Positions 1-64,000 of a stretch of DNA of 64,000 nt are shown piece after piece; the first letter of the stretch is position 1, and each line of letters opens with the position of its first letter. Both the position numbers and the translations under genes were made by a program. The notes beneath the pieces are model-generated. The model saw only the letters and a list, made by a program, of their open reading frames with translations, was not told the origin of the DNA and ran no database searches. The DNA is from an uncultured Verrucomicrobiota bacterium (lineage in GTDB: Bacteria > Verrucomicrobiota > Verrucomicrobiia > Opitutales > Opitutaceae): NCBI GenBank assembly GCA_903898675.1, contig CAIUGM010000031.1:62001-126000 (forward strand), in the 5' to 3' direction.

Positions 1-387
1 GCCGCGCTCATACTCCACCGGAGCCCCCTGTCCTATCTGGTCCTGAACCGCTACCCGTACAACGCCGGCCACCTGCTGGCCGTGCCGTTCCGCTGTGTCG
101 CGGACCTGAGCGAGCTCAACACCGCCGAACGCGCCGACCTCATGGATGCGATCATCCACGGCAAGGAGATCCTGCGCGCCGCCCTCAAGCCAGATGCCTT
201 CAATATCGGCTTCAACCTCGGCGCCGCCGCCGGCGGGAGCATCACCCACCTGCACGCCCACATCGTCCCGCGCTGGAACGGCGACACCAACTTCATGCCC
301 GTGATCGGCGAGACCCGCGTGCTGCCGCAATCCCTCGAGGCAATGTACCAGCGCCTCAGGGCGGTGGCTTTAAGTTTCAAGGGGTAA
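1..387 (+). CDS. HIT-family nucleotide hydrolase/transferase, 5' end cut off by the window
   Basis: The reading frame is open from base 1, so the start lies outside the window. The visible part ends in the histidine-triad motif HLHAHIV, in which the middle His attacks the alpha-phosphate of a nucleotide ester; the preceding NAGHLLAVP stretch is also typical of HIT proteins. The family hydrolyses or transfers AMP from dinucleotide polyphosphates or phosphoramidates; the substrate cannot be told here. The last residues (LSFKG) and the stop codon fall inside a palindromic element at 366-488, so the natural C-terminus was probably replaced by repeat sequence. Cytosolic; no signal peptide is visible in the part shown. 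Confidence 0.88.
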   Translation, partial: AALILHRSPLSYLVLNRYPYNAGHLLAVPFRCVADLSELNTAERADLMDAIIHGKEILRAALKPDAFNIGFNLGAAAGGSITHLHAHIVPRWNGDTNFMPVIGETRVLPQSLEAMYQRLRAVALSFKG

Positions 388-488
388 GTTTTAAGCCTGA
401 ATCCCTGGGACTCACACTGCGCCCGCCCTGGCTGTTACCACGCCCATTGCCCCACCGGGCTTAAACCTTAAAACCTATCCCTTACAAC
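366..488. repeat. Imperfect inverted-repeat element supplying the HIT stop codon
   Basis: The left arm (366-398, with TTAAGTTTCAAGGGGTAAG) and right arm (457-488, with TTAAACCTTAAAACCTATCC) are imperfect reverse complements around a GC-rich centre. The TAA stop of the HIT gene lies in the left arm. Similar sequence recurs inside purL at 33229-33270. Confidence 0.7.
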
Positions 489-500
489 TATCCGCCCTCC

Positions 501-1475
501 GTGCCCGAATCCAAGACGCTCCACTATCCCAACGCCCGCCACCTCAGCCAGCTGTTCTGCGGTAGCGAAGATAATCTCCTCCACGTCGAGCGCACGCTTG
601 CCGTCCGGCTGACCACGCGCGACGAATGGCTCAAGATCGATGGCGCGCCCGAGGGCGTCGCGAAGGCGGAGGAATTCTTCACCCTTCTCAACGCCGGCCG
701 CACCCAGGGCCTGGCCATGCGCACGCCGGACTTCGCGCGGCTGCTGGACAACTACACCAAGGACGGCGGCGCAAGCCTGCGCGCCCTGTTCAACGAGCCG
801 CTGGTCATCACCACGAACCGCAAGTCGGTCGTCCCGAAAACCATCGGCCAGAAGATGTACCTGCAGGCGATCCAGAAGAACCCGATCGTCTTCGGCATCG
901 GCCCGGCCGGCACCGGCAAGACCTACCTCGCCATGGCGTCCGCCATCTCCGCGCTGCTCAAGGGCCAGGTGCAGCGCATCGTGCTGACGCGCCCGGCCGT
1001 CGAGGCCGGCGAGACCCTCGGCTTTTTGCCCGGCGACCTGCGCGAGAAAATCCTCCCCTACCTCCGGCCGCTCTACGACGCGCTGCATGACATGCTCGAT
1101 CCGGTGGATGTGACGACCTTGTCCGAAAAGGGCGTCATCGAGATCGCCCCGCTCGCCTACATGCGCGGCCGCACCCTCGCCAACGCCTACATCATCCTCG
1201 ACGAGGCGCAGAACACCACGCCCGAGCAGATGATGATGTTCCTCACCCGCCTCGGCGACGAATCGCGGATCATCGTGACCGGTGACATCACCCAGATAGA
1301 CCTGCCGCGCGCGAAGCTCTCCGGTCTCGTCCAGGCCCCGCGCATCCTGCGCAACATTCCCGGCATCGACTTCCACCACTTCACCGCGTCTGACGTCGTG
1401 CGGCATCCGCTGGTCCAGAAGATCATCGAGGCCTACGAGCAGGCGAAGTCGACCGAGCCGATCGGGCCGCAATGA
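501..1475 (+). CDS. PhoH-family ATPase (PhoH-like, YbeZ type)
   Basis: A 324-residue cytosolic P-loop ATPase. Walker A is GPAGTGKT at residues 134-141 and Walker B is in ILDEAQNTT near residue 235. An N-terminal KH-like region precedes the ATPase core. In many bacteria this protein (YbeZ) sits next to YbeY and works with it in rRNA maturation and ribosome quality control; ybeY is the next gene here, which supports that role. The start is a GTG, since no in-frame ATG precedes the conserved N-terminus. A palindromic element lies between it and ybeY. Confidence 0.93.
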
Positions 1476-1504
1476 TGGCGGAACGCCATAGCTCGGCTTT
1501 CTTC

Positions 1505-1577
1505 GTCGGGGCGCAGACTTGCAGCGCCCTTCGTGCGCGGCAACCTGTTCAAGGGCGCAGCAAGTCTGCGCCCCTAC
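1505..1577. repeat. GGGGCGCAGACTTG palindromic element (family F2)
   Basis: The left arm GGGGCGCAGACTTGCAGCGC and a right arm ending GTCTGCGCCCCTAC are near-perfect reverse complements. The element fills the phoH-ybeY gap and ends 4 bases before the ybeY ATG. Other copies are at 3698-3770, 15046-15157, 42410-42495 and 58084-58153, with a half-copy at 21858-21876. Confidence 0.88.
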
Positions 1578-1581
1578 CCTG

Positions 1582-2163
1582 ATGTCCGCCAAGCAGCGCG
1601 AAATCTCCATCCGCAACGCCCACCCCCGGCTGCGCTTGGACCGGCACGCCGTGGCGCGTGTCATTCATCTCCTCGATAACGATTTTCTAAAATCCCCTCT
1701 TGAGCGGGGCCTGCCGTCCGTAGTCTTGGCGAAGGATGGTGGCGCAACGCGACGGGGTGTGTCGCCGGTTCCGCCCGGCGAACTCTCCCTCGTCTTCCTG
1801 ACCGATCCCGCCCTCGCCAAGATCCACGCCGACTTCATGGACGACCCGACGGTGACGGACGTCATCACTTTCGAGGGCAACCCGGCCCTTGAGCAAGCTG
1901 GCGAGATCTGCGTGTCCGCCGACACGGCCGCCCGCTTTGTACTGGCGGGCCGGCGTCCCCGCCGGCCGCGGCCCGCGAGCACGCGGGCCTGCCAAAGCAG
2001 CTTCTCCGCCGAACTCACCCTCTACCTCGTGCACGGCTGGCTGCATCTCGCCGGCTACGACGACCTGCAGCCCGCCAAGAAGCGCCGGATGCGCGCCGCC
2101 GAGAAAAGGGCGATGGGCTTGCTGGCCGCGGCGAAGGCCGTGCCGGTGTTTCAACTAAAGTAG
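1582..2163 (+). CDS. ybeY: YbeY, endoribonuclease / 16S rRNA maturation factor, with two repeat-derived insertions
   Basis: A 193-residue protein with the UPF0054 signature VHGWLHLAGYD near the C-terminus. YbeY is a metal-dependent ribonuclease needed for 16S rRNA 3' processing and 70S quality control. The usual site is HGxLHxxGYDH; here the third ligand position reads Asp (YDD). I start at the ATG at 1582, because upstream codons lie in the F2 repeat. Two stretches that I do not expect in YbeY, about residues 36-65 and 120-135, coincide with palindromic-repeat DNA (1688-1762 and 1940-1995) and keep the frame. The TAG stop is itself the start of another repeat (2160-2239). Confidence 0.9.
   Translation: MSAKQREISIRNAHPRLRLDRHAVARVIHLLDNDFLKSPLERGLPSVVLAKDGGATRRGVSPVPPGELSLVFLTDPALAKIHADFMDDPTVTDVITFEGNPALEQAGEICVSADTAARFVLAGRRPRRPRPASTRACQSSFSAELTLYLVHGWLHLAGYDDLQPAKKRRMRAAEKRAMGLLAAAKAVPVFQLK
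1688..1762. repeat. In-frame half palindromic element inside ybeY (family F7)
   Basis: This resembles the right half of the intergenic element at 12134-12223: both have an AATCCCCTCT-like block and end in ACGGGGTGTGT. Extra sequence (TAGTCTTGGCGAAGGAT) lies inside it; a related string occurs at 42410-42495. It adds roughly 25-30 codons to ybeY between the N-terminal strand region and the ELSLVFLTD strand without breaking the frame. Confidence 0.75.
1940..1995. repeat. Second in-frame palindromic insertion inside ybeY
   Basis: This contains the palindrome GGCCGGCG-TCCC-CGCCGGCC (1949-1968) within longer arms related to GGCGGGCC and GCGGGCCTGCC. The encoded segment (LAGRRPRRPRPASTRACQ) interrupts the point where YbeY normally runs straight from the SADTA strand into the helix before the HGxLH motif. 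Being Arg/Pro-rich and low in complexity, it looks like translated repeat. Confidence 0.65.
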
Positions 2164-2239
2164 CCGCGTTTGAGGCCGCAGGCCGAAAACGTGGTGCCTG
2201 CGCCCTGACCACCCTTTCGCGGGGCTCAAGTGCGGCTAC
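2160..2239. repeat. GTAGCCGCG palindromic element (family F3) containing the ybeY stop
   Basis: It starts GTAGCCGCGTTTGAG and ends CTCAAGTGCGGCTAC, near-perfect reverse-complement tips around a centre with a second hairpin. The TAG of ybeY is bases 2-4 of the element. Other copies are at 25356-25431, 36084-36160 and 39451-39576, each directly downstream of a gene. Confidence 0.88.
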
Positions 2240-2300
2240 TTGCAGTCCATCGAAAAATCCAGTGGCAACCGCGTTCAACTGTGGTTCACTGCCGCATCTC

Positions 2301-2975
2301 ATGGCCAACCCACGTCTCAAATCACTGCGCAACGCCTTCCTGACCGGCGTGCTGCTGCTGGCTCCGCTCGTGGTGACGGTCTGGGCCGTGTTCAAGATCA
2401 TCGCGATCGTGGGCGGCAGCTTCCGCCCGTTGTTCGAGGTCCTGATCCCGAGCCGGCTGCAGGACATCCCGCTGGTCTGGGAGGTCGCCGTCACAATCGT
2501 GGTGTTCAGCCTGATCACCCTCTTCGGCTTCGTCTCCCACTATTTCTTCGGCAAGTACCTGCTCGATCTCGGCGAACGGGTGATCCTCGGCATCCCCGGT
2601 CTCAGCACGGTCTACGGCTCGGTCAAGCAGGTCGTCGCCACCTTCGGCTCGCAAAACCGCAATGTGTTCAGCCGCGTCGTCCTGGTCCAATACCCGCGCA
2701 TTGGGGTCTGGACCATCGGCTTTCTCACGAGCAAGACCCAGGCCGAGGCCCAGGCCCGCGCCGGCCTGGAACTCTGGACGGTCTTCGTGCCCACGTCCCC
2801 GAACCCGACCAGCGGGTTCATGCTCTTTCTGCCACCCGCCGAGATCGTCGAGCTCGAGATGTCCGTCGGCGACGGCATGAAGATGGTCATCTCCGGCGGC
2901 GCCGTGGTCCCGCCCCGGGCCCATCCGCCCGCCACCGCGGCCGCGCTCGAAAGTAGCAGTGCCCGGACCAAGTGA
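2301..2975 (+). CDS. DUF502 family inner-membrane protein
   Basis: A 224-residue protein with two clear transmembrane segments (about residues 13-37 and 58-82) followed by a soluble domain containing IPGLSTVYGSVKQV and the late FMLFLPPAE stretch, which are hallmarks of DUF502. The family is widespread in bacteria and plants (the plant members include LIKE COV proteins), but its biochemical role is not settled. I start at the ATG at 2301, next to the first membrane helix. A downstream RecO-like gene follows after about 50 bases, so they may be co-transcribed. Confidence 0.9.
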   Translation: MANPRLKSLRNAFLTGVLLLAPLVVTVWAVFKIIAIVGGSFRPLFEVLIPSRLQDIPLVWEVAVTIVVFSLITLFGFVSHYFFGKYLLDLGERVILGIPGLSTVYGSVKQVVATFGSQNRNVFSRVVLVQYPRIGVWTIGFLTSKTQAEAQARAGLELWTVFVPTSPNPTSGFMLFLPPAEIVELEMSVGDGMKMVISGGAVVPPRAHPPATAAALESSSARTK

Positions 2976-3028
2976 TTAGGTCGGGTCGGTTGGCTTGTTC
3001 CCTTCTCCCTTCTCCCCGCCCCCGCTTC

Positions 3029-3646
3029 ATGCCCGGCCAGCAGCTCCAGACCCCCGCGTTCATTCTCGCGAAACAGTTGTCCGGCTCCGACTCGTTCGAG
3101 CAACTCACGGCCTATTCCGGCGAGCACGGCGTGCTCCACTGCCTGCGCCGGCTGCCGAAGGCCAAATCCGGCACCGCCGCCATCGACCTGTTCGACGAGG
3201 CGGAACTCTGGCTCGAATCCTCCAATCAAGGCCGGACCTGGTTCATCAAGGAGCACCGTTTCATCCAGCGACACGACGGCATCGGCCGGTCCTACGAGGC
3301 GCTGCGGGCCGCCGCGGCCCTCGCCACGTTGGTCAGCCGGAATCCGGTGTCGGATGAATCCCGGCCGGCCGTGAGCGACCTGCTCCGCTCGAGCCTGACC
3401 GCCCTGGCCGCCGGCGGCCGGCCGGACATCGCGTGGCTCAAGGGGCTCTATTGTTTTCTCCGCGACGAAGGCTATCCGGTGAAGCAGCAGTGGTGGCCGG
3501 AGCTCGGCACCACCGACCGCGCACTCGCCACCGAATTGCTCAACCAGCCCCTGGCCGCCCAGACCGCCGAGCCCGCCGCCGTCGCCAAGATCACCCGCCG
3601 GCTCGAGGATTGGGTCAAGGCGGAGACGGAGATCCGGTTGGCGTAG
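3029..3646 (+). CDS. recO: RecO-like DNA repair protein
   Basis: A 205-residue cytosolic protein. The N-terminal 75 residues have the look of a RecO OB-fold (AFILAKQLSGSDSFEQLTAYS, then a loss-of-Gly-rich loop and LFDEAELWLE), followed by a helical region. RecO binds SSB-coated single-stranded DNA and helps RecR load RecA. It is shorter than the E. coli protein (242 residues) and lacks an obvious zinc-binding cysteine cluster, so the assignment rests on overall pattern and is moderate. The start is the ATG at 3029. Confidence 0.62.
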   Translation: MPGQQLQTPAFILAKQLSGSDSFEQLTAYSGEHGVLHCLRRLPKAKSGTAAIDLFDEAELWLESSNQGRTWFIKEHRFIQRHDGIGRSYEALRAAAALATLVSRNPVSDESRPAVSDLLRSSLTALAAGGRPDIAWLKGLYCFLRDEGYPVKQQWWPELGTTDRALATELLNQPLAAQTAEPAAVAKITRRLEDWVKAETEIRLA

Positions 3647-3660
3647 GGCACCAAGGCGTA

Positions 3661-3682
3661 GCGGCAGGCTTCGGTGCCTGCC
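3661..3682. terminator. Strong hairpin after the RecO-like gene
   Basis: GGCAGGC and GCCTGCC arms enclose a short TTCGGT loop, 15 bases after the recO stop. There is no clear run of T after it, so it may act in 3' end protection or as part of the repeat that follows. Confidence 0.4.
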
Positions 3683-3697
3683 GGCTTTCGCTCATCC

Positions 3698-3770
3698 GTC
3701 GGGGCGCAGACTTGCTGCGCCCTCGAACGTGATGCCATCCACGTAGGGCGCAGCAAGACTGCGCCCCTAC
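3698..3770. repeat. GGGGCGCAGACTTG palindromic element (family F2)
   Basis: The tips GTCGGGGCGCAGACTTG and AAGACTGCGCCCCTAC pair almost perfectly. Same family and same 73-base length as 1505-1577. Confidence 0.88.
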
Positions 3771-3792
3771 CACCAATACAATCCTGCTTCCC

Positions 3793-3820
3793 TTCCGTGT
3801 GTTCCGTGTGTTCCGTGGGC
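3793..3820. repeat. Half-copy of the TTCCGTG...GTGGGC element (family F1), just before the helicase start
   Basis: Three tandem TTCCGTGTG-like units end in TTCCGTGGGC, matching the right arm of the full elements at 31119-31190 and in purL. The left arm is absent. It ends 7 bases before the ATG of the helicase, where a ribosome binding site would be expected. Confidence 0.75.
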
Positions 3821-3827
3821 GCGCCGC

Positions 3828-6359
3828 ATGGAATTCTCCCTCGAAACCAAGACCGCCAGCCTGAGCGTGGGCGAATTCGCCGGCTTCTCGCTCGGGCCCC
3901 AGGATTCCGGCGGCGGTCCCCAGGGTATCTGGCGCGCCCAGCTGGGCCAGCATTGGCATAACGAACTCCGCCAGCGCACGCTCAGCGAGTCGCCCACCGC
4001 CCAGTTCGAAATCGTGATCGAGGGCCGCCTGATCCACCGCGGCTGGACCTTTGTCCTCGCCGGCCGCATCGACCAGCTCGTTGGCGACACGCTACGCGAA
4101 ATCAAGAGCGTCATGCGCACCCTGCCTGCGGAAGAGTCCGAACTCCGCACCGACTATCCGTCCTATTTCCTGCAGCTGGCCGCGTATGCCGTCTTGGCAA
4201 GAACTTCGGCTCTCAGCTCTCCACTCTCAGCTCTCAAACTTTCTTCCCTCCGCACCGAACTAGTCTTCGTCGAGGCCAACTCCGGCCTCGCCCAGAGCAT
4301 CCCGCTCACGCCGTTCGACGAGGCCCTCGTCTTCCACCAGCTGGATGCTCTGGTGGAATTCCTCAACCTGCGGCTGCGGGCATCCACCCGCCGGCGCGCG
4401 CTGGAGTTTCGCTCGCCGTTCACCGAGCTCCGGCCAGGCCAGGAAACGATCCAGGCGGATCTGAGAGCAGCCTTTGGCTGCGACGAGAGTCGGAAGTCGA
4501 AGGTCGAAGGCTTACAGCCTGACTCCGCGGCCCTCGATCTTCGCCGGTCGACCTTCGACTCTCGACCTTCGACTATTCTACTGTTCGAAGCCCCCACCGG
4601 CTACGGCAAGACCGGCTGCGTCCTGGAGTTCGCCCTCGGTCAGCTGCGCACCGGCCGGTTCGCCCGCCTGATCTGGCTCACCGGCAAATCCACCGGCCAG
4701 ATCCAGGTGGTACACACCCTCGAGCAGATGACCACCCCGGCCATTAGTAACGCAATACGTTACAAGTCGCCCTTGGCCTACTGGCAGGTGCGCAACAAGT
4801 CGGAGCACTGCGTGAACCACACGTTCCACTGCGTGCGCGACGGCTGCGACTACCTGGCCGGGGCGGCGGAACGCTGGCCGGGCAGCGGGCTCGCCAAGTT
4901 TTACCTCGATGACCATCAGCCGCATGACCTCGGCTCGCTGCGCGAGGCCGGTCGCGCCGCCCGGGTCTGCCCGTACGAGATCACCCGCACCGTCCTCGCC
5001 TTCAACGATGTCTGGATCGGCGACTTCAACTACGTCTTTGCCCCTGACAACCGCGGCCTCTTCTTCGAGCAACCCGGCTTCGATCCGGCCGAGACGCTGC
5101 TCGTCATCGACGAGGCGCACAACCTGCCCTCGCGGGTCGCCGGCGCCTATTCGCACCGCGCGGACGAAAGCGACTTCCGCCTGCTGCTGGCCGAGCTGGA
5201 TCACCTGCAGGCGCCGGCGCCGCTGGTGTTCGCCGTGGAGGAATGGACCCGCCTGCTCGCGTCGTTGCAACCGGTGGACTCGCTGGACCCAACCGTGGAG
5301 GCCGAGGTGCGCGATCTGGTCGCGAAGCTGGCCAACCTGGTCAGCACCATGCCGCTCGACTACGTCGCCCTCGGGCCGAAGCACTCCGAAACCCTCTGGC
5401 AGTTCGCCGCGCTCGAGGACTTTTTGGCCGACGCCCAGCTGACCAGGCTGCTGTGGGTCGCACGGGCCGGGGAACTGGAATTCACCTGCATCGAGGCCGC
5501 CGCCGCCATCGGCGAGACGCTGCGGCGTTTCGGCGGCGCGCTGCTGATGTCGGCCACGCTGCAGCCGTATGAGGCGTTTGCGAGTTCGTGCGGGCTGAAC
5601 CCAGGCGGGAGCGAGCTTGCTCGCGACATCCCCAATCTCGCGAGCAAGCTCGCTCCCACAACGAACTACACCACGCTCCACGCCCCCACGCCCTGGCGCG
5701 CCGGGGCCTACGATGTGGCGGTCGATCTGCGCGTCGACACCTCCTACCGGCAGCGGGCCGGCTATTACGGCACCACCGCCGAGACGATTGAAAAGCTGCA
5801 CGCCGCGAGCGCCCAACCGCTCATCAAGTCGTGCGTCGCGGTCTTCTTTCCCTCCTACGCCTACGCCGAGGCCGTGCAGCGGGCCTTGGAAAACGACGGC
5901 TCCGTGCTGCGCGTGGCGCTGCAACCGCGGCTGCCCGACCTCGCGGCGCAGACGGCCTGGGTGGAGGAGAACCTGGCGCTGGCCGACGCCATTTTCCTCG
6001 TGCTCGGGAGCAGCTTCGCGGAAGGCATCGACCTGCTCGGCGGCCGCGTCACCCACGCCATGGTCGTCGGCCCCGCGCTGCCCGAGGTCAACGCCGTGCA
6101 AAAAGCGCGGATGGACGCCCTCGCCGGTACCGGCCGCGACGAGGCTTTCCGTCGCGTCTACCAGATCCCCGGCCTGCAGAAGGTGAACCAGGCCCTCGGC
6201 CGCCTCGTCCGCGCGCCCGGCCAGAAGGCCAAGGTCCTGCTCCACTGCCGGCGCTTCGCCGAGCCGTCCTACGCCGCCCTGCTGGCCACCGACTACCAGT
6301 TCTTCAGCGAGATCGCGACGGATGCCGACCTCGCTGGTTGGTTGCAAAAAGTCACTTGA
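3828..6359 (+). CDS. PD-(D/E)XK nuclease fused to a DinG/XPD-like Fe-S DNA helicase
   Basis: An 843-residue protein. Residues about 30-125 look like a RecB/Cas4-type nuclease fold: Asp in GRIDQL, EIK of LREIKSV and the QLAAYAVL helix. Then come motif I EAPTGYGKTG, a cysteine-rich region typical of the XPD 4Fe-4S domain (Cys in EHCVNHTFHC, DGCDY and RVCPYE), the DEAH box VIDEAHN, MSATL, and the C-terminal motifs FAEGIDLLGG and QALGRLVRAPGQK. DinG/XPD enzymes unwind DNA 5' to 3'; the nuclease suggests a role in repair or processing. Several in-frame repeat insertions (4205-4240, 4489-4574, 5607-5657) lengthen it. The ATG at 3828 follows a half-repeat. Confidence 0.87.
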   Translation: MEFSLETKTASLSVGEFAGFSLGPQDSGGGPQGIWRAQLGQHWHNELRQRTLSESPTAQFEIVIEGRLIHRGWTFVLAGRIDQLVGDTLREIKSVMRTLPAEESELRTDYPSYFLQLAAYAVLARTSALSSPLSALKLSSLRTELVFVEANSGLAQSIPLTPFDEALVFHQLDALVEFLNLRLRASTRRRALEFRSPFTELRPGQETIQADLRAAFGCDESRKSKVEGLQPDSAALDLRRSTFDSRPSTILLFEAPTGYGKTGCVLEFALGQLRTGRFARLIWLTGKSTGQIQVVHTLEQMTTPAISNAIRYKSPLAYWQVRNKSEHCVNHTFHCVRDGCDYLAGAAERWPGSGLAKFYLDDHQPHDLGSLREAGRAARVCPYEITRTVLAFNDVWIGDFNYVFAPDNRGLFFEQPGFDPAETLLVIDEAHNLPSRVAGAYSHRADESDFRLLLAELDHLQAPAPLVFAVEEWTRLLASLQPVDSLDPTVEAEVRDLVAKLANLVSTMPLDYVALGPKHSETLWQFAALEDFLADAQLTRLLWVARAGELEFTCIEAAAAIGETLRRFGGALLMSATLQPYEAFASSCGLNPGGSELARDIPNLASKLAPTTNYTTLHAPTPWRAGAYDVAVDLRVDTSYRQRAGYYGTTAETIEKLHAASAQPLIKSCVAVFFPSYAYAEAVQRALENDGSVLRVALQPRLPDLAAQTAWVEENLALADAIFLVLGSSFAEGIDLLGGRVTHAMVVGPALPEVNAVQKARMDALAGTGRDEAFRRVYQIPGLQKVNQALGRLVRAPGQKAKVLLHCRRFAEPSYAALLATDYQFFSEIATDADLAGWLQKVT
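4205..4240. repeat. In-frame CTCTCAGCTCT direct-repeat tract in the helicase gene
   Basis: CTCTCAGCTCT occurs twice in tandem, and the region encodes a Ser/Leu-rich stretch (SALSSPLSALKLSS) between the nuclease helix QLAAYAVLA and the strand ELVFVEAN. It resembles a single arm of the TCTCAACT element found in purL at 32481-32568. Confidence 0.55.
4489..4574. repeat. In-frame palindromic element AGTCGAAGGTCGA inside the helicase gene
   Basis: The left arm (4489-4510, GTCGGAAGTCGAAGGTCGAA) and right arm (4545-4573, GTCGACCTTCGACTCTCGAC and onward) are reverse complements with few mismatches. About 28 codons are added directly before motif I (EAPTGYGKTG), and the frame is kept. Confidence 0.8.
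4747..4763. repeat. Small palindrome GTAACG-CAATA-CGTTAC in the helicase gene
   Basis: A perfect 6-bp-arm palindrome lies in a locally AT-rich patch of an otherwise very GC-rich gene. It encodes SNAIRY. It may be the remnant of another inserted element. Confidence 0.4.
5607..5657. repeat. REPIN-like element with perfect 20-bp arms, in frame inside the helicase gene
   Basis: The left arm GGGAGCGAGCTTGCTCGCGA (5607-5626) and right arm (5638-5657) are exact reverse complements over 20 bases, with an 11-base spacer. Each arm is itself partly palindromic (GCGAGC..GCTCGC). The arm strongly resembles the REP consensus I know from Pseudomonas. The 51 bases equal 17 codons and read GSELARDIPNLASKLAP within the helicase. 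Confidence 0.88.
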
Positions 6360-8106
6360 TGGTCTCGCTCCTGGCGGACTTGGCCACCGCCAGCCGGTCC
6401 GTGTGGAAATCCCGGTCAAAGCCGCCGACGTCGCGAAAGGTCACCGCGGCCAGCGTGGCGGTGTCCTGCCAACCGGGCACCTCGACCCACTTGTCCTCGC
6501 GCCACAAACTGGGCGGCTGGAACCCAAACGGCAGGCAGGCAATGTTCATGGCCATGGGGATCGTGAACACGGGCGCATTACTCCCGAGGAAACCCAAAGA
6601 GCCATGATTCCGATCCACGAGATAGAGGGAGACGTTACTATAGCCGGGAGCAGTCACCGTCGCCACGGTGACGGAAATCCAATCCGGGCGAGCCGGACCC
6701 TTGGATTGGAACCAGTGGGTCTTGCGCATCCCTAAAATGTGCAGCCGCTCGCCATGGCTCGCCATCTTGCCGCCGCTCTGCAAGGGCATTTCCAGCATGA
6801 CCTCGGGCTTCCGCGCGCCGATCCGCGCAGAGATCGAGCAGGCCGGTGGATCGGTCTTGATTCTCTCGGCCTGGAGCGGGGTGAGACTTACTGTAACGAA
6901 CAGGGGGGCAGATAGCTGCTCAATATCCTTGGGTTCGTGAAAGTGACTCCCGAGTTTCTTCGCCCGCTCCCGGCTTTCCACGAGGAGCTGAGCCTGTTTT
7001 GCGTTGGTCTCAGGGTCCCAATGATGCAGGTACCTTGCTTCGTCGTCTTTTAGACCCAGGCCCCGTCGCAAGGGTAACCATGACAAGCCAGACCCGTACC
7101 CGTAATCAGAACCGTCGGGTCCATCCCCGCCGTTGAACTCCGAAAGTTTCAGGCGCGTTTTCTTGATGGTTGTCCCATCCGACCAGCGCAACTCGACGTC
7201 CGCCAGGCCGCCAGCCAGGTTGATATCATCCAGTCCACCCGTGAAGCGCAGATGGATGACCACCGTCTCAACTTCGACCCCATCGCTATCCTTGTAGCTG
7301 GACATATCGGCCCACTCGATGCCACCCGTGATCTGCTCGGCCCCGGCCAGCGGCTGCCGGTAGTCAGCCCAGTAGCCCGCCAGATTCAGGGGCCACCAAA
7401 AAGCCGCCGCGACCGACAGCACGACTCCGGCCAGCATCACCGCCGCCGCCGAGACCAGGCGACGGGTGGAATACTGCCGCACGAGCGCCCCGACGCTGAA
7501 CAACATCAGGAGGCCCGCCGTCACCAGCAGCCGGCTCTGCAGCAATTCGCGGGAAATTCCGGTGTGACTCGCCACATAGAGTAACGCGACCAGCACGGCG
7601 AAGCCGAGCAGCAGGCTGTACAGGAGAAACCGGCCGATCTGATCGACCAACGCCGCCAGGGCAAACGCCAGGATGACTGTGATCGCTTGGATCCCGAGAA
7701 CACAGCCGGCGGCCGGCAGCAGATCGTGCCAGCCGAAGCTGCAGTACAACCACCACGGCAACCAAACCAGCAGGGGCAGCAGGCCAAAGAGCAGAAAGGC
7801 GACCACGACCTTTGCGACCAACAACCGGCCGCCGGTGATCGGCCGGGTCACCCAGAACATCGTGGTGCCGGACAGTGGATCATCGAGCACGAGCGTCGCC
7901 ACCAGGGGATAAGTCACGACCAGCCCGACCAACACGAGCAGGTTGAAGAACATGCCCATCTCGAAAAACAGGTTCAGGTCGAGACTGAGGGGCGAAATCA
8001 GCTCGTGGCTGGCGTAGACCTGCCCGGCGAGAACGACCGCCCACAGCAAGACCGGCAGGCGCAGACGGACCAGATCCTTTTTGATGATGTGCCAGGTGAG
8101 GTTCAT
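6352..8106 (-). CDS. ABC-2 type transporter permease with a large soluble C-terminal domain
   Basis: A 584-residue membrane protein. About six transmembrane segments occupy the first 260 residues (for example LPVLLWAVVLAGQVYA, LVLVGLVVTYPLVATLVL, LLPLLVWLPWW), followed by about 320 residues with little hydrophobicity. It overlaps the ATP-binding gene upstream by 4 bases (ATGA), so the two are translationally coupled and form one transporter. The substrate is unknown; GntR(YtrA)-ABC operons are often linked to envelope stress or antibiotic response. Its 3' end overlaps the convergent helicase gene by 8 bases. Confidence 0.85.
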   Translation of the reverse strand: MNLTWHIIKKDLVRLRLPVLLWAVVLAGQVYASHELISPLSLDLNLFFEMGMFFNLLVLVGLVVTYPLVATLVLDDPLSGTTMFWVTRPITGGRLLVAKVVVAFLLFGLLPLLVWLPWWLYCSFGWHDLLPAAGCVLGIQAITVILAFALAALVDQIGRFLLYSLLLGFAVLVALLYVASHTGISRELLQSRLLVTAGLLMLFSVGALVRQYSTRRLVSAAAVMLAGVVLSVAAAFWWPLNLAGYWADYRQPLAGAEQITGGIEWADMSSYKDSDGVEVETVVIHLRFTGGLDDINLAGGLADVELRWSDGTTIKKTRLKLSEFNGGDGPDGSDYGYGSGLSWLPLRRGLGLKDDEARYLHHWDPETNAKQAQLLVESRERAKKLGSHFHEPKDIEQLSAPLFVTVSLTPLQAERIKTDPPACSISARIGARKPEVMLEMPLQSGGKMASHGERLHILGMRKTHWFQSKGPARPDWISVTVATVTAPGYSNVSLYLVDRNHGSLGFLGSNAPVFTIPMAMNIACLPFGFQPPSLWREDKWVEVPGWQDTATLAAVTFRDVGGFDRDFHTDRLAVAKSARSETIK

Positions 8107-9017
8107 GCAGTGGTTCCCGCCGGTTGATTGCGGCCCTCGCGGGCCAGGGTGACAAAAATCTCGCGCAGCGTCATCGGGTGCGTCGTCACGGCCGACTCCG
8201 GAAAGCGCTCGCGGCAGGCCCGCTCGGTCGCCTCGCGGGCGTAACGGGTCTCGATAAAGCGCACCAACCCGCCCTTCTGCTCCAAGGCCAGCCAGCTGGC
8301 CGGCGGAGCGCCGAGTTCGGCCGGACCGCCGGAAAGGGTCACGTCCACCCGCCGGAAGCGCCCGAGCAGGTTCTCGGTGGTTTCGCTGAAACGCAGCCGG
8401 CCCGTCTCCAGCAGGGCCACATGATCCGCCAGCCGCTCCACTTCCTCGATGTCGTGGGACGACACGAGCACGGTCCAGTCGCCGAGTTCCGAGGCTTCCA
8501 GGATGCCGCGAACAAAATCATCGCGCGCCAGCGGGTCCAGCCCGCTGAAGGGTTCATCCAGCACCAGCAGCTTCGGGCGGTAGGCCAGCGAGGAGAGGAG
8601 GGACGCCTTCATCAGCATGCCGCGAGAGAGGTGTTTCAATTTTCGATCGTCCGGCAGCTCGAATTGTGCGAGCAGCCTGGCTTCCAGCGTCCGGTCCCAC
8701 GTCGGATAAAACGGGCGGCAATAATCCAGGAGCTGACGGACGGTCATCCACATCGGGAGCTTCTGGTTTTCGGAGACGTAGCCGATCTGGGCCCGCTCGC
8801 GTTCGCCCAGGCGGTGCGAATCCACGCCCAGCACGCGGGCCTTCCCGCCCGTGGGCGACAACAGGTTCATGAGGATCTTGATGGTCGTGGTCTTGCCGGC
8901 CCCGTTGGACCCGAGCAGGGCGAACACGCTCCCGGCCGGCACCGCGAGAGTCAGGCCGCGCAGCGCCTCCGTGCGCCAGTAGCGCCGGGACAGTTGGTTG
9001 GTTTCGATGATGTTCAT
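8103..9017 (-). CDS. ABC transporter ATP-binding protein
   Basis: A 304-residue ATPase subunit. Visible motifs are Walker A GSNGAGKTT, an LSRG-type signature (KHLSRGMLMKASLL, so the usual LSGG is degenerate), Walker B LLVLDEPFSGLD and the switch His in SSHDIEEVE. The C-terminal about 80 residues are the accessory domain common in CcmA/YtrB-like subunits. It drives the permease encoded immediately downstream and lies 36 bases downstream of the GntR regulator, giving a three-gene minus-strand operon. Confidence 0.93.
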   Translation of the reverse strand: MNIIETNQLSRRYWRTEALRGLTLAVPAGSVFALLGSNGAGKTTTIKILMNLLSPTGGKARVLGVDSHRLGERERAQIGYVSENQKLPMWMTVRQLLDYCRPFYPTWDRTLEARLLAQFELPDDRKLKHLSRGMLMKASLLSSLAYRPKLLVLDEPFSGLDPLARDDFVRGILEASELGDWTVLVSSHDIEEVERLADHVALLETGRLRFSETTENLLGRFRRVDVTLSGGPAELGAPPASWLALEQKGGLVRFIETRYAREATERACRERFPESAVTTHPMTLREIFVTLAREGRNQPAGTTA

Positions 9018-9053
9018 GGGATGAGGGAAGGCTTTTGATGTGGAGTCATAGCT

Positions 9054-9437
9054 TCATTTGCGGCTGAGCTTCTTCCATTGCGCGGCGAGGCCGGCCTGCA
9101 CCTCGTCGAGGGTCAGGCCCATTTTCTTCGCCTCCACCGCGAGGCGCTCGAGGTCGGCGCCCAGCAGACCGGCGCGCTCCGCGCGGTCACCCGCCGCGTG
9201 CTCGGCCACCACGCTGCCGACCGCCGGGGTGGTGATCAGGACGCCCTCGGCCACCAGGGCGGCCACGATCTTGTGCGCCGTGTTGGGGTTGATCTTCAAC
9301 TCCTGGCTGACCACACGCACGGAGGGAAAGGACTGGCCGGGCTTGAGCTGGCCCGCGACGACCGCTTTTTTCACGGCGAAGATCACCTGCTCCGTGATGG
9401 GCAGGCCGGGTTTCAATTCGATGGAGAACGGGAGCAC
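9054..9437 (-). CDS. GntR-family (YtrA subfamily) transcriptional regulator of the ABC operon
   Basis: A 127-residue protein: an N-terminal winged helix (PITEQVIFAVKKAVVAGQLKPGQSFPSVRVVSQ, then NPNTAHKIVAALVAEGVL) and a short helical C-terminal arm, which is the YtrA layout. Such proteins repress the ABC operon they head. The start is a GTG at 9437, supported by the conserved family N-terminus; the perfect palindrome at 9440-9460 begins 2 bases upstream, so the mRNA may be nearly leaderless. Confidence 0.9.
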   Translation of the reverse strand: MLPFSIELKPGLPITEQVIFAVKKAVVAGQLKPGQSFPSVRVVSQELKINPNTAHKIVAALVAEGVLITTPAVGSVVAEHAAGDRAERAGLLGADLERLAVEAKKMGLTLDEVQAGLAAQWKKLSRK

Positions 9438-9439
9438 TG

Positions 9440-9460
9440 TGTACTAGTTGAACTAGTACA
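9440..9460 (-). promoter_or_regulatory. Perfect 21-bp palindromic operator of the GntR-ABC operon
   Basis: TGTACTAGTT-G-AACTAGTACA has exact 10-bp arms around one central base, directly upstream of the GntR GTG. It is AT-richer than its surroundings. YtrA-type regulators bind such dyads. A TTGCCG box lies upstream on the minus strand at -35-like spacing from the palindrome, so binding would block RNA polymerase. Confidence 0.82.
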
Positions 9461-9520
9461 GATAGGACGGCAAGCTTTTTTCGCCAGCATTGGATCCGCT
9501 CCCCGCAGAATCGGCCTGTT

Positions 9521-9572
9521 TGGAGGGCCTGTCGCCCGACGGGCTGCGGCCGGCCGGGAGGCCGTCCCTCCA
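9521..9572. repeat. TGGAGGGCC...GGCCGTCCCTCCA inverted repeat
   Basis: The left arm TGGAGGGCCTGTC and right arm GGCCGTCCCTCCA are imperfect reverse complements, with a GGCTGCGGCCGGCC centre. It lies between the PIN/TRAM gene and the GntR promoter. A shorter relative is at 16898-16917. Confidence 0.6.
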
Positions 9573-9616
9573 TGGCTAAACCTCCATGGCCAAAACCCAC
9601 CCGAGGGCAGGAAAAC

Positions 9617-10630
9617 TCAATCCGCCTGCGACTCGCCGAGCAGGTTGGCGAAGACCATCTTGCCGCCGCCGCTGGGCAGCACGCCGATGATCTCGGCCGT
9701 GACCCGCTTGCCGATGAGGGGGCGGGCATTGTTCACGACGACCATCGAGCCGTCCGGCAGGTAGCCCAGGGCCTGGCCGTCCTCCTTGCCCACCTTGATG
9801 AGATCGATCGCGATGCTTTCGCCAATCACCAGCTCCGGGCGCAGGGCGCTCTCGAGGGCGTGGATGTTGAGCCACGACACGCCCTGAAACTGGGCCATTT
9901 TGGCGAGGTTGATGTCGGTCGTCAGCAGCTTGGCGCGCATGGACTGGGCGATGAAGACCAGCTTGGCCTCGATGTCCTGACGGCGGGCGATGTCGCTCTG
10001 GTGAATGCGGATGTCGATGTTCTTGATCGCCCGGAGCTCGTTCAGCACCTGCAGGCCGCGGCGGCCGCGCGCCTGCTTGAGCGGATCGGGTGATTCGGCG
10101 ATCCCCTGCAGCTCGGTCAGGACAAAACTGGGGATGATCAGGCCGGCGCCAAGGAACTGCGTCTCACAGATCTTGGCGATGCGCCCGTCGATCAGCGCGC
10201 TCGTGTCGACCACGACGAGCGGGACATCCACCTCATGCGGCACGAACCGCACGTAGGGAATGACGAGGTTGAACTCGTCCTTGCCGCGCAGGGCGATCAC
10301 GGAGCCGAGGTACGTGCAGATGACAAAGAGGGCGAGCTGGACGAGGAAGATGATCTGCGGGTCGCCGAGCTTGAGCAGGGGTGAGGTCGCGAGGAGCCAG
10401 GCGATCAGCGAGCCCACGCCGAGGCCGAACGTCAGCGCGCTCAGGCCGCGCAGCGAGAACCCCTTCAGCATCAGGTCCACCAGCACGACCAGCGTGCCGA
10501 TCATCAGGCCGATGGCGATGGCCAGGCCGCGGCGGTGGTCCCATTCCTCGACCGTGTAGCAGACCAGCCAGCTCGCCACGGCGCAAAGTGCGATGAAAAA
10601 TATCCGGATCGCCAGGAGTGTCTTGTTCAT
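9617..10630 (-). CDS. PIN and TRAM domain membrane protein (YacL-like)
   Basis: A 337-residue protein: about four transmembrane segments in the first 120 residues, a PIN nuclease domain beginning VVVDTSALIDGRI with acidic residues continuing to LLTTDINLAKMA, and a C-terminal TRAM RNA-binding domain (EDGQALGYLPDGSMVVVNNA...). This is the organisation of Bacillus YacL. PIN domains are Mg-dependent ribonucleases; the physiological target is not known. I start at the ATG at 10630, beside the first helix. A 44-residue membrane-peptide gene lies 16 bases upstream. Confidence 0.92.
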   Translation of the reverse strand: MNKTLLAIRIFFIALCAVASWLVCYTVEEWDHRRGLAIAIGLMIGTLVVLVDLMLKGFSLRGLSALTFGLGVGSLIAWLLATSPLLKLGDPQIIFLVQLALFVICTYLGSVIALRGKDEFNLVIPYVRFVPHEVDVPLVVVDTSALIDGRIAKICETQFLGAGLIIPSFVLTELQGIAESPDPLKQARGRRGLQVLNELRAIKNIDIRIHQSDIARRQDIEAKLVFIAQSMRAKLLTTDINLAKMAQFQGVSWLNIHALESALRPELVIGESIAIDLIKVGKEDGQALGYLPDGSMVVVNNARPLIGKRVTAEIIGVLPSGGGKMVFANLLGESQAD

Positions 10631-10646
10631 GCAGGGAGTGGCCCGT

Positions 10647-10781
10647 TCACTTGCCGAATACACCGTGGTTCTTCATCCACAGCAAGACAAAGGGCAGTAT
10701 GACAAAGAGAATCATCACGCCATAAAGAATCATTTGTGCCCGGTGGGCTTTTTTCTCTAGCTCGGGGTCCAACTCGCTCAT
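10647..10781 (-). CDS. Small single-span membrane protein (44 aa)
   Basis: It encodes a 44-residue protein beginning MSELDPELEKKAHRAQ, with one hydrophobic segment (MILYGVMILFVILPFVLLW) and a short basic tail ending VFGK. A GGGA purine stretch sits before the ATG. The 16-base gap to the PIN/TRAM gene suggests co-transcription. The pattern (acidic head, amphipathic helix, single span) is that of a real small membrane protein; function unknown. Confidence 0.68.
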   Translation of the reverse strand: MSELDPELEKKAHRAQMILYGVMILFVILPFVLLWMKNHGVFGK

Positions 10782-10809
10782 TCCCGCATCCGACCAAGCA
10801 CCTCCGCCG

Positions 10810-11223
10810 ATGACAACGCAATACTGGCTCGTGAAATCCGAACCCGAGGCCTACTCGTGGGCCGACCTCCTGCGGGACAAGAAAACCGCGTGGACCGGCG
10901 TCCGCAATTATGCAGCCCGGCTCCACCTGAAGGCCATGCAGCGCGGTGACGAGGTTTTGTTTTACCACAGCGTCGAGGAGAAGAGCGTGGTCGGCATCGC
11001 GCGCGTGACGAAGACCGCCTTCCCCGACCCGACCGCCGACGAGGAGGGCTGGGTGGCCGTGGAACTCGCACCGGTGAAACCGCTCCCCCGCCCCGTCACG
11101 CTCGCCCAGATCAAGACTGAGCCCGCGCTCAAGGAGATCGGGCTCGTGCGGCAGGGGCGGCTCTCTGTCATGCCGCTGAAGCCCGCGGAGTTCGCCCGCC
11201 TCCTGAAGCTGGGTGGCGCCTGA
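10810..11223 (+). CDS. EVE-domain protein
   Basis: A 137-residue protein with the EVE signature: YWLVKSEPEAYSW at the N-terminus, WTGVRNYAARLHL, and the DEVLFYHS strand. EVE domains are PUA-like modules that bind modified bases in DNA or RNA. A stand-alone protein like this matches the thymocyte-nuclear-protein-1 type, often found beside housekeeping genes. The start is the ATG at 10810, 28 bases from the divergent small membrane gene. Confidence 0.93.
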   Translation: MTTQYWLVKSEPEAYSWADLLRDKKTAWTGVRNYAARLHLKAMQRGDEVLFYHSVEEKSVVGIARVTKTAFPDPTADEEGWVAVELAPVKPLPRPVTLAQIKTEPALKEIGLVRQGRLSVMPLKPAEFARLLKLGGA

Positions 11224-11253
11224 TCCGACGCGGGCTCGACAATCCGTCGCCCG

Positions 11254-12126
11254 GTGCTTTCGTCTAACCCCGTGTTTGACCAGATCACCATCCTTGCTCC
11301 CGGCCTGCTCGGCGCCTCCGTGGCGCGGGCGGCGCGGCACTATGGCGCGGCGAAGCACCTCACGCTCTGGGCCCGCCGGCCCGAGACGCGGCTGCAGCTC
11401 AAGGGCCAGCCATGGTGCGACCGTGTCGCCGACACGCCGGCCGAGGCCGTGCGCGACGCCCAGCTGGTCATCATCTGCGCCCCGGTCGACCAGATCGTGC
11501 CGCTGGTCACACAGATCGCGCCGCACCTGGCCGCCGGGGCGATCGTCACCGATGTCGGCAGCGTAAAGGGTGAAATCTGCCGGCTGTCCCGCGTGGCCCT
11601 GGCCGGTCGCGCCGAGTTCGTCGGCTCGCATCCCATGGCCGGGTCCGAGAAAACCGGCTGGGAGCACGGCCGCGCCGACCTGTTTGTCCGCCGCACCGTG
11701 TTCGTCACTCCACTGCCGGAGACAAACGTCCACGCCGCCGAGCGCGTCGCCGCCTTCTGGCTGGCGCTCGAGGCCGAGGTCGCGTCGGTCGAGCCCGATG
11801 CCCACGACGAGATCGTCGCGCACATCAGCCATCTCCCCCAAGTCCTCGCCTCCACGCTCTGCGCCAGCCTCGCCAAGCGCGAAGTCCGCTGGCGGAACCA
11901 TGCCGGTGGCGGCTTGCGCGACACGACCCGGATCGCCGGCAGCGACCCCAAGCTCTGGAAAACCATTCTGGAGCAGAACCGCGACGAGGTCCTGCGGGCG
12001 GTCCGCGGCTACCAGGAGGAATTGCACGGGCTTGAGCGCGCCCTCGCCAACCGCGACTGGTTCGAGGTGCAGGCCATCCTCGAGCGCGGCAAGGCCTACC
12101 GCGGCCAGTTCCGGCCGATCCCGTGA
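11254..12126 (+). CDS. tyrA: Prephenate dehydrogenase (tyrosine synthesis)
   Basis: A 290-residue TyrA: an N-terminal Rossmann fold, DVGSVKGEIC, the conserved SHPMAGSEKTGWEH motif (His and substrate-binding residues), and a helical C-terminal dimerisation domain with HISHLPQVLAS. It oxidatively decarboxylates prephenate to 4-hydroxyphenylpyruvate. The dinucleotide loop reads APGLLGAS, so the first Gly of the usual GxGLxG is replaced. The start is the GTG at 11254 or the GTG at 11272. It is followed by aroA, linking two aromatic-pathway steps. Confidence 0.93.
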   Translation: MLSSNPVFDQITILAPGLLGASVARAARHYGAAKHLTLWARRPETRLQLKGQPWCDRVADTPAEAVRDAQLVIICAPVDQIVPLVTQIAPHLAAGAIVTDVGSVKGEICRLSRVALAGRAEFVGSHPMAGSEKTGWEHGRADLFVRRTVFVTPLPETNVHAAERVAAFWLALEAEVASVEPDAHDEIVAHISHLPQVLASTLCASLAKREVRWRNHAGGGLRDTTRIAGSDPKLWKTILEQNRDEVLRAVRGYQEELHGLERALANRDWFEVQAILERGKAYRGQFRPIP

Positions 12127-12133
12127 GTCGATC

Positions 12134-12223
12134 ACACACCCCGCCCTTCGGGCACCCCTCTCTAGAGGGGATTTTAATCTGGGTCCCCTCTAGAGAGGGG
12201 TGGCACGAAGTGACGGGGTGTGT
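12134..12223. repeat. ACACACCCCG...CGGGGTGTGT composite palindrome (family F7)
   Basis: Outer tips ACACACCCCG and CGGGGTGTGT are exact complements; inner CCCCTCTCTAGAGGGG and CCCCTCTAGAGAGGGG blocks form further hairpins. It lies between tyrA and aroA. A translated half-copy sits in ybeY (1688-1762). Confidence 0.85.
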
Positions 12224-12248
12224 AACGACGACACCCTGAGCCCTGACC

Positions 12249-13469
12249 ATGCAACTGCTTCCCCCCACTCTCCCGATTACGCCCTTCACCAAGCCGGTGC
12301 GCGGCAGTGTCACGCTGCCCGGCTCCAAGAGCATCACCAACCGGGCGCTGATCCTCGCGGCGCTCGGGACAAGAACCGTGACCTTGCGCGGGGCCCTTTT
12401 CAGCCGCGACACCCACATTATGGTCGCAGCGTTGCAGGCGCTCGGCTTCGCGGTGGGGACGGACGAGCAGGCGCGGACGATCACCATCACGGGGCGCGGC
12501 GGTGAAATTCCCCGGCGCGAGGCGAAGATCGACATCGGCAACGCCGGCACGGCGGCACGTTTTCTCACGGCCTTCGTCTGCCTGCGGCCCGACGGCCTCT
12601 ATCACTTTGACGGCGACGAGGCGATGCGCCGCCGGCCGATCGGCGCGCTGCTCGAGGCGCTCGAGGCCCAAGGCGCCAGGGCCAGCAGTCGCAGTTTTCC
12701 CTTCACGCTGAAGACGGCGGGACTGTCGGGCGGCGCCGTGGAGCTCGACGCATCCGAAAGCAGCCAGATGCTCTCCGCGCTCCTGATGGTGGTGCCTCAC
12801 GCCCAATCGCCGCTCACGATCACCCTCAAGGGCGCGGCCGGCTCGAAGCCGTTCGTGACGATGACCGAGGAGATGCTGAAACAATTCGCGGGCAGTCCGG
12901 CCGGCTACGACATCGAGGGTGACGCCTCGGCGGCCAGCTATTTTCTCGCCCTGCCGGTGGTGACAGGCGGCGAAGTCACTTGCACCAACTACGGCGGCCG
13001 GTTGCAGGGTGACCGCAAATTCAGCGAGGTCATCAGTCAGGTCGGTCGGGATCGTCGCGGCATCGAGCGAAACTTCCGCGAGTTCTCCGACACTTTCCTC
13101 ACGCTCGCCGCCATTGCGCCCTTGCTCGAAGGTCCGACAAAAATCACCGGCATCGCCCACACGCGCAAGCAGGAGACCGACCGCGTGGCCGGCATGGCGC
13201 GCGAGCTGCAGAAGCTCGGCCAGCACGTGGTCGAGACCGAGGACTCGTTGGAAATCCACCCGCGCCCGCTCGCGACCGGCGTGGAGATCGAGACCTACCA
13301 CGACCACCGCTTCGCGATGAGCTTCGGGATCCTCGGGTGCCACGACTTGCACGGCGACGGCCAGCCGTGGCTGACGATCAAGGACCCGGGCTGCTGCGCG
13401 AAAACCTTTCCGACGTTCTTCGAGGTGCTCGCCGGCCTGCGGGCCAGTTCTCACCAAACTCTGCCTTGA
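12249..13469 (+). CDS. aroA: 3-phosphoshikimate 1-carboxyvinyltransferase (EPSP synthase)
   Basis: A 406-residue enzyme that joins shikimate 3-phosphate and PEP. Seen: LPGSKSITNRALILAAL (phosphate-binding Lys/Ser/Arg), GNAGTAARFLTAF (PEP-binding loop with the NAGT core), SSQMLSALL, the late ETDRVAGMAREL and DHRFAMSF. The length is near the usual 427 residues. It belongs to the tyrA-aroA-cmk-plsC series; a repeat separates it from tyrA. The start is the ATG at 12249. Confidence 0.96.
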   Translation: MQLLPPTLPITPFTKPVRGSVTLPGSKSITNRALILAALGTRTVTLRGALFSRDTHIMVAALQALGFAVGTDEQARTITITGRGGEIPRREAKIDIGNAGTAARFLTAFVCLRPDGLYHFDGDEAMRRRPIGALLEALEAQGARASSRSFPFTLKTAGLSGGAVELDASESSQMLSALLMVVPHAQSPLTITLKGAAGSKPFVTMTEEMLKQFAGSPAGYDIEGDASAASYFLALPVVTGGEVTCTNYGGRLQGDRKFSEVISQVGRDRRGIERNFREFSDTFLTLAAIAPLLEGPTKITGIAHTRKQETDRVAGMARELQKLGQHVVETEDSLEIHPRPLATGVEIETYHDHRFAMSFGILGCHDLHGDGQPWLTIKDPGCCAKTFPTFFEVLAGLRASSHQTLP

Positions 13470-13471
13470 AG

Positions 13472-13543
13472 ATGTGGAACTCAGGAACGCAGGAAGTCGG
13501 ATTGGGTTGCTTGATGAATTCGCCCTTTCCTGATTTCCACATT
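13472..13543. repeat. ATGTGGAA...TTCCACAT inverted repeat between aroA and cmk
   Basis: ATGTGGAACTCAGGAACGCA pairs imperfectly with TTTCCTGATTTCCACATTC. No protein-coding signal is seen in it. Confidence 0.65.
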
Positions 13544-13575
13544 CAACTCCTTCTGGGAGTCTACCCAGAGTGTTC

Positions 13576-14241
13576 ATGACCGCATCCCCCTTCATCATCA
13601 TCGCCATCGACGGCGGCGCCGCTTCCGGCAAGTCGTCGTCGTCCCGGATCCTCGCCGACCGGTTCAACCTGCTGCACGTGGATACGGGGTCTTTCTACCG
13701 GCATATCACCGCCGAGCTCCTGCGCCGCGGCGTCGCGGCCACCGACCTGCCGGCGCTGCCAGCGGCGCTGGCCGCCCTCCAGTTCACCACCCGCCTCGAC
13801 GGCCGCTCGGCCCAGCTGCTGATCGGGGGCGAGCCGGCGGGCCACGAGATCCGGAGCCAGAACGTCAACGACCACGTCTCCCATTATGCCGCGATCCCCG
13901 AGGTGCGGCACAAGCTGCTCGGCTACCAGCGCGGCCAGGTGGCGGTGGCGCAACAGCACGGCTTCCGCGGGCTGGTCATGGAGGGCCGTGACATCGGCTC
14001 CGTCATTTTCCCGCACGCCGACTTCCGGTTTTTCCTGCACGCCGACCCGGCCGAGCGCGCGCGGCGCCGGGCCAGGGAGGGCCAGCAGGACTCCATCGCG
14101 GAACGCGACCGGCTCGACTCCTCGCGCAAGGCCTCGCCCCTCACCATCCCGGTCGGCGCCATCGACATCGACTCGACCTTCCTCACGCTCGACCAGGTCG
14201 TGGAGAAAATGGCTGGATTGATTGCCACAAAAATAAGCTGA
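13576..14241 (+). CDS. cmk: Cytidylate kinase
   Basis: A 221-residue NMP kinase with the P-loop IDGGAASGKSSSS, DTGSFYRHIT (the CMP-site DTGxxYR motif), EGRDIGSVIFP and the arginine-rich lid ARRRAREGQQD. It phosphorylates CMP and dCMP. The start is the ATG at 13576; a GTG two codons upstream is possible. It sits next to plsC, as in many bacteria. Confidence 0.95.
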   Translation: MTASPFIIIAIDGGAASGKSSSSRILADRFNLLHVDTGSFYRHITAELLRRGVAATDLPALPAALAALQFTTRLDGRSAQLLIGGEPAGHEIRSQNVNDHVSHYAAIPEVRHKLLGYQRGQVAVAQQHGFRGLVMEGRDIGSVIFPHADFRFFLHADPAERARRRAREGQQDSIAERDRLDSSRKASPLTIPVGAIDIDSTFLTLDQVVEKMAGLIATKIS

Positions 14242-14246
14242 ACTCC

Positions 14247-14343
14247 TTGGCCACGAAAAACACAAGAAACACGAAAAGCAACGATACCGGTAACCCGCTC
14301 AGGTCTATTTCCTTTTTGTGTTTCTAGTGTTTTTCGTGGCCAA
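14247..14343. repeat. TTGGCCACGAAAAACAC...GTGTTTTTCGTGGCCAA palindromic element
   Basis: Outer arms pair almost perfectly over about 20 bases (TTGGCCACGAAAAACAC with GTGTTTTTCGTGGCCAA). The architecture of short CACGAAA units matches the elements at 28979-29050 and 31119-31190, so it is a sister family. It lies 5 bases after the cmk stop. Confidence 0.88.
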
Positions 14344-14352
14344 TCACCTCTG

Positions 14353-15012
14353 ATGCCGAATGCCCCCGACCACCTGAAGATGACGCCGTTCTACGGCTTC
14401 TTTCACTACCTGGCGGCCACGATCTACGGCATGTGGTTCCGCGGCGAGGTCGTCGGCTTGGAGAATTTCCCCGCGACCGGGCCGTTCCTCATCGCCTCCA
14501 ACCACGCGAGCCACCTCGACCCGCCCATCGTTGGCTCGCAGGTCGCGCGGCAGATGCGGTTCTTCGCCCGCAAGAGCCTCTGGAACAGCCGGCTTTCGAG
14601 CTGGTGGCTGGACCAGGTCGAGACGATCCCGGTGGATCGCGACAGCGGGGACATCGGCGCGATCAAGCGGGTGTTGCAGGCGCTCAAGGAAGACCGCGCC
14701 GTGGTGCTTTTTCCCGAGGGAACCCGGTCACCCGACGGCCAGCTGCAGAAGGCCAAGGCCGGGGTCGGCCTCATGGCCTGCAAGACCGGCGTACCCGTCG
14801 TGCCCTGCCGCGTCTACGGCTCCTTCGCCGCCTTCGGCAAGGGCGCGGCGATCCCGCGTTTTGGTTCACCCGTGACCGTGGTGTTCGGCGCGCCGATTCC
14901 CGCCCGCGACTATGATGATCCCACCGCCGGCAAGCAGCGGTACGAAGTTGCCGCCCAGCGCATCATGGACCGCATCGCGGCGCTGCCGGAGCCGGTGTAC
15001 CCGGTGATCTGA
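14353..15012 (+). CDS. plsC: 1-acyl-sn-glycerol-3-phosphate acyltransferase (PlsC-like)
   Basis: A 219-residue membrane-associated acyltransferase. Motif I is NHASHLDPP (the HX4D catalytic pair), motif II IPVDRDSGD, motif III FPEGTRSPDGQL, and GVPVVPCRVYG is motif IV. It acylates lysophosphatidic acid to phosphatidic acid in phospholipid synthesis. It follows cmk after a palindromic repeat. The ATG at 14353 starts 10 bases after the repeat. Confidence 0.93.
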   Translation: MPNAPDHLKMTPFYGFFHYLAATIYGMWFRGEVVGLENFPATGPFLIASNHASHLDPPIVGSQVARQMRFFARKSLWNSRLSSWWLDQVETIPVDRDSGDIGAIKRVLQALKEDRAVVLFPEGTRSPDGQLQKAKAGVGLMACKTGVPVVPCRVYGSFAAFGKGAAIPRFGSPVTVVFGAPIPARDYDDPTAGKQRYEVAAQRIMDRIAALPEPVYPVI

Positions 15013-15045
15013 GAAGCGGCGCCCGGCAACGAGGGCTCTTTCCTG

Positions 15046-15157
15046 GTAAGGGCGCAGACTTGCTGCGTCCTCGGATGTGATGCCGCGTACGAAGGGCGCA
15101 GCCCCTCGACAAGCTCTGGGCCCTGAGCCAGTCGAACGGGCAAGACTGCGCCCCGAC
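15046..15157. repeat. Family F2 element with another palindrome nested inside
   Basis: Outer tips GGGCGCAGACTTGCTGCG and CAAGACTGCGCCCC are F2; the right half is interrupted by CCCCTCGACAAGCTCTGGG... CAGTCGAACGGG, itself an inverted repeat. The same nested arrangement occurs at 58084-58153. Confidence 0.82.
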
Positions 15158-15181
15158 CTCTTGTTAATGGTTTCGCGTATC

Positions 15182-16483
15182 CTATTTCTTCACCAGGCAC
15201 TCTCGCGTGACTTCACGCGAGCTCGTGCAGCCCGCCAGCCCGAGCGTCAGGTCAAACTCGGCCAGCACGTTGGCGATGACTTCCTCCACCCCGCGCTGGC
15301 CGGCGATTGCGAGGCCGTAGACGTACGGCCGGCCGAGGCACACGGCGGTCGCGCCGAGCGCGAGCGCCTTGAAGACGTCCGCCCCGCCGCGAATACCGCT
15401 ATCAAAGAGCACCGGAATCTTGCCGTTCACCGCCTCGGCCACCGCGGGCAGCGCATCCAACGAGGCAATCGCACCGTCGATCTGCCGGCCGCCGTGATTG
15501 GAGACAATCAGTCCGTCGACGCCGCACTCGAAGGCCTTCCGGGCATCGGCCGGATGCAGCACGCCCTTGAGCAGGATCGGCAGCTTCGTGTACTGGCGCA
15601 GGAGCTTGAGGTCGTCCCATTGCAGCGACGGCCGCGAAAAAATCGCGGCGAAGTGTTGCACCGCGGCGCGTGGCTCACCGGACATGAGATTCTTGAGCAG
15701 GCCGCCGGGATAGCTGGCTTTTTGCTCCAGGGCGGCGGCGATGGTGGCCAGGTTTAGCGGGGGCTTGGGACCGGGCGCGCCGGCCCCGACGCGTCCGGCG
15801 GCCGCGTTCCACCCTTCCTGCAATTGCGCGCGGAAGACCGGATCGCTGGTGTACTGCGCGATCCCTTGCCCGTGCAGGAACGGCAGCAGGCCGAGGTCGA
15901 GGTCACGCGGCCGCCAGCCCAGCATCGTCGTGTCGAGGGTCAGCACGATCGCGGAGCAACCGCAGGCCTCGGCGCGACGGACAAACGAGGCAACCACCTC
16001 ATTGGACTTGCTCCAGTAGAGCTGGAACCAGCGGGGCGTATCGCCCATCGCGGCCGCGCATTGCTCCATGGGCACAGAGGCCTGGTTCGAAAGAATATAC
16101 GGGACGCCCATTGCCCCCGCGGCGCGGGCGACGGCGAGGTCCGCCTCCCGGTGCGCCATGGCCAGCACGCCGACCGGGCAAAGCAGCAGCGGCGACGGAA
16201 AGCGCTGGCCGAGAATTTCAACCGAGGGGTCGCGCTGCTCGACGTTGCGCAGCACCCGCGGCACGATCTGCCAGCGGTCGAACGCCGCCTGGTTGCCGTC
16301 CATCGTCGCCTCGCGTCCCGCCCCGCCGGCGATGTAGGCCCAGGCCTCGGGTGACATGGCGGCCTGCGCCGCCTGCGCCAACGCGGCCTGTCCGACGGGA
16401 ACGGCCGGGCGCCGGCCCCCGAGGCCGGCGGTATTGATGTCGCGCTGACGGCTGCGTCCGATGTCAGAGTGGGATTTGCTCAT
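15182..16483 (-). CDS. FMN-dependent alpha-hydroxy-acid oxidizing protein (lactate oxidase / dehydrogenase-like)
   Basis: A 433-residue TIM-barrel flavoprotein. The catalytic block is [19 protein letters not shown] (active His followed by substrate-binding Arg), then [19 protein letters not shown] for FMN phosphate binding and [14 protein letters not shown]-terminal [12 protein letters not shown] matches the glycolate/lactate oxidase family. It oxidises an L-2-hydroxy acid such as lactate; whether oxygen or quinone accepts the electrons cannot be told. The first 45 residues are Arg/Gly/Ala-rich and precede the core; a later start is possible. Confidence 0.88.
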
Positions 16484-16521
16484 GGCACGTTAGAGTTGCC
16501 AGTTTTCCGTTCCCGCGCCAA

Positions 16522-16890
16522 ATGTCAGCCATGATCTCCCAGGCCGCCACGGTCGATGGATTCATGGCCACGCTCACGCCGGCCGAGCGGGCCGTCCTCG
16601 GCCAAGTGCGCGAGCTGTTCAAGGCGGCCGGTCCCAAGGTCCGGGAGTCGATGGAATACCGGATGCCCTGCTACCACTTGGGGAAAAACATGGTCGGCGC
16701 ATTCAACCGGCAGAAACATTACCTGAGCGTCTACGCGAATCCCGCAGCCGTGGATCCGCATCGCAAGGCCCTGAAGGCGGCCGGCCTCGACTGCGGCAAG
16801 AGTTGCCTGCGCTTCACGAAGCCGGAGCAGCTACCGATCGACCTTGTGGGCAAAATTATCCGGCAGGCGGCGAAGCTGGCGGCGGAGTGA
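16522..16890 (+). CDS. DUF1801 (YdhG-like) protein
   Basis: A 122-residue small protein with the DUF1801 pattern: LTPAERAVLGQVRELF, then ESMEYRMPCYHLGKNMVGAF and HYLSVYAN, ending LVGKIIRQAAKLA. The family has an iron-chaperone-like (frataxin-like) alpha/beta fold; its role is poorly known. Convergent with trpS, with a hairpin in the 34-base gap. Confidence 0.9.
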   Translation: MSAMISQAATVDGFMATLTPAERAVLGQVRELFKAAGPKVRESMEYRMPCYHLGKNMVGAFNRQKHYLSVYANPAAVDPHRKALKAAGLDCGKSCLRFTKPEQLPIDLVGKIIRQAAKLAAE

Positions 16891-16897
16891 CCGCAAC

Positions 16898-16917
16898 GGC
16901 CCGTCGGGAGACGGGCC
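16898..16917. terminator. Bidirectional hairpin between DUF1801 and trpS
   Basis: GGCCCGTC and GACGGGCC form a perfect 8-bp stem with a GGGA loop between two convergent genes. It lacks a T run. It resembles a short form of the TGGAGGGCC repeat at 9521-9572. Confidence 0.5.
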
Positions 16918-16924
16918 CTCCACA

Positions 16925-17893
16925 TTAGCGCAGGCCGCAGGCCTGGCGGGCGCGGGCCATGACCTTGTCGGCGACGACGCGGGCGCGGACGGCGCCGTCA
17001 CGCAGCACCTGCTCGACGTAGTCGGGATTCGCCGCGAGTTCGGCGCGCTTGACGCGGTACGGGGCGAAATAATTCCAGTAGTGCTCGAAGAGCGCCTTCT
17101 TCAGGTCGCCATAGCCGAGGCCACCGGCGCGGAGTCGGTTCTCGTAATCTGCCGCCACGTCCGCCGGCGCCACGAGTCTGAGGAGCTGGATCGCGAGGTT
17201 CTTCTCGGCATCGGGCTTCGGCTCCGCCGGCGTGCGCGAATCCATGACGATGCCCATGATTTTTTTGCGGAGCGCCTTCTCGTCGCCGAAGATCTCGATC
17301 GTGTTGCCGTAGCTCTTGGACATTTTCTGGCCGTCGAGTCCCGGCACCACCGCCACGTCCTCGCGGATCTGCTCCTCGGGCACGACCAGGGTTTCGCCGT
17401 AGGTGAGGTTGAACTTGATGGCGATGTCGCGCGTCATCTCCAGGTGCTGCTTCTGGTCCTTGCCGACCGGCACGACGTTGGTGTCGTAGAGCAGGATGTC
17501 GGCGGCCATGAGGACCGGGTAGGCGAAGAGGCCGAAGTTGGGCGAGATGCCCTTGGCGGTCTTGTCCTTGTAGCTGTGGGCGCGCTCGAGCAGGCCCATG
17601 GGCGTCAGGGAACCGATGAGCCACGTGAGCTCGCAGACCTCGGGCACGTCGCTCTGGCGCCAGAAGACGGCCTTGGCCGGGTCGAGCCCGCAGGCCAGCC
17701 AGTCGAGGGCGATGCCCTGCGTGAAACCGCGGCGCTCGGCGGCGTCCGTGATCGCCGTCATCGAGTGGTAGTCGGCGATGAAATAATACGCGTCACCCCC
17801 GGCCTGCAGCTCGATGGCCGGGCGCATGGCGCCGAAATAGTTGCCGATGTGCAGGGTGCCGGAAGGCGTGATGCCGGTGAGGACGCGGGGCAT
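16925..17893 (-). CDS. trpS: Tryptophanyl-tRNA synthetase
   Basis: A 322-residue class I aminoacyl-tRNA synthetase, a normal length. The HIGH motif reads TLHIGN (TPSGTLHIGNYFGA) and the second ATP-binding motif is GQKMSKSYGN. VLMAADILLY and the GKDQKQHLE block (indole-site region) are typical of TrpS. I use the ATG at 17893, since family members start with a few residues before RVLTGITPSG; upstream codons are not conserved-looking. Confidence 0.97.
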   Translation of the reverse strand: MPRVLTGITPSGTLHIGNYFGAMRPAIELQAGGDAYYFIADYHSMTAITDAAERRGFTQGIALDWLACGLDPAKAVFWRQSDVPEVCELTWLIGSLTPMGLLERAHSYKDKTAKGISPNFGLFAYPVLMAADILLYDTNVVPVGKDQKQHLEMTRDIAIKFNLTYGETLVVPEEQIREDVAVVPGLDGQKMSKSYGNTIEIFGDEKALRKKIMGIVMDSRTPAEPKPDAEKNLAIQLLRLVAPADVAADYENRLRAGGLGYGDLKKALFEHYWNYFAPYRVKRAELAANPDYVEQVLRDGAVRARVVADKVMARARQACGLR

Positions 17894-18115
17894 AAAGGAG
17901 GGAGAGTGAAAGGGAGGGTGAAAGAGAGCCAAGCGAAAAGGCCCGGCCGAACCAAACAGAGGGAAACCGCTAATTGACGCTAATGAACGCTAATCCGGCC
18001 AAAACACAGTCCGGGCAATTTTTGCGCCAAACCTGAAAGACAGAGAGCAGATCGAAAGCAGCCTTGGGTTGTTCGCGTCACTTGGCGTACTTCGCGGTTC
18101 AACCAGTTTTTGGCG
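17894..18115. other. Non-coding gap between trpS and the beta-helix gene with degenerate half-repeats
   Basis: No gene is seen. At 18072-18098 the string TTCGCGTCACTTGGCGTACT and onward is a diverged copy of the right arm of the element at 28979-29050 (TTCGTGTGTTTGGCGTATTT). At 17968-17998 there is a triple of GCTAATTGACG-like units. Both look like decayed repeat arms. Confidence 0.55.
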
Positions 18116-18796
18116 TTAGTCCCGGCGCTCAATCGTCGTGACCGATTGCCGCGCGCGCGCGATGGTGGCAGCAGGCAAAAAGCCGCCGAAGGCCGTGCAG
18201 GGCATGACCAGGGCGCGCGGACCGAGGAGGGTGCCGGGATTGAGCACGGCGTTACAGCCAACCTCGGCCCGGTCGCCCAGCACGGCGCCGAATTTCTTCA
18301 GGCCGGTGTGCACCGGCCCGGCGGGCAGCCGCAGGACGACCTCGGCCTGGTCGAGCCGAAGGTTGGAGCAGATGGCGCCCGCGCCGAGGTGGGCGCCGTT
18401 GCCGAGGATAGAATCGCCCACGTAGTTGAAATGCGGGGCCTGCACGCCGTCCAGGAGGAGGCAGTTCTTGAATTCGCTGGCATTGCCCAGGACGCAGCCC
18501 TCGCCGGCGATGACCTGGCCCCGGATGAACGCGCCCGGGCGGATCTGGGTGTTGGCGCCAAGATAGACGGGCCCGATGATCGTGGCGTAGGCCGGCAGCT
18601 TGACCGACGGGTGTATCCAGACCTTGCCCTCAACGTGGACGCCCGGGGGAATTTTGGGGCCGGATGACTCCGCCACGACGCCCGCCAGGGCCGGACCGAT
18701 CTGCTTCAGCCATTCCCATGGACCCAAATCCGCCGGGAAAAACGGCGCAAACCGGGCCAGGGAGGGCGGCAGGGCGAAGAAATCGGAAGCTTTCAC
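18116..18796 (-). CDS. Left-handed beta-helix protein (GlmU C-terminal-like, without nucleotidyltransferase domain)
   Basis: A 226-residue protein made largely of hexapeptide repeats (for example IIGPVYLGANTQIRPGAF, GDRAEVGCNAVLNPGTLLG). The block GNASEFKNCLLLDG with APHFNYVGDSILGNG closely matches the acetyltransferase core of GlmU-like proteins, including the Asn and Lys region of the active site. The N-terminal about 45 residues are not a sugar nucleotidyltransferase. Likely a trimeric acyltransferase acting on a sugar nucleotide; the partner enzyme is not nearby. The start is the GTG at 18796; longer frames would run through the tRNA. Confidence 0.82.
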   Translation of the reverse strand: MKASDFFALPPSLARFAPFFPADLGPWEWLKQIGPALAGVVAESSGPKIPPGVHVEGKVWIHPSVKLPAYATIIGPVYLGANTQIRPGAFIRGQVIAGEGCVLGNASEFKNCLLLDGVQAPHFNYVGDSILGNGAHLGAGAICSNLRLDQAEVVLRLPAGPVHTGLKKFGAVLGDRAEVGCNAVLNPGTLLGPRALVMPCTAFGGFLPAATIARARQSVTTIERRD

Positions 18797-18811
18797 AAGT
18801 GCTTGAATAAC

Positions 18812-18840
18812 AAAAAAACCGCTGAGGAACAGCGGTTTTT
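18812..18840 (-). terminator. Rho-independent terminator of tRNA-Gly
   Basis: AACCGCTG and CAGCGGTT arms around a 5-base loop, followed on the minus strand by a run of T. It lies 5 bases downstream of the tRNA CCA end and separates it from the beta-helix gene. Confidence 0.9.
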
Positions 18841-18845
18841 GAAAG

Positions 18846-18921
<76 letters not shown>

Positions 18922-18932
18922 GAGAAGGGCGG

Positions 18933-18960
18933 AGTATTGAAATCCCAAATTGCCCGTCAA
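18933..18960 (-). promoter_or_regulatory. Sigma-70-like promoter of tRNA-Gly
   Basis: On the minus strand, TTGACG, a 16-base spacer and AATACT lie just upstream of the tRNA. The region between the -10 and the tRNA is GC-rich (CCGCCC), like a stringent discriminator, as expected for a stable-RNA gene. Confidence 0.6.
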
Positions 18961-19049
18961 CCAGATTATTTAAAACCGTGTTTTCGGCCCCGGCCCGGAC
19001 ATTTCCAGCTTTCCCCGAGTTAGTTGCGCTGTTCAGCTGAACATCCTCC

Positions 19050-21845
19050 ATGACGGCCCGATCGACCAGTTCCACGCGCACCCTCCCCGCTTTTACCGCC
19101 GCGAGCACGCCGGCGGAGCGATTGGAGGCCTGCAAGTCATTCCTGGCCGCGGAGGGCGAGCGCATCCAGCAGCGGCACCGGGCGGGCGAAACCGGCCTGA
19201 AAATCACCCAGGCCCGGGCCGCGATGATCGACCGGCTGATGCAACAGCTGTTCACCCATGCGATCGAATCCTGGCAGGCGAAGAACGGGGAGCCCCCCAC
19301 CACGGTCTGCCTGATCGCCCTCGGCGGCTACGGCCGGTCCGAGCTCAACCCCCTGAGCGACATCGACGTGATGTTCCTTTACCCGGGCACCGCCGCCAAG
19401 GGCACCCTCGGCGGGTTCCAGGAGTACCTGTCCAACGCCATCCTGTATCCGCTGTGGGACCTGCGCCTCAAGATCGGGCACTCCACCCGCACCCTGAACG
19501 AGGTCTTCTCGGAGGCGGCGCGCGACATCCGCACCAAGACCTCGCTGCTGGAGTCCCGGTTCATCGCCGGCACCGAGTCGCTGTACGAGAATTTCGCGGA
19601 CGCCTACCGGAAGCATTATCTCTCGGACAATCCCAAGGCCTACATCGAGGCGCGCCTGGGCGACCAGGCCAGCCGCCGTGCCCAGCACGGCGACACGGTC
19701 TTCATGCAGGAGCCCGACATCAAGAACGGCGTCGGCGGCCTGCGCGACTACCAGAACACCTTCTGGATGGCGCGGGTCCGGCTCGGCATCTCCCGCATCG
19801 AGGAGCTGGCCGAGCAGCACTACCTGCACCCGTCCGAGCTGCGCGAGTTCCACCGCGCGTACCTCTTCCTGCTGCGGGTGCGCAACGAACTTCATTACAT
19901 GAGCAAGCATCCGACGGATGTGCTCAACCTGGAAACCCAGCCCCGCCTGGCCACCAACCTGGGCTACCCGCAGCAGGGCCTGCTGGAGCTGGTCGAGGCG
20001 TTCATGCACGATTACTACCGGCATGCGCAGGCCATCTACCGCATCTCAAAGATCATCGAGCAACGACTGGCCCTCACCATCGCCGCCGGGCCGGGGCTGG
20101 TCGGCTCCCTGAAGAACCTGCTGCTCGCGCGCCGGTCGGAGCGCACGAAGACCTTCGACGGCTTCGTCCTGCGCGGCCGCCAGCTCGCCGCGGAGCACCC
20201 CGAGATTTTCAAGGACGATCCGGTGCGCCTCATCCGCGTCTTCCGGCATTGCCAGCAGCTGAACTGCGCCCCCGACGTCGACCTCGCCGCGCTCATCCGC
20301 GCGTCCGGCCGCCTGATCACCCGCAAGGTCATCCTGTCCGCGGACGCGAACCTGAGCTTCCTGACCATGCTCGAGGAGGCCGGCCAGGTTTACGCCCCGT
20401 TGACACTCATGCACGAGCTGGGCGTGCTGGGCCGGTTCCTGCCGGAGTTCAAGCCGCTGACCTGCCTCGTCCAGCACGAGTACTACCACCGCTACACGGC
20501 TGACATCCACACGCTGAGCACGATCCGGGAGCTTGACGCGATTTTTACCGCCAGCGAACCGCTGCTCGGCAAATACCGCGACGAGCTCCACAAGACCGCC
20601 AAACCCACCCTGCTCTACCTGATCCTGCTGCTGCACGACATCGGCAAGGGCCAGGGCATCCAGGGTCACGCGGACACCGGCGTCACGCTCGCCGGGCCCG
20701 TGCTCGAGCGGTTGAACATCGACCAGGACACGCGCGCCACCGTCAATTTTATCATCAAAAATCATCTGTTGATGGCACGATTCTGGCAGAAACACGACCT
20801 CGATGACCCGCAGACTTCCGCCGCATTTTCCGAGCTGGTTGGTGACCCCGACCGGTTGCGGTACCTGTACGTCCACACGTTTTGCGACGCGCGCGGCACT
20901 TCGGCCAACCTGTGGAACGGTTACAAGAACACGCTCCACACGCACCTCTTCGAGACCACCCTGGAACGCCTGACCTTCGGCGACAAAGTCGAAACCCGCC
21001 TTCGTGAGCTCAAGGAAATGACCCGTCAGAATATCATCACCCAGACTATTCCCGGCATCAGCACGGACGAGATCAACGCGCACTTCAATCTTCTCCCCGA
21101 GCGCTACTTTGTCCAGACCGACGCCGGCGAGATCACGCTGCACATCGAGATGGTCAACCGGCTGCTGCACTCCATCTCGGCCGCGGATTCGCTGGGTTCG
21201 CTCCGCCCGGTGATCGAGTGGAAGGACGACCTCAACCGCAGCTACACCACGGTGCATGTCGTGACCTGGGACCGCGCCGGTCTGTTCTACAAGCTGGCCG
21301 GCGCCTTCAGCGTGGCCGGCCTCAACATCCTTTCCGCCAAGATCACCACGCGTTCCGACCACATCGCGATCGACACCTTCCATGTGGTCGAACCCGGCCG
21401 CGGCGTGGTGCAGAACCAGAAGGCCATGGAGACCTTCGCGCGTACAGTCGAGGAGGCGCTCGTCGGCCACAAGGACCTGATGCCCGACATCACGGCCCAG
21501 GCGAAAAAACTGGCGGGCTCGCGGTACACCACGGAAACGTCCGAGCTGACCGCCTCGTTTCCGCCGACCGTCGAGGTCTACCACGAGCTCTCGCTGAAGC
21601 GGATCATCGTCGAGGTGCAGGCCCACGACCAGATCGGCCTGCTCTACCGCCTGGTCAAGGCGATCTCGGACCACGGCTTCGACACGACCTTCGCCCGCAT
21701 CAACACCGAGCGCAGCGTCGCGATCGACACGTTTTATATCGAGCCCAACAAGCCCGGCGAAGAGGTCGAGACCTCGCGCCTGCTCGTGCTGCGCGACGCG
21801 CTTCGGGCCATCATCACCCCGGTGGCCGCCCCGGCCGCGGTCTAG
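19050..21845 (+). CDS. glnD: [Protein-PII] uridylyltransferase / uridylyl-removing enzyme
   Basis: A 931-residue nitrogen sensor. The nucleotidyltransferase motif is GGYGRSELNPLSDIDVMF (about residues 91-108, with the DxD metal site), the HD domain is LLLHDIGKGQGIQGH (about 530), and two C-terminal ACT domains start at DRAGLFYKLAGAFSVAGL and DQIGLLYRLVKAISDHGF. GlnD adds UMP to PII when glutamine is low and removes it when glutamine is high. The length and domain order are standard. The start is the ATG at 19050. Confidence 0.96.
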   Translation: MTARSTSSTRTLPAFTAASTPAERLEACKSFLAAEGERIQQRHRAGETGLKITQARAAMIDRLMQQLFTHAIESWQAKNGEPPTTVCLIALGGYGRSELNPLSDIDVMFLYPGTAAKGTLGGFQEYLSNAILYPLWDLRLKIGHSTRTLNEVFSEAARDIRTKTSLLESRFIAGTESLYENFADAYRKHYLSDNPKAYIEARLGDQASRRAQHGDTVFMQEPDIKNGVGGLRDYQNTFWMARVRLGISRIEELAEQHYLHPSELREFHRAYLFLLRVRNELHYMSKHPTDVLNLETQPRLATNLGYPQQGLLELVEAFMHDYYRHAQAIYRISKIIEQRLALTIAAGPGLVGSLKNLLLARRSERTKTFDGFVLRGRQLAAEHPEIFKDDPVRLIRVFRHCQQLNCAPDVDLAALIRASGRLITRKVILSADANLSFLTMLEEAGQVYAPLTLMHELGVLGRFLPEFKPLTCLVQHEYYHRYTADIHTLSTIRELDAIFTASEPLLGKYRDELHKTAKPTLLYLILLLHDIGKGQGIQGHADTGVTLAGPVLERLNIDQDTRATVNFIIKNHLLMARFWQKHDLDDPQTSAAFSELVGDPDRLRYLYVHTFCDARGTSANLWNGYKNTLHTHLFETTLERLTFGDKVETRLRELKEMTRQNIITQTIPGISTDEINAHFNLLPERYFVQTDAGEITLHIEMVNRLLHSISAADSLGSLRPVIEWKDDLNRSYTTVHVVTWDRAGLFYKLAGAFSVAGLNILSAKITTRSDHIAIDTFHVVEPGRGVVQNQKAMETFARTVEEALVGHKDLMPDITAQAKKLAGSRYTTETSELTASFPPTVEVYHELSLKRIIVEVQAHDQIGLLYRLVKAISDHGFDTTFARINTERSVAIDTFYIEPNKPGEEVETSRLLVLRDALRAIITPVAAPAAV

Positions 21846-21857
21846 TTCGGCTTCGTT

Positions 21858-21876
21858 GGGGCGCAGCCCCTACAAC
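21858..21876. repeat. Half-copy of family F2 after glnD
   Basis: GTTGGGGCGCAGCCCCTAC is what remains if the centre of an F2 palindrome is deleted, leaving the two outer tips joined. It lies 12 bases after the glnD stop. Confidence 0.65.
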
Positions 21877-21951
21877 GATCCGGGCCTTTCCAAAGGTTCG
21901 CCCGCTAATTTCGCTCCCCAAGCCCGTCCATTCCTGTTCAGCTGGGCGGCA

Positions 21952-23670
21952 ATGAGTCCCGTTGACCAGAACGACCTGGAGGTCCTGTACCAAATCGCCT
22001 CGCTGGCGATCCGCTCCGGCACCGCCCAGGCGGCCCAGGACCATGTGCTCTCCAGCATCATGGCGGCGTTCCCCGCGGACAGCGGTTCGCTGGCCCTGAT
22101 CAATCCCGACAACGGCCGGCTGGAGATCTGCGTGCAGCAGGGCCTGCCCCACGACGTGGGCGATTTCGCCCTGCGCCCCGGCCAGGGCGTGACCGGCTGG
22201 GTGGCGCTGCACAGCAAGCCGATGCTCGTGGCCGACGTCGCCGCCGAGCCCCGCTACATCGCCGCCCGGCAGGGCGTGCGCTGCGAGATGGCGGCGCCGC
22301 TCATTGTCGAGGGCCAGACCGTGGGCGTCGTGAATCTCGATGCCGATCGCGTGGCCTCGTTCGCGCCGGACGACCTGGCCCGGCTGGCCCGGTTCGCCCA
22401 CGAAGCCGGCGCCGTGCTGCACCGGTTGTGGCAGCTGGAGCGGCTGCGCACCAACTCCGCCCGGCTCACCACCCTCGTCGAGCTCGGCCACGCGCTGGTC
22501 GCCCAGCTCGCCTCCGAGGACCTGCTTTCCACCCTGACCCAGAGCGGCCGCGCGCTGTTCAGCGCCCAACTGTGCCTGCTGCACGACTACGACAGCACCA
22601 CCCGCGAGCTCCGGTTGCATGCCTGGTCGGCGACCGGCGAACTGTCGCCCGCCGCCCTCTCGCTGCAACAACAGACGGTCCCGGCCGACCACTCGCTGCT
22701 CGCTGCAGTGGTGCGCTCGGGCAAGCCGATGGAATTCCAGCACATTGACGGCCCCGGCTACAATGAGGCGGCGGACCTGCCGCAGAACAGCCCCCTTACC
22801 TCGGCCCTGGCCGCGCCCCTCCTGCTCGACGGCGCCGCTAGCGGCGTGCTCTCCGTCTTCCACATCGCGCCCCACCGGTTCAACGACGATGAAAAGCGCC
22901 TGCTCGCGGCCCTTGCCAGCTTTGCGGCCGTCGCACTCCAGAACGCCCGGCTTTATGCCCGCGTGTTCCAATCCGAGGAGACCCTGCGCAAGAATGAAAC
23001 CCTCACCACCCTCGGCCTGCTCGCGGCCGAGATCGCCCATGAGATCCGCAATCCGCTCCTCGTGATCAAGCTGCTGCACGGCACGCTCGGCGCGGACTTC
23101 TCCGTGGACGATCCGCGCCGCCGCGACCTGCAGGTCATCACGGAGAAAATCGAGCAGCTCGAGGAGATTGTGTCGCGCGTGCTTTCGTTCGGCCGTTCCC
23201 CGGCCTCGCTGCACTCCCGCTGGTCGCTCACGGAAATCATCGACGACACCCTCGTGCTCCTGCGCGCCAAGCTCGCCCAGGCCAGCGTGCAACTGCACTG
23301 CACCCTGCCCGCCCGCTCCCTGCTCGTCGAGGCCAGCAAGGGCCAGGTCCAGCAGGTCATCCTGAATCTCGCCCTCAACGCGCTGCATGCCATGCCGCAC
23401 GGCGGCGAACTCACAGTGCGCTGCGTCGAGGAGGAACGGGCCGCGGGCCGCGTCGTGCACGTCGACGTGATCGACACCGGCACCGGCATTCCCAGCACGA
23501 TCCAGCCGCGGATCTTCGAGTCATTTCTCTCGGGTCGCGCCGACGGCACCGGGCTGGGGCTGGCGATCGCCCGGCGGATCATGAAGGACCACCACGGCGA
23601 ACTGACCCTCGTCAGCACCAGCCCCCGCGGCACCACGATGCGGGTCACGCTGCCGCTGCTGGCGGGGTGA
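21952..23670 (+). CDS. Soluble GAF-GAF sensor histidine kinase
   Basis: A 572-residue kinase with no transmembrane segment. Two GAF-like domains (about residues 10-160 and 180-330) precede the HisKA helix AAEIAHEIRNPLLVIK (phospho-His at about 363) and the HATPase motifs NLALNALHAMP (N box), DTGTGIP (G1) and GTGLGLAI (G2). It senses a cytosolic signal through the GAF domains and autophosphorylates. No response regulator is adjacent; the nearest is the CheY-like gene at 35687. I use the ATG at 21952, since the frame upstream is repeat-derived. Confidence 0.93.
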   Translation: MSPVDQNDLEVLYQIASLAIRSGTAQAAQDHVLSSIMAAFPADSGSLALINPDNGRLEICVQQGLPHDVGDFALRPGQGVTGWVALHSKPMLVADVAAEPRYIAARQGVRCEMAAPLIVEGQTVGVVNLDADRVASFAPDDLARLARFAHEAGAVLHRLWQLERLRTNSARLTTLVELGHALVAQLASEDLLSTLTQSGRALFSAQLCLLHDYDSTTRELRLHAWSATGELSPAALSLQQQTVPADHSLLAAVVRSGKPMEFQHIDGPGYNEAADLPQNSPLTSALAAPLLLDGAASGVLSVFHIAPHRFNDDEKRLLAALASFAAVALQNARLYARVFQSEETLRKNETLTTLGLLAAEIAHEIRNPLLVIKLLHGTLGADFSVDDPRRRDLQVITEKIEQLEEIVSRVLSFGRSPASLHSRWSLTEIIDDTLVLLRAKLAQASVQLHCTLPARSLLVEASKGQVQQVILNLALNALHAMPHGGELTVRCVEEERAAGRVVHVDVIDTGTGIPSTIQPRIFESFLSGRADGTGLGLAIARRIMKDHHGELTLVSTSPRGTTMRVTLPLLAG

Positions 23671-23764
23671 GGGGCGGTTTAGCCCAGCGAGCGGCCCGGA
23701 AGGAAACGGTACGGTCGCATGCCGTCGCGGGGAAACCATCGCGCGGCCCATTCGAAAATCCCCG

Positions 23765-24382
23765 TCACTCCTCCAGTTCGACGTTCCAATAGGCGACATC
23801 GAGGAAATCCTTCCATTTCTCGTGGCCGTGGTTGCCGAGCACGAGGGAGATGACCGGGCGCCACTTCGGCTTGAGCGGCTTGCGGATGAGCCGCATGTGC
23901 GCCTCGTGCGGGAGCCGGTTGGCCTTGCGGGAATTGCACTTGATGCACGAGCACACGATGTTTTCCCAGGTGGTCTTGCCGCCGTAGTGGCGCGGGATCA
24001 CGTGGTCGAGGTTGAGCAGCTCGCGCTCGAAGGTGTGGCCGCAGTACTGGCACTTTTCGTTGTCGCGCTCGAAGACATTGTTGCGCGTCAGCTTGAGTTC
24101 CTTGCAGGGCAGCTTGTCGAAGAAGGTCAGCAGGATCACCCGCGGCAGCCGGATGCTGCGGTTCACCGTGCGCACGGTCTCCAGCGCCTCGCGCGGCGGG
24201 TTGAAATCGGAGAAGTCGATCCAATCCATCAGCGAGTAGGTGCGGAACGCATCCTCCGTCTGATGGACGACCTGCGCGTGCTCGCGGGCCAGCAGGGCGA
24301 AGGCGCGGCGGGCGCCGATGATGTTCACCGCCTGCCACAGGCGGTTGAGCACCAGCACCGGTTGATCGAGCGAGGCTTCCAT
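23765..24382 (-). CDS. HNH endonuclease family protein
   Basis: A 205-residue protein. The HNH/McrA-type centre is CQYCGHTFERELLNLDHVIP followed by HYGGKTTWENIVCSCIKCN: two CxxC zinc pairs, the catalytic His of LDHVIP and the Asn of WENIV. The N-terminal half (VLNRLWQAVNIIGARRAFALL) matches a housekeeping HNH family found as a single chromosomal gene across many phyla. Its substrate is not known, and nothing nearby suggests a mobile element or restriction system. The start is the ATG at 24382. Confidence 0.92.
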   Translation of the reverse strand: MEASLDQPVLVLNRLWQAVNIIGARRAFALLAREHAQVVHQTEDAFRTYSLMDWIDFSDFNPPREALETVRTVNRSIRLPRVILLTFFDKLPCKELKLTRNNVFERDNEKCQYCGHTFERELLNLDHVIPRHYGGKTTWENIVCSCIKCNSRKANRLPHEAHMRLIRKPLKPKWRPVISLVLGNHGHEKWKDFLDVAYWNVELEE

Positions 24383-24499
24383 AGGCAACGGGCCATGGAG
24401 ATACTGGCGCCCCATTTCACTGTCAAGCAGCCGGCACCCCGGCGCACGATCCGGCATTGACGTACGCTGCAACCGTGAATCCCTTGTTAGTCTACTCCC

Positions 24500-25351
24500 A
24501 TGAAATCACGCCTGCTCCTCCTCTCCCTCGCCAGCCTGCTGGCCGTTGTCCCCCTGACCCGCGTGCTGGCCGAAACGCCCGCGACGCCGGCCCCGGCCGT
24601 GACCGCCGATGATCCCGAGGTTGAGGTGAAGCAGCTCTTCGAGCGCATGGCGGTCAAGATCAAGGCCGGCCAGCGCACCGAGGAATCACTGGCGGGCGAG
24701 ATCAAGGAAATGGACGCGCTGGTCACCAAGTATGGCGCGGCCCGGCCGGAAGACGCGGCCATGATCGCGCTCATGAAGGCCGGTCTCTACCTGCAAGTCT
24801 TTGACAATCCCCCCAAGGCCATCGCGCTCCTCAAGCAGATCAAGGCCGACTTCCCCGCGAGCAAGCCCGCCGGCCGCGTCGACCAGCTCGTCGCCGCCGT
24901 CGAGGCCAAGGTCGCCACGGACGCCAAGCTGGCCCTCGGCAGCGTATTTCCCGCCCTGACCGAGAAGGACCTCGACGGCCAGCCGCTTACGCTCACCGCC
25001 TACAAGGGCAAGATCGTGCTCATCGACTTCTGGGCGACCTGGTGCGGGCCCTGCGTCGAGGAACTGCCCAACGTCATCGCCGCCTACGCCAAATACCACG
25101 CCAAGGGCTTTGAGATCGTCGGCGTCAGCCTCGACAAGGATCGCGCCACCCTCCTCGCCTTCCTGAAGGAGAAGAACATGACGTGGCAGCAGTATTTCGA
25201 CGGCCAGGGCTGGCAGAACAAGGTTTCGACCGCGAACGGCATCGACTCCATTCCCGCCACGTTCCTGCTGGACGGCGAAGGCAAGATCATCACCAAGGAC
25301 CTCCGCGGCGGGGCCCTCGACCAGAAGCTCGCGACGCTGCTGGCGAAGTGA
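24500..25351 (+). CDS. Exported TlpA/ResA-like thioredoxin-fold protein
   Basis: A 283-residue protein with a signal peptide (MKSRLLLLSLASLLAVVPLT, cleaved near ALA/ET). An all-helical region (about 35-145) precedes a thioredoxin domain with the active site WATWCGPCVEELP and the cis-Pro region SIPATFLLD. TlpA-like proteins reduce disulfides in the periplasm, often for cytochrome c maturation. A family F3 repeat follows 5 bases after the stop. Confidence 0.92.
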   Translation: MKSRLLLLSLASLLAVVPLTRVLAETPATPAPAVTADDPEVEVKQLFERMAVKIKAGQRTEESLAGEIKEMDALVTKYGAARPEDAAMIALMKAGLYLQVFDNPPKAIALLKQIKADFPASKPAGRVDQLVAAVEAKVATDAKLALGSVFPALTEKDLDGQPLTLTAYKGKIVLIDFWATWCGPCVEELPNVIAAYAKYHAKGFEIVGVSLDKDRATLLAFLKEKNMTWQQYFDGQGWQNKVSTANGIDSIPATFLLDGEGKIITKDLRGGALDQKLATLLAK

Positions 25352-25355
25352 ATAC

Positions 25356-25431
25356 GTAGCCGCGTTGGAGCGGAGCGACAAGGTGGCCGGCCGCGCCGGA
25401 ACCACGCTTTCGCAGGCTCAAGCGCGGCTAC
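25356..25431. repeat. GTAGCCGCG palindromic element (family F3)
   Basis: The tips GTAGCCGCGTTGGAG and CTCAAGCGCGGCTAC pair with few mismatches. It lies between two convergent genes (the TlpA-like gene and the DEAD helicase). Confidence 0.87.
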
Positions 25432-25447
25432 CTGTCACCCCCGCCGC

Positions 25448-27250
25448 CTACTTCGCGTCGGGCGAGACCAGGCTCACCTTGAGCGACTGGCTTTTCACGC
25501 GGATGCCGGCGAGCTTGGCGACCACGGCCTCGACGTGCTCCGTGGCCACATCCACGTGGGTGTAGTCCTCGTGAATGTCGATCGCGCCGACGATATTGGC
25601 CGGGAGCCGCGTCACGCCGGCGATCTTGCCGACGAGATCGGCGGGAGTGACCAGGTGAACGCGCCCGATATTGAATGACAGCGGGGTGAACCCCGGCTCG
25701 CGGCCCGTGCGGGGCTTGCGCTCATAGGCGGGCTTGGCGCCCGCGGGGCGCGCGGCAGCCGGCGCCGACGGCGTGATGTACGGCCGCGTGCTTTCCGGCT
25801 GGCTGGAGCGGACCGGCGGCACCGGGGCCGCGCGCGGCGGCAGGCTGCGTTCCGCCTTCGCCGCAACCGGGGCCGGCGTGTAATTCTCGTTCGCGGCAAT
25901 GCGCTCCGCCTTCGGCTTGGTTGGCGGCGCCTTGGCGGGCTCGTTGCCGTCCGTCTGCATCAGATGGATCAGGGCCGAGGCGATATCGGTGCTGGTGTAG
26001 CCTTGCTCGAGCAGCCGGTCGATCATCTGGTCGTGTGACCGGAATTTCTTCTCGTCGAGGGTCGCGCGCAGCTTCTCCACGAACACGTTGCCCTTGGCCT
26101 CCTCGACCTCGTCCATGGACGGGACCCGCTCGCGGCGGATGTTGAGCCGCGCATAATGGATCATGCTCTGCAGCTTGTAGAGCTCGCGCCCCGCGACGAA
26201 GGTAAAGGCCTTGCCCTTCTTGCCCGCGCGGCCCGTGCGGCCGATGCGGTGCGTGTAGTCCTCGCCGTCGTTCGGCAGGTCGAAGTTGAACACGACCTCG
26301 AGGTCATCCACGTCGAGGCCGCGGGCCGCGACGTCCGTGGCGACGAGAAACTCGAAGCCGCGGCGGCGGAATTTTTCCATGACCCGCGTGCGCTGCGCCT
26401 GCGTGATGTCGCCGTGCAGGCGGTCCGTGGCATAGCCGCGGGCATGCAGGTGGTCGTCGAGCTCGTCGACCATGACCTTGGTGCTGCAGAAAATGATGCC
26501 GAAGCGAAAGTCATGCAGGTCGATCAGGCGCGTGAGCAGCTCGATCTTGTTGCGGCGGTCCACCTCGTAATAGACCTGGTCCACCTGGGGCGCGTTCGCC
26601 GCGTGCGCCTCGATCCGCACCCATTCCGGGTTGCGGGTGTAGCGCTTGATCAGCTCCTGGATCAGGCGGGGCATCGTCGCCGAGAAGAACAGGCACTGCC
26701 GCTCCGTCGGCACGGACTTGAGGATGTGCTCGATGTCGTCGCGAAAGCCCATGTCGAGCATCCGGTCGGCCTCGTCCAGCACGATAACCTTGAGGGCATC
26801 GAGCTGCAGGGTGCCGCGCTCCATGTGGTCCATCACGCGCCCGGGGGTGCCGATGACGACCTGCGCGCCCGCCGCCAGCGCCCGGAACTGCCGCTCATAG
26901 GACTGGCCGCCGTAGATCGGCACCTCCATCAGCCCCTTCTTGAAAAACGCCAGCTTGCCGAATTCCTCCGACACCTGGACCGCCAGTTCGCGCGTCGGGC
27001 AGAGCACGAGGACCTGCACCTTGCGCAGGCGCACATCCACCTTCTCGATCGCGGGTATGGCAAACGCCGCCGTCTTGCCCGAGCCCGTGGCGGACTGGCC
27101 CACGACGTCGCGCCCCGCCATGCCGAACGGGATGACCGCGGTCTGGATGGGCGAGGCTTCCTCGAACCCCATCTTGTCGACAGCCTTCAAAATCTCGGGC
27201 GACAGCCCCAACTCGCTAAACGGACGTTTTTCCATGATCGTAGTCTGCAT
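25448..27250 (-). CDS. DEAD-box RNA helicase with DbpA-type RNA-binding domain (CsdA/DeaD-like)
   Basis: A 600-residue helicase. Motifs: Q-motif phenylalanine in RPFSELGLSPEI, I ATGSGKTAAF, Ia PTRELA, GTPGR, II VLDEADRML, III SATM, V VATDVAARGLDV, VI HRIGRTGRAGKKG. After a Pro/Ala/Arg-rich linker there is a DbpA-like RRM domain (PLSFNIGRVHLVTPADLVG... DVATEHVEAVV). Such enzymes assist ribosome assembly and cold adaptation. The start may be the ATG at 27250 or the ATG at 27235, five codons later. Confidence 0.95.
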   Translation of the reverse strand: MQTTIMEKRPFSELGLSPEILKAVDKMGFEEASPIQTAVIPFGMAGRDVVGQSATGSGKTAAFAIPAIEKVDVRLRKVQVLVLCPTRELAVQVSEEFGKLAFFKKGLMEVPIYGGQSYERQFRALAAGAQVVIGTPGRVMDHMERGTLQLDALKVIVLDEADRMLDMGFRDDIEHILKSVPTERQCLFFSATMPRLIQELIKRYTRNPEWVRIEAHAANAPQVDQVYYEVDRRNKIELLTRLIDLHDFRFGIIFCSTKVMVDELDDHLHARGYATDRLHGDITQAQRTRVMEKFRRRGFEFLVATDVAARGLDVDDLEVVFNFDLPNDGEDYTHRIGRTGRAGKKGKAFTFVAGRELYKLQSMIHYARLNIRRERVPSMDEVEEAKGNVFVEKLRATLDEKKFRSHDQMIDRLLEQGYTSTDIASALIHLMQTDGNEPAKAPPTKPKAERIAANENYTPAPVAAKAERSLPPRAAPVPPVRSSQPESTRPYITPSAPAAARPAGAKPAYERKPRTGREPGFTPLSFNIGRVHLVTPADLVGKIAGVTRLPANIVGAIDIHEDYTHVDVATEHVEAVVAKLAGIRVKSQSLKVSLVSPDAK

Positions 27251-27408
27251 CCGTCCGAGCGAAAAACAGAGCTTAATCCTTCGCGCCGGGGTTTTCCGGG
27301 AACCTGGCTCCCGGAAACGCGCCGGGCCGCGCTGGTGCCATGAGGACCCCCCGGCCCAGTTTGCGGTTGGCAGCCCCGACCGATTTCGCATCCTCGCCTG
27401 AACCCGGC

Positions 27409-27840
27409 ATGAGCAAGTCAAGCGACCTCCACTTTGAATACGCCTGCGGATGCCTGATTGTTCGCGCCACCGGCCGCGGGTTGGTTGACCGCAAGGAAGC
27501 CTCGGCCAAGGCGATCGCCGCGGCCAGCAAGGCACAGCCGGTCAAGGCGGTGCTGGTCGATATGCGGACGATTGCCGGATCCTACACTTTCATGGACCGG
27601 TACCAGTTGGGTGAAGTCGTGGCCCGCTACCTCGCCCACCTGCCGATCGCCGCCCTCGTCCTGGAAAAACAGGCGGATCCGCGCCGCATCGGCCAGATCG
27701 TGGCCAACAACCGCGGCGCCAAGGTCGAGGTCTTCACCAATCCGACCGACGCGGAGCGGTGGCTGAAAAAATACCGCACGGCGCCCGAGGAATCCTCCGC
27801 CAGCCGCGACGGCCAGCCGTCGGAGTTCATCAAGCTGTAA
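27409..27840 (+). CDS. Conserved SpoIIAA/STAS-like protein of unknown function
   Basis: A 143-residue protein. The sequence alternates strands and helices like a SpoIIAA-like STAS domain: LHFEYACGCLIVRATGRG, KAVLVDMRTIAGSYTFMDRYQLGE, then IAALVLEK and GAKVEVFTNPTDAERWLKK. Proteins of this kind are scattered in Opitutaceae-like genomes as single genes; no anti-sigma partner is adjacent. The start is the ATG at 27409. Function not assigned. Confidence 0.7.
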   Translation: MSKSSDLHFEYACGCLIVRATGRGLVDRKEASAKAIAAASKAQPVKAVLVDMRTIAGSYTFMDRYQLGEVVARYLAHLPIAALVLEKQADPRRIGQIVANNRGAKVEVFTNPTDAERWLKKYRTAPEESSASRDGQPSEFIKL

Positions 27841-27863
27841 CCGCCCGCGACCGGTTCGGGGCT

Positions 27864-28970
27864 TTACCGCACCTGCAGCGTATCGCCTTCGTAGGTGAGG
27901 CCGAGGGAAGGAATCGTCACCGCCTTGCGCGCGCCTTGCTTCTTCACGCTTCCCGCCACCCAGGCGTCGTGACCCGCCGCGGCGGCCGCCGCGAGCGTGG
28001 CCTCGACCGCCGCAGGTGACACATATGCGGCGAAGCCGACGCCCATGTTGAAGGTCGCATAGGCTTCGCGCAGGTCGATCGGGCCGGCCGCCATCAAGAA
28101 TTTGAACAGGGCCGGAATCTCCCGCGGCGTCGTGATCTCATAGACGAACGGATCGTCCAGGCGCATCAGCTTGCGCCAGCCGTGGCCGGTGACGTGCGCC
28201 ACGTAGTTGAGCTTCACTTGCGCCAGCTGGCAGCGCACCACGAAATCCACGTAGATGGCCGAGGCCGCGAGCAGGGCCTCGCCGTAGCTGCGCCCGTCGC
28301 CATGGCCGACGGGTGTCTGGTAACCCTGCGGCAGCCGGTCCGCAATGAGCCGGCAAAGGCTCAGGCCATTGGTCTGCACGCCGGTCGAGGCAAGGAAGAT
28401 GATGACATCGCCGTCCTGCACGTCCCCGGTGATGCGTTGCGCCTTCGGGAGGATTTTCCCGATCGCCGAGCCGGCGAGCACAATGGTCTCCGGGTTGACG
28501 ATGCCCTTGAGCGTGGGCGTCTCTCCGCCGCCCCAGACCGCCCCGGCCCGCCGGCAACCCTCGGCCCAACCGGCGACAAGCGCCTCCATGCGCGTGGTGT
28601 CGGCGAACCAGCCGGAATCCCCGACCGCCGCGTGCATGGCGACCGAGATCGGCCGGGCCCCACAGGTCACGAGGTCGTTGACGATCGTCGCCACCGTATC
28701 GATGGCGATCTCACTGTAGAAACACTTGCCGGTCTGGGCGTACACCGCGTCCGCCACAAGGTTCTTGGTGCCGAGGCCTTCCTCGACATGGGCCAGGTAG
28801 TGGTCGGCCGCCTCGATCAGGTAGGCGCTCTCGCCGCGGGTCGACGCCGGCTCGGCGTAACCATGGGCGGCCAGCTCGCCGGCGGTCGTGCGCGCCGCCT
28901 GCTGGCAGGCCCGCTTGAACGCATCAAGCTGGTCGTAGCGCACCCCGGAACTTTCATAGGACAAAGACAT
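27864..28970 (-). CDS. purM: Phosphoribosylformylglycinamidine cyclo-ligase (AIR synthetase)
   Basis: A 368-residue PurM (E. coli 345). It converts FGAM to AIR with ATP. Seen: EGLGTKN and the long IVNDLVTCGARP strand (nucleotide-binding), ADTTRMEALVAGWAEGCRRAG followed by GGGETPTLKG, ASTGVQTNGLSLCR and NMGVGFAAYV. It follows purF on the same strand with an 83-base gap that is almost entirely a palindromic repeat, so the two are probably one transcript. Confidence 0.93.
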   Translation of the reverse strand: MSLSYESSGVRYDQLDAFKRACQQAARTTAGELAAHGYAEPASTRGESAYLIEAADHYLAHVEEGLGTKNLVADAVYAQTGKCFYSEIAIDTVATIVNDLVTCGARPISVAMHAAVGDSGWFADTTRMEALVAGWAEGCRRAGAVWGGGETPTLKGIVNPETIVLAGSAIGKILPKAQRITGDVQDGDVIIFLASTGVQTNGLSLCRLIADRLPQGYQTPVGHGDGRSYGEALLAASAIYVDFVVRCQLAQVKLNYVAHVTGHGWRKLMRLDDPFVYEITTPREIPALFKFLMAAGPIDLREAYATFNMGVGFAAYVSPAAVEATLAAAAAAGHDAWVAGSVKKQGARKAVTIPSLGLTYEGDTLQVR

Positions 28971-28978
28971 AAATCAGG

Positions 28979-29050
28979 TCACCACGAAACACACGAAATA
29001 CACGAAAAGGAAAGCCCTGCTTTCGTGTGTTTGGCGTATTTCGTGGTGGC
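28979..29050. repeat. CACCACGAAACACACGAAA...TTTCGTGGTGGC palindromic element (72 bp) between purF and purM
   Basis: The left arm TCACCACGAAACACACGAAA and a right arm ending TATTTCGTGGTGGC pair imperfectly. Same 72-base length and design as 31119-31190, but with CACGAAA in place of CACGGAA. Half-copies are at 35581-35610 and, decayed, at 18072-18098. Confidence 0.88.
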
Positions 29051-29053
29051 TCA

Positions 29054-30967
29054 TCAGTAACTCCGGCCCTCGGCCTTTTCGAAATAGTTCACGTACGCCT
29101 GGTTCACCACGCGGTAGCCGCCGGGAGTCGGATATTTGCCGGTAAAATACCAGTCGCCGGTATGGTTCGGCAGGGCGAGGTGCAGGTTCTCGATCGACTG
29201 GAAGATGATCTCGATCTCGCCCGACCAGCCGTTGGGCTTCGGCGAGACCAGCTGGGTGATCCGGGCCGAGATTTCCTCGGCGGTGAACGGCTCGTAGATC
29301 CGGCGCACATGGTTGACCGGCTCGGCCGCCGGCGTCTTCAGTTCCGCGCGGCAAAGATTGTAGACCTCCGCGATGATCGAGTTCTGTCCGCGCTCCTTGA
29401 GCAGCGAGATGGCGGCCTCGAAGGCGACAAACTTGCCGATCTCCGACATGTCGATGCCGTAGCAGTCGGGGTAGCGGATCTGCGGCGCGGTCGAGGCGAT
29501 GATGATCTTTTTCGGGTTCAGCCGCTTCAGGATGCGGAGAATCGAGCGGCGGAGCGTCGTGCCGCGCACGATCGAGTCGTCGACGCAGACCAGGTTGTCC
29601 GCCGGCTGGACGACGCCGTAGGTGACATCGTAGACGAGCGAGGCGAGGTTGTTGCGCGATTTTTCCTGGCTGATGAACGTGCGCATCTTCACGTCCTTCG
29701 TGACCAGCTTTTCCGCGCGCGGCCAGTTGTTGAGGATCAGGTCGTCGACCAGCGCCTCGGTCACCCGGCCGGCCTTGGCGGCGTCGAGCAGGGTTTGCTT
29801 GACCTCGGCGCGGCGGCGAAAGCGCAGCTCGCTCATCAGGCCGAAGTAGGCCACCTCGGCGGTGTTGGGGATGAAGCTGAAGACGGAATTAGCCAGGTCG
29901 CCGCCAATGGACTTCCAGATCTGGTCCGTGAGGCCGGCGCCGAGGGCCTTGCGCTCGCGGTAGATGTCGGCGTCGTTGCCGCGCGAGAAATAGATGCGCT
30001 CGAAGGTGCACTGCGTCTTCGGCAGCGCGGCGCGGATGCGCTCCACGGTCACGGTGCCGGCCTTCTTCATCACCACGGCGCAGCCCGGCTCGACCTCGCC
30101 CACCTGGGTGGCGTCGAGCTCGAACACCGTGCAGAGCGGCGCGCGCTCGGAGGCGAAGGCCACGACCTCGTCGTTCTCAAACCAGTGGCACGGGCGGATG
30201 CCGGACGGGTCGCGCGCGACAAACGCGTCGCCGTTGCCCAGCACGCCGACCAGCGAGTAACCGCCGTCCCAGTTGGCGGCGGCGGTGCGGAGCACGCGGG
30301 CGGGGTCGACCTCCTCGTTGATCCGCCGCGAAATCTCGGTGCCGGGCAGGCTCTGCGCCTTCAGGGTGCGGTAAAGCTGCTCGTGCTCCTCATCGAGGCA
30401 GAACCCGATGCGCTCGAGGATGGCCTGCGTGTCGGTGGCGAAGATGGGATGCTGGCCGATCGCGATGAGGCTGTCGTTCAACTCCGCGGTGTTGGTCAGG
30501 TTGAAATTGCCCGCGAGCATCAGGTTGCGGGTCGGCCAGGAGCTGCGGCGGAAAAAAGGATGACAGGCGCTGAGGTTGTAGCCGCCGGAGGTGCCGTAGC
30601 GCAGGTGCCCGAGGTAAAGCTCGCCGCAGAAATCGAACTTCTGCTTGGCCGTCTCCGGGAATTCCGGGTGCACCGCGCCCTCGGCCACCAGGGCGTTGTA
30701 GCGGCCGAGCAGGGCCTGGAAAATCTTGTCGAGCGGGTTGGTCTCCACGTTGCGCTCGCGGAACATGTAGGGTTCGCCCGGCGGCACATCGAACTTCACG
30801 CAGGCCACGCCCGCGCCGTCCTGGCCGCGGTTGTGCTGCTTCTCCATCAGAAGGAACAGCTGCTGGAAGCCCCACAGCGGGGTGCCGTACTTTTCCTGGT
30901 AGTAGGCCAGCGGCTTCTTGAGCCGCACCAGGGCGATCCCGCATTCGTGGCTGATGAATTCGCTCAT
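29054..30967 (-). CDS. purF: Amidophosphoribosyltransferase (first step of purine synthesis)
   Basis: A 637-residue enzyme, longer than E. coli PurF (505). The glutaminase nucleophile is Cys9 in [11 protein letters not shown], so an 8-residue propeptide is probably removed. [21 protein letters not shown] and ACHPF-like stretches define the Ntn domain; the PRPP-binding loop [16 protein letters not shown] defines the phosphoribosyltransferase. The extra length is mainly in the middle and a C-terminal tail beyond about residue 560. Divergent from purL across 292 bases that contain one palindromic element. Confidence 0.92.
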
Positions 30968-31259
30968 GCAGTGGAACGACGTTCGGTACCGGCCGGTTTA
31001 CCCTGCCCGTTACCCGCTACTCGATGATCACTCTTGGGTTTCAAGTCAGTTGATTTCGAGGAGCCAAAGCGAATGGTCAACGGCTTTCTCAGCCCCCAAC
31101 AGTAAAGAACCGGAGGGGTGCCCACGGGACACACGGAATACATGGAAAATGAACCTCTTTCTTCCGTGTATTCCGTGTGTTCCGTGGGCAGATCCGTATC
31201 ATACCGGCTCAGCTCACTTGACGCATCGGCGTTGTTCGCGAACATCCCGCTTTCTGACC
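30968..31259. other. purF-purL divergent intergenic region
   Basis: This 292-base region must hold both pur promoters. Its centre carries the 72-bp palindrome at 31119-31190; the rest is moderately AT-rich. I see no clear PurR-like operator. Confidence 0.6.
31119..31190. repeat. TGCCCACGGGACACACGGAA...TTCCGTGGGCA palindromic element (family F1, 72 bp)
   Basis: Outer tips TGCCCACGG and CCGTGGGCA are exact complements, and the inner ACACGGAATAC and GTATTCCGTGT units also pair. It is 72 bases, a multiple of three, and one strand is stop-free in the frame that encodes the purL copies ([10 protein letters not shown]...SVYSVCSVG). Confidence 0.92.
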
Positions 31260-34200
31260 ATGTTGATCCTCCGCGGCTCACCTGCCCTCTCCCCGTTCCG
31301 CCTCCAGAAACTCCTCCTGGATCTCATCGCCGCGGGCCTCCCGGCCCAGGCCGTCAGCGCCGAGTTCGTGCATGTGGTGGAAACCGAGGTGGAACTGGCG
31401 GCCGACCACCGGGCCACCCTCGACCAGCTCCTGACCTACGGGCCGACCCGCGCCGCCGCCGCCGTGACCGGGCTCGTTCAGGTCGTCGCCCCCCGCCCGG
31501 GCACCATCTCGCCCTGGTCCTCCAAGGCCACCGACATCGCGCACATCTGCGGCCTGGCGGCAGTCAAACGCATCGAGCGCGTCATCGCCTTCACCATCGA
31601 CTGCGGCGGCCCGGCGCCGGTCTTCCCGCTCTCGCCCCTGGACGCGGCCCAGCTCCAGACGCTCCGGGCCAAGCTGCATGACCGGATGACCCAGGTGGTG
31701 TTCGGTGACCTGGCCGCCTGCGCGGCGCTCTTCCGCCATGAGGCACCCCGGCCCATGCGCAGCGTGCCCGTGCTCGCCGCCGGCCGGGCCGCCCTGGTCG
31801 CCGCCAACCTCGATCTCGGCCTCGCGCTGGCGGAGGACGAGATCGATTACCTGGTGCAGGCCTTCACGACACTCGGGCGCGACCCGCACGACATCGAGCT
31901 GATGATGTTCGCGCAGGCCAACTCCGAGCACTGCCGCCACAAGATCTTCAACGCCACCTGGGATATCGACGGCCAGCCGCAGGACCGCTCGCTGTTCCAG
32001 ATGATCAAGAACACTTACGAGCTGCACAGCACGGGCATCCTGTCGGCCTACAAGGACAATGCGGCGGTGCTCACCGGCACCCGGGGTGGACGCTTCTTCT
32101 CCGACGCGAAGACCAACGAGTACGCCGCGCACGACGAGGAAATCCACCTGCTCTGCAAGGTGGAGACGCACAACCACCCGACGGCGATCTCCCCGTTCCC
32201 GGGCGCGGCCACGGGTTCCGGCGGCGAAATCCGCGACGAGGGCGCCACCGGCCGCGGTTCCAAGCCCAAGGCCGGCCTCACCGGTTTCACGGTCTCCAAC
32301 CTGCGCCTGCCCGGCGCGATCCAGCCCTGGGAAAAGGACCACGGCAAACCCGGCCGCATCGTGTCCGCCCTGGACATCATGCTCGAGGGCCCGCTCGGCG
32401 GCGCCGCCTTCAACAACGAATTCGGCCGCCCGGCGATCAACGGGTACTTCCGCACGTATGAAGCCGAGGTGCCCTCGGCGGTTGAAAGTCACAAGTTGAA
32501 AGGTGAAAACAAGGGCGGCAAATCCGGCGGATCGGTCTCTCAACTTTCAACCTTCAACTCTCAACTCCACGCCACGGAGTGGCGTGGTTACCACAAACCA
32601 ATTATGTTGGCCGGCGGGCTCGGCAACATCCGTGCGGACCACATCAAGAAGGGCGCCATCAATCCGGGCGACCGGTTGATCGTGCTCGGCGGGCCGGCGA
32701 TGCTGATCGGGCTCGGCGGCGGCGCGGCGAGTTCGCTTGCGAGCGGGTCGGGCAACGAGGACCTCGATTTTGCCAGCGTGCAGCGCGACAACGCCGAGAT
32801 GGAACGGCGCTGCCAGGAGGTGATCGACCGTTGCTGGGCGCTCGGCGACGAAAACCCCATCTCGTTCATCCACGACGTCGGCGCCGGCGGCATCTCCAAC
32901 GCGCTCCCCGAGCTCGTCAACGACGCCGGCCGCGGCGGCCGCTTCCAGCTCCGCGCCGTGCCCAACGATGAACCCGGCATGTCCCCCCTCGAGATCTGGT
33001 GCAACGAGTCGCAGGAGCGCTACGTCCTCGCCGTGCCCGCCGCGCAACTCGAGGTCTTCCAGCAACTCTGCGCGCGCGAACGCTGCCCCTTCGCCGTGGT
33101 CGGCGAGGCCACCGCGCAAAAGCAACTCGTGCTCGAGGACTCGCATTTCAAGAACACCCCGATCGACCTGCCCCTCGAAGTCCTCCTCGGCAAACCCCCG
33201 CGGATGCAGCGCTCGGATAATTCATTAGTTCGTCCCCTTACAGCTTTAAACCTTACGTCCTTAAACCTAAAGGACGCGGTCCACCGCGTCCTTTCCCACC
33301 CGGCCGTCGCGGACAAGACCTTCCTGATCGCCATCGGCGACCGCACGGTCGGCGGCCTGATCTGCCGCGACCAGATGGTCGGCCCGTGGCAGGTGCCGGT
33401 GGCCGACTGCGCCGTGACCGCCGCGGCCTTCGACGTGTACACCGGTGAAGCCATGGCCATGGGTGAACGCACGCCCGTCGCGGTGAACAGCGCCGCCGCC
33501 TCGGCCCGGCTCGCCGTCGGCGAAGCTCTGACCAACCTCGCCGCCGCGCAGATCGGCGACCTCGGCCAGGTCAACCTGTCCGCCAACTGGATGGCCGCGC
33601 CGGCGATCCCCGGCGACGGCGCCGACCTTTACGCGGCGGTACGGGCCGTCGGAATGGAGCTGTGCCCCGCCCTCGGCATCACGATCCCGGTCGGCAAGGA
33701 CTCCATGAGCATGAGCACCGCCTGGCAGGAAGGCGACCAGGACAAACGCATCACCGCCCCGGTCTCGCTCATCATCTCCGCCTTCGCCGCCGTCAGCGAC
33801 ATCCGGCTGTCGCTGACTCCTCAACTGCAATATGAAAGAAATTTGCCCACAGAACACACGGAACCCACCGCAGCCGGATCAGTTAAATCCGATCAATCCG
33901 TGGTTAAGAATCAGCATTCCGTGTCTTCAGTGTATTCCGTGGGCAGTACTCCGGAGTCTTTACCCATTGGCGATACGGTTCTGCTTTTGATCGATCTCGG
34001 TCGGAGCAAGAACCGCCTCGGTGGTTCCATCCTCGCGCAGGTCGTCTCCCAGACCGGCGAGGCGCCGCCGGATGTCGACCAACCGGCCGACCTGAAGAAT
34101 TTCTGGAACGCCATCCAGCAGCTCGGCCGCGAAAAGCGAATCCTCGCCTACCACGACCGCTCCGACGGCGGCCTGCTTACCACGGTGGTGGAAATGGCTT

Positions 34201-35465
34201 TCGCCGGCCACGTCGGCGTGGACCTGGAAATCCCTCACCTGCACGACCCGTTCCCCGCCCTCTTCAACGAGGAACTCGGCGCCGTCATCCAGGTGCGCGA
34301 GGAGGATTTCGACGAGGTCTACCTGACGCTGCGCCAGCACGGGTTGAAGGCGTGTGTCTCCCGGATCGGCACGTTGAACACCCATTACGCGCTCCGCGTG
34401 AAGCAATCCGGTCAGGAACTCTTCAACGAGAGCCTGACCTCGCTCCGCGCGATCTGGTCTGACGTTACCCACCGCATCGCGAAGCTGCGCGACAACCCCG
34501 CCGCCGCCGACTCCGAGCACCAGGGCCGGCTCGATCAGGGTGACCCGGGAATCACGCCGGTGGTCACTTTCGATCTCGGAGTTTTGCCCACAGAACACAC
34601 GGAACCCACCGCAGCCGGATCAGTTAAATCCGATCAATCCGTGGTTAAAAATCAGTATTCCGTGTCTTCAGTGTATTCCGTGGGCAAAAACCGGCCCTCC
34701 GTGGCGATTCTCCGCGAGCAGGGCGTGAACGGCGAGGTCGAGATGGCCGCGGCGTTCACCCGTGCCGGGTTCAAGGCGGTCGATGTCCACATGACGGACA
34801 TCCTCAGCGGCCGCGTGTCACTGAAGGATTTCCGCGGGCTCGCGGCCTGCGGCGGGTTCAGTTACGGTGACGTCCTCGGCGCCGGCGAAGGCTGGGCCAA
34901 GAGCGTCCTGTTCAACGACCATGCCCGTTCCGAGTTCGCCGCCTTCTTCCAGCGCGAGGACGCCTTCGGCCTCGGCGTGTGCAACGGCTGCCAGATGATG
35001 AGCAACCTGAAGTCGATCATCCCCGGCGCGGACCACTGGCCGCGCTTCGTCCAGAACCAGAGCGAGCGCTACGAGGGCCGCTTCGTGTCCGTGAAAATCG
35101 AACAGAGCCCCAGCATTTTCTTCCGCGGCATGGCCGGTTCGGTCCTCCCCATCGCCGTCGCCCACGGCGAGGGCTACGCGGAATTCGCCGACGCGGCCGC
35201 CATGCAGGCCTGCAGCGGCTCCGGCCTGGTTTCAGCCCGTTTCGTGAATAACAAACACGAGATCACCCAGCAGTATCCGCTGAACCCGAACGGATCGCCG
35301 CTCGGCATGACCGCCCTCACCACGACCACCGGCCGCGTCACGATCATGATGCCCCACCCCGAGCGCGTCCACCGCAGCGTCTGCATGAGCTGGTCGCCCA
35401 AGGACTGGCCGGAGGACAGCCCCTGGATGAAGCTGTTCTACAACGCGCGGGCCTGGGTGGGTTAG
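31260..35465 (+). CDS. purL: Phosphoribosylformylglycinamidine synthase, single-chain type, with in-frame palindromic insertions
   Basis: A 1401-residue enzyme (E. coli PurL 1295). It makes FGAM from FGAR, ATP and glutamine. Domains in order: N-terminal, two ATP-grasp-like synthetase halves ([17 protein letters not shown], then [20 protein letters not shown] and PVGKDSMSM), and a C-terminal glutaminase with Cys in [10 protein letters not shown] and the PHPERV His-Glu pair. Against the E. coli protein, extra segments lie after [10 protein letters not shown] (32481-32568), after TPQLQ (33844-33945) and before the glutaminase (34585-34686); they coincide with repeats and keep the frame. The start is the ATG at 31260; extension upstream would read through a repeat. 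Confidence 0.95.
32481..32568. repeat. In-frame TTGAAAGT...CAACTTTCAA palindromic insertion in purL
   Basis: The left arm (32481-32508, with GTTGAAAGTCACAAGTTGAA) and right arm (32536-32568, with CTCAACTTTCAACCTTCAAC) are imperfect reverse complements. It encodes a hydrophilic segment ([20 protein letters not shown]...) between TYEAEVPS and [13 protein letters not shown], where E. coli PurL has only a short loop. Confidence 0.85.
33229..33270. repeat. TTAAACCTTACG-type repeat arm inside purL
   Basis: CCCCTTACAGCTTTAAACCT followed by CCTTAAACCT resembles the right arm of the element at 366-488. It encodes [13 protein letters not shown] at the junction between LLGKPPRM and DAVHRVL. The total length there equals E. 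coli PurL, so it may have replaced, rather than lengthened, a loop. Confidence 0.45.
33844..33945. repeat. 102-bp palindromic element, copy 1, translated inside purL (family F1)
   Basis: Tips TGCCCAC and GTGGGCA are exact complements; the arms carry ACACGGAA and TTCCGTG units. The 102 bases (34 codons) keep the frame and encode [11 protein letters not shown]...SVSSVYSVG between TPQLQ and VLLLIDLG. The core GTTAAATCCGATCAATCCGT resembles 62961-62986, so the element seems composite. Confidence 0.93.
34585..34686. repeat. 102-bp palindromic element, copy 2, translated inside purL (family F1)
   Basis: Identical to 33844-33945 except two bases (one silent, one His to Tyr). Same orientation and same reading frame, 741 bases downstream. 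It occupies the linker between the synthetase part (VTFDLG) and the glutaminase domain ([17 protein letters not shown]). Confidence 0.93.
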
Positions 35466-35686
35466 TTAGGGCACGTTACGGCAGGACCAAACCCAGCACC
35501 GAAAGCCAAGTGGTTCACCATTTCGTATCGCCATGAGCCAATACCAGATTGGTTTATCTTAGTTCTCCCCCCCGTCATTCTTTCGTGTATTTGGTGTATT
35601 TCGTGGTGGCATCCGTCATCTGGGATCGGGGCCAGACGATGAAATAGAGTTCATTAGTCAGGCAAAACCGTTCTTCATTCCCTGCC
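35466..35686. other. Intergenic region between purL and the receiver gene
   Basis: No gene seen. It holds the half-element TTTCGTGTATTTGGTGTATT and onward to TCGTGGTGGC (35581-35610), the right arm of the 28979-29050 family without its left arm, and probably the promoter of the downstream receiver. Confidence 0.6.
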
Positions 35687-36067
35687 ATGCGCCCCAACAT
35701 CCTGACCGTCGACGATTCCAAGGGCATGCGGCTCATGGTCCAGCAGGCCCTGCGCCCCTTTGATTGCGACGTGAACGAGGCCAGCAACGGCTTCAATGCG
35801 TTCTTCGCCATCGAACGGGCCAAGACCGACCTCATCCTCCTCGACGTCAGCATGCCCGTCATGGACGGCTTGGAAACCCTCACCCGCCTCAAGGCCGCCC
35901 CGGAGCTCGCGGGGATCCCGGTCATTATGCTCACCTCTCCGGCCGACCACGCGGTGATTCCGCAACTCGCGGGGATGGGGGCGATTGGCACCTTGATGAA
36001 GCCGTTCGACGAGGCCGCGCTCGTCGCGGCCGTGCGCCGGGTCCTGAAGCTGGAGCCTGTCGGCTAA
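35687..36067 (+). CDS. Single-domain response regulator (CheY-like)
   Basis: A 126-residue receiver without an output domain. The acidic pair is in ILTVDDS, the phosphorylated Asp in LILLDVSMPVMDG, the conserved Thr in VIMLTSP and the Lys in GTLMKPFD. Such proteins relay phosphate or bind a target when phosphorylated. No kinase or chemotaxis gene is adjacent; the kinase at 21952 is an orphan that could be its partner. Confidence 0.95.
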   Translation: MRPNILTVDDSKGMRLMVQQALRPFDCDVNEASNGFNAFFAIERAKTDLILLDVSMPVMDGLETLTRLKAAPELAGIPVIMLTSPADHAVIPQLAGMGAIGTLMKPFDEAALVAAVRRVLKLEPVG

Positions 36068-36083
36068 AGTGACATATATTATT

Positions 36084-36160
36084 GTAGCCGCGCTTGAGTC
36101 TGCGAAAGGGTGGTTCCGGGCACGGCCGACCACGTTGCCGCCATGCTCCAACGCGGCTAC
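36084..36160. repeat. GTAGCCGCG palindromic element (family F3)
   Basis: The tips GTAGCCGCGCTTGAG and GCTCCAACGCGGCTAC pair imperfectly. It lies 17 bases after the receiver gene. Confidence 0.86.
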
Positions 36161-36236
36161 ACTTTTACTGAAACCGCTCTAGCCCGTCCCTCGACTGCAA
36201 CTTTCCGACGAACTGCGGTGTATTTACCGTACCACC

Positions 36237-36437
36237 ATGAAAGTCATCGGAATCTTCCTCCTTTGGTGCCTGTTGCTCGCCGTCTGCTGGCCGCTGGCCC
36301 TGCTCGCGCTGTTCCTGGCGCCGATCGTCTGGCTCGTGGCCCTGCCCTTCCGCCTGCTGGGCGTATGTGTCGGCGCCACCTTCGCCCTGATCAAGGCCCT
36401 GCTCTTTTTCCCGGCCAGGTTGCTGGGCGCACCCTGA
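36237..36437 (+). CDS. Small hydrophobic membrane protein (66 aa)
   Basis: A 66-residue protein that is almost wholly hydrophobic, with two or three membrane segments (IFLLWCLLLAVCWPLALLAL and VGATFALIKALLFFPARLL) and a basic C-terminal end. It has no charged soluble part. A clean ATG start and the spacing suggest a real gene. Function unknown. Confidence 0.65.
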   Translation: MKVIGIFLLWCLLLAVCWPLALLALFLAPIVWLVALPFRLLGVCVGATFALIKALLFFPARLLGAP

Positions 36438-36487
36438 GGCGCGGCCATGTTGTGTAATTGCAGCCAGTTGATAGCCGAAGTTGCAGC

Positions 36488-36558
36488 CTGTAGCCGGGGT
36501 CGCTGACCCCGGTCTGATAGCCCGATACGGGCACCGGGATCAGCGATCCCGGCTACAG
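36488..36558. repeat. CTGTAGCCGGGGTCGCTGACCCCGG palindromic element (family F9)
   Basis: The left arm CTGTAGCCGGGGTCGCTGAC and right arm GATCAGCGATCCCGGCTACAG pair with one or two mismatches, and the inside GGGGTC..GACCCC and GGGATC..GATCCC form minor hairpins. It lies between two small genes. Confidence 0.88.
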
Positions 36559-36566
36559 AATCAATC

Positions 36567-36800
36567 CTAGCAGTGGCGGATGAACTCGCCGATGAACCGG
36601 TCGGTGTTCCGACCAGACACCTGGGCCTGGATCTCCCGGTGCAGGCCGTGGATTTTTTGGGTCAGCTCGACGGTCACGCCCAGGCGTTTTCCCAGTTCGA
36701 CAATCGCCCTGGGTCGCCGCCATTCCCAATACCAGCAGGTCAAGCCAACGCAGATTGGCTTGGCGGGCAGGCTCTCAATCGGGGTGACGGGCTGCTCCAT
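36567..36800 (-). CDS. Hypothetical protein (77 aa)
   Basis: A 77-residue protein (MEQPVTPIESLPAKPICVGL...) with a Trp/Arg-rich stretch (TCWYWEWRRPRAIVELGKRLG) and a helical C-terminus. I do not recognise the family. Its base composition is like the neighbouring genes. The length is short and no operon partner is seen, so the call is tentative. Confidence 0.42.
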   Translation of the reverse strand: MEQPVTPIESLPAKPICVGLTCWYWEWRRPRAIVELGKRLGVTVELTQKIHGLHREIQAQVSGRNTDRFIGEFIRHC

Positions 36801-37015
36801 AAGACAAAACCATTGAAGCCCAAACCGGGCCAACCCTGCGGCTTTCCCGAAACTTCCCCGGCATAAAGGTGGGCCGGTCTAAATCGCCTGAAATCAAACG
36901 CCGCTTGTCACCGCTGCGTGATCACGCATCGCTCCATTACCTCAAAGCCGGGTGCCCAAGCTCGAATCCAATAGGGGCGTATCGGCTAAGACGTTGTTAG
37001 TTGATCCACATCCGC

Positions 37016-37957
37016 TCAGGCCTTGCCGCGCAAACCCTTCCAGTTGTCCAGGCAGCGCTGGGCGGTATCGAACTGCGAATACCGGCTCCCCTCCTGCTCC
37101 AGCAGATAGAACTCCACCCCACCCCCGGACTCAACCGCGGCCAGGATATCGCGCCACGGCGCGGTGCCCTCGCCGAACAGCACGCGGTAGGCTTTTTCAT
37201 CGGCCACCGCCCCGGGCGCCCAGTCCTTCAGATGGACACTCCTGATCCGGCCCGGGTTGGCCTTGATCCAGGCCACGGGGTCGGCGCCCGCCTCAAGGCA
37301 GGTGCCGACGTCGAATTGTAGGACAAATTCCGCCGGGGTGTTGGCCGCGATCACATCCATGACGCGCAGGCCGCCGTCCAACCTGACCCATTCGGCCTGG
37401 TGATTGTGGTAGCCGGCGGTCAAGCCATGCGGCTGCAGCTGGCCGACGGCGGCGGTGAGTTGCGCGCACAAGGTCTTCCAGCCTTCCACCCCGGTCGTTT
37501 CGCGCGGGGCCATGGCGAGGATGAGGTGACGCGCCCCAAGGATCTGGTTGAGCTCGATCGCCTTGTTCATGGCGGCCCCGGGCGTGAACGAACCGATCGG
37601 GTTGTGGGTCGAATAGCATCTCAGGCCGAGGTCGTCCAGCTGGCGGCGCACGTCCTTCGCATAAGGCACGGTCCACTCACAATAAGGCGCGTAGAACTCG
37701 ACCACCTCGTAACCCATGGCGGAAACGCGGCGCAGCGTGCCGGGCAGGTCGCGCGCGAGTTCGTCCCGCACCGAGTAGAGTTCGAGGCCGATGGGGTACT
37801 TGTTCGTTTTCTTCATGGGGACTGGAATTGACTGATCTGCCGCCGCCAGGGCGCGGCCGGCCAGGGACTGGGCGATCAAGGCGGCCGGGATAATCCCGGA
37901 AAGCGCCAGAAACCGACGGCGCGTCAACGACTCTGCAGCGGGGGCAAGCGGGGGCAT
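37016..37957 (-). CDS. Tat-exported sugar phosphate isomerase/epimerase (TIM barrel)
   Basis: A 313-residue protein with a twin-arginine signal peptide (SLTRRRFLALSG, then a hydrophobic stretch ending ALAAAD). The mature part is an AP-endonuclease-2-like TIM barrel: IGLELYSVRDELARD, VVEFYAPY, CYSTHNPIG, AGYHNHQAEW, FVLQFDVGTC and VHLKDW, with the Glu/His/Asp metal-binding set. Members are xylose isomerase-like enzymes acting on inositols or keto-sugars. Tat export means it folds with its metal in the cytosol before secretion. Confidence 0.9.
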   Translation of the reverse strand: MPPLAPAAESLTRRRFLALSGIIPAALIAQSLAGRALAAADQSIPVPMKKTNKYPIGLELYSVRDELARDLPGTLRRVSAMGYEVVEFYAPYCEWTVPYAKDVRRQLDDLGLRCYSTHNPIGSFTPGAAMNKAIELNQILGARHLILAMAPRETTGVEGWKTLCAQLTAAVGQLQPHGLTAGYHNHQAEWVRLDGGLRVMDVIAANTPAEFVLQFDVGTCLEAGADPVAWIKANPGRIRSVHLKDWAPGAVADEKAYRVLFGEGTAPWRDILAAVESGGGVEFYLLEQEGSRYSQFDTAQRCLDNWKGLRGKA

Positions 37958-38005
37958 GGCCTGAAAGTACGCGCAGGTATCCCGGGTGACAAGGCTGTTG
38001 GGAGC

Positions 38006-38024
38006 CGGCTGATCGACTCAGCCG
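38006..38024 (-). terminator. Hairpin downstream of the rhomboid gene
   Basis: CGGCTGA and TCAGCCG form a perfect 7-bp stem with a 5-base loop, 16 bases after the rhomboid stop. It has no T run, so termination is uncertain. Confidence 0.35.
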
Positions 38025-38040
38025 ATTCTGGAACACGCCC

Positions 38041-38610
38041 CTAACTCCGATACTGGAACCACGCCGCGCCCACGCCGGCGAGCAGCCCGAACAGGTGCCC
38101 TTCCCACGAGGTCTCCTTGCGCACCGGGGCGAGGCCGGCGAGCATGCCACCGTAGAAGATGGCCACCCCGCCAGCCACGAGCAGGTCGGACGTCGCCCGG
38201 GTGAACCACGCGACGGCGAGCAGCCAGCCGAAGAAACCGAAGATCACGCCGCTCATCCCGACATGCGCGGCCTTGCGACCGAAAACCCAGAGCAGTGCGC
38301 CTTGGACCAGGGCAATCGCCAGGGCCACCTGCACGAACTGAGCCGGGCCGCGGCGCAGCATGAGGGCGCCGAGCACCAAGAAGGGCGGCAGGTTGGCGGC
38401 CAGATGGCCGAGATTGGCGTGGATAAACGGGGCCGTGACCAATCCGACCAGTCCCGGTCCGGTGCGCGGCACGACGGCGAGTTGCGCGGCGCTCCTGGCC
38501 GAGAGCATTCCCACCAAAGTACCGGCCACCATCGCGACCGCCGGCCACGACAGGAAATACCACGGCGGTTGCGTGAAGAGCCGAACCAAAGCATCAGTGA
38601 CATCGTCCAT
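38041..38610 (-). CDS. Rhomboid-family intramembrane serine protease
   Basis: A 189-residue protein with six hydrophobic segments. Catalytic serine in GMSGVIFG, catalytic histidine in WEGHLFGLLAG, and the conserved FIHANLGHLAAN helix. It cleaves membrane-protein segments; target unknown. I use the ATG at 38610, since the sequence upstream (LGHPCGLR) is not hydrophobic. Confidence 0.92.
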   Translation of the reverse strand: MDDVTDALVRLFTQPPWYFLSWPAVAMVAGTLVGMLSARSAAQLAVVPRTGPGLVGLVTAPFIHANLGHLAANLPPFLVLGALMLRRGPAQFVQVALAIALVQGALLWVFGRKAAHVGMSGVIFGFFGWLLAVAWFTRATSDLLVAGGVAIFYGGMLAGLAPVRKETSWEGHLFGLLAGVGAAWFQYRS

Positions 38611-38851
38611 CCGTAAACCGCAGGGATGCCCGAGGCGGGCGAAAAATGAAAGGCAGAAGCGCGGACCCACCGTTCAATTTTCAGCGTTCATCGAATCAGA
38701 AAAATGAACGGTGAACCTTGACCAATGAACGATGAAAAATGCCCCGGAGTTCGCCGTCTCCGCATCAGTCCGCCTTCCGTGTATTCCGTGGGCTACCCCT
38801 GTCTAAGTCTGTCCGTATTCTGCTGGCACATCTCTTGCAGCAGGCGGGCGG
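38611..38851. other. Intergenic region rich in decayed repeats
   Basis: Between two divergent genes. At 38671-38740 there are paired CGTTCAATTTTCAGCGTTCA and GAACGATGAAAAAT units; at 38774-38793 the half-element TTCCGTGTATTCCGTGGGC of family F1 occurs without its partner arm. I see no clear gene. Confidence 0.6.
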
Positions 38852-39433
38852 ATGAAACTGCTCCGCCGCCTGGCCCTGGTCCTGAGTGTATTCGCTCCCC
38901 TGCTTGTTTCCGCGACGCCGCCACCGGCCCTGCCCGACGACCCGGCCTGCACGGCCGAGGACCGGACCTTCATGGCGCGGGCCTATGAGCTGGCGAGAAA
39001 GCCCGTGCGCGACGGCACGGGCGCGCCGTTCGGCGCCGTGCTGGTGCTCGACGGGAAAATCATCGCCGAGTACAGCAACTGCGAGGTGGCGACGCACGAT
39101 CCGACCAAGCACGCCGAGACCGGGCTGATCTCCGCCTTCGGGGCGAAGATCGACCGCGCCACGTTTGCCCGCGCGACCCTCTACACAAGCAGCGAACCCT
39201 GCACCATGTGCTGTGGCGCCATCCGCTTCGCCGGCATCCGCCAGGTGGTCTACGGGACCACCGAGGCCCAGTTCGAACGCATCATCGGCGATGCGCCGCC
39301 GGCCCATCCGCTCGACAGCCGCGAAGTCTTCACCCGCACCGCGCCGGGCACCGTCGTGCGCGGCCCGCTCATGGAAGCCGAGGGCCTCGCGATCCACGAA
39401 ACCTACTGGCCGACGGTCCTGCATCGGCACTAA
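38852..39433 (+). CDS. Exported nucleoside/purine deaminase (cytidine-deaminase superfamily)
   Basis: A 193-residue protein. The N-terminus is a signal peptide (MKLLRRLALVLSVFAPLLVS, cleaved near SATPPP), unusual for this superfamily. The mature domain has the zinc site KHAET (HAE) and SEPCTMCCGA (PCxxC), plus GAPFGAVLVLDG, as in guanine deaminases and tRNA adenosine deaminases. It would deaminate a free base or nucleoside in the periplasm or outside the cell. Confidence 0.88.
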   Translation: MKLLRRLALVLSVFAPLLVSATPPPALPDDPACTAEDRTFMARAYELARKPVRDGTGAPFGAVLVLDGKIIAEYSNCEVATHDPTKHAETGLISAFGAKIDRATFARATLYTSSEPCTMCCGAIRFAGIRQVVYGTTEAQFERIIGDAPPAHPLDSREVFTRTAPGTVVRGPLMEAEGLAIHETYWPTVLHRH

Positions 39434-39450
39434 GCGGTCTCGGGAAAAGC

Positions 39451-39576
39451 GTCGCCGCGTTGGAGTCATGCGACAACGTCGTCGGCCGCCTTCAGAACCA
39501 CGCTTGTTCCGCGTTACCCTCGGCCCCGGTCTGGTCGCACCAAGGGCGCCCGGAACGCAGACTCAAGCGCGGCTAC
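39451..39576. repeat. Family F3 palindromic element with expanded centre, supplying the cydB stop
   Basis: Tips GTCGCCGCGTTGGAGTC and GACTCAAGCGCGGCTAC. The centre holds further pairing (ACCACGCTTGTTCCGCG) and is longer than the other F3 copies. The TAG of cydB (minus strand) is within it. Confidence 0.82.
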
Positions 39577-40619
39577 GAACCCAATGGCCCGGGTCCGCCT
39601 GCCGCCTTCGCCTGCTTTCCGCCGCTCAGTTTGAATATCCGGAACAGGTAGATCAGGCTGGGAAAAATGAACAGGCTGCCGATGAGGAGCGCGAGGACGA
39701 GCTGCCGCAGCGTGGCGGGCGGGGCGGCCTGGTCATAGAAACTCAGCGGACCCTGCGCGGTGATCAGCGCATTCGGCGCATACAGCACATACCAGCCCAT
39801 CAGGATGAGCGTGACTTGGCCCGAGGCCACGATGCGCGTGAGCATCGTCCGGCGCTTCGCGAGAAAAAACCACAGCACCACGAACAGCAGCGTAGCCAGG
39901 GCCATGACCGCGAGGTTCAACGGGGCCCGCAGGAAGGCGGCGGGCAGGCTCGTCCGCTCCGTCATAGACGCGGCGAAGACCAGTCCGCCGGTCACCACCA
40001 CCAGGCCGTTGAACCAGGCGGCCAACCGGACAAAGCGCCGTTTCAACTCCGGCACCTCCGTCTCGCCGACGAGGTAGATGCTGGCGAGGAACGCATAGAT
40101 GCACGCCACGAACGCGCCCACGGCCAGCGGGTAGAGGCCCCACCACGGCGCGAACCAGGCGGCCCAGATCCCGCGCGCCGCCGGATCGATGATCCCGCGA
40201 TTGAGGCTGGCGGCGATGATCCCGAGCCAGCACGCCGTCCACAGGCTGGAGAGTCCGAACAGCCAGGTGTAGACCCGCTGGGATTTTTCCTCTTGGATCG
40301 CATCATAGTGCCGGAAGGTGAACGCCGACCCGCGCACCACGATGCCGACCAGCAGCGCCAGCATCGGGAGGTGCAGTGAGATCATGAGCGTCGTGAAGAT
40401 GGTCGGGAAGCCCATGAAGAGGATCACCACGATCAGGATCAGCCACATGTGGTTGGCCTCCCAGACGGGGCCCATGGCGCGATTGATGACTTCCTTCTGT
40501 GCCTCCCGCAGGTTTCCGGCCGGCAGCAACTCGATGATGCCGGCCCCGAAGTCCGACCCGCCCAGCAAAACGTACAGCAGGAGCGCGGCGCCGATGAAGA
40601 GGATGAGGAGGTCGATCAT
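39573..40619 (-). CDS. cydB: Cytochrome bd-type quinol oxidase subunit II
   Basis: A 348-residue membrane protein with about eight spans. The N-terminus contains LGGSDFGAGIIELL and GPVWEANHMWLI (the conserved GPVWEAN), which identify CydB. It forms the bd oxidase with CydA, oxidising quinol and reducing oxygen with high affinity. The start codon directly follows the cydA stop, so the two are coupled. The stop codon lies in a palindromic repeat. Confidence 0.96.
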   Translation of the reverse strand: MIDLLILFIGAALLLYVLLGGSDFGAGIIELLPAGNLREAQKEVINRAMGPVWEANHMWLILIVVILFMGFPTIFTTLMISLHLPMLALLVGIVVRGSAFTFRHYDAIQEEKSQRVYTWLFGLSSLWTACWLGIIAASLNRGIIDPAARGIWAAWFAPWWGLYPLAVGAFVACIYAFLASIYLVGETEVPELKRRFVRLAAWFNGLVVVTGGLVFAASMTERTSLPAAFLRAPLNLAVMALATLLFVVLWFFLAKRRTMLTRIVASGQVTLILMGWYVLYAPNALITAQGPLSFYDQAAPPATLRQLVLALLIGSLFIFPSLIYLFRIFKLSGGKQAKAAGGPGPLGS

Positions 40620-41918
40620 TTAGCCTCCGAATTTTTGCTGGACGGCCAGGATCTGCCGGCGCAGCAGCCACACCGTGGCCGCCGCCAGCGCCAGATAAAG
40701 CCCGAGGAAAAGGTAGAAGTGATAGACCATGCCCGGCACGGGCGTGACGGCATCCCGGGTCCGCACGATGCCATAGATAATCCAGGGCTGGCGCCCGACC
40801 TCGGTCACGACCCAGCCGGCTTCAATCGCGAACATGCCCAGCGGGGCGCAGCCCACCAGCGCCCAGAGCAGCCAGCGGGGAAACGTCCCGCGCCGCGCGA
40901 ACCAAAAGTAGAGCACGCCGAGCAGGGCCAGCACCGAGCCGATCGCCACCATGATCTGAAAAGCCACATGGACGATCAGCACCGGCGGCCAGTCCTGCCG
41001 CGGAAACCGGTCGAGGCCGACGACCTCGGAATTGAGGTCCCGGTGCGCGAGCAGGCTGAGCAGGCCCGGAATCTCGACGCCCCATTTGACGGTCCGGGTC
41101 TCGACATCCGGCAGCCCGCCGACCGTCAGCGGTACCCGGCGGCCGCTGGTGAACAAGCCCTCGATCGCGGCCAGCTTCGCCGGCTGGAGTTCGGCCACCC
41201 GCTCACCCGCGTAGTGGCCGACGAACGGCTGCACGATGGACGCCGCCGCCCCGAAAATCATCGCAATGCGCAGGGCCTTTAAGTTCAGGGCCGGCGCCCG
41301 GCCGCGCAGGTAGAGCCAGGCGTGGATCCCGCCCACGGCGCAGCCCACCGCGGACAGCGCCCCGAGCTGCATGTGCAGGCTTTCATGCGGCCAGGCGCGG
41401 TTGAACATGGCCCGGACCGGATTGATGTTCCGCGCCGCACCCCCGACCCAGTCGAAGCCCGCGGGGGCGTTCATCCAGCCGTTGGCCGCCACCACGAAGA
41501 TGCCCGAGACAAAGCCCGAAACCCCGACCAGCAGACCGGTGCACCAATGGACCCACGGACGCATCCGCTTCCAGCCGTAAAGAAAAAGCCCGATGGCAAC
41601 CGCCTCGAGGAAGAACGCCGTGCCCTCCCAGGAAAACGGCATCCCGATGATCGGGCCGGCCGACTGCATGAAGCCCGGCCAGAGCAGGCCGAGCTCGAAG
41701 GACAACACCGTGCCGGAAACGGCCCCGACGGCAAAAAGGATCGCTACTCCCTTCATCCACATCTGCGTCAACTCGAGATAAACCGGATCCTTTTTCTTCA
41801 GATAAAGGTAGTGGGCCGTCGACATGAGCAAAGGCATCGTCATGCCAATCGCGGCAAAGATGATATGAAACCCCAGCGAGAAGGCCATTGTGGCGCGGGC
41901 GGCAACCAGATCATCCAT
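40620..41918 (-). CDS. cydA: Cytochrome bd-type quinol oxidase subunit I, short-loop (CIO-like)
   Basis: A 432-residue CydA. Heme ligands and quinol site: His near the N-terminus (FSLGFHIIFAAIGM), SFELGLLWPGFM and EGTAFFLEAVAIGLF (conserved acidic residues), ESLHMQLGAL (His), and the GRQPWIIYG motif. The Q-loop between helices 6 and 7 is short, as in cyanide-insensitive oxidases, rather than the long E. coli type. Length about 90 residues below E. coli CydA (522). Confidence 0.96.
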   Translation of the reverse strand: MDDLVAARATMAFSLGFHIIFAAIGMTMPLLMSTAHYLYLKKKDPVYLELTQMWMKGVAILFAVGAVSGTVLSFELGLLWPGFMQSAGPIIGMPFSWEGTAFFLEAVAIGLFLYGWKRMRPWVHWCTGLLVGVSGFVSGIFVVAANGWMNAPAGFDWVGGAARNINPVRAMFNRAWPHESLHMQLGALSAVGCAVGGIHAWLYLRGRAPALNLKALRIAMIFGAAASIVQPFVGHYAGERVAELQPAKLAAIEGLFTSGRRVPLTVGGLPDVETRTVKWGVEIPGLLSLLAHRDLNSEVVGLDRFPRQDWPPVLIVHVAFQIMVAIGSVLALLGVLYFWFARRGTFPRWLLWALVGCAPLGMFAIEAGWVVTEVGRQPWIIYGIVRTRDAVTPVPGMVYHFYLFLGLYLALAAATVWLLRRQILAVQQKFGG

Positions 41919-42124
41919 CCGGCGGAAGTTAAATCACTCCCGGGCCCGCGCAAGAGGTGAAACCCTCCGGCAACGGAAGATAATCTGCCCTTACGGCCGC
42001 CATTCAATGCGCCACCGGATTGAGGCCGGCGCTTGAAATGACTTGCGCGCCGAAAGCGCCGGTCCGGGTTGTCCCGGAAAATAAAGCGAGACCAGGCCCG
42101 ACCGGAAGTGTCCTACCCTCGCCC
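41919..42124. other. Intergenic region between cydA and a small membrane gene
   Basis: Divergent promoter region with no ORF I trust. It has GC-rich stretches but no clear palindromic element; the cydAB promoter should lie here. No confident -35/-10 pair found. Confidence 0.45.
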
Positions 42125-42337
42125 ATGAACGATCCGAAATTCCAGCAACACGGCGGGGCCAGCTCCGCCGAACACCCCCCGCACGGCCCTTATTGGAAAC
42201 GGATGCATCACAGTCCGTTTTTCTGGGTGGCGGCCGTCTTCATCATGCTGGCCATGACGATTTATGTGGTCACGAACGACCTGTCATTCTGGCCCGGAAA
42301 GAAAGCCCAGCAGCCGGTGCCGGCGCTGGCGCCGTAA
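42125..42337 (+). CDS. Small single-span membrane protein (70 aa)
   Basis: A 70-residue protein: a Pro/His-rich N-terminus (MNDPKFQQHGGASSAEHP), one transmembrane segment (SPFFWVAAVFIMLAMTIYVV), and a short Lys/Pro-rich tail. It is divergent from cydAB. Small proteins beside bd oxidase genes, such as CydX, occur in other bacteria, but this one is longer and divergent, so a link is only a possibility. Confidence 0.7.
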   Translation: MNDPKFQQHGGASSAEHPPHGPYWKRMHHSPFFWVAAVFIMLAMTIYVVTNDLSFWPGKKAQQPVPALAP

Positions 42338-42409
42338 CTGACGGAGGTCCGAGACCTCCGGCAGGATTCTGCCCGGAAACAGCGGGCGCGCGGCCGCGGA
42401 TTCGCAGGG

Positions 42410-42495
42410 GCGCAAACTCTTGTCGAGCCATCCTGTCCGCCATAGCCGAACGGGCGACGGCGGAAGGCTTGGCGAAGGCTGATGCTGCGCCCGGG
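42410..42495. repeat. Diverged family F2 element with a nested GGCTTGGCGAAGG palindrome
   Basis: The outer tips GGGGCGCAAACTCTTG and GATGCTGCGCCC are F2-like; inside, ATCCTGTCCGCCATAGCC pairs with GGCGGAAGGCTTGGCGAAGG. The inner sequence is related to the extra string in the ybeY insertion at 1688-1762. Confidence 0.6.
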
Positions 42496-42520
42496 CCAAA
42501 TTACACGCCCGACCGACCGG

Positions 42521-42718
42521 TCACTTCACCACCGGCATATGGATATCGCCGGAGTTATTGAGCACACCGAAGCCGTAAAGCAGCCACAGGATGACCACCA
42601 CCACGACCACCACATTCAGGATGCTTTTGATCGTGGACTGCATCGGGATGTAGGCGTTGATCAACCAGAGGACCACGCCGACGACAATTAAAGTAAGGAC
42701 TACGTTTATGAGAGGCAT
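42521..42718 (-). CDS. Thivi_2564-type small membrane protein (65 aa)
   Basis: A 65-residue protein with two hydrophobic segments (INVVLTLIVVGVVLWLINAY and SILNVVVVVVVILWLLYGFG) joined by the motif YIPMQSTIK. The pattern MPLIxxVLTLIVVGVxLWLIN-YIPM is typical of the Thivi_2564 family, found widely in Proteobacteria and Verrucomicrobiota. Function unknown. Confidence 0.85.
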   Translation of the reverse strand: MPLINVVLTLIVVGVVLWLINAYIPMQSTIKSILNVVVVVVVILWLLYGFGVLNNSGDIHMPVVK

Positions 42719-42960
42719 GCCCGAAGATACCCGGAAGCGCCGCCGGACGGTATGGGGTCAAACCCCACGGAACCACCGGGAAAGAATCCCCGCGGGCGCC
42801 TCGGCGAGGAATCCCAAGCACCTGATGGAATGCGATTTTCCAGGTTTCTCCCTGCAGGCAACCCCTGACCGCAGTCGTTTGCCTTTTATTTTCACGCCGC
42901 AGCGAAACCAAATGCGGCCGTCTGCGTTAAGGAAGGTGAACCATCAAACTTCCTCCCACC

Positions 42961-43509
42961 ATGAAGCATCAAATCCTGCATCGGTTTCTCACCACCACCG
43001 CCGTGACGCTTGTCGCCCTCGGCTCGCTTGCGCCCCTCGCCTCCGTCGCGCGGGAGCGTTCCACGAAGACCACCGGCCCCAAGGGCGGCACCGTGCAAAC
43101 CGAGGTGAACGCGGCGGACGGCACGGTCAATAAATCAGACACCTACACGAGCCCGACCGGCCAGGTCAGCACCCGCGCCGCCAAGGCCACCGTCAATAAA
43201 AGCACCGGGGCCGTCACGGGCTCCGCCTCCACCACCCTCGCCAACGGCAAGACCACCAGCAGCAGCCTGAACAGCCAGAAGACCGACACGGGACGCACGA
43301 CGACCGCCCAGGCGACCGGGCCGAACGGCAACACGGCCAACTACGACTCGACCTCGGCGAAGACGGACAACGGCTACACCCGCGAAGCCACCGCCACCGG
43401 GCCTAACGGCGCGGCCGTGACAAAGGATGTGACGGCCACCAAGCAGGATGACGGCTCGGTCACCAAAACCACCACCGTCAGCACAACGCCCCCGACGCCA
43501 AAATCCTGA
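42961..43509 (+). CDS. Secreted Thr/Ser-rich repetitive protein
   Basis: A 182-residue protein. The signal peptide (MKHQILHRFLTTTAVTLVAL) ends near VARE. The mature part is low complexity, made of irregular units like TTTAQATGPNGNTA and KTDNGYTREATATGPNGAAV, with TGPNG recurring, and ends in a TTTVSTTPPTPKS tail. It looks like an intrinsically disordered or beta-solenoid-like envelope protein. No known domain. Codon use matches its neighbours. Confidence 0.75.
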   Translation: MKHQILHRFLTTTAVTLVALGSLAPLASVARERSTKTTGPKGGTVQTEVNAADGTVNKSDTYTSPTGQVSTRAAKATVNKSTGAVTGSASTTLANGKTTSSSLNSQKTDTGRTTTAQATGPNGNTANYDSTSAKTDNGYTREATATGPNGAAVTKDVTATKQDDGSVTKTTTVSTTPPTPKS

Positions 43510-43613
43510 GCGTGCGTCCCAGCCTTCCCGCCTTCTCCGCGTGTTTTACCGGCAATGCACCCTCGCCTCGCCCGGGTGGCGGTGCATAGTGGCCATCCGA
43601 TCAGCAGACCTGT

Positions 43614-44246
43614 TTGAAACCGGATTTTGAAAATGCACCGGCCAGACTCCAGAGATCGGATGACACCCCGGTTGCGGCTTCCGCTTCGACTGACCCCGAC
43701 GACGCCTGCGCCCGGCGCGCGCAGGCCGGCGACCGCGCGGCCATGGAAATCCTGGTCGGAAGGCACCAGGCCGCCGTGGCGCGGTTGCTCTGGCGGTTTG
43801 TCCGCACCAAGGCCGATCTCGACGACCTGGTGCAGGAAACTTTCCTGCGCATGGTCCGCGGCCTCCCCGGCTGGCGGGCCCAGCAGCCGTTTTCCCACTG
43901 GCTGCTGCGGATCGCGACCAACACCGGCCGGGATTATTTCCGCCGGCAGTCCGTTCGTCGCCGCTGGATGGTTGAACCCAACGCCACGGAATCCGACGCC
44001 CCGGCTCCCGAAGCCATCGACCCGGCGGGCGATCCGGCCGCCCGCGCCGCGGCCAACGAAGTCAAGGCGTTGCTCGCCCAACTCTCACCCGACGAGCGTA
44101 CCCTGCTCACGCTCCACCACCTCGAAGGCTGGGGCCTCGCCCAAATCGCCGCGCAGTTCGGCTGGACCCTCACCGCGACCAAGCTCCGCGCCTGGCGCGC
44201 GCGGGGCCGGTTGCGCACCCTGCTTCAAACCAATGAATCCTCATGA
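43614..44246 (+). CDS. ECF-type RNA polymerase sigma factor
   Basis: A 210-residue sigma factor. Region 2 is AQAGDRAAMEILVGRHQAAV to DDLVQETFLRMVRGL (-10 recognition), and region 4 has LSPDERTLLTLHHLEGWGLA with the helix AQIAAQFGWTLTATKLRAWR (-35 recognition). It starts with TTG at 43614. The stop overlaps the next gene (ATGA), followed by another ATGA overlap: a three-gene operon with two membrane proteins that could control it. Confidence 0.92.
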   Translation: MKPDFENAPARLQRSDDTPVAASASTDPDDACARRAQAGDRAAMEILVGRHQAAVARLLWRFVRTKADLDDLVQETFLRMVRGLPGWRAQQPFSHWLLRIATNTGRDYFRRQSVRRRWMVEPNATESDAPAPEAIDPAGDPAARAAANEVKALLAQLSPDERTLLTLHHLEGWGLAQIAAQFGWTLTATKLRAWRARGRLRTLLQTNESS

Positions 44247-44545
44247 AAACACCTCCCTCCAATTTTGATTCCCGCTGGGAAAACCTGGTCCGGCAGGCGC
44301 AGGCCGATGCCGGCCCGGCCCCGGACCTGCCGGCCCTGCTGCGGGCGGTGCGGCAGGCCCCCGTCGTTTCGCGCGAGGGCTGGGCCGCGGAATTCACCGC
44401 CCTCTTTGCCTCGGCGCGCGTCGTGCCCGCGTGCCTGGCCGCGTCCTGCGCCCTCGCCTGCTTCGCGAGCTGGCAGGCGTGGGACTCCTGGCAGGCGCTG
44501 CCGTGGGCGCAGTTGCTGACCACCGCCACGGGAGGTTCGCCATGA
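44243..44545 (+). CDS. Small membrane protein of the sigma operon (putative anti-sigma component)
   Basis: A 100-residue protein: a soluble N-terminal part (about 60 residues, MKTPPSNFDSRWENLV...) and one membrane segment (VVPACLAASCALACFASW). The position between an ECF sigma factor and a Spy-like protein, with overlaps on both sides, suggests an anti-sigma-like role. No ZAS (HxxxCxxC) motif is seen. Confidence 0.72.
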   Translation: MKTPPSNFDSRWENLVRQAQADAGPAPDLPALLRAVRQAPVVSREGWAAEFTALFASARVVPACLAASCALACFASWQAWDSWQALPWAQLLTTATGGSP

Positions 44546-44967
44546 GCGGCATCCGCTGGCGCGGCTGGCTCGCCGCCATCGCCATCTTTCTGCTGGGCGC
44601 CGGCGTCGGCGGGGCCGGCGCGGCGTGGGTGGGCGCGCGCATGGTGCGCAATGCGATCCTTAACCCGACGCCAACCCGCACCCTCGCGGACCGGGCGACC
44701 GAAAGGATCGGCGCCGACCTGACCAAGAATCTCTCGCTGACCCCGCAGGAGTCCGCGCAGGTTCAGGCCGTGCTGGCGCAGTCCGCGACCAACCTGAAGG
44801 CGCTGCGCGGGCAGGTGGCCACGCAAACCCGGGCCGAGCTGCGTTCCGCCGCGCGGCAGATTGCGGCACTGTTGCCGCCCGACAAGCGGGCGGAATTTTA
44901 CCGGCTCGTCACCCGGCGCTATGAGCGGCTCGGGTTGACGCCGCTGGACGCCGGCGAAAAACCGTGA
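44542..44967 (+). CDS. Membrane-anchored periplasmic sensor, CpxP/Spy-like
   Basis: A 141-residue protein with an N-terminal membrane anchor (WLAAIAIFLLGAGVGGAGAA) and a helical periplasmic domain containing LSLTPQESAQVQAVLAQ and ALLPPDKRAEFYRLV, close to the LTxxQ pattern of Spy/CpxP and heavy-metal-sensor proteins. With the sigma factor and the small membrane protein it forms a probable envelope-stress module. Confidence 0.82.
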   Translation: MSGIRWRGWLAAIAIFLLGAGVGGAGAAWVGARMVRNAILNPTPTRTLADRATERIGADLTKNLSLTPQESAQVQAVLAQSATNLKALRGQVATQTRAELRSAARQIAALLPPDKRAEFYRLVTRRYERLGLTPLDAGEKP

Positions 44968-44989
44968 GGGCGGGCGGCCCCGCCCACCG

Positions 44990-45769
44990 TCACTTCGCGC
45001 CCAGGTTCCAGCCGGACAGCAGCGGATAGAGCACGCTCCGCCACACGGCGTAGCCGGCCGGATTGAGGTGCAGGTGGTCCGGATTGAAATCCTCCGCCTT
45101 CGACGTTCCGTCGGGGAGGGCCAGCGGGGTGAAGGTGTCGCACACCGTGACCGCCGGATCGGAGGCCACAAGTTTCATGACCAGGGCATTCAGCTCATGG
45201 ATCCGCTCCGGGTAGGTGTCTTCGCCCTTGCGTGGCATGACGAGGCACCACGCGATCGGAATCTGCGGATAAGCGGTGCGGATGCGCGCGTGCAGCACGC
45301 GGAGATTGTCCGCGATGTCCGCCGGCGACGTGTGTTGGCCCAGGTCGTTGGTGCCGATCAGGACCACCAGGGCCCGCGGGTGCAGGTCGAGCACGTCGGC
45401 CTGCAGGCGGTAGAGCAGGTTGGGCGTCGTGTCGCCGCCGATGCCGCGATTGACCACCTTGAGCGGCAGACCGGCGAAATCCTGCTCGAGCGTGTTCCAG
45501 CCTTCCGTGATGGAGTCGCCGACAAAGACAATGCCGCCCTGGTCCTGCGCAGCGCGCTGCGCAAACAGCGTGCGGCGCTCGACGTTCTTGGCGCGAAAGC
45601 CCGACCAGCCCGACGTCTCACCCTTGGCCTGGAAGACGCCATCGGAGGGCCAGAACGGATCCACCGCCGCCATGGGCGTGGCTGGCGCCGGGGCTGCGAC
45701 CGGTTTGGGAGTCGTCTGGCAGCCGGCCAGCAAGATGCTCAAGGCAACCAAGGGGAGTAGTTTGTTCAT
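44990..45769 (-). CDS. Lipoprotein SGNH/GDSL hydrolase
   Basis: A 259-residue protein. Lipobox LLAGC (Cys17) after a short signal. Block I is VFVGDSITEGW (nucleophile Ser), block II contains NRGIGGDTT, block III is VVLIGTNDLGQ, and block V is DHLHLNPAGYAVW (Asp-His). This resembles PAF-acetylhydrolase-like esterases that deacetylate or deacylate glycans or lipids at the envelope. Confidence 0.92.
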   Translation of the reverse strand: MNKLLPLVALSILLAGCQTTPKPVAAPAPATPMAAVDPFWPSDGVFQAKGETSGWSGFRAKNVERRTLFAQRAAQDQGGIVFVGDSITEGWNTLEQDFAGLPLKVVNRGIGGDTTPNLLYRLQADVLDLHPRALVVLIGTNDLGQHTSPADIADNLRVLHARIRTAYPQIPIAWCLVMPRKGEDTYPERIHELNALVMKLVASDPAVTVCDTFTPLALPDGTSKAEDFNPDHLHLNPAGYAVWRSVLYPLLSGWNLGAK

Positions 45770-45885
45770 GTTGGGGAAAATGGGGCCGAGGAAAGCCGGT
45801 TAAATTAGCCGCTGGGGACCGCGGTGCAAGCCCGCGGGTTTCCCGCCGGAACCTTGATGACGGCTTGACACGCGCCAATCTGTTA

Positions 45886-45901
45886 TTAACCGATTGGTTA
45901 A
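45886..45901 (+). promoter_or_regulatory. ArsR operator TTAACC-GATT-GGTTAA with upstream TTGACA
   Basis: A perfect 6-bp-arm dyad lies 2 bases before the ArsR-family ATG, and a consensus -35 box TTGACA is at 45865-45870. The dyad would overlap the -10 or transcription start, as expected for autorepression. Confidence 0.75.
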
Positions 45902-45903
45902 GT

Positions 45904-46299
45904 ATGAGAAAAGTCGCGCCCCGTCTCGATCCCGACCAGCTCAGCCGCACCTTCGCGGCGCTCGCGGATCCCACCCGGCGCGCGATCCTGGCGCGGTTGA
46001 CCGCCGGGCCGACCACGGTCACCTCGCTGGCCGAGCCGCACGCCATGAGCCTGCCCGCCGTCTCCAAGCACCTCCGGGTCCTGGAGCGCAGCGGCCTGAT
46101 CGAGCGCAGCCGCGACGCGCAGTGGCGCCCCTGCCGGCTCAAGGCCGCGCCCATGAAGCAGGCGGTGGACTGGCTCGAGGCTTATCGCCGCCACTGGGAA
46201 GAAAGCCTCGACCGGCTGGAAGAGTATCTGAAGGAACTGCAGGCCAAGCCACCGGCTGCACTGGAGAAAATGCATGCCCGGCCCAATAAAAACCGCTGA
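45904..46299 (+). CDS. ArsR-family transcriptional regulator
   Basis: A 131-residue winged-helix protein. DPTRRAILARL and SLPAVSKHLRVLERSGLIERSRDAQ are the recognition helix and wing of the ArsR/SdpR type; no cysteine metal site is present. It is followed directly, with a 26-base overlap, by an SRPBCC gene, a common pairing in which the regulator controls the SRPBCC genes. The start is the ATG at 45904. Confidence 0.93.
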   Translation: MRKVAPRLDPDQLSRTFAALADPTRRAILARLTAGPTTVTSLAEPHAMSLPAVSKHLRVLERSGLIERSRDAQWRPCRLKAAPMKQAVDWLEAYRRHWEESLDRLEEYLKELQAKPPAALEKMHARPNKNR

Positions 46300-46747
46300 C
46301 CGACCTTCCGATCCCCGCGAGATCGTGACCACGCGGATCTTCGCGGCGCCGCGCGAGGAAGTGTTCGCCGCCTTCGCCGACCCGCAACGCCTCGCCCAAT
46401 GGTGGGGACCGTACGGTTTCACCAACACGATCCACCTGTTCGACCTGCGCCCGGGCGGAAGCTGGCGCCTCACCATGCACGGTCCCGACGGCGCGGATTA
46501 CCCCAACCAGTCCGAGTTCACCGAGGTCGTACCTCCGCAGCGGATTGTTTTTCAACACCTCGGGCCCGTCCACCCCTTCCGGATGACCATGACTTTTACC
46601 GAACAAGGCCGGGCGACCGCCCTCACCTGGCGGATGCTCCACGAGACGGCCGCCGAGGTCGCGCAGCTGGGAGAATTCCTCGCCGGGGCGAACGAGCAGA
46701 ACTTCGACCGCCTGGCCGCACATCTTGCCAATTACCACAACCCATGA
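46274..46747 (+). CDS. SRPBCC (AHSA1-like) protein
   Basis: A 157-residue START-like protein with REIVTTRIFAAPREEVFAAF, LAQWWGPYGFTNT, LRPGGSWRLTMHGPDG and the C-terminal helix FDRLAAHLAN, all typical of AHSA1-type SRPBCC proteins, which bind a hydrophobic ligand. It overlaps both the ArsR gene and the next gene (ATGA), so it is in the operon. Confidence 0.92.
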   Translation: MPGPIKTADRPSDPREIVTTRIFAAPREEVFAAFADPQRLAQWWGPYGFTNTIHLFDLRPGGSWRLTMHGPDGADYPNQSEFTEVVPPQRIVFQHLGPVHPFRMTMTFTEQGRATALTWRMLHETAAEVAQLGEFLAGANEQNFDRLAAHLANYHNP

Positions 46748-47715
46748 CCACGCCCAACACCTCCCCCACCTCTGATCGCGAGATCGTCCACACCCGCGTC
46801 GTCGACGCACCACGCGAACTTGTCTGGCAGGCCTGGACCGAGCCGCAGCACGTGGCCAAATGGTGGGGGCCGCGCGGCTTCAGCACCACGATCAAAAAAA
46901 TGGATTTCCGCGTTGGCGGCGTCTGGGAGCATGTCATGCGCGGACCCGACGGGGTGAATTACCCGAACAAAAGCACGTTCAAGGAAATCGTGACGCACGA
47001 GCGCATCGTGTACTCGCACGGCGGCGGCCGCGAGGAGGGACCCGGCGCGACCTTCATCGCCACGTGGACCTTCGAGACGGTGGCGCCCGGCCGGACGAGG
47101 CTGACCGGCCGCCTGGTTTTCCCATCCGCCGAGGCGCGCGACTTCGTGGCCCGGGAGTTCGGCGCGGTCGAAGGCGGCCGGCAAACACTGGAGCGGCTGA
47201 CCGAATACCTGCCGGGGATGACGGCGGCCCCGGGCGAGTTCGTCATCACCCGCGTCCTGGCTGCCCCGCGCGAACTCGTGTGGCAGGTCTGGACCCAGGT
47301 GGAGCACCTGCAGTCCTGGTTCGGGCCGAAGGGATTCACCACCCCGGTCGCCCGCCTGGATTTGCGGCCGGGTGGAGTCTTCCACTACTGCATGCAGTCG
47401 CCGGACGGCGGGAAAATGTGGGGCCGGTTCGTCTACCGCGAAATCGTGGCGCCCGAGCGCCTCGTCTGGGTCAATTCCTTCTCGGATGAAGCCGGCGGAC
47501 TCGGCCGGCATCCCTTGAGCCCGACCTGGCCGCAGGAGATGCTGACCGTGGTCACGTTCGCCGAGGAAATGGGCCGGACGACCGTTACCATCCGGTGGAC
47601 CACGCTGAACGCGACGGCCGAAGAGCAAAAGACCTTCGACTCCAACTTCGACGGCATGAACCAGGGCTGGGGCGGAACGATGGCCCAGCTCGAAGCCCAC
47701 CTGGCAAAGCTCTGA
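46744..47715 (+). CDS. Tandem double SRPBCC (AHSA1-like) protein
   Basis: A 323-residue protein with two complete AHSA1-like domains. Domain 1 has VVDAPRELVWQAWTEPQHVA, KWWGPRGFSTTIKKMDFRVGG; domain 2 starts near residue 160 with VLAAPRELVWQVWTQVEHLQ, SWFGPKGFTTPVARLDLRPGG. The repeats suggest tandem duplication and fusion. Most relatives are single-domain. Confidence 0.9.
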   Translation: MTTPNTSPTSDREIVHTRVVDAPRELVWQAWTEPQHVAKWWGPRGFSTTIKKMDFRVGGVWEHVMRGPDGVNYPNKSTFKEIVTHERIVYSHGGGREEGPGATFIATWTFETVAPGRTRLTGRLVFPSAEARDFVAREFGAVEGGRQTLERLTEYLPGMTAAPGEFVITRVLAAPRELVWQVWTQVEHLQSWFGPKGFTTPVARLDLRPGGVFHYCMQSPDGGKMWGRFVYREIVAPERLVWVNSFSDEAGGLGRHPLSPTWPQEMLTVVTFAEEMGRTTVTIRWTTLNATAEEQKTFDSNFDGMNQGWGGTMAQLEAHLAKL

Positions 47716-47749
47716 GCGACTTCACCGTAAATCCCAACCAACCCCAGCC

Positions 47750-48226
47750 ATGCAAAAAATCACCCCATTCCTCTGGTTCGACCACAACCTTGAGCCAGCC
47801 CTCAAATTCTACACCGCCATCTTCAAGGACTCCAAGGTACTCGAGGTCCGCCGCTACGACGAAACCGGTCCTGACGGGAAGACCAAGGTCATGACGGCCA
47901 CGTTCCGCCTCGCCGGTCAGAAGTTTGTCGGAATTAACGGCGGCCCCTATTTCAAGTTCAACGAGGCCGTCTCGTTTGTCGTGAGCTGCCAGACCCAGCG
48001 CGAGGTGGACTATTACTGGCGGAAACTCACGGCCGGTGGCGGCCAGCCCGGCCGGTGCGCCTGGCTGAAGGACAAGTTCGGCCTCTCCTGGCAGATCGTG
48101 CCGGATGTACTGATCAAGCTGCTGAGCGACAAGGACAGCGCCAAGGCCGCGCGCGTCATGCAGGCCATGCTGAAAATGTCCAAGATCGACATCAAGGCCC
48201 TGCAGCGCGCCCACGCGGGCAAGTGA
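47750..48226 (+). CDS. VOC-superfamily protein (PhnB/glyoxalase-like)
   Basis: A 158-residue protein with the YdhR/PhnB-like pattern: ITPFLWFDHNLEPALKFYTA, VMTATFRLAGQKFVGINGGP and FGLSWQIVPDVLIKLLSD. These VOC proteins bind a metal or small molecule and are often annotated as 3-demethylubiquinone methyltransferase-like; the exact substrate is unknown. Probably co-transcribed with the SRPBCC genes. Confidence 0.9.
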   Translation: MQKITPFLWFDHNLEPALKFYTAIFKDSKVLEVRRYDETGPDGKTKVMTATFRLAGQKFVGINGGPYFKFNEAVSFVVSCQTQREVDYYWRKLTAGGGQPGRCAWLKDKFGLSWQIVPDVLIKLLSDKDSAKAARVMQAMLKMSKIDIKALQRAHAGK

Positions 48227-48242
48227 CGATCCGCACCGAACC

Positions 48243-48650
48243 ATGAAAAAATCCCTCGGGCGAAGCATCTGGGCCGTCGTCGCCGGCGTCCTGTTCATCA
48301 TCGTCATCACCACCCTCGTTGATCTGCTGCTGCACATCGTGCACGTCTACCCGCCGATGGACCAGCCGCTCACCGATCGGCTCGCCGTCCTGGCAAGTTC
48401 CTACCGCCTCGTCATCAGCATCGCCGGCGCCTATCTGACCTCGCGCCTCGCGCCGGACCGACCGATGCGGCATGCGCTGATTCTCGGCTATGTCGGTGTG
48501 GTCCTCGGCCTGATCGGGGCCTTGGCCACCTGGAACCTCGGTCTTGGCCCGCACTGGTATCCCGTTTCCCTCGTCGTGGTCGCCGTCCCGCAATGCTGGC
48601 TCGGCGGCTGGCTGTTCGCGCGCCGGACCGGCGCCGCTTCCCGCGCCTGA
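48243..48650 (+). CDS. Small membrane protein (135 aa, four spans)
   Basis: A 135-residue protein with four hydrophobic segments (IWAVVAGVLFIIVITTLVDL, LVISIAGAYLTSRL, LILGYVGVVLGLIGALATW, VSLVVVAVPQCWLGGWLF). No recognised domain. It lies within the SRPBCC/VOC cluster with short intergenic gaps. Confidence 0.78.
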   Translation: MKKSLGRSIWAVVAGVLFIIVITTLVDLLLHIVHVYPPMDQPLTDRLAVLASSYRLVISIAGAYLTSRLAPDRPMRHALILGYVGVVLGLIGALATWNLGLGPHWYPVSLVVVAVPQCWLGGWLFARRTGAASRA

Positions 48651-48661
48651 GCCGAAGCCCC

Positions 48662-49120
48662 ATGCCCTCGTCTACCGACCGGACCCTCGTCCTCACCCGC
48701 CTGCTCGTCGCCCCGCGGTCCTTGGTTTTCCGCGTCTGGACGCAGCCCGGGCACCTCGCCCGCTGGTGGGGCCCGGACGGCTTCACGCTGCCGACGTGCG
48801 AGATGGATTTCCGCGCCGGCGGCGCCTACCGGTTCTGTATGCGCGCGCCCGACGGCTCCGACCACTGGGTCTGGGGCGAATATCGCGAGATCGTCGAGCC
48901 GGAGCGGCTGGTCTTCACGTGGGAGCGCGAGGACGAGCCCGGCCTGCGGCACGGGCTCAAAAACCTGGTGACCGTCACGTTCGCCGAGGAGGACGGGCAG
49001 ACGCGGCTTACGCTCCACCACGAGACCTTCCAGACGGTCGCCGACCGCGATGACCATAACGATGGCTGGACCCAGTGCCTGAACCGCCTTATCTCCCACA
49101 TCGCCCAGATTCCCACCTGA
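48662..49120 (+). CDS. SRPBCC (AHSA1-like) protein
   Basis: A 152-residue AHSA1-like protein with LTRLLVAPRSLVFRVWTQPG, LARWWGPDGFTLPTCEMDFR and the C-terminal WTQCLNRLISHIAQ. Most like the second domain of the tandem protein upstream, so these are probably paralogues from duplication. Confidence 0.92.
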   Translation: MPSSTDRTLVLTRLLVAPRSLVFRVWTQPGHLARWWGPDGFTLPTCEMDFRAGGAYRFCMRAPDGSDHWVWGEYREIVEPERLVFTWEREDEPGLRHGLKNLVTVTFAEEDGQTRLTLHHETFQTVADRDDHNDGWTQCLNRLISHIAQIPT

Positions 49121-49133
49121 ACCCCTACCCACC

Positions 49134-49529
49134 ATGGAATCACCCACGCCTGCTTCCCCTGTCTCCAAGAAAGCCCTCTGGATCGGCCGCATCATGACCG
49201 CCCTGCCCGTGCTCATGCTACTTTTCAGCGCAGTCATGAAGCTCATCAACGCCCCCGGCGTCGCCGACGGCTTCACCCATCTCGGCTGGCCGACCAGCCT
49301 GACGTTCGGTCTCGGCCTCCTCGAGGTTTCGTGCGCCATCCTGTACGCGATCCCACGCACCGCAGTCCTCGGCGCCATTCTGGTGACCGGCTACCTCGGG
49401 GGCGCGATCGCCACGCACGTGCGCATCGGCGAACCTTTTATCATGCAGGCCATCTTCGGCGTCCTGGTCTGGGGCGGGCTTTACCTCCGTGACCCGCGGA
49501 TCCGTGCGCTGATTCCGCTTTATCGCTAG
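49134..49529 (+). CDS. DoxX-family membrane protein
   Basis: A 131-residue protein with four transmembrane segments: IGRIMTALPVLMLLFSAVMK, LTFGLGLLEVSCAILYAIPR, AVLGAILVTGYLGGAIATHV and FGVLVWGGLYLRDPRIRALI, the DoxX/DUF2569-like pattern. DoxX proteins are quinone-related or redox-linked membrane proteins. Start ATG at 49134, 13 bases after the previous gene. Confidence 0.9.
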   Translation: MESPTPASPVSKKALWIGRIMTALPVLMLLFSAVMKLINAPGVADGFTHLGWPTSLTFGLGLLEVSCAILYAIPRTAVLGAILVTGYLGGAIATHVRIGEPFIMQAIFGVLVWGGLYLRDPRIRALIPLYR

Positions 49530-49592
49530 GTCCAAACGCCGGCGCGATCCGATTAACCCGTTCGCCGCACCCAGCTTCAACCCACCCCCATC

Positions 49593-50126
49593 ATGATCAT
49601 CACCCTTCTGATCCTGGCCGTCGTCGTTGTCCTCTTTCTCCTTGCAGCCGCCCTGCAGCCCGCTGATTTCCGCATCGAACGGAGCGTGACGATCAGCGCC
49701 CCACCCGCCGCCGTCTTTCCCTATGTGAATGACCTCCACCTCTGGCAGGAATTCTCCCCGTGGGCCAAGCTCGATCCCCACGTGCAGAACACCTACACGG
49801 GACCGGCGGCCGGAGTCGGCGCCAGCCTCAGCTGGCTCGGCAACGCCAAGATCGGCCAGGGCAGCATGACAATTATCGAGAGCCGCCCGGCCGAACTCGT
49901 GCGGATGCAACTCGAATTTCTCAAACCGTTCGCCGCCTCCAATCTCGCGGAGTTCCTGCTCCGGTCAGCGGACGGTCAAACGACCATCAGCTGGAGCATG
50001 ACGGGCCGAAGAAATTTCCCGATGAAGGCGTTCAGCCTGGTCATGAACATGGACAAGCTGGTCGGCGGCGATTTTGAGCGTGGCCTCGCCACCCTGAAAA
50101 CCCTCGCCGAGGCCGCCCGAAAGTAG
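49593..50126 (+). CDS. Membrane-anchored SRPBCC (polyketide cyclase-like) protein
   Basis: A 177-residue protein. An N-terminal transmembrane segment (MIITLLILAVVVVLFLLAAA) precedes a START-like domain: RIERSVTISAPPAAVFPYVN, HLWQEFSPWAKLD, LVRMQLEFLKPF and SWSMTGRRNFPMKAF. This closes the SRPBCC/VOC/DoxX island. It probably works at the membrane on a lipid-like ligand. Confidence 0.88.
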   Translation: MIITLLILAVVVVLFLLAAALQPADFRIERSVTISAPPAAVFPYVNDLHLWQEFSPWAKLDPHVQNTYTGPAAGVGASLSWLGNAKIGQGSMTIIESRPAELVRMQLEFLKPFAASNLAEFLLRSADGQTTISWSMTGRRNFPMKAFSLVMNMDKLVGGDFERGLATLKTLAEAARK

Positions 50127-50141
50127 ACCGCGGCGGCTGTC

Positions 50142-50600
50142 TTACTCGTAGCTCTGCCGCTCGTGGCGGGAGACCTTGTGCGTGACATAGCGGTCATTGA
50201 ACATCAGGAGCTCGGTCGTTTCCTCGGTGATGTGGCTGAGATTGTGGTACTCGGGGGGACCGGGCGTCTGCGACTGGTGGGCCACGCCGTTGGCATCGAC
50301 CAGGGTGGTCACGATCGGCGCGGTGGGCACCTCGATTCGTTCCATCCGGATACTTACCTCGCGGTTGTAGGCCCAGATCTCGGCTTTGCCGTCGGGCGTC
50401 TTCATGGGCCGGATTTCGTCCGGCTTGCCCATGAGTTCCCGGACCGCGGCGGCGGGCATTTCGGGCTTGAGGGCGGATTCCTTCGCCTTGGCGGCGGTCT
50501 CCGACGCGGCGGCAGTGTCCTTGTCGGCGGCCCGGACCGGCACCGGGCCGGTCAGGAAGAGCGGGAAAGCCAGGAAGAGCAGAAAATAACGCGGATTCAT
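50142..50600 (-). CDS. Secreted hypothetical protein
   Basis: A 152-residue protein with a signal peptide (MNPRYFLLFLAFPLFLTGPV, cleavage near VRAAD). The mature part contains AVRELMGKPDEIRPM and AEIWAYNR, a pattern like the SmpA/OmlA-type BamE repeat (a G-KPD-I sequence), but the rest is unlike BamE. I do not assign a function. Start at the ATG at 50600. Confidence 0.6.
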   Translation of the reverse strand: MNPRYFLLFLAFPLFLTGPVPVRAADKDTAAASETAAKAKESALKPEMPAAAVRELMGKPDEIRPMKTPDGKAEIWAYNREVSIRMERIEVPTAPIVTTLVDANGVAHQSQTPGPPEYHNLSHITEETTELLMFNDRYVTHKVSRHERQSYE

Positions 50601-50756
50601 GATCAGAGAGCACAACCCCGCCGGACGGGAAATTACTTCAGGATTATTTCGCACTAGGTGGAAGGAAACCAACTGAGGGAGAGAAACAAGTGGATATGCT
50701 GCGGTCGCGCCAAGCCACTCATTCACCTTCGACTCAAGCGCGGTGACAGAAACACC

Positions 50757-50948
50757 CTACCGATCCTTGCCGACCACCGCGGCCAGCCAGCTGCCGATGA
50801 CCACGATGAGGACCAGCCACCAGAGGTAGCGCAACTCGAGCGCCGCCAGCTCGACCACGTAAAAGACCCGCCGGAACAGCAGGCAGGCGACCACCAGCGC
50901 CAGGACGACGGCGAGCTGCACCAGCTTGCGCCGATTTGCGGGTTCCAT
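50757..50948 (-). CDS. Small membrane protein (63 aa)
   Basis: A 63-residue protein with two hydrophobic segments (KLVQLAVVLALVVACLLF and YLWWLVLIVVIGSWLAAVVG) and a short basic N-terminus. 26 bases upstream of the cupin gene on the same strand. Function unknown. Confidence 0.65.
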   Translation of the reverse strand: MEPANRRKLVQLAVVLALVVACLLFRRVFYVVELAALELRYLWWLVLIVVIGSWLAAVVGKDR

Positions 50949-50974
50949 GCGGGTGACCGGAAGCGGCGGGAAAA

Positions 50975-51424
50975 TTACTTCGGCGCGCCCACCGGCGCGG
51001 TGGTCAGGACATCGTCATCGCTGCTCCAGGCGGGAGCGGTGACGGCGTAGAATTCCAATACCTCACCCTGCGAGGCCCGGATCGAACGCACCACGGAAGG
51101 TGGCACCAGAATGAACGAGCCCGGCCGGACCGGCTCGGCGTGACTCCCGGTCCAGACTTCGCCGTGGCCCTTGAGGATGAAGAAGGATTCCTCGCCGACC
51201 TTGTTGTAGCTCCAGGCGCTGGCCCGGCCGGGCTCGAGGATGAAATAGGCGACACTGCACCGGTCGCTCTTCGCCGTGGCGGGCGCGCTGCGTCCGGTCA
51301 GTTCCTTCAGGATGACTCCCGGTGAGACCACGATGGGCGCAAGGTCGTCGGGATGCAGGGCAACCGCCGGCCCGGCGGCGGCCAGCAGGGGAAGACAGGA
51401 CAGGAGCAGGATGACTTTTTTCAT
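50975..51424 (-). CDS. Exported cupin-domain protein
   Basis: A 149-residue protein with a signal peptide (MKKVILLLSCLPLLAAAGPA). The cupin core is seen in SVAYFILEPGRASAWSYNKV, EESFFILKGHGEVWTG and GSFILVPPSVVRSIRA: a cupin fold in which the usual His metal ligands are not all in place. Start at the ATG at 51424; it precedes the small membrane gene. Confidence 0.78.
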   Translation of the reverse strand: MKKVILLLSCLPLLAAAGPAVALHPDDLAPIVVSPGVILKELTGRSAPATAKSDRCSVAYFILEPGRASAWSYNKVGEESFFILKGHGEVWTGSHAEPVRPGSFILVPPSVVRSIRASQGEVLEFYAVTAPAWSSDDDVLTTAPVGAPK

Positions 51425-51539
51425 GGTGCGGCAATCTGTGTCGGGCTTTGTCCGGCCTGAGGCAAAAAGAATTTGCGCCGGCCGGACCCGCCCCAGCCCA
51501 AACTTGACCTGCGGCGCCGGGTGCGTTGATGTTTCCGCC

Positions 51540-52034
51540 GTGAACCCCTCTACCCTCCGCCAAGTCCTGCTTCCCCTCTTTGCCTGCCTCGCTGTGCTCA
51601 CGTGCGCGGCCAAACCACTGGAGCCCGCGACCGTGGTTCCGATGGGCAACAACACCTACTCGATCACGCGGGAGGGCAAGACGGCCTTCAACCGCGACGT
51701 CGACAAGCTCAAGGAGCAGGTCCAAGATGACGCGACCCAGTACTGCGCCGCGCAGGGCAAACACCTGAAAGTGGTCAGCCTCACGGGCGACAAGCCGTGG
51801 TTCAGCCTTGGCTACATCAAGGCCAAGATCGTTTTCCAGGCCCTCGACAACGCCGAGCTGGCGGCCGCCGCCGCGCCGGTGGCACCCGATGCCGCCGCGG
51901 CCGTCGCGATGCCCTCGCCCACCGGCGACCTCTACTCGGATTTGCTGAAGCTCGATGACCTCCGCAAGAAAGGCATCCTGACCGACGCCGAGTTCCAGGC
52001 CGAGAAGCAGAAGGTGCTGAACCGTTCGAAGTAA
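51540..52034 (+). CDS. Exported protein with C-terminal SHOCT domain
   Basis: A 164-residue protein starting at the GTG at 51540. A signal-like segment (LRQVLLPLFACLAVLTCAA) precedes a domain with YSITREGKTAFNRDVDKL... and an Ala/Pro-rich linker; the C-terminal about 30 residues (DLYSDLLKLDDLRKKGILTD, then EFQAEKQKVL) are a SHOCT domain, a short oligomerisation helix pair. It may be a lipoprotein (Cys in LTCAA), though the lipobox is weak. Confidence 0.75.
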   Translation: MNPSTLRQVLLPLFACLAVLTCAAKPLEPATVVPMGNNTYSITREGKTAFNRDVDKLKEQVQDDATQYCAAQGKHLKVVSLTGDKPWFSLGYIKAKIVFQALDNAELAAAAAPVAPDAAAAVAMPSPTGDLYSDLLKLDDLRKKGILTDAEFQAEKQKVLNRSK

Positions 52035-52115
52035 GGCGGGGCCGGATTTTTCCGCGGACGAAGCGCGCCGCCGCGCTCCGTTGACAGCCGAGTGGCGGCG
52101 GGTAACTGATAGGTC

Positions 52116-53648
52116 ATGAAGTACCCCCTCACGCTTCTCGGCGTCGTGTGTCTGCCCCTCATGCTCTGGGCCCAGGGCCTTGCCGGCGAAAGCACCGCGG
52201 CCCAGCCCGTCACGCCCAACGCGTCGCCGGAAGTGCGGGCGCTCCTGCAGGTCTTCCACGACCTCACGGGAAAATACACCCTGACCGGCCAGCACAACTA
52301 CCCGAACACCCGGAGCCGGAATTCCGAGTTCGCCGCGCAGTACACCGGTCGCACCCCGGCCATCTTCAGCACCGACTGGGGCCACGCCAAGGCGGGCAAC
52401 AGCGACTCGTACCTCGCCCGGCCGGACATCGTGCAGGAAGCGATCCGCCAGAACCAGCTCGGTGCCCTCGTCACCATTTGCTGGCATGCCGTCCCGCCGA
52501 CGGCCGATGAGCCGATCACCTTCCAGCCGCTCCCGAACAGCGACCCCAAGGCGCTCGCCAGCGTGCAGGGCAAGCTCCTCGACGAGCAATTCAAGGACGT
52601 GCTCACGCCCGGCACCGCCCTCTACCTGAAGTGGTGCGCCCAGGTCGACGCCATCGCGGTTTTCCTCAAGCAACTGGACGATGCGCACGTGCCGGTTTTG
52701 TGGCGCCCGTACCATGAGATGAACGGCGACTGGTTCTGGTGGGGCGGACGCACCGGGCAGTACAGCACCATCGCCCTCTACCGGCAGCTGTTCGACCGGC
52801 TGGTGAACCACCATCACCTCACCAACCTCATCTGGGTCTGGAGCGTGGATCGCGTCAGCAAGCCCGGCATGGAGCACGAGAAATATTTTCCCGGGATCGA
52901 CTTTGTCGATATCCTCGCCCTCGACGTCTATGGGAATGATTTTGCGCAGTCCTACTACGACAGCCTCGTCCACCTGGCCCAGGGGAAGCCCGTCACGCTC
53001 GGGGAGGTCGGCAACCCGCCTGCGCCGGAAATCCTCCAGCAGCAACCCAAGTGGATCTACTACGTCACGTGGGCCGGCATGGTCCGCAACACGCCCAAAA
53101 AACAATACGCCGTCCTCCGGCAGCAAGCGCGGATCCTCGGCCTGGATGATCCCGCCTACTGGACGGTGATGGCGCCCTACCGACAGGCGGCCGGGCTGCC
53201 GCCGCTGCATTTCAGCCCACCCCCCACGGATTTCTCGGGCTCCTGGGTGCTGGATGAGGAGCGCAGCGTCCTGGGCCCGATGGGCGCGGGCTTCGCCCCG
53301 GCGCGGATGGACGTGAACCAACACGACAGCACCCTGACCGTCCAATCGGCGCGCGTCACCGAATACTCGGATGACGAGGTCACCGAGGATAAATACGCCC
53401 TCGATGGCTCCGAAACCAAATCGCAGTTCATGAACTCGCCCCGCGTCACCACGGCCCGGCTGGCGGACGACGGCCATCAAATCGCCATGGATTCGGTCAT
53501 CTCGTTCACCTGGGGCGCACCGGGGGCCAAGATGACCATCAAGGACACCTGGACGCTGCTCGACGGCGGCAAAACCCTTTCCGTGCAGCGCTCGCTGCAC
53601 TCTCCGCGCGGCGCGCAGGAACAAACCATGATTTTCAACAAGCGGTAG
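52116..53648 (+). CDS. Glycoside hydrolase family 26 beta-mannanase-like with a C-terminal beta domain
   Basis: A 510-residue protein with a signal peptide (MKYPLTLLGVVCLPLMLWAQ). The GH26 catalytic acid/base Glu is in WRPYHEMNGDWFWWG and the nucleophile Glu in VTLGEVGNP; LTGQHNYPNT near the N-terminus is also typical. It would cleave beta-mannan-type polysaccharides. Residues from about 370 form a lipocalin-like domain (DFSGSWVLDEERS...). Secreted; next to GH35 and GH28-like genes. Confidence 0.9.
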   Translation: MKYPLTLLGVVCLPLMLWAQGLAGESTAAQPVTPNASPEVRALLQVFHDLTGKYTLTGQHNYPNTRSRNSEFAAQYTGRTPAIFSTDWGHAKAGNSDSYLARPDIVQEAIRQNQLGALVTICWHAVPPTADEPITFQPLPNSDPKALASVQGKLLDEQFKDVLTPGTALYLKWCAQVDAIAVFLKQLDDAHVPVLWRPYHEMNGDWFWWGGRTGQYSTIALYRQLFDRLVNHHHLTNLIWVWSVDRVSKPGMEHEKYFPGIDFVDILALDVYGNDFAQSYYDSLVHLAQGKPVTLGEVGNPPAPEILQQQPKWIYYVTWAGMVRNTPKKQYAVLRQQARILGLDDPAYWTVMAPYRQAAGLPPLHFSPPPTDFSGSWVLDEERSVLGPMGAGFAPARMDVNQHDSTLTVQSARVTEYSDDEVTEDKYALDGSETKSQFMNSPRVTTARLADDGHQIAMDSVISFTWGAPGAKMTIKDTWTLLDGGKTLSVQRSLHSPRGAQEQTMIFNKR

Positions 53649-53654
53649 GCGCGG

Positions 53655-56066
53655 TCAGCGTTGGGCTTGGGCCGACGCACGAAATTCCGCGGCCGCCTCG
53701 TCAGCGCGACCTGCCTGCTGCAGCGCGACCCCCAGATTGTAGTGGGCATCGGCGTAGCCCGGCGCGAGCCGGACCGCCTCACGCAGCTGGTTGATCGCCT
53801 CCGCCAAACGGCCGGTCGCAGTGAAGGTGAGGCCGAGATTATTATGGAAGAGCGCGGAGTCGGGCTGCAGCCGCACCGCCTCCGTGTAGGCGGCCAGGGC
53901 TTCATGGCTGCGACCCGCCTGGTAGAGTGCGGAGCCGAGACTGTTCCAAACCGGCGCAGCCCCCGGGGCCAGTCGCGCCGCCTCGCGATACTCGGCAATG
54001 GTTTCCGCTCCATCGCCCGTGTTGCGCAGGGCCCGGCCGAGATTGAAATGGGACTCGGCGGAATTGGGATCGAGCCGGAGCGCGGCGCGGTAGTGCCCGA
54101 TCGCCTCCGTGTCGCGCCCGAGTTCGCTGAGCACGTTGCCGAGATTGTTGTGGGCATCAGGATTATCCGGCTGCAGCTGCAGGGAGCGCTCGAATGCCGC
54201 GACCGCCTCCGCCGGCCGGCCCGCGGTAGCCAGGGCGGTGCCGAGGTTGTAGGCATAACCCGCCTCACCGGGATGCGCCCGCTGCAGCGGTGCAAGCAAC
54301 GTCACCGCCTCGGCCGCACGACCGGCCCGGACCAGCGCGTTGCCCAGATTGTTGGTGGCCTCCGGGTAATCCGGTTTGAGCCGCAGGGCGGCCTCATACT
54401 CGGCGATCGCAGCGGACAACTGCCCCGGGACCCTGGCGAGGGCCACGCCCAGGCTGTTGTGGGTCTCGGCATAGTCCGGCCGGAGCTGCAATGCTGCGCG
54501 CAGATGAGCGATGCCATCGGCAAAACGGTCCGGTATATTCACGAGCGCCACGCCGAGATTGCTCTGGGCCTCGGCCATGCCGGGCTGGAGCTGCAAAGCC
54601 GCCTCGAACTCGGCAACGGCCTCGGCCGGATGGCCGCCAATTTTCGTCAGGGCATTGCCCAGGTTGTTGTGGGATTCGGCATTGTCCGGCTTCAGTCGCA
54701 CGGCCTCCTTGAGCTGCCCGATGGCCGCGGGCGCGTCGCCGGCATCCATCAGGTGCAGCCCGAGATTATTGCGGGCCATCCAGCAAGCGGGGTTCTTGGC
54801 CAGGGTGTCTGTGTAAAGGGTGACATCATCGCGGTAGAGTCCGCTCTGGCGCCACGTGAGCGCGAAGAGGACGGCGAGCAAGGCGGTGCCGCTCGCCCCG
54901 GCCAGCCAACGGGTCCGGCCGGAGTGGACCAGCCGCCGCATGAGACTGGCGCCGCCCTCCGTCACCAAGGCGATCAAGCCCAGACACGGCAGGTACTGCC
55001 AGTGATCGGCCACGTAGGAGAAGACGAACGGATAGACGTTAAAGAAGCCGAGCGCCGGGAAGAGTGATCCGGCAAAGAAAAGCACGGCGACCAACGGTCC
55101 CCGGTTCCAGTGACGCAGACGCCAGAGCGCGACCAGGGTGATGAGCAAGGCGATCAAGCCAAGGCTCCAGCTCCAGTCCGCGCCAACGTGCCACCGCGGA
55201 TAGATGAAGCTCAGGTTCGACGGCCAAACCAGCTTGCCGAGGTAGAACCACATGACCCGGCCGGCGAGGAAGCACCGCTGCGGCAGGCCCAGATCGTACG
55301 CCGCCCACTTCGCTCCGACGTAGTTCCACTCCACCCACGCGGTGAAAAGCCCGGCGCCGATGCCAACCGCGAACCAAGGCAGCAGCGGCCGCACATCCTG
55401 TGACCAAACCAGACGGCCGTGCCGCCAGTACAGTCCCAGCAGCAACGCCGCGGGCAGAGTGGCGGTCACTGATTTGGTGAGTACCGCCAGCACGAAGAAG
55501 CCGAAGGCCAGGCCGTACCACCTCCCCTGCCGCTCGCGGTCGAAGCGCAGGTACGCCAGCACCGACAACAAATAGAAGACCAACGAAAGCGTGTTCTTCT
55601 GCTCCGAGATCCAGGCCACCGACTCGACGCAGACGGGATGCAGCGCGAAAATTGCCGCCGCCAGCCACTCGGTGCCCGGCCAACGCGGGCGGCCGTCCGT
55701 TGCGGGCCGGAGTCGCGTCAGCACAACGGCAAACAAGCAGGCGGCCGTCGCGTGCAGCGCGATGTTCAGCAGGTGATACCCAAGGACGGAGTCGCCCCAC
55801 AACCGATGCTCGATCCAAAACGCACTGTGCAGCACCGGATAATACTGCTGGGTCGCCCCCAGTTCGAACCAGATCCGCCCCAGGCCATGCCATGACTGCA
55901 GCGCCGGCGCCGTAACATGAGCGGCATCATCCCAGAGTATCCCGCCGTTGATGGATGGAAAATAGGCCAGCGCAGCGGCGCCGAAAATCGCCAGGACAAT
56001 GCTTGATGCAATATGGCGTTTCAGGCCTGACCTAGTCGGCGGTTTGATCGGATCAGCCTCAAGCAT
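53655..56066 (-). CDS. Polytopic membrane protein with C-terminal TPR array (TMTC/mannosyltransferase-like)
   Basis: An 803-residue protein. The N-terminal about 400 residues hold roughly ten membrane segments with acidic GGILWDDAAHVTA and LHATAACLFAVVL, which matches bacterial TMTC-like O-mannosyltransferases (PMT-fold). The C-terminal about 400 residues are about 11 tetratricopeptide repeats (for example NAESHNNLGNALTKIGGHPA and PDYAETHNSLGVALARVPG). A protein-glycosylation role is inferred only. Confidence 0.87.
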   Translation of the reverse strand: MLEADPIKPPTRSGLKRHIASSIVLAIFGAAALAYFPSINGGILWDDAAHVTAPALQSWHGLGRIWFELGATQQYYPVLHSAFWIEHRLWGDSVLGYHLLNIALHATAACLFAVVLTRLRPATDGRPRWPGTEWLAAAIFALHPVCVESVAWISEQKNTLSLVFYLLSVLAYLRFDRERQGRWYGLAFGFFVLAVLTKSVTATLPAALLLGLYWRHGRLVWSQDVRPLLPWFAVGIGAGLFTAWVEWNYVGAKWAAYDLGLPQRCFLAGRVMWFYLGKLVWPSNLSFIYPRWHVGADWSWSLGLIALLITLVALWRLRHWNRGPLVAVLFFAGSLFPALGFFNVYPFVFSYVADHWQYLPCLGLIALVTEGGASLMRRLVHSGRTRWLAGASGTALLAVLFALTWRQSGLYRDDVTLYTDTLAKNPACWMARNNLGLHLMDAGDAPAAIGQLKEAVRLKPDNAESHNNLGNALTKIGGHPAEAVAEFEAALQLQPGMAEAQSNLGVALVNIPDRFADGIAHLRAALQLRPDYAETHNSLGVALARVPGQLSAAIAEYEAALRLKPDYPEATNNLGNALVRAGRAAEAVTLLAPLQRAHPGEAGYAYNLGTALATAGRPAEAVAAFERSLQLQPDNPDAHNNLGNVLSELGRDTEAIGHYRAALRLDPNSAESHFNLGRALRNTGDGAETIAEYREAARLAPGAAPVWNSLGSALYQAGRSHEALAAYTEAVRLQPDSALFHNNLGLTFTATGRLAEAINQLREAVRLAPGYADAHYNLGVALQQAGRADEAAAEFRASAQAQR

Positions 56067-56386
56067 GGATAGACCCTAATAATTACAACAAACTCTTTAT
56101 CTCACAGTATAAGGCCCAAGACGGTAAAATATATCAAAGCGATTAGCGCGTAATTTCTTATTGGTAGATATTTCTGCATAGCCGCTCGAACAACCTTCTT
56201 ACTCGGCCAACTGCGTTGGTGCCACTGCGACCCTTCACTTAAACTACTCGGCTGTTTAGGATCAATCTCAGCCCGGGCACGATTATTGGCAAAATTGCAC
56301 GTATAGGCGGAGATACCGAATAAAATTACTAGCACTAAATGAATTGTTTTATCTTCCATACAGAAGCTGATAAATTGCCTCGCTGT
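56067..56386. other. AT-rich segment between the TPR gene and GH35
   Basis: About 320 bases with much lower GC than anything else in the window, holding a single small minus-strand gene (56102-56359). It looks like a recent insertion or foreign DNA. No inverted repeats or target duplications seen at its edges. Confidence 0.6.
56102..56359 (-). CDS. Small AT-rich hypothetical membrane protein (85 aa)
   Basis: An 85-residue protein with an N-terminal hydrophobic segment (TIHLVLVILFGISAYTC), a polar middle (PKQPSSLSEGSQWHQRSWPS) and a C-terminal hydrophobic segment (ALIALIYFTVLGLIL). Codon use is AT-rich, unlike its neighbours, and includes rare Ile/Asn codons. No known domain. Likely acquired. 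Confidence 0.5.
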   Translation of the reverse strand: MEDKTIHLVLVILFGISAYTCNFANNRARAEIDPKQPSSLSEGSQWHQRSWPSKKVVRAAMQKYLPIRNYALIALIYFTVLGLIL

Positions 56387-58018
56387 TTACCTGTGCCGAT
56401 AAGCCGTACAATGCTGGATGCCCACCGTGAAGGTGTTGAACCGCCAGTGCAGGCCCTGGTCGGTTTCGTCACCGTTGAGGTGGCGGCCGGGGACCCATTT
56501 GCCGTCCTGGTAGGTGCCTTCCACCACCCCGCCGAAACCGGCGAGTGGCAGGCCGGGCGTCACCGGCTTGAACTTCACCATGAAACCCGTGCCGGCGCCC
56601 ACGAACTCGTCCGGCCCCGTGGCAATGATCATCCCGTAGCCCTGCTCGGCCGAATGGCCGAAAATCGAGTCCAGGCTGATCTCCAATTCGTAGCCGCCCA
56701 GGGTGGCGGTCACCGCGGGATGCTCCTTCGTGAGCTGGAAGCCGGTCATGTGGCCCAGGCCCTGGTGCTCCAGGATGACCGGGGCGAGCTGCTGCAGCAC
56801 CGCGTAACTCCGGCCGAGTTCGGGGCCGCCGCGGTCGAGGGCGAGGTCGATGCCGAAGGGCGAGAAGCCCATGGCATCATGCTGGCCGATCGCATAAAAA
56901 CTCGCCCACGCGCCGTGCGGGCCGGATTCGGTTTCCGGAATGAAGAACGGATTGCCGGAGCGGGGATACTTTTCGCACCACTCGATGAAATTCGGACCGT
57001 ACAAATCCGGCGCCAGCAGGTCGATCGCCGGGGCCCCGGCGCGCCAGACGTCGACCAGATAGGCGAGCGGTCCGCCGCTCGGGTAGGTGCCGGGCGTCAG
57101 GAAATACGGCTGCGACAGCCAGCAATTGGCGTACATCGGAATCGCGTATTCCCCCTTGCCGGCGGCGGCAACGTGGCCGACATACCGTGCGTAATTCCAC
57201 GCCATGAAGATTTCATCCGTCCCCGGCCCCGCCCCGAATACTTGCTCCCAGGTTCCCGCCGTCCTGCCGCCGGCCGCGGCCCAGATCTGACGGAACTCGG
57301 GGATCAGGGTTTCCTTGTGCTGCTGGAGATAGTCCATGAGCGCCGCCGGCACCGGGCCGGAGTAAGCCTGGTTGGCCGCCGCGGAGCGGTCGCGCGAATC
57401 GTTCAGGATGCCGACTTCGTTTTCGACCTGCATCATCAGGACCGTGTGGGTCTTGCCGTCCACCTCGCGCAGGTGACGCATCAGCGCCGCAAACGCCCGC
57501 GCATCGGCGTCGCGACTGGCGGCACCGAACGTCGAGAGTAGTTCACGGCCGTTGCCCTCCCTGTCCGGCACGCGCGGGAAGCGCGCGAAATCCTTTTTCA
57601 CCCAGAGCGGCGGGTAGCTGGACATGCCGTTCTTCCAGCTGGCCAGCCAGAGGAACACCAGGTGCAGGTGCTGCTTCCGGGCATCCTCCAGCAAGCCGTC
57701 GACCAGGGCGAAGTCGTACCTGCCCTCCACCGGCTCGATCATGTCCCACGCCAGCGGTGTGAGCACCGTGTTCATCGGCAGGGCCGCCAGTCGCGGCCAG
57801 AGCTTCTGCATGTGCTCGCGGCTGGACGAACTGGAATTCATCAACTCACCGCCGATCATCAAAAACGGCCGGCCATCGACGATCAGGCGGGTGGCGGTGC
57901 CCTGCTTCTCCAGGTGCGGCGCACCGGCCGGCAGCGCGGCGGTCTGCGCCACAGCGGCCGTGACGAGCAGCAACTGAAGCATCGCACTGCAGGAAACAAT
58001 CAGGGGGTTCAACTTCAT
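56387..58018 (-). CDS. Secreted GH35-like beta-galactosidase (DUF5597 type)
   Basis: A 543-residue protein with a signal peptide (LIVSCSAMLQLLLVTAAVAQ). The GH35 fold is seen in VDGRPFLMIGGELMNSSSSS, PLAWDMIEPVEGRYDF, the proton donor in MMQVENEVGI and the nucleophile region IPETESGPHG. Such proteins remove beta-galactose or related sugars from plant-type polysaccharides. Start at the ATG at 58018. Confidence 0.9.
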   Translation of the reverse strand: MKLNPLIVSCSAMLQLLLVTAAVAQTAALPAGAPHLEKQGTATRLIVDGRPFLMIGGELMNSSSSSREHMQKLWPRLAALPMNTVLTPLAWDMIEPVEGRYDFALVDGLLEDARKQHLHLVFLWLASWKNGMSSYPPLWVKKDFARFPRVPDREGNGRELLSTFGAASRDADARAFAALMRHLREVDGKTHTVLMMQVENEVGILNDSRDRSAAANQAYSGPVPAALMDYLQQHKETLIPEFRQIWAAAGGRTAGTWEQVFGAGPGTDEIFMAWNYARYVGHVAAAGKGEYAIPMYANCWLSQPYFLTPGTYPSGGPLAYLVDVWRAGAPAIDLLAPDLYGPNFIEWCEKYPRSGNPFFIPETESGPHGAWASFYAIGQHDAMGFSPFGIDLALDRGGPELGRSYAVLQQLAPVILEHQGLGHMTGFQLTKEHPAVTATLGGYELEISLDSIFGHSAEQGYGMIIATGPDEFVGAGTGFMVKFKPVTPGLPLAGFGGVVEGTYQDGKWVPGRHLNGDETDQGLHWRFNTFTVGIQHCTAYRHR

Positions 58019-58083
58019 GGGGTTGAAAATCACTAGTCTCCGCCCACGGCATGGCAATCTCGCAACACCGGATCAGGCTTCAC

Positions 58084-58153
58084 GGGCACGGGCGCAGCCC
58101 CTCGACGAGCGCCGGGCCCTGAGCCGGCCGAACGGGCAAGACTGCGCCCCGAC
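58084..58153. repeat. Family F2 element with nested palindrome (second copy)
   Basis: CGGGCGCAGCCCCTCGACGA starts it, and CAAGACTGCGCCCCGAC closes it. The nested part (CCCCTCGACGAGCGCCGGG with CCGAACGGG) matches the nested part of 15046-15157. Confidence 0.78.
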
Positions 58154-58180
58154 CCAAAGGATCAACGCCTGAGGCGGAAT

Positions 58181-59566
58181 TTATCTGAACTTCACGTCGT
58201 CAACGAACCCGTTGACCTGGAAATGCGCGGGCACCGGTCCTTCCAGGCGCCGGCCCTGGACCCGGCAATTCTCAAAGGTGACATCCTGCACCCGGTGGCT
58301 GGCATCGAAACCCTGCAGGATGACGGGACGGGGCTCGGTCCAGGTGATGTTCCTGAGGTGCACGCCGCGGATATGACCCGCCGGGCCGGTGCCGTACTTG
58401 GTGCCGTCGGTGATGTGAAGTTCGAACAACTTGAGCACGTCCGCCTCGGCGCGGATGTCCTCATAGACGATATCGTGGATGACCGCCGGGCCGTCGCAGA
58501 TGATGCTGAAGGCCGAGTGGCCGTCGACGCGACTGCCGCCCCGGGCCTGGATGACATCGCAGTCGCTGACGCGCACCCCGGAGATTTCCGGGCCGTTGGT
58601 CTCGAAGCCGATGGTCACGCCGTCGCTGCACGCAAAGCCCACCATCGTGTTGTGGGCGATCCGGACATTTTTCACCACATGCCGGGGATCGGGTGCCTTG
58701 ATGGCGATGCAGTCGTCGGTGCAACGGAAAAAGCAGTGTTCAATCGTGACGTTGCTTGAGCCGAGCGGATCGATGCCGTCCCCGCCCGGACCGAAGCTGA
58801 TCACCTTCACGCCCTCGTAGGTGACGTCCGTGCAATTGGTCAGCGTGTTGGTCCAGCCATCGCCATTGCGGATCGTGATCCCACTGACCGTGATGTCGTG
58901 CCCGTTTTCCAATAGCACCATGCTCTCGTAGTGAAAGTCACCATCGAGCACGCCCCGCCCCAGCACGCGGACATGCGTGGCGCCGGCCGCGAGCCGCAGC
59001 CCGCCATAGACGAGGGCCCCGGCCGCGAGGTAGACCGTTTCATTGGACTTAAGGGTCATGAGCCCGGGCCGGTGCACCCCGGGGCCGAAATACCGGACCA
59101 GCGGACCGGCAGACTGGGGCGCGGGACCTTCCGGTGGGTTCGCGAAAACGCACAGCGGGGGCAGATCGTTGATCACCACGTAAACCTTGTCCGGCCCCGC
59201 GAGCGTGAAGTGGACGAGATCACCCTCGATCCGCGCCTGGATCCCGCGGCTGAGCGGATGGATGGACACCGTGTTGACCTTGGTCTTCAGCTGCACTGCC
59301 ACGTCCAGCGAACCGGTCCCGGAAAAATCCGTGATGTGCAGCTCCTGCTGCACGCCGGTGTAGGTCGCCTTGGTGAACCAGTCCGGCAGTTTGGCCAGGT
59401 CGAACGCGGTGTGGAATTTCTCCGTCCACACCGGCTGGCCGTTCACCGTGACCTGGTAGAGATCGCTGGCCGGCCGGCCGGACAGGGCCGGATAGGCCGC
59501 GACGTTGGCCGCCGAGAGCCGGCAGAGCAACAGCGTGGATAGACAGAAAACGGGGATGAATTTCAT
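58181..59566 (-). CDS. Secreted GH28-like parallel beta-helix glycosidase
   Basis: A 461-residue protein with a signal peptide (MKFIPVFCLSTLLLCRLSAA). The C-terminal 300 residues are a beta-helix with GH28-like motifs: GPGGDGIDPLGS (Asp), TDDCIAIKAP (two Asp), but the usual GHG is replaced by CSDGVTIGFE, so the conserved His is missing. It would act on a polygalacturonate-like or other acidic polysaccharide, if catalytically active. Upstream of the GH35 gene on the same strand, with an F2 repeat between them. Confidence 0.84.
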   Translation of the reverse strand: MKFIPVFCLSTLLLCRLSAANVAAYPALSGRPASDLYQVTVNGQPVWTEKFHTAFDLAKLPDWFTKATYTGVQQELHITDFSGTGSLDVAVQLKTKVNTVSIHPLSRGIQARIEGDLVHFTLAGPDKVYVVINDLPPLCVFANPPEGPAPQSAGPLVRYFGPGVHRPGLMTLKSNETVYLAAGALVYGGLRLAAGATHVRVLGRGVLDGDFHYESMVLLENGHDITVSGITIRNGDGWTNTLTNCTDVTYEGVKVISFGPGGDGIDPLGSSNVTIEHCFFRCTDDCIAIKAPDPRHVVKNVRIAHNTMVGFACSDGVTIGFETNGPEISGVRVSDCDVIQARGGSRVDGHSAFSIICDGPAVIHDIVYEDIRAEADVLKLFELHITDGTKYGTGPAGHIRGVHLRNITWTEPRPVILQGFDASHRVQDVTFENCRVQGRRLEGPVPAHFQVNGFVDDVKFR

Positions 59567-59694
59567 CGGGGGATTGTTTCAGGCGACAGGGGCACAGCGA
59601 TACGGCTCCTTTCGTGCGCGTGATCACGTTCAAGGGCGCCGCCAGCCTGCGCCTCAACCGGGACGGACGCAACCCACGTTTAAAATCACGCCCG
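59567..59694. other. Intergenic region downstream of the HAD gene
   Basis: 128 bases between two minus-strand genes. No palindromic element or gene is clear; the promoter of the GH28-like gene is probably here. Confidence 0.4.
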
Positions 59695-60405
59695 TTAAAC
59701 CCCCGCCCACTGCGCCACGACCGCCGGAAGTTCGCGGACGGACTGCAGCGTGAAAAGCCGGCCGTCGTGTCCAACCGGCGGTGCGGCGTGCTCCGCGGCC
59801 CACGTGATGTGGTAGGGAATGTGGACCCCCGCACCCCCGAGTTCGAGGACGGGCACGATATCGGACTTGAGGGAGTTTCCCACCATGAGAAAGCGTTCCG
59901 GGCTGATGCTTTGCCGCGAGAACAGCCGCTGGTACGCGCCGGCGTCCTTCTCGGAAACGATCTCGATGTGCTGGAAATGCACCGCAAGGCCCGACTTCCT
60001 CAGCTTGCGCTCCTGGTCACGCAGATCGCCCTTGGTGATGAGCACGAGGCGGTGTTGCGCCGCCAGGGCCGGCAGGATTTCCGTCACGCCTTCCAGCAAC
60101 ACGACCGGGTGGGCGAGCATGTCGCGGCCCAGCTCGATGAGCTGGCGGATCTCGCCGGCGCTGATCTGGCCGCCGGTGAGCTCGATCGCCGTCTCGATGG
60201 CCGAGAGCGTGAAGCCCTTCACCCCGTAGCCGAAGAGTTCAAGATTGCGCATCTCGGTCGCGAACAGCGTCCGGTCCACCGTCTCCGCGTCATGATAGCG
60301 GGCCAGCAGCGCCCGGTACTGCTCATGGGTCCGTTCAAAGATGCCCTCGTTGTCCCACAACGTGTCGTCGGCATCAAAGCCAATGGTCCGGTCGGATGCA
60401 GCCAT
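59695..60405 (-). CDS. HAD-family hydrolase (phosphatase)
   Basis: A 236-residue HAD-fold protein. Motif I FDADDTLWDN (nucleophile and acid Asp), motif II LVLITKGD, motif III Lys near ERFLMVGNSLKSDI with the Asp for Mg. The cap is type C1 (helical). It resembles YjjG/Gph-like phosphatases of small phosphorylated metabolites. Start at the ATG at 60405. Confidence 0.93.
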   Translation of the reverse strand: MAASDRTIGFDADDTLWDNEGIFERTHEQYRALLARYHDAETVDRTLFATEMRNLELFGYGVKGFTLSAIETAIELTGGQISAGEIRQLIELGRDMLAHPVVLLEGVTEILPALAAQHRLVLITKGDLRDQERKLRKSGLAVHFQHIEIVSEKDAGAYQRLFSRQSISPERFLMVGNSLKSDIVPVLELGGAGVHIPYHITWAAEHAAPPVGHDGRLFTLQSVRELPAVVAQWAGV

Positions 60406-60449
60406 GGGTGCGAGTGAGTGTAAGCTGCCGGATGAGTCAAGCGGACCGT

Positions 60450-61421
60450 TCAGCCCCGGCCCGGCATCTCGAGCGGGATGATCGCGTGCCGGCGCAGCTC
60501 GGGCCCGCGCAGGAAGGTGACGATCGCCCGCTCCCCGATGCGGTCGCCGGTCAGCAGCTTGTGCAGCGTGTCGACCGCCGTGACGGCCACGCCGTCGAGC
60601 GCGATCACAATGTCGCCCTCAAGCAACCCGGCGCGCGCGGCCGGGCTCTGCGGCTCCACACCTGCGACCAGGACCCCGGTTTCCTGCGCGAGATGGTGGA
60701 AGCGGATGACCTTGCGGATCAGCGGCACGTTCTGCCCGGCCAGGCCGATAAAGCTGCGGCGGATGCGGCCGTCCTTGATCAGCCACGCCGCCACCCAGCG
60801 GGCGGTATTGCTGGCGATGGCGAAGCAGATGCCCTGCGCCGGCCGGATGATCGCGGTGTTCACGCCGATCACCTCCGAGCGCGTGTTGACCAGCGGGCCG
60901 CCGGAGTTGCCCGGATTGAGGGCCGCATCGGTCTGGATGACGTTGTCGATGAGCCGGCCGGAAGCGCCGCGCAGGGAGCGGCCCAGTCCGCTCACGATGC
61001 CGGCGGTGACCGTCTGCTGGAACCCCATGGGCGAGCCGATGGCGATAGCGATCTGGCCCGGGCGCACGGTGTCGCTGTCGGCCAGCGTCAGGTGCGCGAG
61101 TTCATCCGCGCTGACGCGCAGCACGGCGAGGTCGGTGTCGGGATCGTCGCCGATGAGCGTGGCGGCAAGTTTCCGGCCGTCGGCGAGAAAGACCCTCAGC
61201 TCGCGGGCCCCCTGGATGACATGGCTGTTGGTGAGGAGATAGCCGTCCGGAGAAATGAAGAAACCGGAACCCGAGCCGCCGGGCCCCTCCTGCCCCAGGA
61301 CCTCGATGTGCACCACCGCCGGGTGGGCCGCGGCTACCGCGCCTGAGACCGCATGGGAATAGGCATCAATCAGGAGTTCGTCGGTGGGCGGAGGCGAATC
61401 ATGGATGAGCGTGGGAATCAT
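60450..61421 (-). CDS. Trypsin-like serine protease, HtrA/DegP-type, with PDZ domain, no signal peptide
   Basis: A 323-residue protein. Catalytic triad: His in LLTNSHVIQ, Asp in DPDTDLAVLRV, Ser in LNPGNSGGPLVN. A PDZ domain follows (about residues 220-310, GVLVAGVEPQSPAARAGLLE). HtrA proteases are usually periplasmic; here the N-terminus (MIPTLIHDSPPPTDE) has no signal or anchor, so it may be cytosolic. Start at the ATG at 61421. Confidence 0.91.
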   Translation of the reverse strand: MIPTLIHDSPPPTDELLIDAYSHAVSGAVAAAHPAVVHIEVLGQEGPGGSGSGFFISPDGYLLTNSHVIQGARELRVFLADGRKLAATLIGDDPDTDLAVLRVSADELAHLTLADSDTVRPGQIAIAIGSPMGFQQTVTAGIVSGLGRSLRGASGRLIDNVIQTDAALNPGNSGGPLVNTRSEVIGVNTAIIRPAQGICFAIASNTARWVAAWLIKDGRIRRSFIGLAGQNVPLIRKVIRFHHLAQETGVLVAGVEPQSPAARAGLLEGDIVIALDGVAVTAVDTLHKLLTGDRIGERAIVTFLRGPELRRHAIIPLEMPGRG

Positions 61422-61518
61422 GATCCCGCAATGAGCACGCAAAACGCGGTAAGGCAAATGCGGGGCCCTTCTGCGATCACAAGCCGACCCCACCCGCACT
61501 CCAATCGATCGCCAACCC

Positions 61519-61761
61519 TCAATTCGTCCGCGGCGCCTTCTCCGCGTAATGCGGCGAGAGCTGCTTCAGGTGTCCCTGCACGATGGCGGTGATGGTGGCG
61601 GCGGGCAGCGAGCCCTTGTGGAGCTCGAAGATCGCGACCAGCAGGGCGAGTTCAATGTCCACCTTGCGGGCGCTCGCGGCCTTCATTGCCGCAAGGAGCT
61701 CGAGGGCCTTCTTCTCGGCCTTCTTGTAGTTCTGGAAGTTCTCGTCGGTGGGCGTCGCCAT
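61519..61761 (-). CDS. Small hypothetical protein (80 aa)
   Basis: An 80-residue largely helical protein with Lys/Ala-rich heptads (NYKKAEKKALELLAAMKAAS, VDIELALLVAIFELHKG). No known domain. It lies 97 bases upstream of the protease gene on the same strand. A real gene is likely, since the frame is clean and divergent from the reductase gene. Confidence 0.58.
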   Translation of the reverse strand: MATPTDENFQNYKKAEKKALELLAAMKAASARKVDIELALLVAIFELHKGSLPAATITAIVQGHLKQLSPHYAEKAPRTN

Positions 61762-61859
61762 GCTGCAATCGGCTCCGGATTCACCGCCGCCGTCAAGCGC
61801 CCAATGCGCCGGCGGATTGGAGATTTGCCGTCGGCGCCCAATCAGCTATGCATCCAGTC

Positions 61860-62804
61860 ATGGCCGCCAAGTCCCAGTTTCCCGACGAACAGAGCGCCGC
61901 GGGCGAGTTCGAGCGCCAGCCGGACGAATTTCGCGACTGGGTCCGCGCCGATGGCTCGACCCCCTACCCGCCGCAGGCCGGGCGCTACCACCTCTATGTT
62001 TCCCTCGCCTGCCCCTGGGCGCACCGGACCCTGATCGTGCGCCACCTCAAGGGCCTCGATGCCGTCATCGGCGTCACGGTGGTCGATCCGGTCCGCACCG
62101 ACGAGGAGGGCTGGGCCTTCCGCGACGGGCCCGGCCACTCGGCCGACCCGGTCAATGGTTTTCATTTTCTGCGCGAAGCGTATGTCGCCACCGCCGCCGG
62201 CTTCCGCGGGCGCTGGACCGTGCCGGTCCTCTGGGACAAGCAAACCCGGCGGATCATCAACAACTCCGAGGACGACATCTGCCGGATGTTCAACGATGAG
62301 TTCGCCGCGCCCGCGACGACCCCCGGGCTGTTTCCTCCGGCGCTCGCGCCCGCCCAGGCCGACCTGAGTGCGCGGATCTACGAGCAGATCAACAACGGGG
62401 TCTACCGGGCCGGCTTTGCCACGAGCCAGGCCGCCTACGAGAAGGCGGCCCGTGAAGTCTTTGCCCTGCTCGACGAACTCGAGGCGCGGCTGGCGGGGCA
62501 GCGCTTTCTCCTGGGCGCAAAATCCGTCGAGACCGACTGGCGGCTGTTCTGCACCCTGGTGCGGTTCGACGCGGTTTACCACGGGCACTTCAAGTGCAAC
62601 CTGCGGCGGATCGTGGACTACCCCAACCTGCAGGGTTACCTGCAGGATCTTTATCAAACCCCCGGCATCGCGGCCACGGTGAACCTCGATCACATCAAGC
62701 GGCACTACTACGTCACGCACACCGAGATCAACCCGACGCAGATCGTCCCGATCGGCCCGGAGCTGGCGCTGACGGCGCCGCATGACCGGGCCCGGTTTGG
62801 ATAA
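61860..62804 (+). CDS. Glutathionyl-hydroquinone reductase (Ecm4/YqjG-type glutathione transferase)
   Basis: A 314-residue protein. The N-terminal thioredoxin fold has the catalytic Cys in VSLACPWAHRTLIV (CPWA motif of GS-hydroquinone reductases), and RWTVPVLWDKQTRRIINNSE is the glutathione-binding region. The C-terminal helical domain contains FLLGAKSVETDWRLFCTLVR. It reduces glutathionyl-hydroquinones. Start at the ATG at 61860; the ATG at 61848 is also possible. Confidence 0.93.
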   Translation: MAAKSQFPDEQSAAGEFERQPDEFRDWVRADGSTPYPPQAGRYHLYVSLACPWAHRTLIVRHLKGLDAVIGVTVVDPVRTDEEGWAFRDGPGHSADPVNGFHFLREAYVATAAGFRGRWTVPVLWDKQTRRIINNSEDDICRMFNDEFAAPATTPGLFPPALAPAQADLSARIYEQINNGVYRAGFATSQAAYEKAAREVFALLDELEARLAGQRFLLGAKSVETDWRLFCTLVRFDAVYHGHFKCNLRRIVDYPNLQGYLQDLYQTPGIAATVNLDHIKRHYYVTHTEINPTQIVPIGPELALTAPHDRARFG

Positions 62805-62856
62805 AGTGTTACACGAAAGGATGGATTTTAAAAAACCCGCACAGAGTAACCACGCC

Positions 62857-62939
62857 TGTCATCCTGAACGAAGTGAAGGATCCAGTGGCACAACCGATAC
62901 CAACATCATCCTGGATTCTTCGCGTCGCTCAGAATGACA
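62857..62939. repeat. TGTCATCCTGAACGAAG palindromic element
   Basis: TGTCATCCTGAACGAAGTGA and a right arm ending GAATGACA with TTCGCGTCGCTCA pair imperfectly. Strings of this kind (TGTCATxCTGAxCGAAG) are known as dispersed repeats in many bacterial genomes. Confidence 0.85.
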
Positions 62940-62960
62940 ACCCACTGAAATTGAATCCGG

Positions 62961-62986
62961 GTTGATCCGTGAAATCCGTGGTCAAC
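62961..62986. repeat. GTTGATCCGTG-AAATCCGTGGTCAAC small inverted repeat
   Basis: GTTGA..CCGT and a matching GTCAAC end. Its sequence is related to the core of the two 102-bp elements in purL (GTTAAATCCGATCAATCCGT), suggesting those are composites. Confidence 0.55.
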
Positions 62987-63020
62987 CTGCTGTCGTATTT
63001 TATCCCGATCCGCCAAAACC

Positions 63021-63575
63021 ATGCCCCACTACATCGCCTTTCTCCGCGGGATCAACCTGGGCAAGCGCCGGCCGGAGATGGCCGGGCTGCGGCGGCTCTT
63101 CACGCAGCTGAAATTCACCGACGTCGCGACCTTCATCGCCAGCGGCAATATCATCTTCGCGAGCAAGACGGCGGACCGCCGCAAACTCGAAACGCAAATC
63201 CAGGATCACCTGGAGGAATCCCTCGGCTATGCGGTGGACACCTTCGTCCGCACCCGCGCGGAAGTGGCGGCGGTCGCCGCGTTCCGGCCATTTGCGGAAG
63301 CCGACCTCGCCAATCCCGCCCACACGGTGCACGCCGGTTTCCTGCAGGAGGCGCTCACCCCCGCCCAGCACCGCGGCCTGCTCGCCTGCCGGACGGACGT
63401 GGATGAATTCTGCGTGAACGGCCGGGAGTACTACTGGCTCTGCCGGATCAAGAGCAACGAATCCAAGGCCTGGACATCACCGGCCATGCGCGCGCTCAAG
63501 CTACCCACCTCGTCGATGCGCAATGTCACCACGGTCCGCAAGCTGGCCGCTCTCTACCCGGCACCCGGTGCGTAG
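63021..63575 (+). CDS. DUF1697 protein
   Basis: A 184-residue protein with the DUF1697 signature: YIAFLRGINLGKRRPEMAGL, FTDVATFIASGNIIFASKT, EFCVNGREYYWLCRIK and the late TTVRKLAAL. The family has no settled function but is widely conserved in Gram-negative and Gram-positive bacteria. Start at the ATG at 63021. Confidence 0.93.
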   Translation: MPHYIAFLRGINLGKRRPEMAGLRRLFTQLKFTDVATFIASGNIIFASKTADRRKLETQIQDHLEESLGYAVDTFVRTRAEVAAVAAFRPFAEADLANPAHTVHAGFLQEALTPAQHRGLLACRTDVDEFCVNGREYYWLCRIKSNESKAWTSPAMRALKLPTSSMRNVTTVRKLAALYPAPGA

Positions 63576-63591
63576 GAGGAACCGTTTAACC

Positions 63592-63846
63592 TCAACCCTT
63601 CTTGGCCAGGAGTTGCGCAAGCACTGCGGGCTGCACCTCGCCCTGGACGGCATGCAGGTGGTGCAGCACGCCCATGCGGTCATCGGCGCTGGCGGACGAA
63701 ATCTCGAGCATCCAGTCCTCGGTCTTGGGCGCTGAAACGACAATCTCGTCGGACCAGGCGATGACCTCGGCCGCGGTAACGAAGCCCTCGGTGATGCCGC
63801 GGATGAAATACTCGGCCATGGTACGGTGGTTGGCAGGTGTCTCCAT
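63592..63846 (-). CDS. Small hypothetical protein (84 aa)
   Basis: An 84-residue protein (METPANHRTMAEYFIRGITE...) with an acidic mixed alpha/beta pattern and no signal. No known domain recognised. It lies close to a divergent permease end; may be a small regulatory or metabolic protein. A start at the ATG at 63816 (MAEYF) is an alternative. Confidence 0.5.
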   Translation of the reverse strand: METPANHRTMAEYFIRGITEGFVTAAEVIAWSDEIVVSAPKTEDWMLEISSASADDRMGVLHHLHAVQGEVQPAVLAQLLAKKG

Positions 63847-63925
63847 AAGTTGCCGCCTAACGCAGCGGGGAACCCAGCAGGAGTCGAGTGCCAAGGTGCC
63901 AATCGGCGGCAACCAAGCCGAGCGC

Positions 63926-64000
63926 CTACTCGTCGCGCAGCGCCTCGAGGGGCGAGACGCGGGACGCCCGGTAGGACGGCAGGAAGACCGCCAGCAGCAC
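63926..64000 (-). CDS. C-terminal end of a MacB/FtsX-type ABC transporter permease, 5' part outside the window
   Basis: The last 24 codons read LLAVFLPSYRASRVSPLEAL followed by RDE, the typical C-terminus of MacB/LolC/FtsX-type permeases (P-x-x-R-A-S-R-x-x-P-x-E-A-L-R-x-E). The frame is open to base 64000, so most of the gene lies beyond the window. Confidence 0.85.
   Translation of the reverse strand: MLLAVFLPSYRASRVSPLEALRDE

Follow-up and report, generated by a model that had tools for sequence, protein, structure and literature searches.

The best-known examples of in-frame palindromic repeats within bacterial genes come from the intracellular group Rickettsia. The Rickettsia palindromic elements (RPEs) are described as about 150 bp long, falling into ten families and lying in frame in genes (PMC10969869); they are short repeats in metabolic and other genes, whose products probably work (PMC10969869, PMC3733652). 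Intragenic REPs of the GTAG type are reported to be most numerous in Opitutus terrae, where both uvrA genes carry double REP insertions and GTGG variants are noted (PMC3733652). MITEs combine a small size with inverted ends and no coding capacity (PMC10969869, PMC3733652), and coding palindromes, perfect and up to 284 bp long, are described in mitochondrial genes of Nematomorpha (PMC6649704).

We analysed a 64,000-nt stretch of DNA (the window; G000:C31:62001-126000), part of a 3.52-Mb draft genome of an uncultured Opitutaceae bacterium in 40 contigs, in which the purL gene carries two nearly identical 102-nt copies of a repeat. This is a phenomenon of the RPE and intragenic-REP kind: the palindromic insertions are in frame in an open gene, copies of the same family are found elsewhere in the genome, and the predicted PurL with its inserts keeps its reading frame and its family matches. 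The resemblance to RPEs is one of description; the host is Opitutaceae-like and the arm structure unrelated, and a single gene is struck here by many kinds of repeat and holds a near-identical twin. With the intragenic REPs the purL copies share the bacterial group, the in-frame position and the double insertion of some genes (PMC3733652), but they have neither the GTAG/CGTC tag nor the short hairpin unit of a REP, ending instead in TGCCCAC/GTGGGCA, a distinction that the GTGG variants of O. terrae make less sharp; nor was an association with a RAYT seen, the flanks of the only Y1 transposase gene found being devoid of family arms. Sections 15 and 16 of PMC3733652 do not name purL as a host, although a REP in the O. 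terrae purL may already be listed in its supplement. The 29-nt arms fall within the 15-30 bp or so of MITE terminal inverted repeats, whereas target site duplications are absent from the rows inspected (see below) and no parent transposon was found. The Nematomorpha palindromes are likewise inverted repeats inside coding sequence, but they are mitochondrial, and the opening of the abstract of PMC6649704 mentions no dispersed family with intergenic copies. A literature search, covering mainly openly available papers in their main text, found neither this repeat class nor purL in the role of a host described, and searches with short strings of such repeats gave matches unrelated by title. As far as these literature searches go, the class is unnamed, and the repeat class, the purL hotspot with its turnover and the twin copy within one gene all seem to be new. 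Here a process akin to that of Rickettsia would strike an enzyme of core biosynthesis in a different phylum, the repeats varying between sister species and a fresh twin copy lying in one gene. The natural series of empty, single and double sites would allow both the tolerance of the enzyme and the spread of the repeats to be measured.

The purL gene and its two repeat copies

The features in and around purL are the following (window coordinates).

31119..31190, unstranded: intergenic member of the repeat family to which the purL copies belong, a short way upstream of where purL starts (29-nt arms, 93% complementary)
31260..35465, plus strand: purL, phosphoribosylformylglycinamidine synthase, the host gene (1401 aa; NCBIfam PRK05297, Salmonella PurL, Pfam domains)
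32481..32565, plus strand: site 1, an inverted repeat that is also in frame but not of the kind of the two copies (GTTGAAAG...; 26-nt arms, 77% complementary)
33216..33275, plus strand: site 2, low-GC stretch (GC 0.38), aligned ungapped to Salmonella PurL
33844..33945, plus strand: site 3, repeat copy 1, in the linker after the PurM_N-like domain (sequence match, alignment, Pfam)
34585..34686, plus strand: site 4, repeat copy 2, in the linker before the glutaminase domain (sequence match, alignment, Pfam)

PRK05297 is matched over its full length by the 1401-aa PurL, to which Salmonella PurL chains also align. Since these alignments begin at position 31260, the likely start of the protein is there, at Met 115 of the open reading frame. 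Both 102-nt copies lie in this one frame and leave purL intact, at the coordinates and in the common frame given in the initial annotation. They are identical at 100 of 102 positions, and the two differences that had been pointed out were found again: G/A at position 65 is silent (Lys, AAG/AAA), and C/T at position 72 exchanges His for Tyr. A shared leading TT extends the match to 104 nt, and identity ends at the ends of the element. The term palindrome, used from the start for these copies, fits the tips, where TGCCCAC and GTGGGCA are exact, and applies loosely to the 29-nt arms; beyond the tips, arm complementarity is incomplete (39-nt arms at 74% in copy 2). Folded as DNA, copy 1 gives -14.9 kcal/mol (z -2.17).

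By sequence comparison, the match between the copies is not due to chance: copy 2 finds copy 1 with an E value of 3.7e-45, while the full-length genome matches that follow reach 71 and 72% identity, and the loop of the two copies is common to no other genome match among the matches listed. The near identity had earlier been taken to point to recent insertion or gene conversion; recent copying is supported by the 100 identical positions of 102 and by this loop.

Both copies occupy linkers. Pfam places a PurM_N-like domain at residues 685-844, directly followed by site 3, and site 4 precedes GATase_5 (1145-1400). The segments had been said to be short in E. coli PurL, and they are short in PurL of Salmonella, the organism compared here. 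In an alignment with 80 named PurLs, all but two of which (78) lie outside the order and which by title are nearly all Gammaproteobacteria, sites 1, 3 and 4 measure 8-16, 9-13 and 16-33 residues, against 41, 54 and 46 in this PurL; the best matches among the 80 are two Opitutales-like proteins, from an Opitutus sp. MAG and from Puniceicoccaceae K14. The same two inserts were not encountered in distant PurLs, and they are also absent from G002, the row joined to this PurL on the tree described below. An AlphaFold2 model of residues 215-1401 (mean pLDDT 73.1, pTM 0.80) has Salmonella PurL entries as its closest PDB structures (TM-score 0.86 by query length). Its pLDDT block means of 23-44 and 30-53 for the two inserts agree with a linker position, and they hint, if weakly, that the inserts are disordered, because segments with conserved residues (model residues 89-132 and 266-297) also fall below 50.

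All 100-nt windows of purL with a GC content of 0.52 or less start in bins around sites 1 to 4. The site-1 repeat has a GC content of 0.47, compared with 0.66 gene-wide, and corresponds to a gap in the Salmonella PurL alignment. The site-2 stretch is possibly the remnant of a one-armed repeat, a reading made uncertain by the fact that its length equals that of Salmonella PurL there; it has no second match in a 464-kb sample of this genome. Rfam gave no match in 30900-35700.

The repeat family and other inverted repeats of the genome

The purL copies belong to a dispersed family. The pattern CACGGAA-NN-CACGGAA with at most one mismatch has 202 matches in the genome, against one for the reversed pattern, and blast gives 45 matches at E <=0.001. 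Typically, an element consists of TGCCCACGGAACACACGGAATACACGGAA, then a loop, then the inverse; the arms are built of 7-nt CACGGAA units at 9-nt spacing, and the ends are TGCCCAC/GTGGGCA. Two-armed rows measure 57-137 nt (n=22, two with shifted registers), with arms of 29 nt. The blast and pattern lists yielded 60 loci, of which 58 were examined and reduced to 39 distinct elements; among these, the purL pair alone is placed in sense within a gene. Open-frame and coding scores flagged five loci: both purL copies, plus three others that occupy two places. These three (L018, L296 and L026) were rejected as intragenic, since they lie between called genes of the other strand; L206 and L212 were rejected too, being misplaced readings near a contig end. 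The genic filter applied to 30 CRCRGAG loci missed the true purL case (L229), and one more of the 30 (L203) may be genic.

No target duplication of at least 3 bases was seen in 25 rows (four with shifted registers, five cut one unit short), nor in a repeat of the test on 22 rows (a single shifted register and one or more wrong ends among them). Single consensus arms, looked at for a REP-like unit hairpin, fold weakly (-1.8 and -0.5 kcal/mol). The sole Y1 transposase gene found in the genome (L081, G000:C9:57238-57720, open frame of 345 aa) has no family arms or inverted repeats in its 1.5-kb flanks; these reveal no link between the transposase and the family, on which the enzyme could nonetheless act in trans. 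Elsewhere, at G000:C14:131500-133550, CACGAAA-type palindromes are nested in the loop of CACGGAA-type palindromes (L004, L012, L017, L027).

How unusual purL is was assessed from inverted repeats scoring at least 15 in the 464-kb sample (400 kb of contig C14 plus the window). There are 47, of which 41 lie outside called genes at a gene coverage of 0.88; one third-order Markov sequence of 400 kb contained none at score 15 and five at 13. Six carry a genic label: purL copy 2, a repeat upstream of the likely purL start, another situated 33 nt after a called start, and one each in a DinG-like helicase gene, an Mfd-like gene and an open reading frame without a Pfam match; copy 1 scores below 15. 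Stretches of 200 kb from two relatives gave 4 of 38 (G012) and 3 of 21 (G023) labelled genic, purL among them in both. An enrichment of inverted repeats in purL is likely but not established, since both stretches were chosen to contain purL and some genic labels are doubtful: one of the G023 matches lies upstream of its purL start, and one in G012, with a 117-nt loop, may be due to chance.

Other families were noticed in passing. The perfect-tipped inverted repeat GGGAGCGAGCTTGCTCGCGA, at 5607-5657 of the window, is in frame in the DinG-like helicase gene (3828-6359); its family recurs in the same phase (GSELARD...ASKLAPT) in the Mfd-like gene (G000:C14:105700) and at about nine other places in the genome. 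The GGGAGCGAGC family shows a common phase in the DinG-like gene and in Mfd, which a copy at C20:32330 does not share. Intergenic inverted repeats of still other families, some of GTAG type, occur in the window at 1505-1577, 3698-3770, 14247-14343, 28980-29048 and 36488-36558.

Repeat turnover in PurL linkers and the probable origin of the twin copies

A protein search of 57 genomes gave a match in 50. The 37 family members (G000-G036) include two with no match (G008, G031) and three whose fragments were left unaligned (G005, G015, G020), so that 32 rows, this genome included, were compared, four of them partial (G006, G007, G013, G017); order-level genomes, which all match weakly except G046, were left out. 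Repeat kinds were assigned by eye from the DNA. On this basis, site 3 bears a palindromic repeat in 13 of the 32 rows, eight kinds in all, and none in the other 19:

Site 3, CACGGAA: this genome, G035
Site 3, CACAGAG: G019, G004
Site 3, AACGGAG: G012
Site 3, CGCGGAG: G009
Site 3, CACAAAA: G017
Site 3, GTAGGGGCG: G010, G011, G014
Site 3, GTAGCCGGGG: G003, G023
Site 3, GTGGCACGGG: G036

At site 4 a repeat, not always two-armed, was recognized by eye in 14 of the 32 rows:

Site 4, CACGGAA: this genome
Site 4, CGCGGAG: G009, G014
Site 4, CACAAAA: G017
Site 4, CACAGAG: G024
Site 4, CACGAAG-like: G036, G018
Site 4, GTGACAAG-like: G010, G012, G023
Site 4, tandem CAGGTYT or CTCAGCT, no second arm: G019, G004, G016, G011

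Site 1 holds several further kinds in relatives, and GTAG-type repeats are among those present in PurL linkers. Site 2 is lengthened in G011, G014 and G033 (L073, L074, L075), with a SRDDEAIQPDGSPRRD-like sequence in two of them, and looks like the seat of another repeat kind. The idea that the unit type in purL follows the main type of each genome was dropped, G024 not fitting it.

A quick maximum-likelihood tree was built from 28 rows, without the four partial ones and without the insert columns; 10 of its 25 inner branches are weak. On this tree the labels change at least 12 times at site 3 and at least 12 times at site 4; presence alone at site 3 needs seven changes. The sister rows G012 and G004 differ at both sites. 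Twin states are found again in relatives: the site-3 and site-4 copies of G017 are identical at 63 of 71 positions, and the three copies of G009 agree at 65/85, 70/91 and 63/89, the last being the site-3 and site-4 pair. Taken with the copy pair described above, these cases mean that both linkers came to share one repeat kind more than once, in separate lineages. In this bacterial family, PurL linkers look like recurrent landing sites for repeats.

Very probably, then, a genome-wide palindromic repeat landed in frame in two PurL linkers, one copy being a recent copy of the other. Each would be translated as about 34 hydrophilic residues, and the newer copy would derive from the older through local transposition, or else through copying between two linkers in which such repeats were already present. 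The repeats would move by a process that leaves no target duplication; landings would be widespread, selection retaining those whose length, frame and place spare the enzyme. We propose that the copies are kept because the linkers tolerate them: PurL linkers would be forgiving, so that repeats keep being gained and lost, and no function of the peptides need be assumed. Gene conversion, in which both linkers held older family copies and one overwrote the other, would be a sub-case of this reading. It is supported by the same-kind pairs of G017 and G009, and by G035, which has at site 3 the kind found in this genome; against it, identity stops at the element ends and both sites are free of repeats in G002, the nearest row, which leaves conversion plausible though somewhat short of probable. 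Slightly more tentatively, the PurL linkers may form a long-lived landing pad in a core enzyme, visited by at least eight kinds of repeat, and the heptamer arrays (inverted arms of C-R-C-R-R-A-R units at 9-nt spacing) may be an undescribed class of mobile palindromes that copy from linker to linker inside the gene, supplying ready-made disordered linkers.

It is unlikely that we are dealing with REPs or MITEs that owe their movement to a transposase of a known kind (a RAYT or a DDE enzyme). The genome does have a Y1 transposase gene, and GTAG-type repeats occur in the purL linkers of relatives and elsewhere in this genome, but the single arms lack a REP-like hairpin fold, target duplications were missing from both sets of rows, and no such arms lie beside the Y1 gene. 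An adaptive role of the inserts, with peptides or mRNA hairpins tuning PurL (for example how the glutaminase domain folds, or how translation proceeds between domains), might be suggested by the repeated use of the same linkers and by the single phase of all 12 two-armed elements; yet sister species have unrelated repeats at a given site, the majority of rows have no palindromic repeat at site 3, and in half of the 12 cases the phase used is the only one without stops, so that we consider this explanation decidedly improbable. As to an assembly duplication, the genome is indeed a 40-contig draft, but the copies have separate flanks, keep the frame, differ by two bases and have a similar twin state in G017; a copy is, besides, shorter than usual reads, and such an artefact is very hard to credit.

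The question of phase deserves a closer look. The 12 two-armed CRCRRAR elements of the purL rows all share a single reading phase (TE/AE/TK on the left arm, SV/SA-like on the right). Selection on the peptide was rejected as the reason, the common phase being largely forced by stop codons in the other phases in six of the 12. The remaining six (five events, the copies of this genome counted once) have one or two further phases open, and the product of the phase chances over the 12 is 0.01, a value that counts the twin twice and is biased by later mutation. The common phase is thus weak evidence for peptide selection.

The 2-nt spacers between the units were compared as well. In 22 pairs of CRCRGAG arms they are complementary at 17 of 88 positions, against 31.5% after shuffling, but the notion that spacers are less complementary than shuffled ones was given up when a wider set of 32 elements came out near chance (equal in 5 of 32, where 4.9 would be expected; counted by base, 19 of 64 compared with 23.2, p 0.16). 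What can be kept from the sequences is that the spacers of the two arms are not paired above chance. The CACGGAA rows of this genome (n=22) have a higher spacer match, 56 of 88, owing to an almost invariable A as the second base of the spacer. In the CACAGAG class of relatives (32 elements), the 7-nt units recur, the search pattern itself having fixed them, and the spacers of the two arms pair no more often than by chance, as though recognition depended on the units and not on the hairpin.
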